This document shows, piece after piece, positions 1-64,000 of a stretch of DNA of 64,000 nucleotides. Position numbers and translations under genes: made by a program. Below the pieces are notes generated by a model that was given only the letters and a program-made list of their open reading frames with translations, ran no database searches and was not told the origin of the DNA. Source of the stretch: an uncultured Roseobacter sp. (lineage in GTDB: Bacteria; Pseudomonadota; Alphaproteobacteria; Rhodobacterales; Rhodobacteraceae); contig NZ_CANMNK010000001.1 of assembly GCF_947499265.1 (NCBI RefSeq), positions 18,501-82,500 on the forward strand, in the 5' to 3' direction. The stretch's first letter is position 1; each line of letters opens with the position of its first letter.

Positions 1-408
1 AACGGGTCGACGACTTGGAAACCAGACCAACTCCAACACTGCGCGACATGCGTTGAGCCGGAATTGCCAACCTGCGCCGTCATTGCATTGGCGGCGAATG
101 GCAGCAATGCGGGCTACTGGCGCAGCATTGAGCGGCTCTGTTCAACGGCAGGTTTGGGCCGTTCGCGAGATCCTTTGAGGCGGGGCAGGGGGCAATGCTG
201 CACCGCCTCTGATGGCCGCTGCGAGCTCACTTTACCGTTTTTCGGTGTCGCAGCGAACGTCTAGTATCGCAAAAACGAAACGGCCGTCGAAATCTCGGCT
301 ATGGATATCGCTTACGGCACGCCAAATAGCTTTAGCCATATTTACTTAAACCTTATCGTTTCCTAGGTAATTTGATTTGCTTTCATCCTTCGACGACTTC
401 AAATCAAC

Positions 409-873
409 TCAAAAACTCGGCTTTGCGATCATCAACCAAAATACCGCTAGAAGTGCCGGAAAAGCGAGCGAACCCAACAGCACCCATTGCCTGAAGTAGC
501 GCCAATAGCCTGCGGGGAGCTGCGAAAGATCGGTTGCGTCATGCGCTATTTTGCGCATTTTGACCTGTATCCAAACGACCGGTAGCCAGCATGCGCCTGC
601 AAACGCAAATAAGACTAGCGCGACCCACAACCATGTGGCGTCAAGTGTCCATCCCGCCTGCGATATCAGCAATGCGCCACTGACGAGTTGAACAAAGCCT
701 GACGGCGTCGTGAAAATGAGATCACCCAAAACCACCATCTGCGTTGCGAATTTGATCGCGGCAAGATTTTTCACCTTGTGCGCTGCAAAATAGAAAAACG
801 CGAGCCCAATTCCGGTCCCGAACAGCACGGTCGAGCTGACGATGTGAATCCACTTTAAGACCAAGTATTCCAT
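409..873 (-). CDS. DUF2269-like integral membrane protein
   Basis: ORF from internal Met (MEYLVLKWIHIVSSTVLFGTGIGLAFFYF...); four hydrophobic segments and DUF2269-like pattern. Confidence 0.7.
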   Translation of the reverse strand: MEYLVLKWIHIVSSTVLFGTGIGLAFFYFAAHKVKNLAAIKFATQMVVLGDLIFTTPSGFVQLVSGALLISQAGWTLDATWLWVALVLFAFAGACWLPVVWIQVKMRKIAHDATDLSQLPAGYWRYFRQWVLLGSLAFPALLAVFWLMIAKPSF

Positions 874-911
874 ACCAACGGATAACCACCTAGAACCTGT
901 GCAGACAAGAG

Positions 912-1532
912 GTGGCCATGTCAGAAAACGAACCATTCTTCGAAAAGATCTTTGGCGAAGATTGGGCGACCATGCCCGAGGTGTTTCACGCTCACTATGC
1001 AAACCGGACACACAGAGACGACGTTGTGCGTGTCACTGGCCTGATGGATATCCGGCAAAGCTGGTTAATGCGGTTGGCGGCCCCTCTGTTTCGCATGACC
1101 AAAACCCTTGTTCCGGTTGATCGCAAAGGCGTCGACACCGAAGTGATCTTTCGCACGCACGCTGATAACGACGGTTTTTGGTATCATCGCCACTTCAGGC
1201 TCGGACCTGTCGGCACATATGAATTTGTCTCTCGATTAGAGCATATGGGCGGCAGTCAAGTGACGGAATGGACGGGGGCAGGGATCGGGTGGCACTCGAC
1301 CTTCGCCTTTGACGGCAGCCGTGTCCGGTTGGAACATATAGGTTACAGGTTCAAGCTGGGTCGACTGACCATGCGGCTCCCGGTGACGTGGCTGTTTGGC
1401 GTCCCCTCCGCATGGGAAGAAGCTATCGACGACACTCATTTCCGCATGGAAATGACAATCCAACATTGGCTCTTTGGGCATCTCTATTCATACTCCGGTG
1501 CGTTCGAAATCGATGAGGTAACCCTTGGCTAA
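912..1532 (+). CDS. DUF4166-like protein
   Basis: 206-aa ORF with RVTGLMDIRQSWLMRLAAPLFRM...TEWTGAGIGWHSTF pattern; directly upstream of a saccharopine dehydrogenase-like gene, a common pairing. Confidence 0.65.
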   Translation: MAMSENEPFFEKIFGEDWATMPEVFHAHYANRTHRDDVVRVTGLMDIRQSWLMRLAAPLFRMTKTLVPVDRKGVDTEVIFRTHADNDGFWYHRHFRLGPVGTYEFVSRLEHMGGSQVTEWTGAGIGWHSTFAFDGSRVRLEHIGYRFKLGRLTMRLPVTWLFGVPSAWEEAIDDTHFRMEMTIQHWLFGHLYSYSGAFEIDEVTLG

Positions 1533-2637
1533 TTGTGCGCTCATCCTTGGCGGTTACGGAAATTTTGGCAAACGCATAAGTGCTGCGCTGGCGTCCAAAG
1601 GCATCCCCGTTCTGATAGCGGGACGCGACTTTCAAAAGGCGAGCGATCTAGCAAAATTGATCGGTCCCATTGCCACTCCATTGAAACTCGATGTCGAAAC
1701 AGGGCTTGCCCAGGCATTCAAGGAACATGATCCTTGTGTCGTGGTGAACACCGTTGGTCCGTTCCAAGGACAAGGATACGATGTCGCTCGCGCCGCGATT
1801 GATCACAAGATCCACTATATCGATCTTGCCGATGGGCGGGAATTTGTGACGGGCATCAACGAACTAGACCAGCAAGCGCAAGACGCCGGTGTTGCGATTA
1901 TCAGTGGTGCAAGCACAGTTCCCGCGCTCTCGGACGCTGTTATGGCCGCCTATGCGTCGGACTTCGCGCGAATTGACCTGATGAAGTACGGCATTGCACC
2001 AGGGCAAGGGGCCGAACGTGGTCTTGCGACGACACGCGCAATTCTTGGCTATGTCGGGCGAAGGCTGGCACCGTTCAAAGGGATCAGGCCCGACATCTAC
2101 GGTTGGCAGGATATATACCGCCAACCTTATCCGGGTCTTGGTGCAAGGTGGATGGCCAACTGCGATGTCCCCGACTTGGACTTGCTGCCAGATCGGCATA
2201 ACATCAAAACAATCCAGTTTTCCGCGGGGCTGGAGCTTGGCCTGATGCACCTCGGCCTTTGGGCTATTTCCCACCTCGTGCGACTTGGTCTTCCCCTTCC
2301 GCTCGAACGAATGGCCCCAGCTTTGTTGTCGATTAGCAATTGGTTCAATCCCTTCGGTAGCAGAGATGGCGGCATGCATGTGTTCCTGACCGGAGATAGC
2401 GTCGAAAACCCTGGTCAGCAAATAGAGCGGAGTTGGTTCATTGTTGCACGCAACGGCTGTGGCCCGCACATCCCGACGATACCAGCCATTATCCTCGCTG
2501 CGCGTATAGCAAAAGGGGATCAGCCTACTGCAGGTGCAAGGCCATGCTTGGGGATGGTCTCCCTTGCGGACTATCTGTCAGAACTCGAAACACTGGACGT
2601 CGAAACGATCACTCATCTCCGATCAATCGCGCCCTGA
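1525..2637 (+). CDS. Saccharopine dehydrogenase-like NAD(P)-binding protein
   Basis: 370-aa ORF, N-terminal LILGGYGNFGKRISAALASKGIPVLIAGRD Rossmann motif; TTG start overlapping the upstream ORF. Confidence 0.8.
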   Translation: MANCALILGGYGNFGKRISAALASKGIPVLIAGRDFQKASDLAKLIGPIATPLKLDVETGLAQAFKEHDPCVVVNTVGPFQGQGYDVARAAIDHKIHYIDLADGREFVTGINELDQQAQDAGVAIISGASTVPALSDAVMAAYASDFARIDLMKYGIAPGQGAERGLATTRAILGYVGRRLAPFKGIRPDIYGWQDIYRQPYPGLGARWMANCDVPDLDLLPDRHNIKTIQFSAGLELGLMHLGLWAISHLVRLGLPLPLERMAPALLSISNWFNPFGSRDGGMHVFLTGDSVENPGQQIERSWFIVARNGCGPHIPTIPAIILAARIAKGDQPTAGARPCLGMVSLADYLSELETLDVETITHLRSIAP

Positions 2638-3040
2638 AACTCGGGCTTGGCAGACTGCACATGTCGGCTTTGCCAAACATGGCGATGCGATTGCGGGCAA
2701 CGCGTTGATAAATCCAGTCCCGGACTGGTCTCGGGACAAGCCAAAACACACGCATCAATTGCCCGATACCGCCGACAGCCTCCCCCGCTTTGATTCAAGC
2801 GTCAAACGACGTCCAACACACGCCGTTCGCCAGAAAAATCCAGCTGTCGGGGTCCGTTGGGTCCATCCGGTAGTGCACCAGAAGGGCACGCCCCAAGGGA
2901 GACTGGACAGGGCAAATTCGGATATTGCCGGTCTTGTCAAAGCGATCAATCAGCTGTGCGCCGAAGGTACACAGCGCGCATTCACCATCCATCACAACAA
3001 CCGCGAACGTATCGTCAAAAGAAGGTACGTTTTCATCCGC
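2613..3040 (-). pseudogene. DCC family (DUF393/YuxK-like) thiol-disulfide oxidoreductase, interrupted by an in-frame TGA
   Basis: One minus-strand frame reads NPFSYQADENVPSFDDTFAVVVMDGECALCTFGAQLIDRF...CWTSFDA*IKAGEAVGGIGQLMRVFWLVPRPVRDWIYQRVARNRIAMFGKADMCSLP...; stop at 2795-2797; no ATG found upstream of the DGECALC motif in this frame. Confidence 0.65.
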
Positions 3041-3603
3041 TTGATAGCTAAATGGATTGCAGGTACCGCTTATCTTGTTGCGTCTCCAGATGACTGCATA
3101 CTTCTTTCTAACTGCTGTATAGAAGAGAATGAAATGTCAAACCATGAAATTCATTGGACGGTCATTTTGATAGAGAAACTTATTCTTTTTCGCTGCAGCG
3201 TAGACTACGTATCACCGCCAAAACGGACATTAGCGCAACCGCAGCGAAATAGAGCTTTGTCCGCAGACTGTCAGTTTAAGGGCACTTGAAGTAGGCGGCC
3301 GCAACGAACGGCCGGTTTGACGGGCCGCGCCGCAGCATCTTGACGACTAGTGAAAGGTCCGGTTTGGGCCGTCCACGTCGATCGGTGTTACCGTCAAAGT
3401 GTAGATGCTGCGCCGCACCCGAAGTCCATTTTGAGCCCAGAGTGATCAATGCTGCGACTTCGATGAATGGCGGTTTTGGTCCAGCTTCGTTGGTGACTAC
3501 ACATCGCTTTAACTAAAATCGACGATTTATTCTCGCCGCAAATTAGTGCTTTCGAAGCGAAAACGAGGATGTATAGCAGCTCCTATCATTTTGCGAGAAC
3601 GAC

Positions 3604-5625
3604 ATGCCGACCGGGATCCCTTCGCTAGTAGGAGAAATCGAACCTGCCGGTTCGACAAATTCGGACGTCTGCACATTGGTGCATGACGGGCAGAATGTGC
3701 TTTTCGCCAGCACAGAAATTGCAAATTTTCTCTCACTTGATCCGTCCACTCTGTCTCACGGCGCTCCGGTCCCGATGATCTTCACTGAAACAGAGGAACT
3801 GAACGAAAATTCGCTAGAACGTCAGGCCCACGAGGCCGGGTGGAGCTTGCGGTCCGAAACCGTGGAATCGTTAACAAGCATCGTCTTTCAGAAGATACGT
3901 AACCATGATCTCGGGAGGACATTCTTCGAAAAGACTTCTGGTATCATGGCTCAAGGCCTCATGATCCATGACCGTGAACAAATTCTATGGAGCAATTCCA
4001 AGGTCGCAGAGATGCTGGATCTGCCGACTTGTCTGGTCGATCCGGGAAGAAACTGGCTCGATATGGTACGTTTCGCCGTTGATCGAGGTGACTATGGAGA
4101 CTCAGGAGGCGACCACATCAAGAGCCTCCGTCAAAACCTGACCCACGGAGGACCGGTGGCGGCGGAACGACGGGTTGGGAACAAGGTTATCGCCATTGCG
4201 GGCCGCTACGATGGCGGTCTCGGCGTTGTTACTTATACAGACGTAACCGATGCGCGCGAACGCGAGAAAAAACTCATCAAGGCAGAGACGCGCGCCCGGT
4301 ATCTGGCGGAATACGACGGTTTAACCGGGCTTCTCAATCGCCGTAGATTTGACGAGGCGATGCTGCAGATGCTTGATGACTGGCATTCAGGACGTTTGAG
4401 TTGCAAGAAAGTTGCTGTCATTCTTCTTGATCTCGACCGGTTCAAGGCGGTCAACGACAGCCAAGGCCATGCGGCAGGTGATGCATTGCTGAAGGAGCTG
4501 TCCATGCGGTTCGGTGATGTCGTCAGCGACGGCGACTTGGCGGCCCGTGTCGGAGGCGATGAATTTGCATTTGCGGTCCCGTGTCTTTCCGACAACGACG
4601 CGTTTGAATTGGCGGAGCGTTTGCAAACCGCTGCGACAGAGCAGATCATGATTGACGGAGTGCAATCGAACGTGGGCGCCTCAATCGGGATTGCCTTATC
4701 TCAGTTTGGCGATGATAGCTCCGATCTCAAGATCGGTGCTGACTTAGCTCTCTACAAAGCAAAACGCGAAGGCCGCGGCAAGGTTGTCCTTTTTGACGTT
4801 GAAATTGCCGAAGAGGAGCGCAACCGTCGCGAGTTTGAGCGAGATCTAAGGACCGCATCGGAACGCGGCGAATTAGAGATGCACTATCAGGTGCAACACG
4901 AGCTGCACAGCAATCAAGCGGTCGGATACGAGGCATTGATGCGTTGGCAGCACCCTATTCGGGGAGCGGTGTCACCGGAAGAGTTTATTCCCATAGCAGA
5001 AGAGATCGGTTTGATCTCCGAGATGGGACGCTGGGCTCTCATCCAGAGCTGCAGCGATATTGCCGGTCTGGACAGCACCTCCCGTGTTTCGGTCAATGTG
5101 TCTCCTGTTCAATTCATGACATCTGACCTTGTCGAGGATATCATCTCATCGCTGAAGGTTTCCGGACTTGACCCGAGCCGTCTCGAGATTGAGGTCACCG
5201 AGACGGTCATGATCAAGGAAACTGAAAAAACACTGGAAACGATGGAGGCGATCGCAGCTCTCGGCGTTGCGATCAGCCTCGACGATTTTGGATCCGGTTA
5301 CTCCTCACTGTCGTATCTGACGCAATTCCCTTTCAGCAAGATCAAGATCGACAAGACATTTATCGCGAGCATGCACAATGATCGTCGCTCCGAGGATCTG
5401 GTCCGATCTATTTTCGCGCTCGCGAATGCCCTTGATCTGAAAGTCACAGCCGAAGGTGTCGAAACTCAACGTCAATTCACGGCGCTGGTGAAGGAATGTT
5501 GTGACGAAGTGCAAGGCTACCTGCTTGGCAAGCCAGTCAGCTATGCGGAACTAAAGGAGAGGGAAACAGACATTCGCTCAGGGATGGGTAGTGAAAAAAC
5601 TGGTTCGGGTTCGCTATTGCCCTGA
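3604..5625 (+). CDS. PAS-like/GGDEF/EAL protein (c-di-GMP cyclase/phosphodiesterase)
   Basis: 673-aa ORF with intact RVGGDEF and YEALMRW motifs, plus DDFGSGYSSLSYL and TAEGVET. Confidence 0.92.
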   Translation: MPTGIPSLVGEIEPAGSTNSDVCTLVHDGQNVLFASTEIANFLSLDPSTLSHGAPVPMIFTETEELNENSLERQAHEAGWSLRSETVESLTSIVFQKIRNHDLGRTFFEKTSGIMAQGLMIHDREQILWSNSKVAEMLDLPTCLVDPGRNWLDMVRFAVDRGDYGDSGGDHIKSLRQNLTHGGPVAAERRVGNKVIAIAGRYDGGLGVVTYTDVTDAREREKKLIKAETRARYLAEYDGLTGLLNRRRFDEAMLQMLDDWHSGRLSCKKVAVILLDLDRFKAVNDSQGHAAGDALLKELSMRFGDVVSDGDLAARVGGDEFAFAVPCLSDNDAFELAERLQTAATEQIMIDGVQSNVGASIGIALSQFGDDSSDLKIGADLALYKAKREGRGKVVLFDVEIAEEERNRREFERDLRTASERGELEMHYQVQHELHSNQAVGYEALMRWQHPIRGAVSPEEFIPIAEEIGLISEMGRWALIQSCSDIAGLDSTSRVSVNVSPVQFMTSDLVEDIISSLKVSGLDPSRLEIEVTETVMIKETEKTLETMEAIAALGVAISLDDFGSGYSSLSYLTQFPFSKIKIDKTFIASMHNDRRSEDLVRSIFALANALDLKVTAEGVETQRQFTALVKECCDEVQGYLLGKPVSYAELKERETDIRSGMGSEKTGSGSLLP

Positions 5626-5944
5626 TTAACTATCTATCCCGTTGCACCGACGCTGGACTGTTGCAAGTTCCATTCTCCAGCTCGGTCGCTGGGGCGGGCT
5701 TTTGATCCCATCAGGATACCGCATGCTATGTTACCCAACCTCCTACCACCGAGGGCCAGAATTTCTCGCTTTGACGAAGCTGCAGCGCGGCACTTGCCCA
5801 GCTGATCAACGTCCAGAGTGGGCTGTCCACGATGGCCGATCTCATGGCATGGGCTTGGATGCTGCAAGTGCTCCAACGACAGCAATGAGCCCATCTTTAC
5901 CTGGTGCTGCGCCATCCACGAACATCAGCTTTTCGACAATAGCA

Positions 5945-6583
5945 CTAGCTGGACGGCAGGCCGGGATCAGTCTCCACGACACTTTTTCGCTCAGCTGCAA
6001 ATGCCCACCAGTCGACAATAGCAGAATACTCCTTCAAGGCATTCGCGCCCTCTGCTGCCTGGACGAAATACGCAATCATCGGTGCAAGATGGCAATCGGC
6101 CAAGGTGAAAGCTTTGCCGTTAAGAACGCGCCCTTCGACTGCCAGCGCATTTAATGCACCTAAAACGGGGAGCGACGCCTCCAAGCCCTGTGACATCTCG
6201 GTTTTGTCACTGTCTTCTCCTACCGACGGGCGAAAAACACGATGTGCGAACACTTGCCGGATCATAGGTCGATAGCCATAGCTGTCTACGATCGACACGA
6301 CCTGTGCGACACGACCAACTGTTTCCGCTTCAGTCGGGAGCAGGCTAGGTCCCTCGAATGCCGACTCGACATAGCGGTTGATTGCTGCCGTTTCGTAGAT
6401 ATCAAAACCACCGTGGCTGAGGACCGGAACGCGGCCAAATGGATGCCGCTTCAAATGGTCATGAGGTAAATTGGCTTGGAACGGGTCAATTTCTTCGATT
6501 TCATATGCGACATCCTTCTCGTGAAGCGCAACCCGCGCGATACGATTGTATACGCTAAACTGATAGCCTCGAAGTATAACCAT
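5945..6583 (-). CDS. Glutathione S-transferase family protein
   Basis: Start at MVILRGYQFSVYNRIARVALHEKDV...HPFGRVPVLSHGGFDIYETAAINRYV, thioredoxin-fold GST pattern. Confidence 0.85.
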   Translation of the reverse strand: MVILRGYQFSVYNRIARVALHEKDVAYEIEEIDPFQANLPHDHLKRHPFGRVPVLSHGGFDIYETAAINRYVESAFEGPSLLPTEAETVGRVAQVVSIVDSYGYRPMIRQVFAHRVFRPSVGEDSDKTEMSQGLEASLPVLGALNALAVEGRVLNGKAFTLADCHLAPMIAYFVQAAEGANALKEYSAIVDWWAFAAERKSVVETDPGLPSS

Positions 6584-6817
6584 ACCGATGATACTATCTT
6601 CAAGCCATCGACGTTGAAAGTGTCCCGCTCGGCCATATGAGAAGCGAAGTGAGTGAAAGCCGACATCTGATCTCTTGGCAGAAAAGGCGGCAAATGTCCG
6701 CATATCCAACCTCTGACACCATTCCATGTGGTTGTTGGGCCCGCTGCACCGCCGCATGTCTGGATGGAGCCCATCTAGATTGCTGCTGCGCCTTGCACAA
6801 ATGACTGCTTTGTTCAT

Positions 6818-6848
6818 TTGACTTAGACCTACTCTAACCCGTTATCGA
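6818..6848 (+). promoter_or_regulatory. MerR-type promoter/operator: TTGACT-19 bp-TATCGA with TTAGA-CCTAC-TCTAA dyad in the spacer
   Basis: Read directly: ttgact tagacctactctaacccgt tatcga; perfect 5-bp arms at 6823-6837; ends 25 bp upstream of the merR-like ATG. Confidence 0.6.
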
Positions 6849-6872
6849 CGGGTCAGAGGAGCAATCGCATAG

Positions 6873-7238
6873 ATGAAGATTTCTGAAGTGGCTGAGGCGT
6901 GCGGGCTATCTGCACACACAATCCGGTTCTATGAAAAGTCCGGCATGCTGCCCGACATCGAACGTAGTGCAGACGGCCACCGTCACTTCACACCGCGCCA
7001 TGTCGAGTGGTTGACACTTCTCTACTGGCTTCGCGAGACCGGTATGTCGCTCAAGCAGATGCGGCGGTTTACCGCTCTCGCGAAAGAGGGGGAAGTTGGG
7101 ACCGCTGAGAGGCGCCAAATCCTCACGGGCCATGCCAAAACCCTCAAGGCCAAGCGCGCAAAGCTCGAAAAGTGCGAAAGCGTCCTTGCCATCAAGATTG
7201 CCAGCTATGGCCCTACGAACAACGAGGATTCTGAATGA
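6873..7238 (+). CDS. MerR family transcriptional regulator
   Basis: MKISEVAEACGLSAHTIRFYEKSGMLPDIERS...HFTPRHVEWLTLLYWLRETGMSLKQM. Confidence 0.9.
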   Translation: MKISEVAEACGLSAHTIRFYEKSGMLPDIERSADGHRHFTPRHVEWLTLLYWLRETGMSLKQMRRFTALAKEGEVGTAERRQILTGHAKTLKAKRAKLEKCESVLAIKIASYGPTNNEDSE

Positions 7239-7945
7239 AGTTTGCCTACCTGATCGAGCCACCCTTCAACTTTGTGGACGAACGTGGAGGAGTCACTGGA
7301 TGCGACGTCGCACTCGCGCGCTACGTCATTGGCAAACTCAGGTTCGCCAATTTCGACCCTATCGAAACCGAGTTTCCCGAGCTTCTACTAGGGCTTACCG
7401 ATGGTCGTTGGCGCATGACGACGGGTCTGTTCGCGACGGATGAGCGGCGCGAGCATGCCCAATTCAGCCGACCCATCTGGGCACTTCCCGACGGCTTGCT
7501 TGTTAAGAAGGGCAACCCGCGCAATCTGAACGACTACCAATCCCTAGCAGACAATGCCGACATCAAACTGGCCGTTATTCGTGACCAGCTCCAGCATCGC
7601 TCCGCAATTGAGTTCGGCGTGGACAATGATCGGATCACTATATTCGAGACTTATACTGAAGCTGCGAAAAGCGTGAGGCTGGGCAGCGTTGATGCCTACG
7701 CCAGCGTCGGGCGGGCGCATAGCGGCTTCATTGAGCGAAACCCGGACTGGGAGTTGGAATTGGTTGCCGTCCCTTTCGAAGAAAAGCAGCCTGCATTCGG
7801 CTCGTTCGCGTTCGGCCTGAGCGATACGGTACTTTTGGGCGAGGTCGATGATCTCCTCGCGAGCTTCCTTGGAACCGAGAGGCATAGGAGCATGGTTGCT
7901 GCCTTTGGATTCTCGGATTTCGAAGTCGATCTGGTGGCGCGCTGA
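7235..7945 (+). CDS. Solute-binding-protein-like (SBP_bac_3 type) domain without signal peptide
   Basis: MKFAYLIEPPFNFVDERGGVTGCDVALARYVIGKL...; ATGA overlap with MerR ORF; no N-terminal hydrophobic leader. Confidence 0.75.
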   Translation: MKFAYLIEPPFNFVDERGGVTGCDVALARYVIGKLRFANFDPIETEFPELLLGLTDGRWRMTTGLFATDERREHAQFSRPIWALPDGLLVKKGNPRNLNDYQSLADNADIKLAVIRDQLQHRSAIEFGVDNDRITIFETYTEAAKSVRLGSVDAYASVGRAHSGFIERNPDWELELVAVPFEEKQPAFGSFAFGLSDTVLLGEVDDLLASFLGTERHRSMVAAFGFSDFEVDLVAR

Positions 7946-8211
7946 AACACCTTGAACGGACGTTGGCCTTCAAATCACAAACGGCGGCAAAAGCCCGCAG
8001 GGCAGCCATTGATGTATCAAGCATTCAAGATCAAATCTGATCTTTGGTGCACATATTGCAGATCCGGAAAAGACAGGACATTGCCTTTGATCAAAGCGTG
8101 TCAGTTATTGGAATGCATACCATTTAGTCTAGGGATACCCGCCAGAATTCGCGGCTAACGGTGTTCCGAAGTGAAACCACCTGTGCGTCGTCAACTTTGC
8201 CCTCTTGGGTT

Positions 8212-9018
8212 TCAGACCACGCTCAAATCGGCTCCCTTGATGTCTGCGTCCGCGACCAACTGACCCACGAAACTCTGAGCCTGTCGCGCCCATGCGGTTT
8301 TTTCCAACGCGTCGGAAATCTTTTCGCGCACCGCGCCAAAAGGCAAAACCTGACTTTCGGCCACCGCATCCATGCGGATCACGTGATACCCATGGCGGGT
8401 CAGAACGGGGGTTTCAGTAACCTCACCCCCGTTGAGGTTCCGCAAGACGGCTTCGAACTCGGGGACGGTATCGCCCGGCCCCAGCTGACCCAAAGACCCA
8501 CCAGAGGTTTTGGAGCCACAATCGCTCTCACGCGCGGCCAGCGCAGAAAAACCGTTACGCTCATCGCGGGCAAGGCCGGTCAGCTTGGTTGCGCGTGCCA
8601 GAGCCTTCTTGCGGGCTGTGTCACTGCGTGGATCGCAGGCGATCAGGATATGCGAAACCTCCCACAGGGGCGGGCTGCGGAAGCGTTCAGGCCCGCGCTC
8701 TCATTCAGCGCGAATTTCCGGCTCGCTGGGGTGCGGGGTATCGATGGCGGTCCTGAGAAGGCCCCGGATCAGGGCCTCCTCCTCTGTTTCGATCTGACCG
8801 GGAGCGACTTCCTCCGGATGCGCTTCGATCTTTTGTGCTCTTGCCTGCTGCAGCAAAAGCGTTCGGATCGCGACGGCCTTGGCGGCCTTGCGCCAAGCGA
8901 TGCCCGGCTTGCCCCTGGGGCCAATGTGGTGTTGCGCTTCAGCGGCGACCATCTTGTGGGGGATGATCTCGCCATTGACGATCACGTCCGGAAAAAGCGG
9001 TGATGTCATAGCACTCAC
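8212..9018 (-). pseudogene. NifM-like parvulin peptidyl-prolyl isomerase linked to nar operon, interrupted by an in-frame TGA
   Basis: Same minus frame reads ...TPHPSEPEIRAE*ERGPERFRSPPLWEVSHILIACDPRSDTARKKALARATKLTGLARDERNGFSALARESDCGSKTSGGSLGQLGPGDTVPEFEAVL...; TGA at 8701-8703. Confidence 0.75.
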
Positions 9019-9761
9019 TCCGCCGGGGTGTTGGCTGAAACATCAGCCTTGGCCGAAGACAACGGCACCTGACGGCGCGAGCGCACGACCTGATACCCCG
9101 GCCGCCACAGATAGCGGATCGGGGCTGAGATCATGTGTACCAACCGCGTGAACGGAAAGAGCAGCGTGATCAGAAGCCCAAGGAAGATGTGCAGTTTGTA
9201 AAGCCAGTGCACGTCCACCACCATCGCCCAGGCGTTCAGGTTCCATGTCACCACGCTTTGTGACCAGGTCATGAAACGCACCATTTCGGCCCCATCCATA
9301 TGCTGCAGCGTCTGGGTGATCGTGAGCAACCCGATCAAAAGCTGCAGCCAGATCAGGCTCAGAATACCGATATCGGCAAAGCTCGATGTGGCCCGGATGC
9401 GCGGGTCGGTGAGCCGGCGGTGCAGCAGCATCGTCGCCCCGATGAGAGCGAAAATCCCCGCCGTACCGCCCACCAGAACCGCCAGCCATTGTTTCAGCGC
9501 ATAGGGAATGCCTAGCGCATCCAGCACCCAAACTGGCGTGAACAGGCCCGCCAGGTGCCCAAAGAACACGGTCAAAATGCCGACGTGAAAGAGCACCGAC
9601 CCCATGATCAACTGTTTGCGTCGCAAGAGCTGGGAAGAGCTGGATTTCCACGTGTAGGGGTCGCGTTCATAGCGCGCGATGGTGCCGACCACCAATACGG
9701 TAAGCGCGACATAGGGCATGATGCCAAAGATGATGAAGTCGAGGCTGAAGTCCGAAAACAT
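9015..9761 (-). CDS. narI: Respiratory nitrate reductase gamma subunit (cytochrome b)
   Basis: Five-TM protein with FHVGILTVFFGHLAGLFTP and HIFLGLLITLLFPFTRLVH; position in narGHJI. Confidence 0.95.
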   Translation of the reverse strand: MFSDFSLDFIIFGIMPYVALTVLVVGTIARYERDPYTWKSSSSQLLRRKQLIMGSVLFHVGILTVFFGHLAGLFTPVWVLDALGIPYALKQWLAVLVGGTAGIFALIGATMLLHRRLTDPRIRATSSFADIGILSLIWLQLLIGLLTITQTLQHMDGAEMVRFMTWSQSVVTWNLNAWAMVVDVHWLYKLHIFLGLLITLLFPFTRLVHMISAPIRYLWRPGYQVVRSRRQVPLSSAKADVSANTPAE

Positions 9762-9773
9762 GTCTCTTTCTCC

Positions 9774-10478
9774 TTATTCGGCCGCAGGATGCGGAGTTTG
9801 GGGGGTGGTGGCCTCGATGCGCGACAGCATATCGCGCACCTGCGGGCAGCCTGCGTTCGGATCGGGGCCAAAGACGACCGCGCTCTCCTCCCAGACTGCA
9901 TCCAGCGCATCCAGATCATTGGGATCGGTCTCTGGCTCTTCCAGTAACTCCGCCACGGCCTCTACGTCGGCGGTTGCACCCGAAAGCTGCGAGAGCCCGG
10001 CGAACACCGGCGCATAGAGGCTCTCACGACGCTCAAGTCGCGCGGCCAATGCCTGAAAAATATGCGCCGCATCCGCGAGCGTCTCGCGCGCCTCCCCAGC
10101 TGGACGGGTGGACAGGAATTCCAACAGCACCGGCAAGTGATCCGGCAGTTCCGAGGTTACGGGCTCAAAACCCGCCTCCCGGTAGGTTTCCATCAGGCTG
10201 ACCATCGCGCCTCCGCGGTCCCGACTTTCACCGTGCACATGCTCAAAGAGGTTAAGCGAGATCGTGCGGGAGCGGTCGAAAAGCATCACGAACCGTTCTT
10301 CCAGATCGTAGATGTCGCTTTGCGCAATCTCCTCGATCAGCGGGCGCAACGCCCGCCGCGTGGCTGCGGTCAGCCTGCTGTCGGCGGCAAGCACACCGCT
10401 GATCTCAGGCATTGCGGCCTGCAAGTCCCGCGTAGGGTAGCTCAGTATCAGGGAAAACGCTTTCAAACTGCGGTCCAT
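9774..10478 (-). CDS. narJ: Nitrate reductase molybdenum cofactor assembly chaperone
   Basis: 234-aa ORF MDRSLKAFSLILSYPTRDLQAAMPEI...; FEHVHGESRDRGGAMV motif. Confidence 0.95.
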   Translation of the reverse strand: MDRSLKAFSLILSYPTRDLQAAMPEISGVLAADSRLTAATRRALRPLIEEIAQSDIYDLEERFVMLFDRSRTISLNLFEHVHGESRDRGGAMVSLMETYREAGFEPVTSELPDHLPVLLEFLSTRPAGEARETLADAAHIFQALAARLERRESLYAPVFAGLSQLSGATADVEAVAELLEEPETDPNDLDALDAVWEESAVVFGPDPNAGCPQVRDMLSRIEATTPQTPHPAAE

Positions 10479-11998
10479 TACATCGCCTCCGGCATTTTAA
10501 GGGGTTTCTTCTTGCCACCAAACAGCGAGCCTTTGCTGATACCCGGTGAGCAGCCATTGGTATCGGTGAAGCCACAGCCACCGCGCAGATCATACGCCTC
10601 TTCGACCTGTTCGCGGTGGGTTGTGGGGATCACAAACCGATCCTCGTAATCGGCAAGCGCCATGATCTTATACATGTCCTCGATCATGGCGCCGGACAGG
10701 CCGACATGTTCTGCGATGCTCTCGTCAAGCACACCCCCGACCGTTTTCGCGCGCATATAGGCGCGCATCGCCAGCATCCGCTCCAGCGCGGTGACCACCG
10801 GCGCTTCGTCCCCGGCTGTCAGCATATTGGCCAGATATTTCACCGGGATCCGCAGCGATTGCACATCCGGCATATCGCCATCGGTGCCGATTTTACCTGC
10901 CTCGGCGGCGTTCTGGATCGGCGACAGGGGTGGTATGTACCAAACCATTGGTAACGTCCGATATTCCGGATGCAGCGGGAAGGCGACCTTCCAGTCCATC
11001 GCCATTTTCCAAATCGGACTTTCCTGCGCGCCTTTGATCCAGTCTTCAGGGATACCATCGGCACGGGCCGCCCTGATCACATCCGGATCGCCTGGATCGA
11101 GGAACACGCCCAGTTGCGCATCATACAGATCGGTTGTTTCCGGTGCATTTGCCGCCGCTTCGATCTTATCCGCATCATAGAGCATCACGCCCAGATAGCG
11201 GATACGCCCCACGCAGGTTTCCGAACAGACGGTAGGGTTGCCGCTTTCAATCCGCGGATAGCACAGCGTGCATTTCTCGGATTTTCCAGACTCCCAGTTG
11301 TAATAGACCTTCTTGTAGGGGCAGCCCGACACACACATGCGCCAACCCCGGCATTTCTCCTGATCGATCAGGACAATGCCGTCTTCCTCGCGCTTGTAGA
11401 TCGCGCCCGAGGGACAGGAAGCCGCACAGGTCGGATTGAGACAATGCTCACAGAGCCGTGGCAGATACATCATGAAGGTGTTTTCGTATTCTCCGTAAAT
11501 CTCCTTCTGGATGCCTTCGAAGTTGTAATCCTCCGCGCGTTTCGAAAATTCACCGCCCAGGATTTCCTCCCAGTTCGGCCCTTTCTCGATTTTCTCGATC
11601 CGCTCGCCGGTGATTTTCGAAAATGGCCGCGCCGTTGGGAAGGCCTTCATCTCCGGCGCGGATTTCAGGTGGTCGTAGTCGAAATCAAACGGCTCATAAT
11701 AGTCGTCAATCTCGGGCAGATCGGGGTTGCCAAAGATGTTGGACAATATCCGCCATTTCGCCCCCTGCTTGGGCTCCAGCCGCCCCGCCTTTGTCCGGAT
11801 CCAGCCCCCGTTCCAACGGTCCTGATTTTCCCAATCCGTGGGGTAGCCAAGGCCCGGTTTGGTCTCGACGTTATTGAACCAGGCATATTCAACACCGTCG
11901 CGGCTGGTCCAGACGTTTTTGCAGGTCACCGAGCAGGTGTGACAGCCGATGCATTTGTCCAGGTTCAGGACCATGCCGATTTGTGCGCGAACTCTCAT
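10478..11998 (-). CDS. narH: Nitrate reductase beta subunit
   Basis: MRVRAQIGMVLNLDKCIGCHTCSVTCKNVWTSRDGVEYAWFNNVETKPG; multiple Fe-S cysteine motifs. Confidence 0.97.
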   Translation of the reverse strand: MRVRAQIGMVLNLDKCIGCHTCSVTCKNVWTSRDGVEYAWFNNVETKPGLGYPTDWENQDRWNGGWIRTKAGRLEPKQGAKWRILSNIFGNPDLPEIDDYYEPFDFDYDHLKSAPEMKAFPTARPFSKITGERIEKIEKGPNWEEILGGEFSKRAEDYNFEGIQKEIYGEYENTFMMYLPRLCEHCLNPTCAASCPSGAIYKREEDGIVLIDQEKCRGWRMCVSGCPYKKVYYNWESGKSEKCTLCYPRIESGNPTVCSETCVGRIRYLGVMLYDADKIEAAANAPETTDLYDAQLGVFLDPGDPDVIRAARADGIPEDWIKGAQESPIWKMAMDWKVAFPLHPEYRTLPMVWYIPPLSPIQNAAEAGKIGTDGDMPDVQSLRIPVKYLANMLTAGDEAPVVTALERMLAMRAYMRAKTVGGVLDESIAEHVGLSGAMIEDMYKIMALADYEDRFVIPTTHREQVEEAYDLRGGCGFTDTNGCSPGISKGSLFGGKKKPLKMPEAM

Positions 11999-14900
11999 TC
12001 TGCTGCCTCCATTTTGGCGGGCGTGTCGAGCCAGTCGACCTTCCGCATTTTTCTGACAATCACGAATTCATCCCGGTTCGACCCGACGGTGCCGTAGTAG
12101 TTGAAGCCATAGGATTGCTGCGCATAGGCACCGATCATATGGGTTGGTTTCAACGTGGTCCGGGTGACCGAATTGTGGATACCGCCCCGGTTACCGGTCT
12201 TTTCCGACCCCGGCGTATTCACGATCTTTTCCTGCGCGTGATACATGAAGATTGTGCCGTCTTTCATGCGTTGTGACACCACCGCCCGGGCCGTCAACGC
12301 CCCGTTGGCATTATAGGCTTCCACCCAGTCGTTATCGGCGATCCCGGCGCTTTTGGCGTCATTCTCGCTGATCCAGACCACAGGGCCACCCCGGTTCAGC
12401 GTCAGCATCAACAGGTTGTCAGAATAGGTGGAGTGGATGCCCCATTTCTGGTGCGGCGTGATGAAGTTCAGCACCAGATGCGGCTCGCCTTTGTCGGTGT
12501 GCACGTCATCGGTGATGGTCTTCAGATCGACAGGCGGACGGTACGACATCAGCCCCTCGCCAAAAGCCAGCATCCACAGGTGATCCTGATAGAGCTGCTG
12601 ACGACCGGTCAGCGTGCGCCAGGGGATCAGCTCATGCACGTTGGTATAGCCTGCGTTATAGCAGACCTTTTCCGACTCCAGCCCGGACCAGGTGGGCGAA
12701 GAGATGATCTTGCGCGGTTGTGCGGCGATATCGCGGAAGCGGATTTTCTCGTCTTCCTTGGGCATTGCCAGATGGGCGTGGGGACGACCCGTCGCCTGGC
12801 CCAGCGCTTCCCAGGCTTTCACCGCCACTTCGCCATTGGTCTCCGGTGCCAGCATCAGCACAACCTCGCTGGCATCAATGTCGGTGACGATCTTCGGGCA
12901 TCCTTTTGCGGGGCCGTCCGGCCATTCACCGTTCAACTCCCGCAGGTGCTGAACCTCGGTCTCGGTGTTCCAGGTGATGCCTTTGCCGCCGTTGCCGATC
13001 TTGTCCATCAGCGGACCAAGGGCGACAAACCGATCATAAAGCGCGGGGTAATCCCGCTCGACGGGCACATAGTTCGGTGCCGTCTTGCCGGGGATCAGGT
13101 CACACTCGCCTTTCTTCCAGTCCTTCACCTGATCCTGGGCAATTTCACCGGGTGTGTCGTGCAGGATCGGCAGCGCAACGATATCGGTTTCCTTGCCCAA
13201 TATCTCTGGCGCAACATCCTGGAATTTCTTGGCAATCGCCTTGAAAATCTCCCAATCCGACTTGCTTTCATAGGCCGGGTCGACTGCGGCCTGCAGCGGA
13301 TGGATGAACGGGTGCATGTCAGAGGTGTTGAGGTCGTTCTTCTCGTACCAGCTGGCGGTGGGCAACACGACATCGGAATAGACCGCGGTGGTGCTCATCC
13401 GAAAATCGATGGTCACCAGCAGATCGAGTTTGCCGCGGGGCGCCTCCGCATGCCACTTAGCCTCCTTGGGCAGTTGCCCGCCTTCTTCCCCCAGATCTTT
13501 GCCCAGAACGCCATGGTCGGTGCCCAGCAGGTGCTTGAGGAAATACTCATGCCCCTTGCCCGACGATCCCAGCAGGTTCGAGCGCCAGACAAAGAGGTTG
13601 CGAGGCCAGTTTTCCGGGGCATCCGGGTCCTCGCAGGACATTTCCAAATCCCCCGATGTCAACTGTTCCGCTACATAGGCCGGGATCTCCTGGCCCGCCG
13701 CCTTTGCCGCTTTCGCAACCTCCAGGGGGTTGGTTTTCAACTGTGGCGCCGACGGCAGCCAGCCCATCCGCTCGGCGCGGATGTTGTAGTCGATCATCGT
13801 CGCGTCCCAGTCGCCTTCCGGCGCCGTGGGCGAAATGATCTCCTCCGATGTCAACTGCTCATAGCGCCACTGATCGGTATGCGCGTACCAGGCCGAGGTG
13901 GAATTCATATGCCGCGGCGGACGCCCCCAATCGAGCGCGAAGGCCAACGGCAGCCAACCGGTTTGCGGGCGCAGCTTCTCCTGCCCCACGTAATGGGCCC
14001 AGCCGCCGCCCGATTGCCCGACGCAGCCACACATCACCAGCATGTTGATGACGCCGCGGTAGTTCATGTCCATATGATACCAGTGGTTCATCGCGGCCCC
14101 GATGATGATCATCGATTTGCCCTTGGTTTTTTCCGCGTTCTGCGCAAATTCACGCGCGACGTGGATGATCTTGTCAGCGGACACGCCGGTGATCTTCTCC
14201 GCCCAGGCCGGGGTGCCCGGAACCTCATCGGCATAGTCAGCGGCCACCCAATCGCCGCCCAGCCCCCGATCCAGACCGTAGTTGGCGCAGAAGAGATCAA
14301 AGACTGTGGCGACAATGATCTCCCCGTCGCCGGTGTCGATCTTGCGCACCGGAACCTGACGGGTCAGGATGTTCGGATGATCTGCATCGGTGGCGAATTC
14401 CGCCGTGGCGTCACCGCCGAAATAGGGGAAATCAACGCCGCGCACATCGTCGTGGTCCTCCTCCAGGATCAGCGACATTTTCAGCTCGGTCTCGGCCAAT
14501 CCAGCGCGCTCTTCTAGGTTCCATTCGCCGTCTTCGCCCCAGCGGTAGCCAATGGAGCCGTTGGGGGCGACATAGCTGCCGGATTTGCCGTCCAGCGCGA
14601 CCGTTTTCCATTCCGGGTTGTTTTCCTCGCCCAGCTTGCCATCCAGGTCATCAGCCCGCAGAAAGCGGCCCGGGATCAGACGATCATCTTTCTCCTCCAG
14701 CCTTACCAGCATGGGGAAGTCGCTGTATTTGCAGGTGTATTCCTCGAAATACGCAGTCTGACGGTCCAGGTGGAACTCCCGCAGGATCACGTGGCCAAAG
14801 GCCATCGCCAAGGCCGCATCGGTGCCCTGTTTCACATTCAGCCAGACATCGCCAAATTTCGCAGCCTCGGAATAATCCGGGCAGATCACGGCGGATTTGG

Positions 14901-15726
14901 TGCCGCGGTAGCGCGCTTCGGTGTAGAAATGTGCGTCCGGCGTGCGGGTCTGCGGCACGTTCGAGCCCCAGACGAGCAGGTAGCCCGCATTATACCAATC
15001 CGCACTTTCCGGCACATCGGTTTGCTCACCCCAGGTCATCGGCGAGGCGGGCGGCAGGTCGCAATACCAATCGTAAAAGCTCATGCAGACGCCACCCAGC
15101 AGCGACAGGTACCGTGAGCCCGCAGCATAAGAGATCATCGACATCGCCGGGATCGGCGAGAAGCCAAACACCCGGTCGGGACCGTGGGTTTTCACCGTAT
15201 AGGCATTCGCGGCAGCAGTGATCTCGGTCGCTTCATCCCAGCTAGCACGCACGAAACCGCCCTTGCCGCGGGTCTCGACATAAGACGACCGCAGGATCGG
15301 ATCGTTCTGCAGTTTGGTCCAGGCCTCGATCGGGCTCATGGTTTCCCGCATCTTGCGCCAGACCTTCATCAGCCGCCCGCGCACCAGCGGATTTTTCACC
15401 CGGTTCGCGGAGTAGAGATACCAGCTGTAGCTGGCCCCCCGCGCACAGCCGCGCGGCTCGTGATTAGGCAGGCCGGGCCGTGTGCGCGGGTAGTCAGTTT
15501 GCTGGGTTTCCCAGGTCACGATCCCGGATTTCACGTAGATCTTCCACGAACAGGATCCGGTGCAGTTCACCCCATGGGTGGAGCGGACAACTTTGTCATG
15601 TCGCCAGCGGTTGCGATAGGTGTCCTCCCAATCGCGGTTTTCGCGGGTAACCTGGCCGTGGCCATCGGAGAACTGTTCCAGTTCTTTTGACTGGAGAAAG
15701 TTCAGTCTGTCGAGCAGGTGGCTCAT
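11995..15726 (-). CDS. narG: Nitrate reductase alpha subunit
   Basis: 1243-aa ORF; VNCTGSCSWKIYVKSGIVTWETQQTDYP, PNHEPRGCARGASYSWYLYS. Confidence 0.97.
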   Translation of the reverse strand: MSHLLDRLNFLQSKELEQFSDGHGQVTRENRDWEDTYRNRWRHDKVVRSTHGVNCTGSCSWKIYVKSGIVTWETQQTDYPRTRPGLPNHEPRGCARGASYSWYLYSANRVKNPLVRGRLMKVWRKMRETMSPIEAWTKLQNDPILRSSYVETRGKGGFVRASWDEATEITAAANAYTVKTHGPDRVFGFSPIPAMSMISYAAGSRYLSLLGGVCMSFYDWYCDLPPASPMTWGEQTDVPESADWYNAGYLLVWGSNVPQTRTPDAHFYTEARYRGTKSAVICPDYSEAAKFGDVWLNVKQGTDAALAMAFGHVILREFHLDRQTAYFEEYTCKYSDFPMLVRLEEKDDRLIPGRFLRADDLDGKLGEENNPEWKTVALDGKSGSYVAPNGSIGYRWGEDGEWNLEERAGLAETELKMSLILEEDHDDVRGVDFPYFGGDATAEFATDADHPNILTRQVPVRKIDTGDGEIIVATVFDLFCANYGLDRGLGGDWVAADYADEVPGTPAWAEKITGVSADKIIHVAREFAQNAEKTKGKSMIIIGAAMNHWYHMDMNYRGVINMLVMCGCVGQSGGGWAHYVGQEKLRPQTGWLPLAFALDWGRPPRHMNSTSAWYAHTDQWRYEQLTSEEIISPTAPEGDWDATMIDYNIRAERMGWLPSAPQLKTNPLEVAKAAKAAGQEIPAYVAEQLTSGDLEMSCEDPDAPENWPRNLFVWRSNLLGSSGKGHEYFLKHLLGTDHGVLGKDLGEEGGQLPKEAKWHAEAPRGKLDLLVTIDFRMSTTAVYSDVVLPTASWYEKNDLNTSDMHPFIHPLQAAVDPAYESKSDWEIFKAIAKKFQDVAPEILGKETDIVALPILHDTPGEIAQDQVKDWKKGECDLIPGKTAPNYVPVERDYPALYDRFVALGPLMDKIGNGGKGITWNTETEVQHLRELNGEWPDGPAKGCPKIVTDIDASEVVLMLAPETNGEVAVKAWEALGQATGRPHAHLAMPKEDEKIRFRDIAAQPRKIISSPTWSGLESEKVCYNAGYTNVHELIPWRTLTGRQQLYQDHLWMLAFGEGLMSYRPPVDLKTITDDVHTDKGEPHLVLNFITPHQKWGIHSTYSDNLLMLTLNRGGPVVWISENDAKSAGIADNDWVEAYNANGALTARAVVSQRMKDGTIFMYHAQEKIVNTPGSEKTGNRGGIHNSVTRTTLKPTHMIGAYAQQSYGFNYYGTVGSNRDEFVIVRKMRKVDWLDTPAKMEAAE

Positions 15727-15795
15727 GTCTTTAGCTCCCTAGAGTGTGAGGTGGCGCCTGCGCGGAGGGGATCTCCGCACAGGTGGAGATCGGGT

Positions 15796-17403
15796 TCAGG
15801 GGTTCTTGATGTAGGCGCCGGGGCGCAGGTAGAACCACCAGTTGATGACGATGCAGAGCACGTAAAAGGCGGCAAATCCGTAGAGCGCATATTCCGGGGA
15901 TCCCGCCCGCATCTGCTCACCGAAGATCTGCGGAATGAGGAAGGCGCCGTAAGCCGCTACCGCACTTGTCCATCCCAGAACGGGCCCGGCCTGTTCCTTG
16001 TTGAAGGCCACGGCAATGGTGCGGAAGGTCGAGCCGTTGCCGATGCCTGTCGCCGCGAAAAGCAGCAGGAAGATCAGCAGGAAGGGCAGGAAGTAAGTCT
16101 CTGGCGTGGCCGAGGCATAGGCCTGTTGCAGGATGTAGGCGAGCGCCAACGCACAGGCGACCATCACGATGGAGATGATCTGGGTCACTTTTGCGCCCCC
16201 GGCACGGTCCGCCCAGACGCCACCCAGCGGACGGATTAGTGCGCCAATAAACGGCCCCATCCAGGCAAACATCAAGGCAGATGGCCCGTTCGGGTTGGCC
16301 ACATCATGGGTCATGACACCGTCAACCACGATGTGCTGGAAGCCAAAAACCACCTTGATGGTCAGACCCATCGCCGCCGAATAGCCGATGAAAGAGCCAA
16401 ACGTCATCACGTAGATGATGGTCATCGCCCAGGTGTGTTTGTTGCCAAAGATCTTGTACTGGCGCGACAGGTTCTGACCGACCTGACCGGGGATCATCCG
16501 CAGCGCTGCGACGGTCAGCACGATGACGATGGGCAAAACGACCCATTTGGAGAGGCCAAAGCCCGAGCCCCCCACCGCGGCGGGCAGCATCAGCCAGAGG
16601 CCGAAGCCCGCGCAGGCCAGCCCGATGCCATACATAAACCCGATGATGCCAAAGGAACCGACGGGACCGGGGATGTTCGGGCTGACATGTTCATCGCGGA
16701 TGTTGTTCATGCCGAACCAGCCAAGGAACGCCAGTGGCACCAGTGCCAGCAGCCAGACAAAGCCCGCGTTCTGGATAAAGGTTTCGGTGCCTGCCGGGAT
16801 CTTGCCGATCAGGGTGCCGGAAGTATTCACAAGTTCCCGACCCTCGCCGCCAAAGAGACCAAAGGTCATGACCAGCGGGATCAGGATCTGCATGGTGGTC
16901 ACGCCAAAGTTGCCGAGACCCGCGTTCATGCCCAGCGAGTAACCCTGCACCTTCTTGGGAAAGAAGAAGGAGATGTTGGACATGGAGGCGGCGAAGTTCC
17001 CGCCCCCGATCCCCGACAGCAGCGCCAGGATCTGATACTGCCAGAGGGGTGTATCCGGGTTCTGCAGCGCGATGCCGGTTCCCAATGCGGGGATCATCAG
17101 AAGCGCCGTGGTGAAGAAGATTGTATTACGCCCACCCGCGATGCGGATGAAGAAGGTCGCTGGGATGCGCAGGGTGGCCCCCGACAGGCCCGCAATGGCA
17201 GTCAGCGTGAAAAGCTGCGAGGTTTCAAAGGGGTAGCCCAGATTGATCATCTGAACGGTGATGATCCCCCAATAGAGCCAAACCGCAAAACCGCAGAGCA
17301 GCGATGGAATGGAAATCCAGAGGTTGCGGTTGGCAATCCCCTTGCCGGTGGCGGCCCAGAAGGCCTCGTCATCCGGTGTGTAGTTTCTGAGATCTTGTCC
17401 CAC
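15796..17403 (-). CDS. narK: Nitrate/nitrite MFS transporter NarK (NarK2-like)
   Basis: 535-aa polytopic protein; NISFFFPKKVQGYSLGMNAGLGNFGVTTMQ, GSFIGYSAAMGLTIKVVFG. Confidence 0.92.
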   Translation of the reverse strand: MGQDLRNYTPDDEAFWAATGKGIANRNLWISIPSLLCGFAVWLYWGIITVQMINLGYPFETSQLFTLTAIAGLSGATLRIPATFFIRIAGGRNTIFFTTALLMIPALGTGIALQNPDTPLWQYQILALLSGIGGGNFAASMSNISFFFPKKVQGYSLGMNAGLGNFGVTTMQILIPLVMTFGLFGGEGRELVNTSGTLIGKIPAGTETFIQNAGFVWLLALVPLAFLGWFGMNNIRDEHVSPNIPGPVGSFGIIGFMYGIGLACAGFGLWLMLPAAVGGSGFGLSKWVVLPIVIVLTVAALRMIPGQVGQNLSRQYKIFGNKHTWAMTIIYVMTFGSFIGYSAAMGLTIKVVFGFQHIVVDGVMTHDVANPNGPSALMFAWMGPFIGALIRPLGGVWADRAGGAKVTQIISIVMVACALALAYILQQAYASATPETYFLPFLLIFLLLFAATGIGNGSTFRTIAVAFNKEQAGPVLGWTSAVAAYGAFLIPQIFGEQMRAGSPEYALYGFAAFYVLCIVINWWFYLRPGAYIKNP

Positions 17404-17469
17404 GGTAGTCTCCTTGGAGTGATGTGTCGGTGTGGGGTCCCAGGCGTGGCCCGGGCCCCCGACTTTTGA

Positions 17470-19119
17470 TTATTCGGCTGGCGTGCGGCCTTTGGGCGGG
17501 CTGAGACGGTCCAGGGTGCTGCGCAGATCGTCTATGTCCTTGAACCTCGCGGTTACGGTCAGGCCCGCCCCGCGATCGGCAAGCCCCACCCGCTCGCTGC
17601 CCACAAAGAGGGTGGCCAGATCGGCTTCGGTTTCCTTGCGGATGCGGGCCTCGTTGGCGATGGCCTCGTCCACGGAGGAGATCACGTATTCGTCGCCAAA
17701 TCCGCCTTCGGGCTCTTTCAGCAGGAAGTAGCAGACCACCCAGCTGATGAAGGCACCGGTCGCGATGATGAAGAAGAACTGCGACGGTGTGACATACATG
17801 AAGATGAAGAGGTAAAAGACGGCCCCAACGTTGCCGTAGGCCCCGGCCATGCCAGCGATCTGACCGGTCACCCGGCGTTTGATCGATGGGATGATCCCGA
17901 AGGTCGCGCCCTCTGCACCCTGCACGAAGAACGAGCAGCCGATGGTGATGGCAATGGCAACGATCAGCGGCCAGCTGCTGTCGAGCAGACCCATGAGCGC
18001 AAAGCCGAGGGCGATCCCGATCATATAGGACAGCATCACAAAGCGGCGGTTGCCCATCCGATCGGAGACAAGCCCGCCCATGGGTCGGGCGAACAGATTC
18101 ACGAAGGCGAAGGACGACGCGATGATCCCCGCGGTGACCGGTGTCAGCCCCCAGGTTTCCTGAAAGAACAGGGGCAGCATCGACACCACGGCCAGTTCCG
18201 CCCCGAAGTTGGCGAAATAGGTGGTGTTGAGGGCCGCGACTGAACTGAAGGGATAGCGGTCATCCTCCGGCACGCCTTTGCGCAGGATCGGCAGGTTGAC
18301 CCGCAGCACCTGCCAGACCTGATAGACCACCACCACAGCGATCGCGGCATAGCAGAAGGTTGCGGTCATGGTATCGATGTAGCCAGTGTTCCGCACGCGC
18401 CAGACGAGGATCGACAGGATCCCGATCAGCGGCAGGGTAAAGGCGATCAGCAGCCCGAGGTCGCGGTAGGTAGAAACCTCCAGCGCGGCAGCTTTGCGAG
18501 GTTTTTTATGGGTGTCGCGGGTCGGGCCATCGGTGATGGCGAACCAGTAAAACACGCCATAGGCCGCCATGATGACGCCCGATGTGGCAATGGCATAACG
18601 CCAGCCATCGTCGCCGCCATAGACCGACAGGGCGACGGTGGGGATGGTCAGGGCCGCTGCTGCGGAGCCAAAGTTACCCCAGCCCGCATAGAACCCTTCG
18701 GCAAAACCGATGTCGCGCGGTCTGAACCAAAGCGCGGTCATGTGAATGCCTACCACGAAGGACGCCCCCACCGAGGACATGATCAACCGCGCGAAAAACA
18801 GCTGCTCACGCGTGTCACCCAGCGCAAACGCGAGGGTCGGCACAGCCATGGAGACCATCAGCACCGAAAACACCCGGCGCGGCCCCCATTTGTCCAACGC
18901 CATGCCGACCACAATGCGCGCCGGGATCGTCAGCGCGACGTTGGCGATGGCAAAGAGCCGCAGATCGTCTTTGGTCAGCCAGTCTGCGGATTTGAGGATG
19001 GACGACGCCAGCGGCGCCATGTTGAACCATACGTAAAAGGTGATGAAAAAGGCGATCCAGGTGAGATGGAGCGCGCGGATTTCTCGGTTTTTGAACCGGA
19101 ATACGTCTGAAACTTGCAT
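17470..19119 (-). CDS. narK: Nitrate MFS transporter NarK (NarK1-like)
   Basis: 549-aa polytopic protein; FYAGWGNFGSAAAALTIPTVAL, DKWGPRRVF. Confidence 0.9.
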   Translation of the reverse strand: MQVSDVFRFKNREIRALHLTWIAFFITFYVWFNMAPLASSILKSADWLTKDDLRLFAIANVALTIPARIVVGMALDKWGPRRVFSVLMVSMAVPTLAFALGDTREQLFFARLIMSSVGASFVVGIHMTALWFRPRDIGFAEGFYAGWGNFGSAAAALTIPTVALSVYGGDDGWRYAIATSGVIMAAYGVFYWFAITDGPTRDTHKKPRKAAALEVSTYRDLGLLIAFTLPLIGILSILVWRVRNTGYIDTMTATFCYAAIAVVVVYQVWQVLRVNLPILRKGVPEDDRYPFSSVAALNTTYFANFGAELAVVSMLPLFFQETWGLTPVTAGIIASSFAFVNLFARPMGGLVSDRMGNRRFVMLSYMIGIALGFALMGLLDSSWPLIVAIAITIGCSFFVQGAEGATFGIIPSIKRRVTGQIAGMAGAYGNVGAVFYLFIFMYVTPSQFFFIIATGAFISWVVCYFLLKEPEGGFGDEYVISSVDEAIANEARIRKETEADLATLFVGSERVGLADRGAGLTVTARFKDIDDLRSTLDRLSPPKGRTPAE

Positions 19120-19162
19120 ATCGAACCTCGGTCAGGCTTGAAAACGGCAGGGCAGTGAGTGG

Positions 19163-19627
19163 TCACTCGGCCCCGGTTGGAATGATCAGCAGCGGGCATT
19201 GCGCCCGGCGGGCCAGAAAGGCCGAGACTGACCCGAAGGTCATGTGATCGAACTCCTCCACCAGCGCGTCGAGCCTGCGGGTGATGAAATTCCCATCCGG
19301 CTTGTGGCTGTGGCGCGCCATGACCAGCAGGTCAGGCTTGCGCTCATCGGTGGCGCGCAGGATCATCTTGCGGGCGTCGCCCTCGGCCATCAGCACCTGT
19401 GTTGGAAAGCCCGCCGCTGACAGCTCCGCCGCCGCGCTTTCGGCGCCGGCTTTCTGGTCGGCGAACTGTTCTTTGAACATCTCGTCGGCACCTGCCGTGG
19501 TGCTGCCAACCTCCTCGATCACTGAAATCAGGGTGAGGTTGGGGTGGGCGGCGGCAAACATCTCCTTGACCACTTCAAGCGTGATCCTTGCATTCCGCGA
19601 ATGGTCGTATGCGATCATCACGTCCAT
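19163..19627 (-). CDS. Universal stress protein family
   Basis: MDVMIAYDHSRNARITLEVVKEMF...LLVMARHSHKP...GSVSAFLARRAQCPLLIIP. Confidence 0.85.
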   Translation of the reverse strand: MDVMIAYDHSRNARITLEVVKEMFAAAHPNLTLISVIEEVGSTTAGADEMFKEQFADQKAGAESAAAELSAAGFPTQVLMAEGDARKMILRATDERKPDLLVMARHSHKPDGNFITRRLDALVEEFDHMTFGSVSAFLARRAQCPLLIIPTGAE

Positions 19628-19705
19628 ATCAGTCCTCCTTGGTCCTTTGCCGCATCGCGTGCGGACGGTTGGCTTACAGAGGCCCGTTTTTGGGGTGTCG
19701 ACGAC

Positions 19706-19728
19706 TTGATTCAGATCAACTGAATCAA
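19706..19728. promoter_or_regulatory. FNR/NarR-like box (TTGATTCAGATCAA) nested in a larger 9-5-9 palindrome
   Basis: ttgattcag atcaa ctgaatcaa; contains TTGAT-N4-ATCAA, 79 bp upstream of the USP-nar operon. Confidence 0.75.
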
Positions 19729-19819
19729 ATTCCTGTTTGAAATAAATGTGTTAACCAAATTCTTCATGGTTGCCGGAAGCGAAGGTCAAATTCAGGCACC
19801 CAATCTTCAGGAGCTGCGT

Positions 19820-19833
19820 TTGACATTTATCAA
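19820..19833. promoter_or_regulatory. Second FNR-like box TTGAC-ATTT-ATCAA
   Basis: Read directly, 45 bp upstream of the Crp/Fnr regulator start codon. Confidence 0.65.
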
Positions 19834-19877
19834 ATTTATCGACCACAATTGTTGCCTGATGCACGAGAGGGACTCCG

Positions 19878-20573
19878 ATGCGCAAAAATGACCTGCCGGA
19901 GATTCGCTCACTCCCCCTGTTTGCGGAGATCAAGGACAATAGCTTCGAGGCGCTGATCCGGGGTGCTTATGTCCAGAATTTCCCGCCACGGGTCGAGTTG
20001 ATCACCGAAGGTGATCATTCGGATTTTCTGCATGTCGTGATTGCCGGGAGCGTCGAGCTCTTTGGCACCTGGAACGGTCGCCAGACGACGATGGCGATTG
20101 TCCGTCCGATTTCGACCTTCATTCTGGCCGCAACGGTCAAAGATGCACCCTATCTGATGTCGGCGCGCACAATGGAAAAAAGCCGGTTGGTTCTGATCCC
20201 ATCGATGGACGTGCGCGACGTGTTTGAGACAGACAGCGAATTCGCGCGCGCCGTCGTCACCGAATTGGCGCAATGCTACCGGGCCGTCATCAAAAACACC
20301 AAGGACCTGAAGCTGCGCACGTCGCTGGAACGGCTGGCCAACTACCTTTTACGCCAGCAAATCCGGACCGGGTCGAACGAGTTTGAGCTGAAAATGGAAA
20401 AACGCCGACTGGCATCCTTTCTCGGCATGACATCGGAAAACCTCAGCCGCGCGTTCAAAGGGCTGGAACCCTACGGGGTCGAAGTGTCAGGCAATCAGAT
20501 TGCGATCAAGGATCTCGACGATCTCACCGGGTTCGCCAAGCCGGACAAGCTGATCGACAATTACGCGACATAA
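19878..20573 (+). CDS. narR: Crp/Fnr family regulator, NarR-like (no N-terminal Fe-S cysteine cluster)
   Basis: cNMP-binding fold; recognition helix MTSENLSRAFKGL (E..SR); single Cys; divergent from the nar operon as in Paracoccus. Confidence 0.75.
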   Translation: MRKNDLPEIRSLPLFAEIKDNSFEALIRGAYVQNFPPRVELITEGDHSDFLHVVIAGSVELFGTWNGRQTTMAIVRPISTFILAATVKDAPYLMSARTMEKSRLVLIPSMDVRDVFETDSEFARAVVTELAQCYRAVIKNTKDLKLRTSLERLANYLLRQQIRTGSNEFELKMEKRRLASFLGMTSENLSRAFKGLEPYGVEVSGNQIAIKDLDDLTGFAKPDKLIDNYAT

Positions 20574-20649
20574 GCACCCGGGATCGTCTGTCCGACGCCA
20601 ACCGGCCGCCGCTGCGCCTTCAGAATAGTGTTTCGCAGACCGCGTCCGA

Positions 20650-22257
20650 TCAACTCAACGCAGCGATCACAGCATCCGCACGGGTCACCGTTGCCACATT
20701 TTGCATGGCGTAGTTGATCGATGCCCGATGCCAGTCCGCATTCATCGTTGAACAGGCGTCTTCGGGCACGATCATGCGGTATCCCTTGTCTGCTCCAGTG
20801 CGGGCGGTGTGCTCCACACTCATGTTTGTCCAACTGCCGGTGTTGATGATCGTGTCCCGCCCGCCGTGGGCAAGATAGGCATCGAGCCGCGAGGTTTCCC
20901 AGGCGCTCATGCTCATCTTCTCGACCACCAGATCACCCGCCTGCGGCTCAAGCCCCGATGCGGGTTCAACCCCCCAGGTGCCCCTGACAAGCGCATTGTG
21001 GTCTTTCAGACCACGTTGCAGCGCGGCATGCTGGCACAGATAGGGCGCGCCGGGTTCCAGCACCATCCAGACATGGATGATCATACCGCCCCGCGCGCGC
21101 AACGCATCCGCAAGACGCCGCGCATTTGTCACCACATTTTGGGTGCGCGCATGATCGGGCGAGCCGGTATCGGCAAATGCGCCGCCATCGATCATCACAT
21201 CGTTCTGCAAATCCTGCAGGATCATGGCGGTGCGCGCGGGATCGATCCGAAAATCCAGACGGTCGTGCAGGAGGAGGTCATTGGTCATGGTAGCGTTTCC
21301 TTGAGAGGGCACAGCCGGGGCCTTCGGGCCGGGCGCGCGCGCCTGCATGAAAGGCTCTTCACGCCCGCGGGTTTTGGTATTGAGCGCGTAAAGCGACGTC
21401 GTGGCGCAAATATATAGGGTGGACCAGTCCGGCCCGCCCCAATGAAAATTGGCCACCAGCTCAGAGCAGAGGATTTTACCGATCAGCAGACCCTGAAAGG
21501 AATAGACCCAGATGCCACCCGGCGCGGTCACATAGAGATTGCCATCCTTGTCGGATTTCATCCCATCGGGCACCCCCGCCAGCGCGTCATCGACAATGCC
21601 GCCCGCGAAGACCCGGCCATTCACCAGACGGCCATCACCCGCAACATCAAACATCCGGACATTGGCCTGTTCGGTGTCATTGACCCACATCCACTTGCCA
21701 CAGGGCGAAAAACACAGCCCGTTGGGCTGACCAAAAAGGCTGCGCTCGACCACCAACTGCGGTTCATCTCCCGGCGAGTGGTCCGGCGCAAGGCGGTACA
21801 CCCCCTGAAATCCCTGCTGCAGCGGGCGGGGCACCCCAAAGTGCTCCATCCGCCCGTAAGTGGGATCGGTAAAATAGATGCTGCCATCAGCGCCCACGAC
21901 GATGTCATTGGGGCTGTTGAGCTCCTTGCCTTCGAAATGGCTGCACAGCACCTCGCGCGTGCCATCGGGCCTGATGCGCACCACGGAGGAGGTGGCATGT
22001 TCGCAGATCAGCAGATTGAGATCAGCATCATAGGTCATGCCGTTGCCCTTGTTGGAGGGCCGCGCAATCTCGGTAATGCCCTGCCCAGGCACGTAGCGAC
22101 GGCGCACATCCCCGGGCATGTCGGAGAAAATCAGCGATTGCTCAACCGGGTGCCAGAGCGGCCCTTCGGTAAAGACAAACCCGGTGCCCAGCGCCTGAAG
22201 CGGTTCGGCGACATCCACGATCTCGTGGAAACTGTCTGAAATGGCTTGATGCGTCAT
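20650..22257 (-). CDS. Fusion: SMP-30/gluconolactonase-like domain + isochorismatase-like hydrolase domain
   Basis: N-term FTEGPLWHPVEQSLIFSDMPGD...NGMTYDADLNLLICEH; C-term PARTAMILQDLQNDVMIDGGAFAD...; one uninterrupted 535-aa frame. Confidence 0.85.
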   Translation of the reverse strand: MTHQAISDSFHEIVDVAEPLQALGTGFVFTEGPLWHPVEQSLIFSDMPGDVRRRYVPGQGITEIARPSNKGNGMTYDADLNLLICEHATSSVVRIRPDGTREVLCSHFEGKELNSPNDIVVGADGSIYFTDPTYGRMEHFGVPRPLQQGFQGVYRLAPDHSPGDEPQLVVERSLFGQPNGLCFSPCGKWMWVNDTEQANVRMFDVAGDGRLVNGRVFAGGIVDDALAGVPDGMKSDKDGNLYVTAPGGIWVYSFQGLLIGKILCSELVANFHWGGPDWSTLYICATTSLYALNTKTRGREEPFMQARAPGPKAPAVPSQGNATMTNDLLLHDRLDFRIDPARTAMILQDLQNDVMIDGGAFADTGSPDHARTQNVVTNARRLADALRARGGMIIHVWMVLEPGAPYLCQHAALQRGLKDHNALVRGTWGVEPASGLEPQAGDLVVEKMSMSAWETSRLDAYLAHGGRDTIINTGSWTNMSVEHTARTGADKGYRMIVPEDACSTMNADWHRASINYAMQNVATVTRADAVIAALS

Positions 22258-22338
22258 ATCCGCCTCATTCCTCCGAGCAAGAGACCGCAGTTAGGACCGG
22301 CAGGAACCACCCCGCAGAGAACCAGACAACCGCAGTCA

Positions 22339-23187
22339 TCAGACCGGGAACCAGGGCCGGTCCGGCAGGGTTTCCGTCGTCGGCCCCGGCACCTGCATCC
22401 CCAGGCGCCCCACCACGTTTTGACGCTCGATCTTGGCAGGTTTGTCGTGGATCGGCAGCAGGAAGGTATAGTTGTTCAGCAGCTTCTTGATCGCCGCCTT
22501 TTCTTCGCGCTTTGACTGCGAATGGTTGCCGGTCACGCGCGGCTCCATCCAGTTATTGGTGTAGACGTGGTTCACGATCTGATCGTTGAAATCATAGATC
22601 ACGTCGCCACAAATACAGGCCAGCCCTTCAGCGGTTTCCACCACCACGTTCATCGACCCTTCGGTATGAGCGCCTGCGTGCTCGCACCAGACCCCGGGGA
22701 TGATCTCCTCCGCCGTGGTGATGTCCAGATCAAGGAAACGGATCGCCTCGGGCTCATAAATCCGGTCCACCAGATGTTTGATATCAGGCTTGGGATACTG
22801 CGGAAACATGATGCCCGAGACGCTGAATTCCATCTCGCGCCGGTTCAGTACAACGGTGGTGTTCATCGGGAATTTATCGTCCTGGCCCGCGTGGTCGATG
22901 TGCAGATGGGTGTGCAGGATATAGCGGATATCACCGAGCTTCAGCCCATGTTTGGCCAGCTGCTGCTCCATCATGTTGTCATGAAATTGCAGCCCCCGCA
23001 TACCCAGGCTCTCCATGATCGCATTGTCGCGGTAGCCGGTATCGACCAGCACCGGATATTCGCCCCCCGTAATCAGAAACCCATAGACCGGCACCCGCCG
23101 GGTGCGGCCGCATTCATGTCCCAGCACCAGAAAGCTGGTTTCAAGCTCAATGTCCCCATAGTCGAGAACGTGAATTTGCAAAGCCAT
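22339..23187 (-). CDS. Metallo-beta-lactamase-fold hydrolase, N-acyl homoserine lactonase-like
   Basis: YILHTHLHIDHAGQDDKFP metal-binding motif; VLVDTGY. Confidence 0.85.
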   Translation of the reverse strand: MALQIHVLDYGDIELETSFLVLGHECGRTRRVPVYGFLITGGEYPVLVDTGYRDNAIMESLGMRGLQFHDNMMEQQLAKHGLKLGDIRYILHTHLHIDHAGQDDKFPMNTTVVLNRREMEFSVSGIMFPQYPKPDIKHLVDRIYEPEAIRFLDLDITTAEEIIPGVWCEHAGAHTEGSMNVVVETAEGLACICGDVIYDFNDQIVNHVYTNNWMEPRVTGNHSQSKREEKAAIKKLLNNYTFLLPIHDKPAKIERQNVVGRLGMQVPGPTTETLPDRPWFPV

Positions 23188-23208
23188 GGTCTTACTCCCT
23201 TTTATCCG

Positions 23209-24084
23209 TCACAGCCGGTACACGCGGGCTGCGGTGTCGTTGAAAATCGCCGATCTCTTTTTCTTGGAGAGACCCTTGGTGGCATCTTGAAAGGCGTTAA
23301 AAAGCTCCAGATAACTGGTCCAAAGCTTCTCGATCGGGAAGTTGGAGCCGTAAAGGCAACGCTCCGCGCCAAAAATGGCTTCGGTATCGGTGATCATCTG
23401 GGTGATGAACTGACGGTCATTACGGTGAATGAACGTCCCGAAAGCCGAGAGTTTGCTCACCACATTCGGACAATCCGCGAGCCGTTTCATGCCATCGGAC
23501 CAGAGCCTGTGCCCGGTCTCTGTCACGTCTTCCTTCATGCCCGCATGCTGCAGGATGAAGGTGACCTCCGGGCAGGCGCGCGCCAGCTCTGCGGCACCTT
23601 CCATCTGACTGGCAAAGACCTGCAGATCGAAGCTCCAGCCATAATCCGCCAGGCGCGCCACATTTGACTGCACAGTCGCGTTTCGACACAGATCCGGGTC
23701 CTCCGCAAAACGATAAAGTGGGTTTTCATGCCAATGAAACTGCTGCCGGATGCCCCGCATCAGCGGATATTTCTTCAGTCGGTCCAATTGGTCGCGCACG
23801 TCCTCGCCGGTGAAATCTGCGTACCCCACGATGCCGGAAATGGTGCCATGGGCGTCTGCCTGATCCTGCACCCAGGCGACCTCGTCTTCGTACCAGTTTG
23901 GCGCCCAATTGGCCTGAACATAGACGGTTCTGGTAATCCCGGTGCCCGCAAGATCGGCCAGAAATTCGCGGGGGGTATAGTCGCGCATGATGGCCTTGTA
24001 GGAGCCAAAGATGCGCGGCTGTTCCGGCCCCAAGAGCCAGGGCAGATCCTTCTGCAGCCAGATGTGATGGTGTGCGTCAATCAT
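23209..24084 (-). CDS. Amidohydrolase-2 family protein (2-pyrone-4,6-dicarboxylate lactonase-like)
   Basis: MIDAHHHIWLQKDLPWLLGPEQPRIFG...CLYGSNFPIEKLW. Confidence 0.85.
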   Translation of the reverse strand: MIDAHHHIWLQKDLPWLLGPEQPRIFGSYKAIMRDYTPREFLADLAGTGITRTVYVQANWAPNWYEDEVAWVQDQADAHGTISGIVGYADFTGEDVRDQLDRLKKYPLMRGIRQQFHWHENPLYRFAEDPDLCRNATVQSNVARLADYGWSFDLQVFASQMEGAAELARACPEVTFILQHAGMKEDVTETGHRLWSDGMKRLADCPNVVSKLSAFGTFIHRNDRQFITQMITDTEAIFGAERCLYGSNFPIEKLWTSYLELFNAFQDATKGLSKKKRSAIFNDTAARVYRL

Positions 24085-25178
24085 CAGAGCCTCGCCATGG
24101 TCAGAATGTGATCGGTTACCGCCGCGATGCTGTCGCCATCTCCCAGACGGTCGAGCACCGGCAGAATGGCAGACAGCCCTTCGGTCTGCGGTGAATAGGC
24201 CGGGTCAGCGGCCAGCGGTGTCAGCCAGTCGAGCCGCCAAGCACTGCGCGCCAAGCGCCGGGCGGCCTCAATCATCGCGGCGGGATCGCCCCGTTCCAGC
24301 CCGTCAGACAAAACAACCACCGCTGCGCCCCGGGCAAACCCGGCGTATCGCGGCACCGACAGGAATGCCGACAACGCATCGCCAATCCGCGTGCCGCCGT
24401 CAAAATCGGCGATGGCTTCACCTGCCAGTGCCAGCGCCTGCGCCGGATCGCCGGGTTTCAGCGCCTGCGTGATCCGGGTCAGCCGGGTGCCCAGCGTGAA
24501 CACCTCGGCGCTATCTGCCGCCTGAACCACCGCGTGGGCCAACCGCATCATGTCTTCGGAGCGCGCCTTCATCGACCCCGAGACGTCGATCAACACCACC
24601 ACCCGCCGCTGCCGTGTCTTTCGCCGGGTTTGCAAAAGCTGGATCACCTCACCGTCGCGCTTGGCCGCCTCCCGCAGGGTGCGGCGCATGTCGATCCGGT
24701 CACCACGTTTGGCGCGGCGCCGCCGATAGCTCAGCCGTCGCGGCAAAGCCCCCGCAGCCTCGCGCATCAGGCGCTGCACGGCGGCGGCATTGCCTTGGGT
24801 CAGGTCCCGCTGGCTCAGCCGCTCCGCTGTCGTGGGCTCCGCCCCGACGGGGCTGTCATCCCTGTCCGCCTCAACCTCTGTACGCGCAGATGTGGGCTCA
24901 TAGGCTTCGAGCGCATCGTCCTCATCACCTTCCGCCGGAGCCTGGATGACCTGATCCAGAAAAACGGCACGGAAAAGCGCGTCATATTCAGCAACGCGCT
25001 CTGGCGGGATCGCGAAGATCGCGCGGCCCGAGCGGTAGATATCCATCATATCGCGTGGCCCCAACAGCCCCACAGAAGCAATGAAATCGATGCTCTGATC
25101 GGGCGACACCGGATGGCCAGCGCCGCGCAACACCTGCGAAAACCGCAAGAACGGATCAAGGGCGCGAGGCGCACTCAT
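24084..25178 (-). CDS. VWA domain protein, CoxE-like
   Basis: VVLIDVSGSMKARSEDMMRLAHAVVQA MIDAS-type motif; adjacent to MoxR ATPase and Mo-hydroxylase genes. Confidence 0.85.
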   Translation of the reverse strand: MSAPRALDPFLRFSQVLRGAGHPVSPDQSIDFIASVGLLGPRDMMDIYRSGRAIFAIPPERVAEYDALFRAVFLDQVIQAPAEGDEDDALEAYEPTSARTEVEADRDDSPVGAEPTTAERLSQRDLTQGNAAAVQRLMREAAGALPRRLSYRRRRAKRGDRIDMRRTLREAAKRDGEVIQLLQTRRKTRQRRVVVLIDVSGSMKARSEDMMRLAHAVVQAADSAEVFTLGTRLTRITQALKPGDPAQALALAGEAIADFDGGTRIGDALSAFLSVPRYAGFARGAAVVVLSDGLERGDPAAMIEAARRLARSAWRLDWLTPLAADPAYSPQTEGLSAILPVLDRLGDGDSIAAVTDHILTMARL

Positions 25179-26056
25179 GCAGCCTCGCCCGGCAAGACCG
25201 ACGACAGCCGGTCCGCCATATAGGTCAGGTCATCATGGTCCTTCAGCGCCACCCCGATGGAGCGTTTAAACGCTTCGGGCCACCGCACGCCTTGCGCATT
25301 CAGCAGGGTCGCAGCTTCCGCCCATTCCACCGTTTCCGCCACGCCAGGTGGCTTGGCCAGGGGTTCTGCACGCAGATGGCCGACGCTGGCCACAACCGCG
25401 CGGGCCGTAGCCTCCGCCACGGTGCTGGCACGGGTGATGACAATCTGCGCTTCCAGGGCTGCATCGGGATAGTCGATCCAGTGGTAGACACAGCGCCGCC
25501 TCAGGGCTTCATGCAGGTCGCGGGTCCGATTCGAGGTCAAGACAACCACCGGCGCTTGCACAGCCCGCACGGTCCCGGTCTCCGGTATGGAAATCGTGAA
25601 ATCCGACAGGAATTCCAGCAGCAAGGCTTCAAATTCATGATCCGAACGGTCAATCTCGTCGATCAGCAGCAGCGATCTTGCCGGGTTGCGCAGCACCGCC
25701 AGCAAGGGCCGTTCCAACAGAAAATCCTCTGCATAGAGGTTGACGAAATCGTCGCCTGCCTGACGGATCGCTAGCATCTGGCGCGGGTAGTTCCACTCAT
25801 AAAGCGCCGCCGCCGCATCGATCCCCTCAAAACATTGCAAACGCACCACATTGCGCCCCAGCACACCACCAAGCGCCTTGGCAGCCTCGGTTTTACCCAC
25901 GCCTGGCGCGCCTTCGAGCAGCAGGGGTTTGCCAAGCGCCAGCGACAGGTAGGCCGCAGTCGCCAAGGCGTCATCCGCCAGATATTGCGCGTCCACCAGC
26001 GCCTTTTGCAGCCCTGCGGGATCACCGATCCCGGCAATATTTGGCGTGACCGCCAT
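25175..26056 (-). CDS. MoxR-type AAA ATPase, CoxD-like
   Basis: LLLEGAPGVGKTEAAKALGG Walker A; SLLLIDEIDRSDHEFEA Walker B. Confidence 0.9.
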   Translation of the reverse strand: MAVTPNIAGIGDPAGLQKALVDAQYLADDALATAAYLSLALGKPLLLEGAPGVGKTEAAKALGGVLGRNVVRLQCFEGIDAAAALYEWNYPRQMLAIRQAGDDFVNLYAEDFLLERPLLAVLRNPARSLLLIDEIDRSDHEFEALLLEFLSDFTISIPETGTVRAVQAPVVVLTSNRTRDLHEALRRRCVYHWIDYPDAALEAQIVITRASTVAEATARAVVASVGHLRAEPLAKPPGVAETVEWAEAATLLNAQGVRWPEAFKRSIGVALKDHDDLTYMADRLSSVLPGEAA

Positions 26057-26058
26057 CC

Positions 26059-27081
26059 TTAGCGGGCTCCCTGCGGGCGGGCGCCGCCATTGGCCCGGAT
26101 GCCTTTGAGCACCTTTTCCGGCGTGATCGGCAGCTGATCGCAACGTACGCCCACAGCGTTGTAGACCGCATTGGCCACCGCAGGCAGCACCGGGTTCGCA
26201 CACATTTCACCCGGTCCCTTGCCGCCAAAGGGGGCATCCTCCGCAGGCCGCTCCAGTACGGCGATATGATGCGGCGTGATCTGCCCGGGACCGGGTTGCA
26301 GGTAGGTGTTGAAGTCCTCCGGCCCGTGGTCGCGCCGCGGATAATAGGGTTCGGTCGTTTCATAAAGCGCATGGGAGACCCCCATCCACGCCCCACCGAT
26401 CAATTGTTGCTCCACCAATTTCGGGTTGAGCGCACGACCAACTTCATAAGCGGAGTTGATCTCTGTGACTTCCACCTCCCCGGTTTCATCATCCACCTCC
26501 AGATCGATCACCAAAGCCGCGTGGGCAAAACAGGTCACCGGGGTCATATCGCCGGTTTCCGGATCCGCTTCGCTCGGCGGCACGAGGAAAATACCCCGTC
26601 CCGACAGCGTGCGGCCCTGTTTGAATTGCGCCGCAATGGCGGTTTCAGCCACGGTGATGGACCGCCCCGGCGCACCTTTGACGTGGATATTGCCCGCGCC
26701 ATCGGTGTCGAGATCGCTGGCGTTGACCTCCAGTTCTTCGGCGGCGGCCTCCATCATTTGTTTGCGCGCCTCGGCAGCGGCGCGGATTACCGCATTACCG
26801 ACACGGTGTGTGCCGCGGGAGGCGAACGACCCCATGCAATGGGGGCCGGTGTCACTGTCCGCAGTGTCGACATAGACATCCTCTACCGGCACCCCAAGCG
26901 TCTCGGATGCGATCTGGCGGGTCACGGATTTCATCCCCTGCCCCAGATCGATCGAGCTGAGTGCCACCATGAATTTCCCATCCGGCGTGGAATGCACAAG
27001 CGCCTGCGACGGGTCCCCTCCGAGGTTCATCCCGATGGGGTAGTTGATGCAGGCAAAGCCGCGCCCTTTGTGAATGGTCAT
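26059..27081 (-). CDS. Molybdenum hydroxylase large subunit, C-terminal half (molybdopterin-binding domain)
   Basis: MTIHKGRGFACINYPIGMNLGGDPSQALVHSTPDGKFMVALSSIDLGQGMKSVTRQIASETLG...; own RBS (AGGAGA) and ATG directly after the stop of the upstream half. Confidence 0.85.
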   Translation of the reverse strand: MTIHKGRGFACINYPIGMNLGGDPSQALVHSTPDGKFMVALSSIDLGQGMKSVTRQIASETLGVPVEDVYVDTADSDTGPHCMGSFASRGTHRVGNAVIRAAAEARKQMMEAAAEELEVNASDLDTDGAGNIHVKGAPGRSITVAETAIAAQFKQGRTLSGRGIFLVPPSEADPETGDMTPVTCFAHAALVIDLEVDDETGEVEVTEINSAYEVGRALNPKLVEQQLIGGAWMGVSHALYETTEPYYPRRDHGPEDFNTYLQPGPGQITPHHIAVLERPAEDAPFGGKGPGEMCANPVLPAVANAVYNAVGVRCDQLPITPEKVLKGIRANGGARPQGAR

Positions 27082-27082
27082 C

Positions 27083-28879
27083 TCAACGTCTCCTGAAGCC
27101 GGAGGTGAAGGGGGAGGACCCAGGCCGCCGCACCCCGCGCGAGAATTTCTCCGCCGGAGCGTAAGGGGCTGGGCTGGCGGGTGGTGTTGGCTCGGCGGGC
27201 GCAACCGGTTGCGGTGGCGCAGGTTGCGCGGATGGGCCAGCCGCCGGTGGGGCGGCTTGCGGCGCTACGGGGGCCGCTGCCGATGTGGTCGCGCCCATCT
27301 TGTGCCCGATCCGGTCGGCATCGATCTGCATGTCGGGGTTTTGAACCGGTGCCCCGGCGACCGCTTCCCGGTGGGTGCCCGCCGCGACACGCCCCGTAGG
27401 TGTCTTGCTGGGCGATGTATCCGCGACACGGCCCTGACGTCGCTCCCCGATCCTTCCGTCCTCATCAACGCTGGTTTCTGGAATGGCCACGCGCTCCGGC
27501 GTGCCACCACCGACCCGCGACGACTGCGCCGCAGCATCCGCCGATATGGGCCAGCTTGCCTTGCCAGCCGCCACCTGACAGCACTCGATCAACGCCGTGT
27601 TCTTGGCTTTGCGCCGGTGCGCTTTCATATCCCCATCGCGGTACGCATTGAGGATGCGCAGCTCCACCGGGTTCATGCCCACGGCCTCCGCGACGCGGTC
27701 CATATGGCATTCAATGGAGAAATCCACCGCCGTGATCCCAAAGCCGCGCATCGCCGTCGCAGGTGTCCGATTGGTGATGCAGCAGTAAACGTTCGAAGCC
27801 ACATTTGGGATCGCATAAGGGCCCGGCAGGTGCCCGGTGGCCTTAATGATCGCATAGGGGGACAGCCGCATGTAGGCACCGCTGTCAAAGAAACCGGTGA
27901 ACTCCCGCGCGACGATGCGCCCATCCGCCATCACCCCGTCCTTGATCCGCCAGCGTTCACCCCCCCGCGGCGCACCCACCTGCATTTCCTCATAGCGGTC
28001 CCAGGCAAATTTCACCGGTTTGCCGGTGACCATCGCGCCCAGAACCGCCGTTGGCTCCACAATTGAATCGACCTTGCCGCCAAAGCCACCTCCCGCGGTG
28101 CCCCCGATGAAATGCAACCGCGATGAGGCGATACCCAGCAGCTTTGCCGTGGTCCCCAGTGAAAAGAACAACGCCTGCGTATTTGTGTGGCAGACAAACC
28201 GGTCATTGGTCTCCGGCGCTGCAATTGCCCCGCAGGTTTCAATCGGCGCCTGCTCAATGGGGGACATCTGATATTCCGCCTCAATGATGTGATCGGCTTT
28301 GGCAAAGCCCGCATTCACATCGCCAAAGCGCAGCTTTTGGTGATCGTATTTCTGGTGATAGTCGAAGGTGTTGTTGGGGTAGATGTCGTTGATCACGGGC
28401 GCGCCGGGGGCAATCGCCTCTTCCACATCCAGCACATGCGGCAGCACGCTATAGTCAACGCGCACCTTGGCCACTGCGTCGCGCGCCTGACGTTCGGTAT
28501 CGGCGATGACCCAGGCCACCGTCTCGCCCAGATAACGCACCTTGTCATCGGCGCAGAGCGGTTCGTCATCCCGGCCGAAGTTGATCAGTGACAGCAGCGT
28601 GTTGAGGTTATGCGGCACATCCTTGGCGGTCAGCACCCTGCGCACGCCGGGCATTGTTTCCGCCGCCGCGGTGTCGATAGATCGGATTTCCGCATGGTGA
28701 TGCGGCGACCGGACGGCGCGCATGTGCAGCAGCCCGTCAAAGAGATGGTCGTCGTAATAGGGCGTGCGCCCGGTGACATGGCCCAGAATATCCTGCCGGA
28801 TCGTCGGCTTGCCAATCTCTTTCAGATTGTCGTCACGCTCGTCGGCGAAGAGGTCTTTGCGAAACTCGATGGAGGACAT
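27083..28879 (-). CDS. Molybdenum hydroxylase large subunit, N-terminal half, with Pro/Ala-rich C-terminal tail
   Basis: MSSIEFRKDLFADERDDNLKEIGKPTIRQDILGHVTGRTPYYDD...GGTAGGGFGGKVDS...ATAMRGFGITAVDFSIECHMD; ends PAPYAPAEKFSRGVRRPGSSPFTSGFRRR*. Confidence 0.85.
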   Translation of the reverse strand: MSSIEFRKDLFADERDDNLKEIGKPTIRQDILGHVTGRTPYYDDHLFDGLLHMRAVRSPHHHAEIRSIDTAAAETMPGVRRVLTAKDVPHNLNTLLSLINFGRDDEPLCADDKVRYLGETVAWVIADTERQARDAVAKVRVDYSVLPHVLDVEEAIAPGAPVINDIYPNNTFDYHQKYDHQKLRFGDVNAGFAKADHIIEAEYQMSPIEQAPIETCGAIAAPETNDRFVCHTNTQALFFSLGTTAKLLGIASSRLHFIGGTAGGGFGGKVDSIVEPTAVLGAMVTGKPVKFAWDRYEEMQVGAPRGGERWRIKDGVMADGRIVAREFTGFFDSGAYMRLSPYAIIKATGHLPGPYAIPNVASNVYCCITNRTPATAMRGFGITAVDFSIECHMDRVAEAVGMNPVELRILNAYRDGDMKAHRRKAKNTALIECCQVAAGKASWPISADAAAQSSRVGGGTPERVAIPETSVDEDGRIGERRQGRVADTSPSKTPTGRVAAGTHREAVAGAPVQNPDMQIDADRIGHKMGATTSAAAPVAPQAAPPAAGPSAQPAPPQPVAPAEPTPPASPAPYAPAEKFSRGVRRPGSSPFTSGFRRR

Positions 28880-29379
28880 CAGAGCGCCCCCTGTTGCAGC
28901 GCAGGCTGTCCGCGCATCTGAGCAGCGGCGCTCAGAATGGCGTCCACGATGGGCTCGTAGCCCGTGCAGCGGCACAGATTGCCGGAGATGGCCTCGATCA
29001 CCTCGTCGCGGGTCGGGTTTGCATTGTGATCCAGCAGGGCCTTGGCCGCCATCAGCATCCCGCTGGTGCAGAACCCGCATTGCGCTGCAAACCCATCGAT
29101 GAAGGCGCGTTGCAAGGGGTGCAGCGCGGGGCCATCCGCTAGACCGCCCGCTGTGTCCACCCGTCTGCCCTGCACGGTTTCGGCCAATGTCAGGCAAGAC
29201 AGATGCGGCACCCCATCGATCAAAACGGTACAGGCGCCACAGGTCCCCTGGGCGCAGCCTTGTTTAGGGGTCAGATCCCCTGCCCCGCGCCGCAGCACGT
29301 CCACCAGTGACGCCCCCGGGTCAACGAAAAGGGCAGCCTCCGTATCATTCAGCGTGAACGTCACAGGTGTCTTGGCCAT
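28879..29379 (-). CDS. (2Fe-2S)-binding small subunit of molybdenum hydroxylase
   Basis: KQGCAQGTCGACTVLIDG and CGFCTSGMLMAAKALL...ISGNLCRCTGYEPIVDAI. Confidence 0.93.
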   Translation of the reverse strand: MAKTPVTFTLNDTEAALFVDPGASLVDVLRRGAGDLTPKQGCAQGTCGACTVLIDGVPHLSCLTLAETVQGRRVDTAGGLADGPALHPLQRAFIDGFAAQCGFCTSGMLMAAKALLDHNANPTRDEVIEAISGNLCRCTGYEPIVDAILSAAAQMRGQPALQQGAL

Positions 29380-30158
29380 CAGGAATGCCCTCCACTTTCC
29401 AGCATCCGGCGCAGGTGGACCGGTGCCACCTCCGCCCGGTACCAGGCTGACGCCAGCGCGTCGTCCGTCGGAGACAACCCTTCGGTACACACAGCGCAGG
29501 CCGCCGCGATCGATGCCTCCGAGACACCGCCCCCCAACGCCCGTTCCGCCGCATGCGCCCGCATCGGTGCCGCGGCCATATTGCCAAAGACCACGCGAGG
29601 CTCGCCGCCACGTATCAAGGCCGCGAGGGTGATGACGGCGACGCCCTTTGGCTTCACCCGCGACACTTTGCGATAGTAAAACGCCCCCGGTTGCGGGCGC
29701 TGCAGGCTCACGGCTTCGACCAGGCCACGCATATGCTTTCGGTCGGCCAGAAAGCGCTCCATAGGATGTGTCTGCCCACCTGCCATGATCACCTGCGCGT
29801 CCAGCGCCAGCAAGGCCGCCGCCATGTCGCCATAGGGGTTTTCCGCGAAAAGATTGCCACCCACGGTCGCCATGTTGCGGATCGCCGGGCCGCCAATCTG
29901 CCCTGCGACTGGATGCAGAAAACTCAACTCCGCATGCGCGAGAATATCCGCCATGGTGGTGCCCGCTCCGATCCGCAGACCCTGCACATCATTGCCGATC
30001 CCTCGTTCCGGACGGGCCGCGCGCACGATGCGGTGAAAGCCCTGATCGCCATAGTTCACCTGCCGCATCACGATGGTGCCACCGCCCAGATACCGCGCGC
30101 CTTCACCCAGCCCGGCGGCGGCCTCGGCCACTGTCTGATAGGTCTCAACAGCTACCAT
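29379..30158 (-). CDS. FAD-binding medium subunit of molybdenum hydroxylase
   Basis: GEGARYLGGGTIVMRQVNYG; IGGPAIRNMATVGGNLFAENPYGDMAAALLALDAQV. Confidence 0.92.
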   Translation of the reverse strand: MVAVETYQTVAEAAAGLGEGARYLGGGTIVMRQVNYGDQGFHRIVRAARPERGIGNDVQGLRIGAGTTMADILAHAELSFLHPVAGQIGGPAIRNMATVGGNLFAENPYGDMAAALLALDAQVIMAGGQTHPMERFLADRKHMRGLVEAVSLQRPQPGAFYYRKVSRVKPKGVAVITLAALIRGGEPRVVFGNMAAAPMRAHAAERALGGGVSEASIAAACAVCTEGLSPTDDALASAWYRAEVAPVHLRRMLESGGHS

Positions 30159-30605
30159 CTATGCCTCCAATCCCATCTGGGCGCGGATCGCACCAAACCC
30201 CGCCTGATAAATCCCAGACCCGACCAATTCGGTCATCTCGTCGCGCTCTTCCGGGCGGGTATCGAACTGCCCTTCCCACTGCCAATAGGTGTGATCCGCA
30301 TCGGTGACCGGGATCAGCCGCACGTGGCTGACGTAGTTGAAAAGCGGCACTGGCGTGTCGAGCAGACAGTAGGAATAGGCCGCATCCGCATCCGACAAGG
30401 TCAGCAACTGCTCACGCAGTTCCGCGCCATCCTCAAGTTTGAACTTCCTGACACAACCCACCCTGTCGGAGGGCTGACCACGCTCGATCTGGCTTGTGGC
30501 AATCGCCGGGTGCCACTGATCGTGCCCATTGAAATCGCGCAGAATTTCCCACACCGCTTCAATCGGGGCAGGCAATATCGTGCTGCGTAGGACGCGGACC
30601 ATCAC
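30159..30605 (-). CDS. SRPBCC/START-like protein (CoxG-like), paralog of next gene
   Basis: MMVRVLRSTILPAPIEAVWEILRDFNGHDQWHPAIATSQIE. Confidence 0.8.
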   Translation of the reverse strand: MMVRVLRSTILPAPIEAVWEILRDFNGHDQWHPAIATSQIERGQPSDRVGCVRKFKLEDGAELREQLLTLSDADAAYSYCLLDTPVPLFNYVSHVRLIPVTDADHTYWQWEGQFDTRPEERDEMTELVGSGIYQAGFGAIRAQMGLEA

Positions 30606-31046
30606 TCAGCCTCCGAAATGCCGTTTGAGCGCGTCAAACCCGCCCTGAAACACGTTTGTGGCAATGCCGTTCTGCAAATCCGTCACGTTGCCGGGATCGC
30701 AGTCAAACTCCGCAGACCATTCGGCAAAACATCTGTCACCATCCGTGACCGGCGTCAGCCGCAGCGTCGCCATATAGTCCCAGAGCGGCATCGGCCCCTC
30801 GAGCATCGTGTAGCTGTAGAACAGGTCATAATCCGACAGGCCCACCAGCTGCTCGCGGATATTGTCACCGTTCTGCAAGTTAAAATTGCGGATACAACCG
30901 ACCTTGTCGCCGGGCAGCGCGTCCTCGATCCGGCTATCGCGGATCCTGGGATGCCATTTTGGCAGCCCGTTGAAGTCACGGACCCGCTCCCAAACCGCGG
31001 CAGCCTCTGCGTTGATCACGGAGGAGACAAATACCCGCGCCATCAT
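30606..31046 (-). CDS. SRPBCC/START-like protein (CoxG-like)
   Basis: MMARVFVSSVINAEAAAVWERVRDFNGLPKWHPRIRDSRIE, clearly related to upstream paralog. Confidence 0.8.
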   Translation of the reverse strand: MMARVFVSSVINAEAAAVWERVRDFNGLPKWHPRIRDSRIEDALPGDKVGCIRNFNLQNGDNIREQLVGLSDYDLFYSYTMLEGPMPLWDYMATLRLTPVTDGDRCFAEWSAEFDCDPGNVTDLQNGIATNVFQGGFDALKRHFGG

Positions 31047-34000
31047 TTGCTCCCTTTGGGTGTGCTGTTTTTGGCCGCCTGGGCCCGCGCGATTTCTGAT
31101 TGGGCGCGGGTCATGTCACTGGCGTTGCGGAAGATGTCGGATTTGGAAATATTCGCGCCATCAATCCCAATGTCGTTGAGCAGGCTGTCCACAAATGGCG
31201 CCTGTACCCGGTAGCGCAGGGCCGAATTCATCACCTCATCCGTCGGGCTGCCGCCATTGCCACCGGGGCCTCCTGCACCGCCCGTACCGCCGCCGCCCGC
31301 CCAATCGAGCCCCTGCGTGCCCGACCCGCCAAGCTGCATAATCTTGATATCGTTGATCTTCTCAAGCGGCTTGGCCGAGGCGGTGACGATACCTTCGACA
31401 TGTTCCAGCATCTTGCGCTTGAACAGGGAATGGCGTGCTTCGTCGGTCAGCACGTTCTCTGCCTCGTTGATAAGTTTCGCCGCTTCGGCTTCGACGGCGG
31501 CGCGGATTTTATCGGCCTCGGCTGTGATGCGTTTGCGTTCGGCGTCGAGCTCGGCCGCCGTGACGCCCACGGTCTTGGCGCGATGTGCGATCTCCATCTC
31601 TTCGGTGGTTTTGGCTTTCTCGGCGGCCTCCACCGCACGTGCCCGGGCGTTTTCGGCCTCCACCGCCGCCGCACTTTCATCCAGCGATTTCTGATAGAGC
31701 GCGATGGCCTTTTCCATGCTGGCAACCTCGACGGTTTTCTCGCGTTCGATCTCCAGCTTGCGGCGCTCGGTCTGATGCCCGATCCGCGCGTCATCCAGCC
31801 CCCGCTCAGAAGCAATTTGCGCCCGCTCGACTTCCTCGCGGCTCGCGATCTCCGCTTCGCGCAGAACCTGCACCCGCGCGATTTCGAGCTGTTCGACCAC
31901 TTTCTTGCGCTCCAGTTTCTTGGCATCCAGTTCCTGCTCGGCAAGGATCTTCTCGGCATCCACCGTCTTCTCCTTGGCCACACGGGCCGCATCGATGGCC
32001 TCGTCCGCGGCGATCTGTGCAACGTCCAGCGCCTTGTTCCGCGCAATCTCCAGATTGCGGATCCGTTCATCCCGCGCGATCTTCTCGGTGGTGGTTTCTG
32101 CCTCTTTCTCGATCCGTTGCTGGTCGACCAATCGACGGCTGGAAATTTCCGCGGCCTCGATGGCTTCCTGCTTCTCGATCTCGCGCGCCCGGATTTCGGC
32201 ATCCCGTGCGATCTCTGCGGCACGGGTTTTAGAATCCTCGGCGATTTTCGCGGCCTTGACGGTCTCGGATGCCTTGGCATTTGCGAGATCAACGGCCTTG
32301 TTGCGCGATATCTCCCGTTCCCGCATGTCCTGCTCATAGGCAATGCGTTCTGCGGCGAGCTTCTTCTCCATGGCGATGCGCTTGGCCTCGACGGCCTCGG
32401 CCTTGGCGGTTTCAGCAAAGGCAACGGCTTCTTCGCGCGCCAGATCACGTTCCTTGGTGCGCTCTTCGGTCTCGATCCGCTCCACCGCCGTGCGGGCCTC
32501 GGTCGCAATGCGGGCTTTGTCCACGGCCTCGCGGGAGGCAATCGCGGCCTGATCCAGCGCCTCGTTACGGGCAATTTCCAGCGCCCGCACACGCTCCTCC
32601 TGTGCGATACGCTCCTTTTCCGTCTCCTCGGAGGCCGCAATCTCCAACACGCGCACCGCCTTATCCGACGCGATGCGCTCTGCTGACAAAACCTTTTCCC
32701 GCGCGATCCGCGCCCCCTCAATGGCCTGATCCGCGGCAATCTGTGCTGCATCCAGCACCTCGCGCCGCTTGATTTCCAACTCCTTGGTTTCCCTGTCAGA
32801 GCTGATGCGCTCCGCACTCACGGTTTTTTCCTGCGCGATCCGCAACTTATCCGCGGCCTCGCGCGCTGCGATCTCTGCCTCTTCGACCGCCAGATTGCGC
32901 GCAATCTCACGCTCCCGCGTTTCCCGCTCCAGGCCGATCCGGGCCTCGGTCACCGCATTTTCCTGCGCAATCCTGGCCTTCTCGATCACCTCACGCGCCG
33001 CGATCTCTGCTGCATCAACGGTCCGCTTGCGTTCAATTTCCTGCGACTGGGTTTCGCGATCCTTGGCGATGCGCGCCTCGGTCAGCGCCTTTTCCTGTGC
33101 AATACGCGCCTTCTCCACGGCTTCCTTGGCCGCGATATCCGCGCTTTCAGTATCTTTGGTGGTCTTGATCCGCGTCTCGGTCAGCACCTTCTCCTGCGAG
33201 ATACGGGCCTTTTCAATCGTCTCGCGCGTGGCAATCTCTGCCGCGTCGATCACCTGCTGGCGTTCGATTTCCTGCTGCCGGATGGTACGTTCCGAGGCGA
33301 TGCGCGCCTGTGCAATCTGTTCATCATTGGCGATGCGGGCGGTTTCAATCGCTTCCCGGCTCAGCAGGGTCGCCTGCTCCGCTTCCTTCTCCCGCTCTGA
33401 CCGCTCTCGTGCCAGTTCGGCACGCTGCTGCGCGCGGCGAAATTCGATTTCACGTTCCTGTTCCAGCCGCGCGGTTTCGCTTTCGCGCTCGATGTTCAGA
33501 CTTTCCTTTTCCGCCTCTAGGTTCCGCGTGCGGATTTTCAGCATCGTGTCCTGTTCGATGTCATTGCGCAGCTTGCGGCGCTCCTCGACCGCAGCAATAA
33601 CACTGGTCAGACCTTCAGCATCGAACCGGTTCGATGGGTTGAAATACTCAATCTCCGTCTGATCGATGTCGAGGATCGCAACGCTTTCCAGCTCCAGCCC
33701 GTTCTTGTCGAGCCCCTCCTGCGCGGTCTCGATCACCAGCGCCACATAATCACCGCGCATCTCATGCAGCTCTTCCATGGTCATTTTTGACGCCGCCGTG
33801 CGCAGCGCGGAGACGAACTTGCCATTCAGCAACTGATGGATGCGCTCCGGCTCCAGCGTGCGTCGACCCAGCGTTGCCGCGGCCAGGGTGACCGCCTGTT
33901 TGGAATGGCCCACACGGACATAAAAGGACGCTTCGACATCGATCCGCATCCGGTCCTTGGTGATCAGCGCTTCGGCCTTTTGCCGCGCCACATGCAGGTC

Positions 34001-34219
34001 CATCGAATTCATATTGACCGGTGTGATGTCATGGATGATCGGCCAGACAAATGCGCCACCATCGATCACGACCTTCTCTCCCAGAAACCCGGTGCGCACG
34101 AAGGAGATTTCCTTGGTTGACCGTCGGTAGAGCCAGTTCATCACCCAGTAGAGGATGAACACCACGATCACGGCAGCAATCAGCCACAGGATCAATTGTC
34201 CAATCAGTTCACCGGTCAT
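31043..34219 (-). CDS. Giant flotillin-like SPFH protein with long hendecad coiled coil
   Basis: 1058 aa: N-terminal TM segment, SPFH-like region (FLGEKVVIDGGAFVWPIIHDITPVNMNSMDL), ~51 tandem 11-residue repeats, Gly-rich C-terminal region. Confidence 0.85.
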   Translation of the reverse strand: MTGELIGQLILWLIAAVIVVFILYWVMNWLYRRSTKEISFVRTGFLGEKVVIDGGAFVWPIIHDITPVNMNSMDLHVARQKAEALITKDRMRIDVEASFYVRVGHSKQAVTLAAATLGRRTLEPERIHQLLNGKFVSALRTAASKMTMEELHEMRGDYVALVIETAQEGLDKNGLELESVAILDIDQTEIEYFNPSNRFDAEGLTSVIAAVEERRKLRNDIEQDTMLKIRTRNLEAEKESLNIERESETARLEQEREIEFRRAQQRAELARERSEREKEAEQATLLSREAIETARIANDEQIAQARIASERTIRQQEIERQQVIDAAEIATRETIEKARISQEKVLTETRIKTTKDTESADIAAKEAVEKARIAQEKALTEARIAKDRETQSQEIERKRTVDAAEIAAREVIEKARIAQENAVTEARIGLERETREREIARNLAVEEAEIAAREAADKLRIAQEKTVSAERISSDRETKELEIKRREVLDAAQIAADQAIEGARIAREKVLSAERIASDKAVRVLEIAASEETEKERIAQEERVRALEIARNEALDQAAIASREAVDKARIATEARTAVERIETEERTKERDLAREEAVAFAETAKAEAVEAKRIAMEKKLAAERIAYEQDMREREISRNKAVDLANAKASETVKAAKIAEDSKTRAAEIARDAEIRAREIEKQEAIEAAEISSRRLVDQQRIEKEAETTTEKIARDERIRNLEIARNKALDVAQIAADEAIDAARVAKEKTVDAEKILAEQELDAKKLERKKVVEQLEIARVQVLREAEIASREEVERAQIASERGLDDARIGHQTERRKLEIEREKTVEVASMEKAIALYQKSLDESAAAVEAENARARAVEAAEKAKTTEEMEIAHRAKTVGVTAAELDAERKRITAEADKIRAAVEAEAAKLINEAENVLTDEARHSLFKRKMLEHVEGIVTASAKPLEKINDIKIMQLGGSGTQGLDWAGGGGTGGAGGPGGNGGSPTDEVMNSALRYRVQAPFVDSLLNDIGIDGANISKSDIFRNASDMTRAQSEIARAQAAKNSTPKGSK
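31712..33394 (-). repeat. ~51 consecutive 11-aa (33-bp) coding repeats, with a visible 44-aa superperiod in part
   Basis: Residues ~276-836 align in 11-mers with Ile/Leu at position 10, e.g. AREVIEKARIA/QENAVTEARIG/LERETREREIA/RNLAVEEAEIA. Confidence 0.85.
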
Positions 34220-34243
34220 ATCGGTTCCTCCTCTCGGGCCGTC

Positions 34244-35068
34244 TCAACGCCCGATCTCCTTGAATTTTCTGGTCTGTGCGGTCAGCGCCACCTCGGTCGG
34301 CAGACGTTCCATGGACGACGCGCCATAAAACCCGTGGCAATACCGTGTGTTTTTCAGGACAAAATCTGCATCCTCCGGCATGGCCACCGGGCCGCCGTGC
34401 ACCAGCACAATGGCCTGCGGGTTCACCTCAAGCGCAGCTTTGGCCCAGGCATCGGTCAGCGCCGGGGCCTCGGCCAAGGTGCAGCCTGTCTCCGCCCCGA
34501 TGGCACCACCTGTTGTCAGCCCCAGGTGCACCACGATGATGTCTGCCCCGGCCCCCGCCATGGCCCGGGCGTCCTCCTCGCTGAAAACATATGGCGTTGT
34601 CAGCAGGCCCTTTTCATGTGCCGCCGCGATCATGTCGACCTCCAGCTGATAAGACATGCCCGTTTCTTCCAGATTGGCGCGGAAATTACCGTCGATCAGG
34701 CCCACGGTCGGGAAGTTCTGCACCCCGCTGAAGCCTGCCTCTTTCACCTGGTCGAGAAATTTATCCATCAGCCGGAAAGGATCCGACGCACAAACGCCAG
34801 CCAGTACCGGTGTGTTGCTGACCACGGGCAACACTTCGCCCGCCATCTCCATCACCACGCCATTGGCATCCCCATAGGGCATCAGCCCCGCGAGCGAACC
34901 GCGCCCGGCCATACGGTAGCGTCCGGAATTATAGATCACGATCAGATCGATCCCACCGGCCTCTTCGCATTTGGCCGAGAGACCGGTACCGGCCCCCCCG
35001 CCGATGATCGGCTCTCCCGCATCACGCATGGCGCGGAATTTCTGCATCAGGTCATCACGGTCAAACAT
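34244..35068 (-). CDS. Phosphoenolpyruvate hydrolase family TIM-barrel protein (equivalent of Tm-1 C-terminal domain)
   Basis: [55 protein letters not shown]. Confidence 0.85.
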
Positions 35069-35073
35069 ATGCG

Positions 35074-37212
35074 TCAGGCTCTCTTCTGGCTGGTCGGGCG
35101 GACGTGAAAAGACCGAAAGGTCTTGATCACCAGCTCCGCAAATTCCGGGTCATTGATGTTGTGGGGCACGCGCACCAATTGGCGGTTCGCGGTGGCGCGC
35201 ACCGTAGCTTCGAGCGTGTTAAACAGCGCCTTGTTCGCGGTCGGGTCCCAAAACGGCATGCCCGGCGCGTCCAGTGCTGAAACACCACCCTCCGGCAGGA
35301 AAAAGCGCACAACCCCGTTCATGTCGTTCAGTTTTTCGCCAATGAAGCGGCCCATCTCGGCATTCTCTTCCGGCGTGGTGCGCATCAGGGTGATCTGCGG
35401 GTTGTGCTCGTAGAAAAGCCGTCCGCTGTACTGTTCCGGCACGGTATCCGGGGCGTTGAAATTGACCATATCGAGCGCACCACAGGCGCCGATGTAGGGG
35501 CGTCTGTCAGCAATCATCGCATTGAAACGCGTCTCATCCGCAGCAAAGACCCCACCTGCCACCATGTCGCAAATCTCGGTGGTTGTCAGATCAATCACCG
35601 CTTCAAGCTTGCCGGAAGAGAGGAGCTTTTCCATCGCCCGCCCACCGGTGCCGGTCGCATGGAACACAAGGCAATCGTAGTCGCCCTCCAACCGCGCCGT
35701 GACCTGCTGCACGCAAGGCGTCGTCACCCCGAACATGGTGAGGCCGATCGCAGGTTTGTCGGCGACCGGCTTTGCGATCTGGCGTGCCTTGGCCATCGCC
35801 GCCACAGCATGGGCGGCGTTGCCAAGCACGTCTCGGGTGATCGAATTGATCCCCTGAACATCCGCCACCGAATGCATCATCGTGATGTCGGACGGACCGA
35901 CATATTGCGATGTGTTGCCACTGGCCACGGTGGAGACGATCATCTTGGGCACCCCCACGTGCGGCACCCGAAACCCCGGGGCAACCAGCGCTGTCCCGCC
36001 CGAACCTCCGGCGGCGATCAGACCGGCGATGTCACTGCGCTGACACACCCAACGCTCAAACGCGAGGGTCATGCCCGCCACGGCGGTGCCGCGATCCCCG
36101 GTGAAAACACCGGCTGTGCCCCGCGGATGCAAGCCCGCCACAGCGTTTGGCGGCACCTCGGCACCAGACGGTTTGCCCGAGGTGGACAGGTCCACCAGCG
36201 CCACGCGCACGCCCTGCTCTTTGATGATGTCCCGCATGAAGCGGAGCTCATCGCCCTTGGTATCGAGTGTACCGCAGACGTAGACAATGCCGGAACGACC
36301 CAGATCGGCGCGAGGCACCGTGACGTGCTGAGGGGGAGACGCATCAGCTGTCACGGTGCGCGCCGATTGTGCGATGACATGCACCGGCACAGGCGCTGTC
36401 CAGCGCGTCGGAACACGCGGATTGGACAAGTAAACTTTGGCAGCGAATGAACGCTCCGGCGTCTGCTGCGGCGGCGCCTCCACATCGTCGGGCGTTTCGT
36501 CATGAGCATGCCGTCCGACACCCAGCAGCGCCTGTTGCAGATCCCGGTCAGCGGCCAGCACACCGGCATCCATCACCCGGTTGACCTTACCGTTGACCAT
36601 GATGGCCACATCCTCGGCCACGGTGGTGGCCACACCGATGTTCTGCTCAATCACCAGCACGTCGATGTCGCCCTCGCGCCCCAGCTGCACCAGCATCTCG
36701 GCCACCTGGTTCACAATCACCGGGGCGAGCCCTTCGGTGGGTTCATCCATCACCAGCAGCTTGGGGTTCAGCAAGAGCGCCCGGCTGATCGCAAGCATTT
36801 GCTGTTCGCCACCCGACAGTTGCGCGCCGCCGTTGCCTTTGCGTTCCGCCAACCGCGGGAATACCGAATAAATCCGGTCCGGTGTCCAGGGCCCGTTCTT
36901 TGTGGCCACCAGCCGCAAATGTTCGTCCACGGTCAGGGATTTCCAGAGCCGTCTCCCCTGGGGCACATATCCGATGCCGGACCGCGCAATTTCAGAAGGC
37001 CCCATGCCCGCGAGGCTTTGGCCGTTGAAACTGATCGTGCCGGACCGCACCGGCACCAGCCCCATGATCGCCTTGCACAGGGTTGTTTTCCCCATGCCAT
37101 TGCGGCCCACCACCGAAAGCACCCCGTGATCAAGCGCAAGGTTCACCCCCTGCAGCGCATGGGACTGGCCGTAAAAGACGTTCAGGTCGCGGACATCGAG
37201 CGTGTTACTCAT
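35074..37212 (-). CDS. Fusion: LivF-type ABC ATPase + Tm-1-like/UPF0261 ATP-binding domain
   Basis: [40 protein letters not shown]; then [27 protein letters not shown]...[31 protein letters not shown]. Confidence 0.9.
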
Positions 37213-38002
37213 CCTCTGCGCCTCCCAGATACAGGGCCTGCACTTCTGCGTCGTCTTCGATCTCGGCTGGTTTGCCTTCCTTGAAGATGCGCCCGTTGTG
37301 CATCATCGTGACCATGTCCGAGACACGCAGGGCGACATCCATGTCATGTTCGATGATGATGTAGCCGACATGGCCCGGCAGCCCGGTCAGAATGCGGATC
37401 AGTTCAGCCCGCTCGGTCGGGGACAGGCCTGCGGCAGGCTCGTCAAACAGAATGAACCGCGGCGCGCCAGAGAGCGCCATGGCAATCTCCAGCTGGCGCT
37501 GCTGACCGTAGCTGAGATCACTCACGGAGGTCGCGCGCACGTCCGCAAGGTTTACGGTTTCAACCAACTCTTCGGCCGTCTGCATGAGCGCGTCGGATTT
37601 GCGGGGTCGTTTGAAGGAAAACCGCCCGCGCGACACACCCCGGCAGGCCAGATACACATTGTCCAGCACGCTGAGACCATTGAACAAAAGCGAAATCTGA
37701 TAGGTGCGGCGCAACCCCCGGCGAATGCGTTCCTGCGCGGGAAAGACGGTGACGTCCTCCCCGAAAAACCGGATCGCGCCGGTGGTTGGCGCAAAGTCCC
37801 CGGTGATGCAGTTAAAGAGCGTTGTCTTGCCCGCCCCGTTTGATCCCAGAACGGCCCGCCGTTCGCCCGGGCGCACCATCATGTTGATCCCGCCCAAAGC
37901 TTCGAGCGCGCCAAATTTCTTGGAGACGTCGCGCAGCTCCAGCGCATAGCCTGCACCACCCTGCGTGGCGGTCGATCCGGTCAGTGTCGCCGCATCGCTC
38001 AT
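37205..38002 (-). CDS. livG: Branched-chain amino acid-type ABC transporter ATP-binding protein
   Basis: LGSNGAGKTTLFNCITGDF; LSYGQQRQLEIAMAL; FDEPAAGLSPTE. Confidence 0.92.
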   Translation of the reverse strand: MSDAATLTGSTATQGGAGYALELRDVSKKFGALEALGGINMMVRPGERRAVLGSNGAGKTTLFNCITGDFAPTTGAIRFFGEDVTVFPAQERIRRGLRRTYQISLLFNGLSVLDNVYLACRGVSRGRFSFKRPRKSDALMQTAEELVETVNLADVRATSVSDLSYGQQRQLEIAMALSGAPRFILFDEPAAGLSPTERAELIRILTGLPGHVGYIIIEHDMDVALRVSDMVTMMHNGRIFKEGKPAEIEDDAEVQALYLGGAEDE

Positions 38003-39069
38003 AGCGGATCCTGCCCCCGACTCTCACCGGTCAGCGGGTCGCGGTTGCGCGCCGCCTTGAACTTCTCCCAAAGGCCCAAAACGCCATCCGGCGAGAAGAA
38101 CACGATGATCAGAAAGCCCAGGCCGATCACCAGCTGAAACCGTTCACCCGCCAGCCCGAGATTGACCAGAAAATCCACCGCAAAGGTCTTGAGGATCACG
38201 TAGATAAACGCCCCGATGAAGGGCCCTATGGGATGACGCAGCCCACCGATCACCGCGATGATCAGGATATCAATCGCCGGGCCGATCCCCACGGTACCGG
38301 GTGAAATCTGGCTGGACTGCCAGGTGAGCAGTATGCCCCCAATCCCCGCCAGACAGCCCGCAAACGCATAGGCGGCGACCCGGTGTGCGGTGACATTGTA
38401 GCCAAGCGCCGCCATCCGGCGCGGATTGTCGCGCACCCCCTGCAAGGCCAATCCGAAAGGCGCCCGGCTGATGTAGAGCACAAGCGCGTAGGCGCCCACG
38501 GCGAAGAAGAGAGTGAGATAGTAAAAGGCATAAGGCCCGCGCCAGTCGACCCCAAAGAGCTGCGGCGGCAACACCGAATTGAATCCCTGAAATCCGTTGA
38601 AGAGGTCATAATTCTGCCGGGTGAAATAGAAAAACGCCGCCGCAATCGCCAGCGTGATCATGATGGTGTAGATGCCTTCGGTCCGCACGGCGAGCCAGCC
38701 CACCAGCGTCGCGAAGACCGTCGCCAGAAACAGCGCCAGCGGGATCGCGATCCACCACGGCCAGCCTTGAGAGATCGTTTCAATCGCGCTGTTGCCGAAA
38801 ATGGCCATCATGTAGCCGGCAAAACCCGCAAAGGCCATCTGCGCCAGGCTCACCATGCCGCCATACCCCGCCAGGAACATCAGACTGAGCGATATGATCC
38901 CCAGGATGAACGTCCAGCCCATGATCTGGAACATCACGAAGGGGCTGACGAAGGCCGGGATCACCAGCAGGACGACCCCCATCACCCAGTAGCCGGGCGG
39001 CACACGCTCGACCCAAGCACGGTCTTGACGCAGGCGGCCTTGGGCCAGATCCGGGGTCAGGTCCACCAC
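37999..39069 (-). CDS. livM: Branched-chain amino acid-type ABC transporter permease
   Basis: Polytopic 356-aa protein; LSLMFLAGYGGMVSLAQMAFAGFAGY; GGLRHPIGPFIGAF. Confidence 0.92.
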   Translation of the reverse strand: MVDLTPDLAQGRLRQDRAWVERVPPGYWVMGVVLLVIPAFVSPFVMFQIMGWTFILGIISLSLMFLAGYGGMVSLAQMAFAGFAGYMMAIFGNSAIETISQGWPWWIAIPLALFLATVFATLVGWLAVRTEGIYTIMITLAIAAAFFYFTRQNYDLFNGFQGFNSVLPPQLFGVDWRGPYAFYYLTLFFAVGAYALVLYISRAPFGLALQGVRDNPRRMAALGYNVTAHRVAAYAFAGCLAGIGGILLTWQSSQISPGTVGIGPAIDILIIAVIGGLRHPIGPFIGAFIYVILKTFAVDFLVNLGLAGERFQLVIGLGFLIIVFFSPDGVLGLWEKFKAARNRDPLTGESRGQDPL

Positions 39070-39073
39070 CCTC

Positions 39074-40087
39074 TCAGCCCTCCGATCCCATGAGACCCTG
39101 CGGCCGGAAGGCCAGCACCACGACCATGATCAGGAAGGTCAGCACCACCGCGTAGGTTGGGAAGTAGACCGAGCCAAACTGCTCTGCCAACCCGATCAGC
39201 AACGCCCCAAGGGCTGCCCCCGGAATGGAGCCCATCCCCCCCACGATCACCACCACAAGGGACGCCAGCAGGAACCGGATATCCTCCCCCGGTGCGACCG
39301 ACTGGAAGGTGCCGCCCACCACACCGGCAATGCCCGCAAGCCCCGCGCCAAAGGCAAAGACGCCGACAAAGACGATCTGAATGCGGGCGCCGGTGGCCTG
39401 CAGCATGTCGCGGTCATCAACGCCCGCGCGGATCATCATGCCAATACGTGTGCGGTTCAGCGCCAGCCACATCGCGATGCCCAAAATCACCGCCGCGATG
39501 AAAATCACGATCCGCACCATGGGGTATTTCATGTACACCAGATCTCCGGAACGTTTTACGGTGGTGACAAAAAAGGTTTCCACCGGGCCGCTGAGCCAGG
39601 GTGGTGGGGAGATGTTGAAGAAATCACCGCCAAAGCCCCAGAGCATCAGGTCGGCGACCACAATCGAAATGCCGATGGTCACGAGGGTCTGGCGCAGATC
39701 CTCCCCCTCCATCCGTCGGAACACCAGCACCTGCAGCAGCACCCCGCAGAACCCCACGACGACGAAGGCCACCGGGAAGGCCAACAGCCAGTATCCGGTG
39801 ATGTCTGCCGTGTGAAATCCGATGTAACCGCCCAGCAGGTAAAGTGTGCCGTGGGCCAGATTGACGTTGCGCATCAGTCCGAAAATCAGGGTGAACCCGC
39901 TGGCCACCAGAAAATAGAGCCCGCCGAGGGTAATGCCGTTAAAGAGCGCTGCCAGAAATACTTTTTTCTTGCCGATGACGTCGACCAGACCCTGCGGCCA
40001 GATCGCGAAAATCAGCCACAACAGGATCACAACCGCCAGCGCGATGAGCGCGGTCCAGACCGGGTGCGCATTGGCAAAACGCCTCAT
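39074..40087 (-). CDS. livH: Branched-chain amino acid-type ABC transporter permease
   Basis: Polytopic 337-aa protein; GITLGGLYFLVASGFTLIFGLMRNVNLAHGTLYLLGGY. Confidence 0.92.
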   Translation of the reverse strand: MRRFANAHPVWTALIALAVVILLWLIFAIWPQGLVDVIGKKKVFLAALFNGITLGGLYFLVASGFTLIFGLMRNVNLAHGTLYLLGGYIGFHTADITGYWLLAFPVAFVVVGFCGVLLQVLVFRRMEGEDLRQTLVTIGISIVVADLMLWGFGGDFFNISPPPWLSGPVETFFVTTVKRSGDLVYMKYPMVRIVIFIAAVILGIAMWLALNRTRIGMMIRAGVDDRDMLQATGARIQIVFVGVFAFGAGLAGIAGVVGGTFQSVAPGEDIRFLLASLVVVIVGGMGSIPGAALGALLIGLAEQFGSVYFPTYAVVLTFLIMVVVLAFRPQGLMGSEG

Positions 40088-40215
40088 GACCCGGCCTTTA
40101 TGGTCGGCGGCTGTTTCAAATCTGACCTCCCTGGTTCCCCTGTTCGGGAACTCCTTGTGAGATCAGCTTAGGACAAGGTCGCAGATGCGGGCGTACCCAA
40201 TAGTCTGCTCCGTTT

Positions 40216-41058
40216 TCACATCATCGGAAAAGCGCCACTGGTCACATGCGCCACGCGCCGGTATTCCGAGGGCGCAATGCCAACATTGCTGGAAAAGAAG
40301 CGGGTAAAGCTGGCCTGGCTGGAGAATCCCAGATCAAAAGCAATATCAGTCACTGACTTTTCGGTCTGCAACAGTTCTTCGATCGCCCGTTCCGACCGCA
40401 GGGTGTTCATGTATACATTTGGCGTCACGCCCATGTATTGTTTGAACAGCTTGAAGAAATGTGGGCGTGACAGTCCAACCGAGCGCGCCATGCGCTCCAT
40501 GTCCATGTCCTGACCCATCTTTTCCTGGATCAACCGCAACGACCGGCGCACCCGGAAATCGCTGAAGCGATCACAAGCGTGGCGCCGCAGCGATGCCACG
40601 TCATTGCGCCAGGACAGATCAAAGCTCGCGCGGGTCAGGCCAAACAGCAATTGGTCGAACCCGGTCTGATCCTCATCATCCAGCAACAGCGCCGTCAAAC
40701 GGTTCACCAGACCGCTCATTTCATCGGTCAGTTTCAGATCGCTGCGCCCGAACTTCAGCGCAAACTCGGCTGAGGTGCTGTTTTCCAGAAACCACATCGG
40801 CTTGATATAGAGCACAAGGCAGATGTTGGGGCCTGCGTCCGTCACCTCAAAACCGTGCGGCTCCCAGGGGCTGATCGCAGCGGCCGTGCCGGGTGCGATT
40901 TTCACCACGTCGCCGCCCGTCGGCACATAGGCCGGGCTACCGTCCACGTGAAAGATCAGATGTCCTTCGCGGTGGGCATGGGTGATGATCGCTTTGTTCA
41001 AACTGTATAGTGCGGCCCGGCCGAACTCGCCGTGGCACACCGCAATTGCCTGACTCAT
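40216..41058 (-). CDS. AraC family transcriptional regulator
   Basis: C-terminal DMERMARSVGLSRPHFFKLFKQYMGVTPNVYMNTLRSERAIEELLQTEKSVTDIAFDLGFSSQASFTRFF. Confidence 0.92.
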   Translation of the reverse strand: MSQAIAVCHGEFGRAALYSLNKAIITHAHREGHLIFHVDGSPAYVPTGGDVVKIAPGTAAAISPWEPHGFEVTDAGPNICLVLYIKPMWFLENSTSAEFALKFGRSDLKLTDEMSGLVNRLTALLLDDEDQTGFDQLLFGLTRASFDLSWRNDVASLRRHACDRFSDFRVRRSLRLIQEKMGQDMDMERMARSVGLSRPHFFKLFKQYMGVTPNVYMNTLRSERAIEELLQTEKSVTDIAFDLGFSSQASFTRFFSSNVGIAPSEYRRVAHVTSGAFPMM

Positions 41059-41232
41059 CGCCTTGATCCTCCCAGTCAAAGCATCACGGTGGCGTCTGAA
41101 GCAGAAGTCCCGTGATCTGACCCATCGGGGCACAGATGCCAATGCCCTGACAAGTCTCCCGGACCAAAAATCAGACTTGACGTTATCCCGCGCGATTTTT
41201 GGATAAACCGGGTTTTTGGCGGAAATTGGCGG

Positions 41233-42663
41233 TCAGGGCCGCGTATAAGCTGTTTTCACAACCGTGAAAAACTCCGCGGCATAGCTGCCCTGTTCACGCG
41301 GGCCAAAGCTCGAAGATTTTCGCCCGCCGAAGGGTACATGATAGTCGACGCCCGCAGTCGGCAGATTGACCATCACCATACCAACTTCGGCTTTACGCTT
41401 GAAATCGCTGGCATATTTCAGGCTGGTGGTACAGATGCCACCGCTCAACCCGAAGTCGGTTGCATTCGCAACCGCAAGGGCTTCCTCATAGCTTTCCACC
41501 GCGATCAGCGAGGCAACAGGCCCGAAAACCTCCTCGCGGTTGATGCGCATATCGGGGTGCGTGTCGGTGATCAAAGCAGGCTGCAGGAAATACCCATTTG
41601 TCTGCAACTGGAGCGCATCGCCACCCGCACGCAAAACGCCCCCTTGATTGCGGGCAATCGCGATGTAGTCGAGATCCTGCGCCAATTGGGTCGAATCAAC
41701 CACCGGCCCGATCTGGGTGGCCTCCTCCAGCGCCGGACCAACCTTCAGCCGCGCCATACGCTCCGCAAGCGCCGAAACAAAGCGGTCGTGAATGCCGCGC
41801 GTTACGATCAGACGGGACGAGGCGGTGCAGCGCTGCCCGGTCGAGAAGAACGCGCCATCAAGCGCGCATTCCACCGCGATATCCAGATCCGCATCATCGA
41901 GCACAACGAGTGGGTTTTTACCCCCCATTTCCAGCTGCACCCGGCGCATATGGGGCAGGCTCGCCTGGGCCACCCGCGCGCCGGTGGCCTGCGATCCGGT
42001 GAAGGTGATCGCATCGACCCGCGCGTCATCCAGCATGGATTGGCCGACCACAGCACCCGGCCCCATGACCAGATTAAGAACGCCGGGCGGCACACCTGCG
42101 CGGAGCAAGATATCCACCAGCGCCCAGGCACAGCCGGGCACCAGCTCGGCCGGTTTAAAGACAACCGTATTGCCATGACAGAGGGCGGGGGCGATTTTCC
42201 AGGCGGGGATGGCGATGGGGAAATTCCACGGCGTGATGATCCCGACCACGCCCACCGGCTCACGCGTGACCTCGACCTGCACCCCGGCCCGAACGGAATC
42301 CCGCAGCTCCCCGCGCTGGCGCAATGCTTCTCCTGCGAAGAACAGGAAGATGTGCCCGGCTCTTGTCACCTCCCCCCGTGCTTCTTTCAGGATCTTGCCT
42401 TCTTCGCGGGCCAGCAGGGTCGCCAGCTCTTCGGTCCGGGCCAATATCTCATCGCCCGCAGTGTGCAGAATATCATGACGCTGTTGCGGCGTGCTGTGTG
42501 ACCATGCCGGAAAAGCCTCGGCTGCGGCTGCAATCGCGGTTTCCGTCTCCGCACGACCTGCCTGGGCATAGACCCCGATCACATCTGACGTATCCGAGGG
42601 GTTGATATTTTCCGCCCCATGCCCGGTTGTTTCCCAAAGGCCGTTGATCAAGTTTGGTTTCAT
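41233..42663 (-). CDS. Aldehyde dehydrogenase family protein
   Basis: GIITPWNFPIAIPAWKIAPALCHGNTVVFKPAE; QLEMGGKNPLVVLDDADLD; FFSTGQRCTASSRLIV. Confidence 0.95.
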   Translation of the reverse strand: MKPNLINGLWETTGHGAENINPSDTSDVIGVYAQAGRAETETAIAAAAEAFPAWSHSTPQQRHDILHTAGDEILARTEELATLLAREEGKILKEARGEVTRAGHIFLFFAGEALRQRGELRDSVRAGVQVEVTREPVGVVGIITPWNFPIAIPAWKIAPALCHGNTVVFKPAELVPGCAWALVDILLRAGVPPGVLNLVMGPGAVVGQSMLDDARVDAITFTGSQATGARVAQASLPHMRRVQLEMGGKNPLVVLDDADLDIAVECALDGAFFSTGQRCTASSRLIVTRGIHDRFVSALAERMARLKVGPALEEATQIGPVVDSTQLAQDLDYIAIARNQGGVLRAGGDALQLQTNGYFLQPALITDTHPDMRINREEVFGPVASLIAVESYEEALAVANATDFGLSGGICTTSLKYASDFKRKAEVGMVMVNLPTAGVDYHVPFGGRKSSSFGPREQGSYAAEFFTVVKTAYTRP

Positions 42664-42671
42664 CTCATGCC

Positions 42672-43697
42672 TCAATATACCGAGGAGAGGACATCGCGCG
42701 CGGTATCGAGGGTCAAGCCCGCCTTGCCCTGCGCCTGACTGGCCGCCTGATCCAGCGTCGATTGTGCGACGCCCATATCGGAAAGCCGGGCCGCCATCGG
42801 TGCCCGGGCCAATACTTCTGTCATCGCCTCATCCAGCCGCTGTGCGTCACGGCCCAGAACCTTGAGCAACATCTCGGCCCGTTCGCCGTTCACGCTGCTG
42901 CGGCGGATGATTTCCGGCAAAAGCAGCCGCGCCATATCCGGCACCTGCAGCCCGGCCTGTTCGTGTGCCAATGCATCCGCCAGCGTCAGTGCAGGCCCCA
43001 CGCCCTTCTCCTGCGACAGAGAGGCGTTGAGGCTGGCGGCCATCATATCGCGGCGCAGATCGAGATCCTGCGCGCGTTGGCCCGCATCACCGATCCGCGG
43101 CAGCGTGCCCAATGACCGGCCAAGCCCGTCCAGCGCCATCCCATCCGCGGGCGGATTGAAGGATTGGGCGAGGTAAGATTCGACACAGCGCACCAGGCTC
43201 AGCACCGAACTGCGCCAGGACTGTCCGCAATCCGCATTCAACGTCAGGGTGGGGTCGCAGATCAGCACAGACGGCAAGCCCGCCCGCCAGCTTTCCAGAT
43301 TGCGCGTGCAGGGGCCGGGCAAACCATCCACGCCGGGGATCGCATACATCGGCGTTCGGTGCCCCGTGGCCTGCGAAAGACCATATCGGCACTTGCGCGC
43401 CAGTTCGATCGCGCGAGCGGATCCGAACGCGATAAGGACATCCGGTGGCGTGCCTGTATCAATGGCGGTGCGCGACAGATGTCTGAGGTCACTGGCTGCA
43501 TCGAAAACCATGCTCTGTACGGCAGTTTTATGGGGCAACCCCTCCTGCACACGGTAGGCGAAATCGCTCTCCAGCAGGTCATCGCCATAGATCAGCAAGG
43601 GCGCTTTGCAGCCCGCACGCTCCAGTTCGGAGTGCAAAGCTTCCTGCATCACGTCGTCCGCAAAATGCACGCGTGTCGGATAGGTGATGAGCGTCAT
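42672..43697 (-). CDS. Iron-containing alcohol dehydrogenase-like protein (divergent, metal ligands apparently not conserved)
   Basis: MTLITYPTRVHFADDVMQEA... PDVLIAFGSARAIELARK... VLICDPTLTLN... fold pattern of Fe-ADH/maleylacetate reductase. Confidence 0.65.
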   Translation of the reverse strand: MTLITYPTRVHFADDVMQEALHSELERAGCKAPLLIYGDDLLESDFAYRVQEGLPHKTAVQSMVFDAASDLRHLSRTAIDTGTPPDVLIAFGSARAIELARKCRYGLSQATGHRTPMYAIPGVDGLPGPCTRNLESWRAGLPSVLICDPTLTLNADCGQSWRSSVLSLVRCVESYLAQSFNPPADGMALDGLGRSLGTLPRIGDAGQRAQDLDLRRDMMAASLNASLSQEKGVGPALTLADALAHEQAGLQVPDMARLLLPEIIRRSSVNGERAEMLLKVLGRDAQRLDEAMTEVLARAPMAARLSDMGVAQSTLDQAASQAQGKAGLTLDTARDVLSSVY

Positions 43698-43772
43698 AGC
43701 TCCCGCCCGTGTCGAAGTGAAAGAAGGGGAGTGTCCGGGCAGAAACCCCTGCCCGGACGTGCCAGTTGTGCG

Positions 43773-45029
43773 TCAGTAGGACGACTGACAGACCGGTGTT
43801 TCACGGCCCGGCAGACCTATCGCGGTAAAGGCCGCCTTGTCGATGCCCAGCGTCTGGTTCACACCATCCACTTTTTTCACCAGCTGCGTGGCCAGCGTGC
43901 CATCTTCCAGCTCCACCACTTCGGAGACGAAGTTGGCCCCGATGGCCTGGCGGTTTTCATCCAGCGTGATCTTGCCGTTGGGCGCGTCCAGTTCCAGCGT
44001 GCTCAGGCATCCGCGGAACGCTGCATGCCCGTCGCTCAGATCGCCGCCCACGGTCTCCATGCACTGCGCCATCGCGGTGGTGGCATTGTAGTAGCCGGTG
44101 GCCAGCAGAGAGGGCGATGGGAACCGTTGATCCGGCGGGAAGGTGTCCTGATAGGCCTTTACATAGGCCTGCCATTTCGGGTCATCCCATGTATCCGCCT
44201 GCGGACCGGCAGACGGCACACCGATCAACGCCTGTTTCGCCGACCCTTCGGACGACAGAACTGTGCCATCGACCATGATGGAGCCTCCGATCAGGTTCGC
44301 GTCACCGCCGGCCTGTTGGTATTGGTTGAGGAAGTTCACAGCATCCCCGCCCCCCAAGCCGAGATAGATTGCGTCCACATCGTCGGGCAGCGCCGCGATG
44401 ATGGAGCCGAAATCCTTCGTGCCCAGCGGGACCCAAAGACGTTCAGTGATTTCGCCCCCCGCAGCGCAGAATTCGGTCGTGAACCCGAAGACCTGCGTGT
44501 AGATAAAGGAATAATCCTCCCCCACGGTCGCGACGGTCTCATAGCCCTTTTCATTATAGGCGTAGTCGCCAAGGCCCACCGACCACTGCGCCCCGTCCGT
44601 GTTAAACCGGAAGAAGTTCTCGGACGGCGTCACGAAGGTGGTCTCCATCGCGCCCGAAATGCCGTTGATGAAGGTCACGCCCGGCTGGGTTTTGGAATAA
44701 TCCCGGATCGCGATCCCCTCGGAGCCGGAGAGCGGGCCAAGGATGATATCCACCCCGTCCTGCTCCACCAGTTTGCGCGCGCCGCGCAAGGCGGAATCCG
44801 GTGAGGCATCGGTCGATTGAATAATGAGCTCGATCTCGCGCCCGCCAACGGAATCACCGATCTGCGCCAAGGCGGTTTTCATGCCGCGCACGCCATCTTC
44901 GCCCAGGGCGGTATAGGTGCCTTCCAGCGTGGCGAGCACACCAATTTTCACGGCCTCAGCCTGCACCGCTGACGCACCGGCGCTGATCAGCGCCACGGTG
45001 GACAACGTGCCAAGTAATGTCTTCTTCAT
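43773..45029 (-). CDS. Periplasmic amide/branched-chain amino acid-type ABC substrate-binding protein
   Basis: Signal peptide MKKTLLGTLSTVALISAGASAVQA; VKIGVLATLEGTYTALGEDGVRGMKTAL...ILGPLSGSEGIAIRDY. Confidence 0.92.
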   Translation of the reverse strand: MKKTLLGTLSTVALISAGASAVQAEAVKIGVLATLEGTYTALGEDGVRGMKTALAQIGDSVGGREIELIIQSTDASPDSALRGARKLVEQDGVDIILGPLSGSEGIAIRDYSKTQPGVTFINGISGAMETTFVTPSENFFRFNTDGAQWSVGLGDYAYNEKGYETVATVGEDYSFIYTQVFGFTTEFCAAGGEITERLWVPLGTKDFGSIIAALPDDVDAIYLGLGGGDAVNFLNQYQQAGGDANLIGGSIMVDGTVLSSEGSAKQALIGVPSAGPQADTWDDPKWQAYVKAYQDTFPPDQRFPSPSLLATGYYNATTAMAQCMETVGGDLSDGHAAFRGCLSTLELDAPNGKITLDENRQAIGANFVSEVVELEDGTLATQLVKKVDGVNQTLGIDKAAFTAIGLPGRETPVCQSSY

Positions 45030-45236
45030 GAAGTCTTCCTCCCAATTCTGTTGGCACCCCTTATGCGGCCTCTGACAGGCGCTTCGGGTGTGACAGGATG
45101 GTGACCCATCGCGCTGCGATCCCGGATCACGACAAGTGCGCCTGCGTAACCAGAGGTCTCTTTTTTAGGTGGGTTGTCGTGGCGGCAGACGCGCGAAACC
45201 ACCCCATCCGGGGCGGCCTGAACGGGATCGGCGGCT

Positions 45237-45704
45237 TTAGTTTTCCGAAGGGCCTGACCGGCCACGCAGATAGACCTGTGCGGCAAAAATTGCGGAAATC
45301 CCTAGCATCAGAGTCACGATTGTCGCGGCCCCGGCCCATGTTGCGGTGCCGTGACGCAGGTCGGACAGGACCAGCAGAAGCGTGCCGCCGAACGCCACCA
45401 TCAAGGGCCCCAAGAGCGCGCGCGGTCTGTCTGCGAACATGAAAGCGGCAAAGCGGAACCCGGCGACTGCGATCACGAAATGCGCCACAAGGGTCAACGT
45501 CGGCGTGCAACGGATCAGGTTTCCGAGCGTCTCCATGTCGGCAACACATCCACTCGCGCCCACCACGAGCATGTAATATTTGACGATCAGCGTGATTCCC
45601 AACGCGAGCCCCAACAGCATCTGCGCCACCATCATCACGATCCACGCAGGCCGCACGAAAGCCGAGAGAAAACGGCTGTCGTCGTGGCTGAACTGATCTT
45701 GCAT
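45237..45704 (-). CDS. Small four-TM membrane protein, function unknown
   Basis: Start MQDQFSHDDSRFLSAFVRPAWIVMMVAQMLLGLALGITLIVKYYMLVVGASGC; hydrophobic segments. Confidence 0.55.
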   Translation of the reverse strand: MQDQFSHDDSRFLSAFVRPAWIVMMVAQMLLGLALGITLIVKYYMLVVGASGCVADMETLGNLIRCTPTLTLVAHFVIAVAGFRFAAFMFADRPRALLGPLMVAFGGTLLLVLSDLRHGTATWAGAATIVTLMLGISAIFAAQVYLRGRSGPSEN

Positions 45705-45974
45705 ATGGCGCACTCTTGGTCCGGGTTGCCCGCAAGATCGTGACCGGAAACCGGCCATCAGGCAATGTCGCCCAGAGTTGCCACATATCCCAGCGTCTGA
45801 TCTCTGAGACCCGAAAACACGCGCGGCGCGATCTGCTTGGCGCGGCTTTCTGTCCGGTCACCGGCGCGCAAAGCGGTCGTCGATGTATTCACTTTCCGGT
45901 CGAGCGGAAACGCCACGATTAAGTACCACACCAGGCGAGGTGCCATGGTGGCTTTGGGCCAGGTTAATATTTGT

Positions 45975-46002
45975 GATTGTAATTAATTTCGCTTACTGTA
46001 AT
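45975..46002. promoter_or_regulatory. Candidate operator: repeated GATTGTAAT / TACTGTAAT
   Basis: Two TGTAAT-containing half-sites about 19 bp apart in the AT-rich region directly upstream of the SorC regulator. Confidence 0.3.
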
Positions 46003-46033
46003 ATTTTTCACTTGAGGGAAAGATCGGATTCCA

Positions 46034-47002
46034 ATGGGTCAATCATTCAAGCATGATGACGAGCTAAGCCTGGCGACGCGGGCCGCCTGGCTGCACTTTG
46101 GGGGCGGGCTGTCACAAACCGATGTCGCCAAGCGGCTCGGCGTGACCAAGGTCAAAGCGCATCGGTTGATCAACCGGGCCAATCAGGAAGGCATCATCAA
46201 GATCAGCTTTGACGGCGAGATCGCCGAATGCGCGGCGCTCGAAATGAAGCTGAGCGAAACCTACAACCTGTCTTATTGCGAGGTCGTGCCCGATCTGGAT
46301 GAACCCGGCCTGCCGCTGCGCGCGCTGGGGCTGGCGGGGTCAAACTTCCTGAGCCGCGAAATCCTCAGCCGCACTAATGATGTGATCGGTGTTGGCAATG
46401 GGCGAACGCTGGCGTCCTGTGTACGGCTGATGGCGGCCACCGCCTCAAAAGACATCAAATTCGTCTCGCTCATGGGCGGGCTGACACGAAACTTTGCCGC
46501 AAACCCCCATGACGTCATGCACAGGCTCGCCGAGAAAACCGGCGCGGAGGCCTATTTCATGCCCGTCCCCTTCTTTGCCAATACCGCCGATGACCGCCGG
46601 GTCATGCTGGAGCAGCGCGGCGTCCCGGAGGTCACCGACATGGCGGCCGCGGCAGGGTTGAAGATTGTCGGGATCGGCACCGCAGACATGACCTCACAAA
46701 CCGTCACCGCCGGTTTCATCGAAAAACAAGCGATGCAGGAAGTGCGCGACCGCGGCGGTGTGGGCGAGCTTGTGGGGCACTTTTTCGACGCGCAGGGCAA
46801 ATACGTGAACACGGAACTATCGGACAGAACCCTGTCGGTGCGCATGGAAGCGCTGGAGAAAAGTAGAATTGTCGCCGTCGCAGGCGGCGAGGAGAAGACC
46901 CGTGCCATCGGGTCCGTATTGATGAGCGGTCTGCTGGACGGCCTCATCACCGACGAGCGCTCTGCAAGAGCGCTCCTTCACTCGATATCCAAGGGAGGAT
47001 AA
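46034..47002 (+). CDS. SorC/DeoR-like sugar-binding transcriptional regulator (EryD-like)
   Basis: LATRAAWLHFGGGLSQTDVAKRLGVTKVKAHRLINRANQEGIIKISFDGEIAECAALE; IGVGNGRTLASCV. Confidence 0.85.
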   Translation: MGQSFKHDDELSLATRAAWLHFGGGLSQTDVAKRLGVTKVKAHRLINRANQEGIIKISFDGEIAECAALEMKLSETYNLSYCEVVPDLDEPGLPLRALGLAGSNFLSREILSRTNDVIGVGNGRTLASCVRLMAATASKDIKFVSLMGGLTRNFAANPHDVMHRLAEKTGAEAYFMPVPFFANTADDRRVMLEQRGVPEVTDMAAAAGLKIVGIGTADMTSQTVTAGFIEKQAMQEVRDRGGVGELVGHFFDAQGKYVNTELSDRTLSVRMEALEKSRIVAVAGGEEKTRAIGSVLMSGLLDGLITDERSARALLHSISKGG

Positions 47003-47004
47003 GA

Positions 47005-48450
47005 ATGTACGAGAGAGAGAAGAGACTAGCCAAGTCCTATATAGAGGGCAAAATAAGCCGCCGCGGCATGCTGCGCGGCATGGCGTCCATGGGGGTCACG
47101 GCGGCCACTGCCGGGGTACTGGTCAACGCCGCCGCCACCCAAGCGCTCGCTCAGAACGGCTTTGACTGGAAGAAGCATGCGGGTACGACCGTAAAGCTTC
47201 TGTTGAACCAGCACCCCTATGCCGACGCAATGATTGCAAACATTGAGAACTTCAAAGAGCTCACCGGCATGGAAGTGGAGTACGACATTTTCCCTGAGGA
47301 TGTCTATTTCGATAAGGTCACAGCGGCGCTTTCCTCAGGGTCAAGCGAATATGATGCCTTTATGACCGGCGCATATATGACCTGGACCTACGGGCCCGCC
47401 GGTTGGATTGACGATCTGAACGAATACATCGGCGACTCGGAGAAAACGAACCCCGACTATGATTGGGACGACATGTTGCAGGGTGTGCGTGATTCCTGCG
47501 CCTGGAACGGGCAACCCGGCGGCGCGCTGGGGTCTGCGGATGCCAAACAGTGGTGCATTCCGTGGGGCTATGAGCAAAACAACCTGACCTACAACAGCCG
47601 AATGTTCCAAGAGGCCGGTCTGTCGATTCCGACAAACCTCGACGAACTGGTCGCAACGGCGGGTGAGGCGAATTCGAAACTGGACGGTGTCTACGGCATC
47701 GGGGTACGGGGCTCGCGGTCCTGGGCGACCATCCACCCTGGATTCCTCTCGGCCTATGCCAACTTTGGCCAGAAAGACCTGAACGTGGGCGATGACGGCA
47801 AACTGTCGGCGGCGATGAACACGGATGTCTCCCGCGCCATGCACGAGAAATGGGTGCAGATGATCCAGGAAAGCGGCGCGCCGGATTGGGCAACGCACAC
47901 CTGGTATCAGGCGGGCACGGATCTGGGCGCGGGCAAATCCGCGATGATCTTCGACGCGGACATTCTGGGCTATTTCATGAATGGCGGCGAAAACGCCGAA
48001 GCGGGCAACCTGTCCTTTGCGCCATTTGCAGCCAACCCAGACGCCGATGCACCAACGCCGAACATCTGGATCTGGTCGCTGGCGATGGCCAGTGCGTCCA
48101 AGCAAAAGGATGCGGCCTGGTACTTCATGCAATGGGCGTCGGGTCCTGAACATGGCCTGTTCGGCGCAACGGAGATGGATTTCGTCAACCCGGTCCGCAA
48201 ATCGGTCTGGGCGGATGCGGGCTTCACCTCGCGCCTGGACAGCAGCTACCCCGGCTATGTTGAAATGCATGACCTCTCCGCACCGGGTGCAAAAATCCAC
48301 TTCACCGCGCAACCGTTGTTTTTCGACCTGACCACAGAGTGGGCGGCGACGCTGCAGAAGATGGTCGCGAATGAAGTGCCCGTTGATGAAGGCCTGGACC
48401 AACTGGCCCAGAGCGTGGACCGCCAGTTGAAAGAGGCCGGTCTGGGCTAA
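47005..48450 (+). CDS. ABC sugar/polyol transporter extracellular substrate-binding protein (Tat-type leader)
   Basis: SRRGMLRGMASMGVTAATAGVLVNAAATQALA leader; family-1 SBP pattern. Confidence 0.88.
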   Translation: MYEREKRLAKSYIEGKISRRGMLRGMASMGVTAATAGVLVNAAATQALAQNGFDWKKHAGTTVKLLLNQHPYADAMIANIENFKELTGMEVEYDIFPEDVYFDKVTAALSSGSSEYDAFMTGAYMTWTYGPAGWIDDLNEYIGDSEKTNPDYDWDDMLQGVRDSCAWNGQPGGALGSADAKQWCIPWGYEQNNLTYNSRMFQEAGLSIPTNLDELVATAGEANSKLDGVYGIGVRGSRSWATIHPGFLSAYANFGQKDLNVGDDGKLSAAMNTDVSRAMHEKWVQMIQESGAPDWATHTWYQAGTDLGAGKSAMIFDADILGYFMNGGENAEAGNLSFAPFAANPDADAPTPNIWIWSLAMASASKQKDAAWYFMQWASGPEHGLFGATEMDFVNPVRKSVWADAGFTSRLDSSYPGYVEMHDLSAPGAKIHFTAQPLFFDLTTEWAATLQKMVANEVPVDEGLDQLAQSVDRQLKEAGLG

Positions 48451-48566
48451 ACACCCCATCTCCCCAGGCCCGCTGCCGCGCATGCTACAGCGGCGGCGGG
48501 CCACCTTTGGACTTTCGAACACAGCATGCAACACGGCGCGCCAGCGTCGGGTCAGAGAGATTTGCA

Positions 48567-49490
48567 ATGACAACCGCAACCGCAGGCGATCCGCCAAAGC
48601 GCACATTCAAGATCAGCAAGAGGTATCTGCCCTACCTGCTGAGCCTGCCCGCGCTGCTGACATGCATCGGCATACTCATTCCGTTCTTCACCGCGGTTGC
48701 CTATTCACTGCAACGGTATCGCCTGTCTCAGCCTTGGGCGCGGGAATACAACTGGGGTGCCAACTATCTGAATTTCCTGTCCGATCCGTCGTTCTGGAAC
48801 ACGCTGAAGGTCTCGCTGACCTACGCCTTTCTGACCGTCGGCATCGAACTTCTCCTGGGGCTCGGGATCGCCCTGCTGTTGCAAAAACGGACCCGGTTTA
48901 ACAATTTCGTGTCGATCATGCTGCTGATGCCGCTGATGACGGCCCCCGCGCTCGCCTCGCTGATGTGGAAGCTGATGACCAACCCCGGCTTTGGCATCCT
49001 CAGTTATTTCGCCGAACTGCTGGGGATCGAGGACATGCGGTGGGCCTCCGATCCATCCACCGCGATGCTGACCGTGGTGATCGTCGATGTCTGGGTCTAC
49101 ACGCCTTTCATCATGATCCTGCTGTTGGCAGGCCTGCGCTCCCTGCCGCGACAACCGTTTGAAGCGGCAGAGCTGGACGGCGTGCCGCGTCTCTTCGTGT
49201 TCTGGCGCATCACGTTGCCGATGCTGACACCGTTCCTGCTGACCGCGACGCTCTTCCGGGTGATCGAGTCGATCCAGCAATTCGACATCATATACGCAAT
49301 GACCCAGGGCGGCCCCGGCGACACGCTGACCGTGTTCCAGGTCGAGGCCTATCTGAACTTCTTCCAATCCACCAATGTCGGTCGCTCCGCCGCGCTGTTG
49401 ATGATCCTCTGGGCCATCACCTATTTCCTGTCGAGCGTCTTCATCAAGAACTGGCTGCGCTTGCGTGAACGCGCACGCGGCGAAGCATAG
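48567..49490 (+). CDS. ABC sugar transporter permease
   Basis: MTTATAGD...; ELDGVPRLFVFWRITLPMLTPFLLTATLFRVIESIQQFDIIYAMTQGGPGDTL. Confidence 0.92.
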   Translation: MTTATAGDPPKRTFKISKRYLPYLLSLPALLTCIGILIPFFTAVAYSLQRYRLSQPWAREYNWGANYLNFLSDPSFWNTLKVSLTYAFLTVGIELLLGLGIALLLQKRTRFNNFVSIMLLMPLMTAPALASLMWKLMTNPGFGILSYFAELLGIEDMRWASDPSTAMLTVVIVDVWVYTPFIMILLLAGLRSLPRQPFEAAELDGVPRLFVFWRITLPMLTPFLLTATLFRVIESIQQFDIIYAMTQGGPGDTLTVFQVEAYLNFFQSTNVGRSAALLMILWAITYFLSSVFIKNWLRLRERARGEA

Positions 49491-49502
49491 GAGGCCCGCA
49501 GA

Positions 49503-50360
49503 ATGCAATCAGTCAGCACATTGGAACGGGTTCTGCGCGGGATCGCCATCACCGTGATCATCCTGTTTTTCATGTTCCCGATCCTGTGGATTTTCCTGAT
49601 GTCGTTTCAGACGAATGAGACGATCCTCAGGGTGCCGCCGTCGATCTTTTTCGAACCCACTTTGGTCAACTACAAAGCGCTGATTTCAGGACGTCTGGAA
49701 GGCAGCACCGCGACGCTGGAGATCGCCTTCATGAGCAATCTCTACAACTCGCTGTTTCTGTCGGTGACCTCTGTCACAGTGGGCCTTTTGCTGGGTGTTC
49801 CCGCGGCTTATGCCTTTGCGCGGTTGAAATTCCGCGGCTCCGAGGACATCGCCTTCACCCTGCTGTCGTTTCGGTTTGCCCCGCCGCTGTTGGTCTTGTT
49901 GCCCCTGACCATCTACTTTCAGCAGATCGGGCTGGCGGATACCTACGTGGGTCTGATCTGGGTCTACCAGTTGATCGTGCTGCCGCTGATCCTGTGGATC
50001 GTGCGTGGCTATTTCGAGGATATTCCCGCAGACATCGAATATGCCTACCGGATTGCCGGGCATGGGTTTTGGGCAACCTTCCGCAGGATCGCCCTGCCGC
50101 TGGCGGGACCGGGCATTGCCGCCGCAGGTCTGCTGGCCTTCATCTTTGCCTGGAACAACTTCATCTTTGCGCTGGTGCTGGCCTCTGCTGACAAACAACC
50201 CGTCACCGTTGGGGCGCTGGCTTTCATCACCGCGTCCGGCATCAACTACGGACAGATCGCCGCCGGGATCATCCTGTCCATCGCACCGACATTCGCCCTC
50301 GCTCTCTATGCCCAGCGTTACCTCGTCGAAGGTCTGTCGCTTGGCGCGGTGAAAGGCTAG
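49503..50360 (+). CDS. ABC sugar transporter permease
   Basis: EYAYRIAGHGFWATFRRIALPLAGPGIAAAGLLAFIFAWNNFIFAL. Confidence 0.92.
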   Translation: MQSVSTLERVLRGIAITVIILFFMFPILWIFLMSFQTNETILRVPPSIFFEPTLVNYKALISGRLEGSTATLEIAFMSNLYNSLFLSVTSVTVGLLLGVPAAYAFARLKFRGSEDIAFTLLSFRFAPPLLVLLPLTIYFQQIGLADTYVGLIWVYQLIVLPLILWIVRGYFEDIPADIEYAYRIAGHGFWATFRRIALPLAGPGIAAAGLLAFIFAWNNFIFALVLASADKQPVTVGALAFITASGINYGQIAAGIILSIAPTFALALYAQRYLVEGLSLGAVKG

Positions 50361-50363
50361 CTC

Positions 50364-51479
50364 ATGTCCCTTGAATTGCACGACATCAGCAAAAGCTTCA
50401 AAGACGACAAGGTGCTGGATGGTGTCTCGCTGTCGGTGCCCGAGGGTAAAACACTTGTGCTTTTTGGACCGTCGGGCGCGGGGAAAACGGTCCTGTTGCG
50501 CCTGATCGCCGGGGTCATCGAACCAGACGCAGGCCATGTCGAAATAGCGGGCCGCAATGTCGACGGGGTGGAGCCCGAAGATCGCAACATCGGCATGGCC
50601 TTTCAGAATTTCGCGCTCTTTCCGCATATGGACGCCCACGCCAATATCGCCAGTCCGCTGACCGCGCAGAAACAGGGAAAATCGGCGATCGAGGCCGGTG
50701 TGCAAAGCCTGGCACGGCTGCTCAAGATCGAACATGTGCTGGGTCACAAGCCCAAGGAGCTGTCCAACGGGCAAAAGCAGCGAACCGCGCTGGCACGGGC
50801 GCTGGCGGGCAAACCCAAGGTTCTGCTGCTGGATGATCCGCTGCGCAATGTCGATGCCAAGCTGCGGTTTGAAATGCGGCTGGAGCTGCCAAGGCTGCTC
50901 TCCGATCAGAATGCGACAGTGGTTTACGTCACGCAGGACTACAAGGAAGCGATGGCATTTGGCGATGAGATCGCCGTGATCAATGGTGGCGTCATTCAGC
51001 AAATCGGAACGCCGGAACAAATCTACCTGTCCCCCGCCAACGTGGAGATTGCGCGCCTGTTCGGGGACCCGGTGATCAATTTCCTGGATGTGACGCCGCA
51101 GGAAGACCGCGACGGTGTCTTCGCCATGATTTCGGACAAGCGGGTCAATCTGGATGCCGGTCACAAACATGCTGTGGGCCAGGATTGTGTCCTCGGCATC
51201 CGGCCGGAATCCGTTTTGTTCGTTGCCGAAGATCACATCCGCGCCGTGCCTGTCACGGTGGAGGCGGAAACACCGCTCAATGAAAAGACGGTCAACCTCT
51301 GCCTGACCGCACGTGGGCGAGAGATCATGGCCTCGCGCCCCTCCGGGACGCCCGGGCCAGCGACGGGACCGGCATTCGTGACCATTGATGCCTCCCATGC
51401 CGTTCTGTTCGACAAGCAATCAGGCGCATTGATCCCGCAGGACGAGAGCGCCGCCCTGCCAAAGGGAGAAGTTGCATGA
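50364..51479 (+). CDS. ABC transporter ATP-binding protein with non-canonical catalytic residues
   Basis: GPSGAGKTVLL; LSNGQKQR signature; LLLDDPLRNVDAK; VTQDYKEA in place of VTHD. Confidence 0.9.
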   Translation: MSLELHDISKSFKDDKVLDGVSLSVPEGKTLVLFGPSGAGKTVLLRLIAGVIEPDAGHVEIAGRNVDGVEPEDRNIGMAFQNFALFPHMDAHANIASPLTAQKQGKSAIEAGVQSLARLLKIEHVLGHKPKELSNGQKQRTALARALAGKPKVLLLDDPLRNVDAKLRFEMRLELPRLLSDQNATVVYVTQDYKEAMAFGDEIAVINGGVIQQIGTPEQIYLSPANVEIARLFGDPVINFLDVTPQEDRDGVFAMISDKRVNLDAGHKHAVGQDCVLGIRPESVLFVAEDHIRAVPVTVEAETPLNEKTVNLCLTARGREIMASRPSGTPGPATGPAFVTIDASHAVLFDKQSGALIPQDESAALPKGEVA

Positions 51480-52603
51480 GTGAGGTGATGTTGAAACTGG
51501 ATCGTGTCGACAAATTCTACGGTCTGATCGACCACGGCGTGCATGCGGTGCGCGACATCTCCATGGAGGTGAAGCAGGGTGATATCGTCGCGCTTCTGGG
51601 CTCCTCGGGGTGTGGCAAAACATCGACCCTGCGCATGGTTGCCGGGTTTGAACCGGTCAGCCGGGGCAGCATCAGCATCAATGGCCGGGAAATCCATCAT
51701 CTCCCGCCGGTCAAACGCAATGTCGCGATGGCCTTTGAAGGCTACTCGCTCTACCCGACCGTGACCGTGCGCGACAACATCGCCTTTGCCCTGAAAAGCG
51801 GCAATCTGCCTGCCACCGAAGTGGCCAGGAAGGTCGAAAATGTTGCGGAGATGCTTGAGATTTCCAACATCCTCGATCGCTACGCAACCTCCATTTCCGG
51901 CGGCCAGCAACAGCGCGCCTCCCTCGCCCGCGCGCTGATCCGCGACGCCGATCTGCATTTGCTGGATGAGCCGATGGGCCAGTTGGAACCGCAATTGCGC
52001 ACGTTGCTGCGCGGGCGCATCAAATCCTACATCAAGGAGCGTGGTCTGACCGCAATCCTTGTCACCCACGATCAGACAGAGGCAAACGCCCTTGCCGACA
52101 AGATTGCTGTCATGGAGGATGGCGAGCTGCAGCAATACGCCAGCCCGGATGAGATCAAGGAGGCCCCCGCCAATCTCTTCACCGGCACCTTTGTTGGCGA
52201 ACCCCCGATGAACGTTTTCCCCGCAACCGTCACCATAGCGGATGCAATGGTCACGCTGGAAATGGCGGACGGGCTGGTATTGACCTATCCGGCCAATGCC
52301 TTCCCCAATGATCTACTGGCCCGATTGGTTGAACTGCAACAAATCACGCTGGGCGTGCGCCCCTATTCGGTGAAACGCAGCGAGAAAGGGGCACCGGCGG
52401 TCATCGTCGCCAATCAATGGCTGGGCGATCAGACCCATATCGCCGCCAGTTTCGCAGGCAGCGCGCTGGTTCTGGTCGAACACGACCGCACACATCTGTC
52501 TGTGGGCGATCGGATTGCCGTCAATCTGGAACCCTCGGACCTGCATGTCTTTAATCCGGCCACCGGAATGGCCGTCAGCCATGGGACAGAATTGGTCGGA
52601 TGA
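51476..52603 (+). CDS. ABC transporter ATP-binding protein
   Basis: GSSGCGKTSTLRM; ISGGQQQRASLARAL; LLDEPMGQLEPQ; VTHDQTEA; Q-loop reads AMAFEGYSLYP. Confidence 0.92.
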   Translation: MSEVMLKLDRVDKFYGLIDHGVHAVRDISMEVKQGDIVALLGSSGCGKTSTLRMVAGFEPVSRGSISINGREIHHLPPVKRNVAMAFEGYSLYPTVTVRDNIAFALKSGNLPATEVARKVENVAEMLEISNILDRYATSISGGQQQRASLARALIRDADLHLLDEPMGQLEPQLRTLLRGRIKSYIKERGLTAILVTHDQTEANALADKIAVMEDGELQQYASPDEIKEAPANLFTGTFVGEPPMNVFPATVTIADAMVTLEMADGLVLTYPANAFPNDLLARLVELQQITLGVRPYSVKRSEKGAPAVIVANQWLGDQTHIAASFAGSALVLVEHDRTHLSVGDRIAVNLEPSDLHVFNPATGMAVSHGTELVG

Positions 52604-54156
52604 GCCGGGATCTGATCATAGGCATCGACGCGGGCACCTCCGTGATCAAATCCGTCGCCTTCGATCTGGCGGGGCGTCAGCTGGCCGTGGCCTCCGTGCC
52701 CAACCGCTACAACACAGATACCACCGGCGCGGTGACACAATCGCTGGCGCAGACGTGGCAGGACTGCGTGACATCTATGGCGCAGCTGGCCGAGATGCTC
52801 CCCGATCTGGCCGGTCGCACCGATGCGATTGCTGTCACCGGCCAGGGCGATGGCACCTGGCTGGTGGGGTCGAATAACCAACCGGTCGGCGATGGCTGGC
52901 TCTGGCTGGACGCGCGCGCAGGCAGCGTTGCGCAGGCCATGCGTGATACCGACGCGGACGAAGCCCGTTTTCTGTCCACAGGCACGGGCCTGAACGCCTG
53001 CCAACAGGGTGTGCAGCTGACGCATATGATGGACATCGCACCGGATCAGCTGGCACAGGCCGAGGTTGCGTTTCACTGCAAGGATTGGCTGTACCTCAAT
53101 CTGACCGGCGTGCGGGCAACCGATCCGTCGGAGGCGTGTTTTACATTCGGGGATTTCAGAACCCGCAGCTATAGCGACGAGGTCATCGGGTTTTATGGCC
53201 TGGGCGATCATGCCCGACTGCTGCCCCCGATTTGCGATGGGTCCAAAACGACCCATGCGCTGACTGATGAGGCCGCCGCCCGCACCGGGTTGCGCGCTGG
53301 CACTCCGGTTGTCTTGGGATATGTCGATGTCGTCTGCAGCGCTTTGGGCGCCGGAGCCTATCAGGCGCATCACCCCGTGGGGTGCACCATTGTCGGCACC
53401 ACGGGCGTGCATATCCGGGCAACCGCGCCAGAGGACATCGTGCTCAACGCCGAGCAACGCACCGGCTACGTGATGATCATGCCGGTCGAAGATGTCGCAG
53501 CGCATTTGCAGACCAACATGGCAAGCACTCTGAACCTCGATTGGGTGCGCGGTCTGGTGGGGGAGGTCGCCGGGACCCTTGGCGCCGAGGTCACGGAGGA
53601 TCAGTTGCTGACGCTGATGAATGACTGGATTGCCACGGCAAAACCCGCGTCCCTCCTCTATCACCCCTATATCTCCGATGCTGGCGAGCGTGGGCCCTTC
53701 ATTGACCACACGGCGCGGTCCAGCTTCATCGGGCTCACGTCTGCGCATGGGTTCGGCGATCTGATGCGCGCCACGGCGGAGGGTCTCGGGCTGGCGGCGC
53801 GGGATTGCTATGCCGCGATGGGCCAGACCCCGAATGAGGTGCGCCTGACGGGTGGTGCCGCGCGGTCTCGGACGCTGCGCGACATCTTTTCCGCCGCCCT
53901 TGGCGTTCCGGTTCGGCAATCTCTGCGAGAAGAAGCAGGTGCCGCGGGCGCCGCGATGATGGCCGCCGTGGCCATCGGGGCCTATGAAGACATGGCGCAT
54001 TGTCTCGCCGATTGGGTCACGCCACTGCTGGGGGAAAGCGAGACGCCCGACCGCGAACTTACCGCCCTCTATGACCAGCTCTTTCCGAATTACACCGCCG
54101 CACGAAAAGCGCTTCAGCCCGTTTGGCATGGGCTTGCCCACCGAGAGGACCTTTAA
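52600..54156 (+). CDS. eryA: FGGY-family carbohydrate kinase, erythritol kinase-like
   Basis: LIIGIDAGTSVIKSVAFDLAGRQLAVASVPN...AVTGQGDGTWLVG...HCKDWLYLNLTGVRATDPSEACFTFGDFRTRSY; resembles EryA; context SorC + GlpD-like as in ery operons. Confidence 0.7.
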   Translation: MSRDLIIGIDAGTSVIKSVAFDLAGRQLAVASVPNRYNTDTTGAVTQSLAQTWQDCVTSMAQLAEMLPDLAGRTDAIAVTGQGDGTWLVGSNNQPVGDGWLWLDARAGSVAQAMRDTDADEARFLSTGTGLNACQQGVQLTHMMDIAPDQLAQAEVAFHCKDWLYLNLTGVRATDPSEACFTFGDFRTRSYSDEVIGFYGLGDHARLLPPICDGSKTTHALTDEAAARTGLRAGTPVVLGYVDVVCSALGAGAYQAHHPVGCTIVGTTGVHIRATAPEDIVLNAEQRTGYVMIMPVEDVAAHLQTNMASTLNLDWVRGLVGEVAGTLGAEVTEDQLLTLMNDWIATAKPASLLYHPYISDAGERGPFIDHTARSSFIGLTSAHGFGDLMRATAEGLGLAARDCYAAMGQTPNEVRLTGGAARSRTLRDIFSAALGVPVRQSLREEAGAAGAAMMAAVAIGAYEDMAHCLADWVTPLLGESETPDRELTALYDQLFPNYTAARKALQPVWHGLAHREDL

Positions 54157-54158
54157 TC

Positions 54159-55208
54159 ATGGCAACACACGTAGCAATCATCGGCGATCATTTCATCCTG
54201 CCGCAGGTCTTTGAAGACGAATTGCGCAAAGCCTGTCCCGATCACGAACTGACCTGCAGATTGCGGCAGGAAGATTGGCCCGACAGCCCCGTCGTGCACG
54301 GCTATGGCGGCGACGTCGATGTCCCGATCAAGGAATTCATCGGTGATTTCGAGGAGGTTGCAGCATTCATCGGGGAGGCCGAAATCCTCGTCACACACCT
54401 GTCACCGATCACGGATGGCATGTTGGACAACCTGCCAAATCTGAAGCTGATCGGGTGCTCGCGTGGCGGCCCCGTGAACATCGACATCCCGGCGGCGCAT
54501 GCCCGAGGGGTCAAAGTCGTCCGCGTGCCCGGGCGCAATGCCTCTGCAGTGGCGGAATTCACCATCGGGGCCATTCTGGCGGAGACGCGCAAAATACGCG
54601 TGGGGCACGAAGCCTTGCGGGCCGGAAACTGGCGCGGCGATCTTTACCGTGCCGACACCACCGGGCGGGAGCTGAACGAGATGACGGTTGGGGTTATCGG
54701 TTACGGCAAAATCGGCACGAGACTGGTAAAGATCCTGCAGGCCTTCGGCTGTCGCACTCTGGTCTGCGATCCCTATGTGCAGCTCGATCCATCGGACGTC
54801 GCCGCCGGGGTCGAGCAGGTTTCCCTGGATACGCTGCTCTCGCAGAGCGATGTCGTCACGTTGCACCCGCGCGTCAGCGCAGAGACGACGCATATGATCA
54901 ACAAGGACACGCTGGCAAAAATGAAGCCCGATGCCCTGCTGGTCAATACCGCCCGCGGACCGCTGTGCAATTACGACGATCTCTATGAGGCGCTGACCCA
55001 GGGCACGATTGGCAGCGCGATGCTTGAGACCTTTTCCGTCGAGCCGACACCGCCGGACTGGCCGCTGTTGCAACTGGAAAACGTCACCCTGACGCCGCAC
55101 ATCGCCGGGGCCTCGGTCCGCACCGCGCAATTTGCAGCACAACAACTTGCCGAAGAGGTTCGCAGATACCTCAGCGGCGATCCCCTAATGAACCTTTGTG
55201 GAGAGTGA
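54159..55208 (+). CDS. D-isomer specific 2-hydroxyacid dehydrogenase
   Basis: MTVGVIGYGKIGTRLVKILQAFGC; LVNTARGPLCNYDDLYEAL; LTPHIAGAS. Confidence 0.92.
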   Translation: MATHVAIIGDHFILPQVFEDELRKACPDHELTCRLRQEDWPDSPVVHGYGGDVDVPIKEFIGDFEEVAAFIGEAEILVTHLSPITDGMLDNLPNLKLIGCSRGGPVNIDIPAAHARGVKVVRVPGRNASAVAEFTIGAILAETRKIRVGHEALRAGNWRGDLYRADTTGRELNEMTVGVIGYGKIGTRLVKILQAFGCRTLVCDPYVQLDPSDVAAGVEQVSLDTLLSQSDVVTLHPRVSAETTHMINKDTLAKMKPDALLVNTARGPLCNYDDLYEALTQGTIGSAMLETFSVEPTPPDWPLLQLENVTLTPHIAGASVRTAQFAAQQLAEEVRRYLSGDPLMNLCGE

Positions 55209-55212
55209 GACA

Positions 55213-55869
55213 GTGAACGAACAAACAATCAGAGAAGAAGTTGTTGCCGTCTACCAGGAGCTTGGCCGTGAGGGGATGAACAAGGGGGCCTCCGGAAATG
55301 TATCCGCCCGCTGTGGCGATCACATGCTCATCACCCCTTCGGGCATTCCGGGCGCACAAATGGTGCCGGAACAGGTTGCAAAGATCGCAATGGATGACGC
55401 GTCCGGCGCCTGGGAAGGGCCTTGCAAACCGTCAACCGAATGGCGGTTTCACCGCGGTATTCTGGCCACGCGCCAGGATGCAGGGGCGGTCGTGCATGCC
55501 CATGCGCCTTTTGCCACGATCCTGTCGATCCTGCGCAAACCGATACCGGCGGTGCACTACATGATGGCCGCCTTTGGCACGACGGAAATCAAGTGTTCGG
55601 ACTACACCTGCTTTGGCACGGACGGGCTGGCGAAAATGGTGCTGGAGGCGATGGAAGGCAGTGCGGGATGCCTGATGGCCAACCACGGAATGGTTGTTGC
55701 AGGCCCCAACATGACCCGCGCCATGTGGCTGGCTGGTGAGCTGGAGCTGTTGGCAAGCCAGTACTATCACAGCCTGCTGGTGGGGGAGCCGCATATTCTG
55801 AGCGCTGCGGAGATCGAGGAGACCGCCAAGTCCTTTTCCAGCTACGGTCCGCAGGCCGCCGAGGATTGA
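55213..55869 (+). CDS. Class II aldolase/adducin family protein (GTG start assumed)
   Basis: NKGASGNVSARCGDHMLITPSGIP; VVHAHAPFATILSILRKPIPAVHY; LMANHGMVVAG. Confidence 0.9.
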   Translation: MNEQTIREEVVAVYQELGREGMNKGASGNVSARCGDHMLITPSGIPGAQMVPEQVAKIAMDDASGAWEGPCKPSTEWRFHRGILATRQDAGAVVHAHAPFATILSILRKPIPAVHYMMAAFGTTEIKCSDYTCFGTDGLAKMVLEAMEGSAGCLMANHGMVVAGPNMTRAMWLAGELELLASQYYHSLLVGEPHILSAAEIEETAKSFSSYGPQAAED

Positions 55870-55871
55870 GG

Positions 55872-57377
55872 ATGACGGAAGAGGTCGATCTTTTTGTCAT
55901 AGGGGGCGGCATCAACGGCGCGGGCATCGCGCGCGATGCTGCGGGCCGCGGCCTGTCGGTCGTCCTGTGCGAAAAAGATGACCTCGCCGAGGGAACCTCC
56001 TCTCGGTCCGGCAAACTGGTCCATGGCGGGCTCCGTTATCTTGAATACTACGAATTTCGCCTAGTGCGCGAAGCACTCATAGAGCGCGAGGTCCTCCTGA
56101 ACGCGGCGCCTCACATCATCTGGCCGATGCGGTTTGTCTTGCCGCATAGCCCCACCGACCGTCCGGCGTGGTTGGTGCGGCTTGGGCTTTTTCTCTACGA
56201 TAACCTGGGCGGGCGGAAACGTCTGCCGGGGACCCGCATGCTGGATTTGCGGCGCGATCCCGAAGGCGCCCCGATCAAGGCACAATACACCAAGGGGTTT
56301 GAGTATTCCGATTGCTGGGTGGATGACGCGCGCCTTGTTGTATTGAATGCGGTCGGCGCGCAGCAGAATGGCGCGCAGATCCTGACCCGCACGGCTTGTA
56401 CATCATTGCGCGATCAGAGCGGGCGCTGGCTGGCGACCGTGAAAGACACGATGTCCGGGGCACAACGCAAGATTTCCGCCAAGGTCGTCGTGAACGCTGC
56501 TGGCCCCTGGGTCAACGATATCATCGGGCGCGTTGCGGGCTCAAACTCAAGCAGATCGGTGAAACTGGTGAAGGGCAGCCACATCATAGTGCCCAAGTTC
56601 TGGGAGGGCCAACAGGCCTATCTTATTCAAAACACTGACAAACGTGTCATTTTCATCAACCCCTACGAAGGGGACAAGGCGCTCATCGGAACAACGGACA
56701 TCGCCTATGAGGGGGACCCAAACGATGTCCGCCCTGATGAAGACGAAGTTGCCTATCTGATTGCGGCGGTGAACCGCTACTTCAAACAACCCTTGCAACC
56801 GCAGGATGTGATCGAGGCATTTTCGGGCGTGCGCCCGCTGTTTGACGACGGGCAAGGCAATCCCAGTGCAGTGACCCGGGACTATGTGCTCGACCTCGAC
56901 CAGTCGCGCGGTGCGCCTTTGTTGAACATCTTTGGCGGCAAGATCACGACATTTCGCAAACTGGCTGAACACGCGGTACAGGAACTCAAACCCTTCTTCC
57001 CGAATATGGGTGCCGATTGGACGGCGCAGGCCCCCTTGCCGGGTGGAGATATTCCGGAAGCGGATTTCGAGACCTTTCTGGGTCAGATCCGCACGGATTA
57101 CCCTTGGCTACCAAGCGCGTTGGCCAAGCATTACGCCCGGCTCTACGGGACGCGCCTGCGGCAGATCGTAGGAGATGCAACAGAGTTATCGGCCCTGGGC
57201 AGACAGTTTGGGCCAATGCTTTATGAGGCTGAAGTGACCTACCTTGTCACCCAGGAATGGGCCACCTGCGCTGACGATATCCTGAAACGCCGCACGAAAC
57301 ATGGCCTCACGCTGAGCGCCGCCGAAGCCGCGCGCCTGCAGGATTGGTTTGGAAATGCCGTTGCAAAAATCTCCTGA
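55872..57377 (+). CDS. GlpD-like FAD-dependent polyol-phosphate dehydrogenase (glycerol-3-P or EryB-like)
   Basis: VDLFVIGGGINGAGIARDAAGRGLSVVLCEKDDLAEGTSSRSGKLVHGGLRYLEYYEFRLVREAL. Confidence 0.88.
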   Translation: MTEEVDLFVIGGGINGAGIARDAAGRGLSVVLCEKDDLAEGTSSRSGKLVHGGLRYLEYYEFRLVREALIEREVLLNAAPHIIWPMRFVLPHSPTDRPAWLVRLGLFLYDNLGGRKRLPGTRMLDLRRDPEGAPIKAQYTKGFEYSDCWVDDARLVVLNAVGAQQNGAQILTRTACTSLRDQSGRWLATVKDTMSGAQRKISAKVVVNAAGPWVNDIIGRVAGSNSSRSVKLVKGSHIIVPKFWEGQQAYLIQNTDKRVIFINPYEGDKALIGTTDIAYEGDPNDVRPDEDEVAYLIAAVNRYFKQPLQPQDVIEAFSGVRPLFDDGQGNPSAVTRDYVLDLDQSRGAPLLNIFGGKITTFRKLAEHAVQELKPFFPNMGADWTAQAPLPGGDIPEADFETFLGQIRTDYPWLPSALAKHYARLYGTRLRQIVGDATELSALGRQFGPMLYEAEVTYLVTQEWATCADDILKRRTKHGLTLSAAEAARLQDWFGNAVAKIS

Positions 57378-58410
57378 TACCCTTCCAGGCGATTTCCCCG
57401 CGTTGCGCCAGATGTCAGCAGTGTTTGGGCAGGATTCCCTTCATATTCAAGGGGCTGGCGGGAACGTGTCGGTCAAAGACGGCGATATTATATGGATCAA
57501 GGCGTCAGGAACGATGCTTGCCGATGCGATGACATCCGATGTTTTCGTGCCCGTGGATCTACCGCAGATGAAGGCGGCAATCACGGCACAAATGCCAACC
57601 GCCGACACGCCTTCTAGCTTTGTCATACCGGGCGCCTCCGAGCTCCGGCCCTCGATCGAGACAAGCGTACACTCGGTTTTCTCACACCGCATCGTGCTGC
57701 ATACGCATTGCATCCATACGCTGGCGCATGCCATTCGAAAAAATGCTGTTAAGTTGCTAACCCAGAAACTGACAGCGTTCGACTGGGCTTATGTGCCCTA
57801 CACCAAACCCGGGGCCAATCTCGCGCGATCCATTCTTGAGGTTTTGAAACCGACAACGAATGTCGTAGTGCTTGGCAATCACGGCCTGATCGTGGCCGCA
57901 GAGAGCGTGGAGGCTATCCGCGATCTGCAAAATCAGGTCCATGCGGCGCTGGCGGTGAAGCCAGACATCAAGGATGGCTTCGACCAAGAGCCGCTCGCGG
58001 CAATCTGTGATGGCTCTAACTATGCCTTGCCCGACGACCCCTTTGTACATCAACTGGCCCTGACGCCTGCGCGTGTAAAACAGGTGACTGCGGGCAGTCT
58101 CTATCCTGATCACGTTATTTTTTGTGGTATCGCGATCACCACACTTCCCCCAAATGAAACGCCCGCGGAGGTCGAAGCGCGCGCACTGGGTCTTGGGCGA
58201 CCTCCACCTGTTTGCCTGCTCGTCCCCGGCCACGGCATGATCCTGCGCAAAGACGTCAGCCAAGGTGCGCGTGTCATGATACACTGCCTCGCCGACGTGA
58301 TGACGCGCGTACCCGAAACGGCCGAGTTGACCTATTTGTCCGAGGCGCAGAATTTCGAATTGCTTGACTGGGATGCCGAGAAATACAGACAGGCCCTGAA
58401 TGCCAAGTGA
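57355..58410 (+). CDS. Second class II aldolase/adducin family protein
   Basis: IQGAGGNVSVKDGDIIWIKASGTMLADA; VLHTHCIHTLAHAI; VVLGNHGLIVAAESVEA. Confidence 0.85.
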   Translation: MPLQKSPDTLPGDFPALRQMSAVFGQDSLHIQGAGGNVSVKDGDIIWIKASGTMLADAMTSDVFVPVDLPQMKAAITAQMPTADTPSSFVIPGASELRPSIETSVHSVFSHRIVLHTHCIHTLAHAIRKNAVKLLTQKLTAFDWAYVPYTKPGANLARSILEVLKPTTNVVVLGNHGLIVAAESVEAIRDLQNQVHAALAVKPDIKDGFDQEPLAAICDGSNYALPDDPFVHQLALTPARVKQVTAGSLYPDHVIFCGIAITTLPPNETPAEVEARALGLGRPPPVCLLVPGHGMILRKDVSQGARVMIHCLADVMTRVPETAELTYLSEAQNFELLDWDAEKYRQALNAK

Positions 58411-59668
58411 CATTTTCATCGGGATCGACCTTGGCACCACCGGTGCGCGCGTCATCGCCATTGACGAAGATGCGGTTGTTGTCGGCGAAGCTAAATCTGC
58501 CTTATCTGATCACGGCAGCAATCATCGTGATCCCATGTGTTGGTGGGCGGCCATCCAGACAGCCCTATCGACAGTCACAAAGAATATCGATGCAGGTCGG
58601 GTGCAGGCGCTTTGTGTGGATGGCACATCGGGAACCATGTTGCCCATCGACGCGGCGGGTCGGCCACTTGCCGATGCGCGCATGTACAATGATGCTTGTG
58701 AGGATAGCGCGATTCTCGCGACGATTTCAAAACACGCCGTCGCTGAAAGCGCCGCACATGGCGCGACCAGTGGCGCCGCCAAAGCGCTTACGTTTCAAAA
58801 TTCGAACCCGGACACATCAATGGTCGTGCATCAGGCCGATTGGATCGCTGGGCAATTCTCCGGGCTCTATGGCTCGGACGACAACAACGCGCTCAAGACC
58901 GGCTATGATTCCGTCCAAAGATGCTGGCCGGAGTGGATGGCGCAAGCCGGGATCAACCGGACCTTGCTGCCATTTGTTCGAGAACCCGGCACAGCGCTGG
59001 GTCATATTCTACCGGATATTGCAGCTGAATTCGGTTTGCCAACGCGCTCGAAAGTCATTGCAGGAACCACCGATGGCTGTGCTGCCTTTCTGGCCACGGG
59101 GGCGCTCAAACCCGGCGATGGCGTGACATCAATTGGCACCACACTGGTGCTCAAGGTCATCTCCGACAGGCCCATCTTTGAGCCGAAAAGCGGTATTTAC
59201 AGTCATAGGTTATTGGGAAATTGGCTGGCGGGCGGCGCTTCCAACACCGGTGGTGGCGTTTTGCTGGAGCACTTCACACCTTCGGAGATTGAACACCTGT
59301 CGACACAGATTGATCCCGAAACACCTCTTGGGCTCGACTACTATCCGCTGCGCGCGCCCGGCGAACGGTTTCCGATTTCTGACCCGCAGCTCCCGCCCAA
59401 ACTGTCGCCGCGCCCGAAGGATCCTTCGGATTTCCTCAAGGCAATGCTTGAAGGGATCGCCGGGATCGAAGCCCTCGGCTATGCGAAACTCAGGGAACTG
59501 GGTGGCCCCCGATTGACCAGCGTGCGCACGGTTGGGGGCGCGGCACAAAGTAAACCGCTCACAGCCATCCGGGCGCGGCTGCTGGGCGTACCCATCGATC
59601 CGCCCGTTCACGTTGAGGCGGCATACGGGTCTGCATTGCTTGCAAAATCAGGGATGGCGGGACAGTGA
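58400..59668 (+). CDS. FGGY-family kinase, D-ribulose kinase-like
   Basis: IFIGIDLGTTGARVIAIDEDA; CVDGTSGTMLPIDAAGRPLADARMYND; GTTDGCAAFLATGA. Confidence 0.82.
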   Translation: MPSDIFIGIDLGTTGARVIAIDEDAVVVGEAKSALSDHGSNHRDPMCWWAAIQTALSTVTKNIDAGRVQALCVDGTSGTMLPIDAAGRPLADARMYNDACEDSAILATISKHAVAESAAHGATSGAAKALTFQNSNPDTSMVVHQADWIAGQFSGLYGSDDNNALKTGYDSVQRCWPEWMAQAGINRTLLPFVREPGTALGHILPDIAAEFGLPTRSKVIAGTTDGCAAFLATGALKPGDGVTSIGTTLVLKVISDRPIFEPKSGIYSHRLLGNWLAGGASNTGGGVLLEHFTPSEIEHLSTQIDPETPLGLDYYPLRAPGERFPISDPQLPPKLSPRPKDPSDFLKAMLEGIAGIEALGYAKLRELGGPRLTSVRTVGGAAQSKPLTAIRARLLGVPIDPPVHVEAAYGSALLAKSGMAGQ

Positions 59669-60507
59669 TTCCGGAAATTGTGCACCTGCATCACCTGATC
59701 GATCAATATGATGCCTTTCTGATTGATCAGTTTGGTGTGCTCTTGGACGGCAGCCAAGCCTATCCTGGTGCCGCGGAAGCGCTTGGCTTAATTGCGAAAC
59801 ACAAAAAACCGGCGATCATCCTGTCCAATTCGGCCAAACGCAGTAAGAACAACTGCGATCGATTGGTTTCATTTGGTTTTGACCGCCGCCATTTCATTAC
59901 CGTTGTTACCTCCGGTGAAATCGCCTACCAGGGCATCGCGCGAGAGATTGGGGCATCCATCGACACGAGTGCCCGCGTCATGCTGCTGGCCCGCGAAGGA
60001 GATTCATCTCCGATCGCCGATCTTGGGCTGATTGAAACAAAAAACTCCGCTGAGGCGGATATTCTTCTCATCGCAAGCCGTGATCTCTCTTGGTCACGCG
60101 ATGACTATCTTGCCGTCTTTAGACAATTTCGACGCGACGGCGGCAGATGTATCTGTCTCAACCCGGATCTGAAAATGCTGACGCCTCAAGGGCTGAGGTT
60201 CAGCGCCGGGGCGATTGCGCAAATCTTTGAGGGTTTGGGCGGCACCATCGAATGGTACGGAAAACCACATTCCATTATTTACAAACGCGCTCTTGAATTG
60301 ATGCCGGAGGTCCGCGCGGAACGCGTGCTTTGTATCGGCGACAGTATCCACCATGATATCCTTGGAGGTGCAACCGCAGGTCTATCAACCGCATTGGTTC
60401 GAAGCGGCGTTCATGCAAATATGTCAGACAAAGAGCTTTGGGCAACCTGCTCGGAATTGTGCGCAACCCCCGACTATGTCCTTGAGCGTTTCTCAACGGA
60501 CCTTTAA
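59665..60507 (+). CDS. HAD superfamily class IIA hydrolase (TIGR01459-like)
   Basis: DAFLIDQFGVLLDGSQAYPGAAEALGLIAKHKKPAIILSNSAKR; RVLCIGDSIHHDILGGATAGLSTALVRSGVH. Confidence 0.88.
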   Translation: MIPEIVHLHHLIDQYDAFLIDQFGVLLDGSQAYPGAAEALGLIAKHKKPAIILSNSAKRSKNNCDRLVSFGFDRRHFITVVTSGEIAYQGIAREIGASIDTSARVMLLAREGDSSPIADLGLIETKNSAEADILLIASRDLSWSRDDYLAVFRQFRRDGGRCICLNPDLKMLTPQGLRFSAGAIAQIFEGLGGTIEWYGKPHSIIYKRALELMPEVRAERVLCIGDSIHHDILGGATAGLSTALVRSGVHANMSDKELWATCSELCATPDYVLERFSTDL

Positions 60508-60677
60508 TTGCCGCAGGTTTCGATCAAGGCGGCGTTACAACAAGCAAATCAAAAGCAAGAAGATAGCGGAGGCATATGCTGAACTAGCCGATAAACGCAG
60601 TTAAAGCGCCTAAGCGGTAGCGTGTTATGTGTATGGAGGGAAATCGAAAGAGAGATACGTAAACAGAGGTTTTACTA

Positions 60678-60795
60678 GGTTTGGCGGTGACCTACTCTCC
60701 CACGTCTTAAGACGCAGTACCATCGGCGCGACGGCACTTAACTGCCGAGTTCGGGATGGGATCGGGTGTTTTGCTCGCGCTATGACCACCAAACC
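60678..60795 (-). rRNA. rrf: 5S ribosomal RNA (ends approximate)
   Basis: Minus strand reads ggtttggtggtcatagcgcgagcaaaacacccgatcccatcccgaactcggcagttaagtgccg...gtgggagagtaggtcaccgccaaacc. Confidence 0.93.
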
Positions 60796-61308
60796 ATGAA
60801 AAACCTCTGTCGTCCAAGTCACGCACTCTAATGTGCTGTGTATGCTTTTGATTTATCCTAGAAAATCTCTCTTCTACTGGATCAAATCAAGCCTATCGGG
60901 CAATTAGTACCAGTCAACTGAACACATTGCTATGCTTACATCTCTGGCCTATCGACGAGGTGGTCTACCTCGGCCCTCAGGGATACCTTGTTTTGAGGGG
61001 GGCTTCCCGCTTAGATGCCTTCAGCGGTTATCCTTTCCGATCATAGCTACCCTGCACTGCTGCTGGCGCAACAACAGGTCCACCAGTGGATCGTTCACCC
61101 CGGTCCTCTCGTACTAGGGGCAACTCCTCTCAAGTATCCTACACCCACGGAAGATAGGGACCGAACTGTCTCACGACGTTCTAAACCCAGCTCACGTACC
61201 TCTTTAAACGGCGAACAGCCGTACCCTTGGGACCTGCTCCAGCCCCAGGATGAGATGAGCCGACATCGAGGTGCCAAACACTGCCGTCGATATGGACTCT
61301 TGGGCAGT

Positions 61309-61362
<54 letters not shown>

Positions 61363-61500
61363 TCGGGACCACCGGATCACTATGGCCGTCTTTCGACTCT
61401 GCTCGACTTGTCAGTCTCGCAGTCAGGCTGGCTTCTGCCATTGCACTCAACGAGCGATTTCCGACCGCTCTGAGCCAACCTTCGCGCGCCTCCGTTACGC

Positions 61501-61532
<32 letters not shown>

Positions 61533-61790
61533 ACCACACAGGGTCCCGGATCCGGATAACGGACCGCGGTTAGACATCAAGCAGAACAAGGGTGGTATCT
61601 CAAGGGAGGCTCCACGCAAACTGGCGTTCACGCTTCAAAGCCCACCACCTATCCTGCACATGTTCGGCCTAATGCCAGTGTGAAGTTGTAGTAAAGGTGC
61701 ACGGGGTCTTTCCGTCTAACCGCGGGAAACCTGCATCTTGACAGGTAATTCAATTTCGCTGAGTCTATGTTGGAGACAGCGGGGAAGTCG

Positions 61791-61873
<83 letters not shown>

Positions 61874-62608
61874 TGGGCTTCAATTCAAGGCTCTCACCTC
61901 TCCTTTTAACCTTCAGGCACCGGGCAGGCGTCAGACCCTATACGTCGTCTTGCGACTTCGCAGAGCCCTGTGTTTTTAATAAACAGTCGCCACCCCCTGG
62001 TTTGTGCCCCCAGCCAATACTTGCGTAGAAACTGGGCCTCCTTCTCGCGAACTTACGGAGGTATTTTGCCGAGTTCCTTCAACATAGTTCTCTCAAGCGC
62101 CTTGGTATTCTCTACCAGTCCACCTGTGTCGGTTTAGGGTACGATCTAGCGATGGAGCTATTTCCAGGAACCCCTTAGCCGCCCATTCAATCCAATAAGG
62201 ATGAACGACCTTCGGGATCCGTCACTTCCATCTGGCCCAGGAATATTAACCTGGTTCCCATCGACTACGCCTTTCGGCCTCGCCTTAGGGGTCGGCTTAC
62301 CCTGCTCAGATTAGCTTTAAGCAGGAACCCTTGGACTTTCGGCGACAGTGTCTCTCACACTGTTTGTCGCTACTCATGTCATCATTCTCACTAGTGATCT
62401 CTCCACCGGATCGCTCACGCGCCGGCTTCACAGAAAACTCCGCGTGTCCAATCCGGGCGAACCCGGTAAGGACACATGGAATTATGTCACACTACGCTCT
62501 GCTACCATGCAATAAATGCATCCTAAGCTTCGGCTCATGGCTTGAGCCCCGTTACATCTTCGCCGCAAGACAACTTATTTAGACCAGTGAGCTGTTACGC
62601 TATCTTTA

Positions 62609-62639
<31 letters not shown>

Positions 62640-63140
62640 TTGTTTTGGTCGTCTCACCTGCTTTCCCACTTAGCCATGAATTAGGGGCCTTAGCTGTAGG
62701 TCAGGGTTGTTTCCCTCTCCACGACGGACGTTAGCATTCGCCGTGTGTCTGCCATCTAGTACTCCTCGGTATTCGGAGTTTGGTTAGGATCAGTAAGCCT
62801 GTGGGGCCCCATTACCCATCCAGTGCTCTACCCCCGAGGGTATTCGGATGACGCTCTACCTAAATAGATTTCGCAGAGAACCAGCTATCTCCGAGTTTGA
62901 TTGGCCTTTCACCCCTAGGCACAACTCATCCCGATCTTTTTCAACAGATGTGGGTTCGGTCCTCCAGTACGTGTTACCGTACCTTCAACCTGGTCATGCC
63001 TAGATCACTCGGTTTCGGGTCTGATCCCACGAACTCGACGCCCTATTAAGACTCGCTTTCGCTGCGCCTACACCTAACGGCTTAAGCTTGCTCGTGAGAC
63101 CAAGTCGATGACCCATTATACAAAAGGTACGCCGTCACAA

Positions 63141-63160
63141 GACTGGAGATCAATTTGGAT
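63141..63160. repeat. IVS inverted repeat arm (3' side in rRNA sense)
   Basis: gactggagatcaatttggat. Confidence 0.85.
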
Positions 63161-63165
63161 CGTGT

Positions 63166-63654
63166 TCAGAAATTGAAGGTATAGCGCACCGCCAGCGTTT
63201 CACCGCCAGGGTTTACATCTTCAATGTCCGCGTTTGATTTGTGGTCAATTGCAATCGATATCCGGCCGCTGTCCGTCAGCTTGTAGCCAACGCCGAGCAA
63301 CGTTCTGAATTGCAAGTTCCCACCCAATGGGCTGCCACCCGTGCCCTCATCGTAGTAGCCAGGCATGAAGCTGCCTTCTACGAACCAGGGGCCTTCGCTG
63401 ATCATCCAAATGGCATAGACACCGACACCGACGAAAACGTCTCCGTCTGCGTCGATCTGCCCAGCACCCGCCAAAGAATAAGACGCCGTGCGACCCGAAA
63501 AGAACGGGTCAGCGTGATATTCAAGAATGAAGGCACCGGATTGTGTATCCGTTTGGTCCAACACATCGTCCACACCCAGACCGACGACAAACTCGTCGGC
63601 AAAAGCAGTGGTTGATGCAAGTGCGAAGGTCAGTATGGAAGCGATATTTTTCAT
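63166..63654 (-). CDS. PagL-like outer-membrane lipid A 3-O-deacylase / acyloxyacyl hydrolase encoded inside the 23S IVS
   Basis: 162 aa with signal peptide MKNIASILTFALASTTAFA; C-terminal IAIDHKSNADIEDVNPGGETLAVRYTFNF with H-x-S and E at S+12, ending in an aromatic-rich beta-barrel-like terminus. Confidence 0.8.
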   Translation of the reverse strand: MKNIASILTFALASTTAFADEFVVGLGVDDVLDQTDTQSGAFILEYHADPFFSGRTASYSLAGAGQIDADGDVFVGVGVYAIWMISEGPWFVEGSFMPGYYDEGTGGSPLGGNLQFRTLLGVGYKLTDSGRISIAIDHKSNADIEDVNPGGETLAVRYTFNF

Positions 63655-63667
63655 AACTTCCAATGAC

Positions 63668-63687
63668 ATCCAAATTGAACTCCAGTC
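63668..63687. repeat. IVS inverted repeat arm (5' side in rRNA sense)
   Basis: atccaaattgaactccagtc. Confidence 0.85.
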
Positions 63688-64000
63688 AAGCTCCGACTGA
63701 TTGTAGGCGTTCGGTTTCAGGTACTGTTTCACTCCCCTCGTCGGGGTGCTTTTCACCTTTCCCTCACGGTACTGGTTCACTATCGGTCAGTAAGGAGTAC
63801 TTAGCCTTCGAAGGTGGTCCTCCGATCTTCAGACAGAATTTCACGTGTTCCGCCCTACTTAATACGTCCAATCATGCTTCTTATACGGGACTATCACCCA
63901 CTCTGGTTGCGCATTCCAACGCATTCTAACCACACTCATGGCTCGGCTGGTCCCCGTTCGCTCGCCGCTACTAGGGGAGTATCAATTGATTTCCTTTCCT

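Follow-up and report, generated by a model that had tools for sequence, protein, structure and literature searches.

Does the open reading frame (ORF) lodged in a 23S rRNA gene of an uncultured Roseobacter sp. encode a working protein, and by what route might a gene in such a position be expressed? The stretch analyzed (the window) comprises 64,000 nt, and its rRNA operon is encoded on the minus strand, where a 5S gene (60679–60793, −; Rfam RF00001) accompanies the 23S gene (60883–64000, −; Rfam LSU_rRNA_bacteria RF02541, 2388 bits, model positions 214–2925), the 5′ end of which lies beyond the window. ARAGORN identified no tRNA in the whole 64-kb window; tRNA-Met is absent 3′ of the 5S gene (60380–60678), the position that it occupies in two other loci (L003 and L004). 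The 23S gene is normal apart from a 547-nt insert in helix 25 (H25; 63141–63687, −), with 23S junctions ...CAGTCGGAGCTT on one side and TTGTGACGGCGTACC on the other; in rRNA sense, ...CCTACAATCAGTCGGAGCTT is followed by the 547 nt and then by TTGTGACGGCGTACC.... In five Roseobacter species H25 is empty and has a 12-nt loop (CAGTTGGAG-GGCCCTTGTGGCC-TGACAGCG or similar), and the window sequence is thus an insertion into H25. The base of H25 also differs within Roseobacter, with CAGTCGG/GACGGC in 10/10 carriers (window 63688–63700 and 63130–63140) and CAGTTGG/GACAGC at 5/5 empty sites (L129–L133); empty sites in other genera show both states.

The insert begins and ends with 20-nt inverted repeats that match at 19 of 20 positions, the single mismatch being U.U in the RNA, and they form the 5′ arm (GACTGGAGTTCAATTTGGAT; 63668–63687, −) and the 3′ arm (ATCCAAATTGATCTCCAGTC; 63141–63160, −) of a putative excision stem. 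Between the arms is a pagL-like ORF of 162 codons plus stop (63166–63654, −; ATG at 63654, stop at 63166) on the same strand as the rRNA, which leaves 13 nt to one arm and 5 nt to the other and is the sole sizeable rRNA-sense ORF filling the insert. The original prediction, of an H25 insert at 63141–63687 bounded by 19/20-bp inverted repeats and amounting to a one-gene cassette, is therefore borne out by the sequence, the Rfam match, and the congeneric empty sites. An intron or transposon was considered and rejected: no group I or II intron family was among the Rfam matches in the window, and no recombinase, transposase, intron core, or homing nuclease was found in the insert by ORF list, Rfam, or Pfam.

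The encoded protein matches the Pfam PagL family (PF09411; E = 2e-14, 54.3 bits against a cut-off of 23), as do all rRNA-borne proteins tested. PagL was the only Pfam match of the window ORF, with none to the S23/IVS protein family, and NCBIfam gave nothing over cut-off. When a profile built from nine rRNA-borne proteins was searched against the PDB, the single significant chain was 2ERV, the PagL of Pseudomonas aeruginosa (E = 8e-6); the alignment pairs IHYSNAGLKQPNDGIES with IDHKSNADIEDVNPGGET, placing H, S, N, and E at PagL spacing. The catalytic residues His-Ser-Glu (H138, S140, and E152, in the stretch H138-x-S140-N141 ... E152 at 63199–63243, −) thus align to those of 2ERV, and they are invariant in alignment A2. 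An AlphaFold2 model from a six-sequence alignment is an 8-strand barrel (pLDDT 81.8), for which 2ERV was the top Foldseek match (TM 0.62–0.68); other 8-strand barrels score close behind, and the fold alone is not specific for PagL. The N-terminus (residues 1–19, MKNIASILTFALASTTAFA; 63598–63654, −) resembles a signal peptide by eye, with probable cleavage after AFA, and is of low confidence and unstructured in the model. By family, then, the window ORF encodes a true PagL-type protein, which would act as a lipid A deacylase, in keeping with the envelope enzyme originally proposed. A second type of PagL (type B; L050, L086, L099, L109, and other loci) starts MADGTFAVL..GLTDM..NHCG..GCL, a hydrophobic stretch lacking the basic residues that signal peptides usually have.

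Across family- and order-level samples and follow-up searches, PagL ORFs borne in H25 occur in 36 Rhodobacteraceae species from 21 genera (by genus codes), five of which (G292, G369, G528, G630, and G043) were seen in part only owing to N runs or contig ends; the insert is N in G065 and G088, and partly N in the first four of those five. A PagL match was obtained in 104 of 397 family genomes, with a subset located between the two H25 halves once the surrounding DNA was fetched; of the 154 family genomes in which H25 was matched, 127 had an empty site, 20 held PagL, and seven held something else or were unresolved. Within Roseobacter, 10 of 19 whole genomes carry the insert, and a contig scan recovered the same 23S insert in four genomes of the genus (R. 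insulae YSTF-M11, sp. WL0113, and two uncultured). The insert is in 3/3 23S copies of G336, in both copies seen in G281, and in the sole 23S copy found in G010 (a one-contig genome) and in G160. The suggested search for related H25 inserts with PF09411 ORFs, including in other rrn copies, was thus productive. Although the window genome is a draft of 28 contigs, an artefact of assembly or contamination has a negligible probability and is already refuted: independent assemblies share the junctions, and the recurrence of this arrangement in 35 further species, including one-contig (G010) and multi-copy rrn (G336) genomes, excludes misassembly and chance. One of the seven (G176; L160, G176:C169) has a fully read 508-nt H25 insert without PagL, with a similar stem start (CTTGACTGGACTC) and short broken frames; by eye these resembled a frameshifted TM2-type protein, but the pieces had no Pfam match and were given no assignment.

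The terminal stem has been maintained as RNA. Among 20 different arm pairs, standard pairing accounts for 95.8% of cells, and both sides have changed in a compensatory manner at 11 of 20 stem pairs; none of 500 shuffles matched the observed values, except for the pair-type count (13/500), and the signal was lost when partners were slid by one to three columns. The internal U.U is nearly fixed (25 of 26 distinct stems). The PagL proteins of subfamilies A and B are only 26–31% identical to each other, and the covariation indicates that the stem is kept as RNA across this divergence. By its location in one of the variable 23S helices (9, 25, or 45) with an empty-site counterpart, and by its stem, the insert is an intervening sequence (IVS) of 23S rRNA, and it is the stem that points to excision here. 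As predicted, the stem is of the kind that RNase III can cleave; its conservation, together with what is known of the IVS class (PMC4990558, PMC8708148), suggests that it would be cut by RNase III, fragmenting the rRNA.

The rRNA-borne pagL ORFs analyzed evolve under purifying selection. Median dN/dS (NG86) is 0.10 for seven Roseobacter A1 ORFs, 0.14 for three A2 ORFs, and 0.10 for six B-type ORFs, similar to chromosomal pagL (0.14–0.15), with the exact values being rough because many pairs are saturated, or nearly so, for dS. Substitutions concentrate at third positions (e.g., 634, 367, and 1646 at positions 1, 2, and 3), and the frame is unbroken in every PagL insert readable in full; the randomly decayed ORFs that would have counted against the original prediction were thus not encountered among homologous PagL inserts. 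A chance ORF is ruled out by dN/dS and the PagL match. It is very improbable that the IVS is selfish or neutral and that its ORF rides along unexpressed, as concluded for S23p of Coxiella. Such a passenger would accord with the quick degradation to which excised IVS RNA can be subject (PMC4990558) and with the weak and occluded Shine-Dalgarno site of the window, but not with a dN/dS of ~0.1 across lineages with near-saturated dS, with retention of the catalytic triad, or with two further patterns, namely the mutual exclusion of rRNA-borne and chromosomal pagL in Roseobacter and the retention of the ORF after escape from the rRNA gene.

The first of these patterns concerns the whole PagL complement as detected with the general PF09411 model. 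All 10 insert-bearing Roseobacter genomes have exactly one PagL, the rRNA-borne one, whereas all five with empty H25 have one PagL elsewhere (Fisher p = 0.0003, a statistic that ignores shared descent); four Roseobacter assemblies without a detected 23S gene have no PagL. In the wider family, a second pagL is excluded less strictly (1/20 vs. 34/127, p = 0.045), and G160 has both an rRNA-borne PagL and another pagL. Genus g281 repeats the exclusion pattern, with six carriers (one seen in part) vs. one empty-H25 species, G500, in which a chromosomal B-type pagL (G500:C2:1585803-1586315) is 34 kb from the empty 23S gene.

The second pattern is provided by one of the five empty-H25 Roseobacter genomes (G017), the real 23S gene of which is empty at H25. 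This genome has an intact pagL outside any rRNA gene (L014, 1393–2041; G017:C11), between decayed remnants of 23S H25 (upstream, ~67 nt of 23S with 81% identity; downstream, ~28 nt with 86%). The stem energy at this locus is −7 kcal/mol vs. −31 to −37 kcal/mol in carriers. Judged from these remnants, L014 is a natural escape of pagL from an rRNA gene, showing loss of the stem and of a hairpin at the translation start (see below) with the frame kept. Because the RNA features have decayed and the frame has not, the protein is apparently what selection keeps, and the stem belongs to the rRNA setting; we regard this decay pattern as the strongest single argument for selection at the protein level. 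L014, if functional, must also be expressed without rrn transcription, as would suit a functional pagL that has its own promoter in the 23S gene or the insert, with the stem serving only to prevent the insert from harming the ribosome. We consider such an arrangement unlikely for the rRNA-borne copies, since the ATG of the window is 34 nt from the insert edge, which allows no space for a promoter within the insert, the 23S sequence upstream is conserved, and same-sense transcription of rrn inevitably passes through the ORF. A TTGACT at the insert edge was set aside by eye as a −35 box, as the start point would be at or after the ATG.

A PagL tree divides type A (signal-peptide) from type B (MADGTF), each with rRNA-borne and chromosomal members. 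Well-supported branches require at least six changes of location, and the best tree a minimum of 14, this being a quick tree with many open branches; the 23S tree of Roseobacter has too poor a resolution for gains and losses to be placed. These location changes, and the presence of two distant PagL subfamilies that share this site and have similar stems, could indicate a mobile cassette, that is, an element spreading by insertion into H25 with pagL as cargo. This is improbable, given that, as noted above, the ORF list, Rfam, and Pfam revealed no mobility gene or intron core in the insert, and that gene replacement inside an old IVS, combined with losses, can give the same pattern. Because the A and B stems are alike (CTTGACTrGA...), we favor one old IVS, with many exchanges or losses of its ORF, rather than repeated insertions de novo. 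A search of PLSDB with a B-type protein gave six distant matches, of which the annotated ones are labeled acyloxyacyl hydrolase; no rRNA-borne copy was identified among the six.

How much protein such an RNA might yield is suggested by its translation start. In the window, a weak Shine-Dalgarno sequence (GGAAG, 63657–63661, −; anti-SD duplex −3.4 kcal/mol) is 2 nt before the ATG, and a hairpin (63625–63671, −; folding z −2.8) holds both it and the start codon. The hairpin is found in 10/10 Roseobacter inserts (z −2.8 to −5.2), and is missing from the escaped copy L014 (z +2.4) and from the chromosomal genes L017 and L018; B-type inserts have no start hairpin and stronger Shine-Dalgarno sites. 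Because its 3′ strand is partly coding, amino-acid constraint may contribute to the conservation of this hairpin. We hypothesize that it restrains how fast an abundant RNA is translated; a weak Shine-Dalgarno and a start site within a conserved hairpin argue against unlimited translation of such an RNA.

A conserved enzyme gene embedded in rRNA is real, and its best explanation, which we consider probable, is that the insert is a 23S IVS carrying a working PagL-type gene, for which rrn transcription and RNase III excision provide the mRNA for a real enzyme. The insert would be transcribed from the rRNA promoters within pre-23S rRNA, and RNase III would cut the terminal stem (20 bp, including the U.U mismatch) to leave a two-piece 23S rRNA and an RNA of ~0.5 kb. 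The released RNA, or the uncut precursor, would then be translated, at a rate limited in Roseobacter by the start-site hairpin, and the PagL product would be exported to the outer membrane. Lipid A remodeling might in this way be coupled to ribosome synthesis and to growth rate, as originally proposed. Counting against this explanation are the weak and occluded Shine-Dalgarno of the window, the fate of the IVS in the best-studied precedent, Coxiella (see below), the looser exclusion in the wider family together with the two pagL genes of G160, and the PagL-free H25 insert of G176.

In its helix, its terminal inverted repeats, and its replacement of the small H25 loop, the insert resembles the RNase III-excised H25 IVSs of Salmonella and Campylobacter; those are typically ~100–200 nt and without ORFs (PMC2672173, PMC8708148), whereas PagL inserts are ~550–740 nt and have a conserved enzyme gene. 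The IVS that encodes S23p, which occurs in Coxiella, Leptospira, Brucella, and Xanthomonas (PMC4990558), likewise has a single small rRNA-sense ORF filling the space between the strands of an RNase III-type stem. S23p is, however, a four-helix bundle of unknown role, the ORF of which is decaying in Coxiella, where it is probably untranslated and the excised IVS RNA is quickly degraded (PMC4990558), unlike the predicted catalytic outer-membrane barrel under purifying selection encoded by the PagL insert. Protein-coding inserts in rRNA genes are also known from Deinococcus, Nostoc, and CPR bacteria (PMC2672173, PMC11270868), but these have transposase or homing-endonuclease ORFs and thus encode their own mobility, whereas the PagL insert codes for an envelope enzyme of the host and for no mobility function. 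The payload therefore differs from the kinds named in the papers searched (ORF-free inserts, S23p, transposases, and homing endonucleases), and no paper linking 23S inserts to PagL or a lipid A deacylase was found in the literature searched, most subscription papers being outside its reach. The window protein shares with P. aeruginosa PagL (2ERV), a lipid A 3-O-deacylase, the barrel fold and the H-x-S-N...E spacing, although overall identity in the fold alignment is low (14–15%) and the gene is within 23S rRNA; to our knowledge, known PagL genes stand alone.

Inserts in bacterial rRNA have mostly been regarded as junk or selfish, with S23p, transposases, and homing nucleases as the known ORFs. 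Annotation pipelines commonly discard coding calls that overlap rRNA genes, and rRNA-borne genes may therefore be widely overlooked. If the explanation given here is true, it would represent a new way of expressing a protein, via the rRNA transcript, would subject outer-membrane chemistry to control by rRNA promoters, and would offer a testable function for IVSs. For the family as a whole, we see an even balance for and against a broader proposal: that in many Rhodobacteraceae the excised 23S spacer is the mRNA of an outer-membrane enzyme, maintained by selection and usually from the only pagL of the cell, such that lipid A remodeling would track ribosome synthesis, and that pagL has been shuttled repeatedly between the rRNA slot and chromosomal sites.
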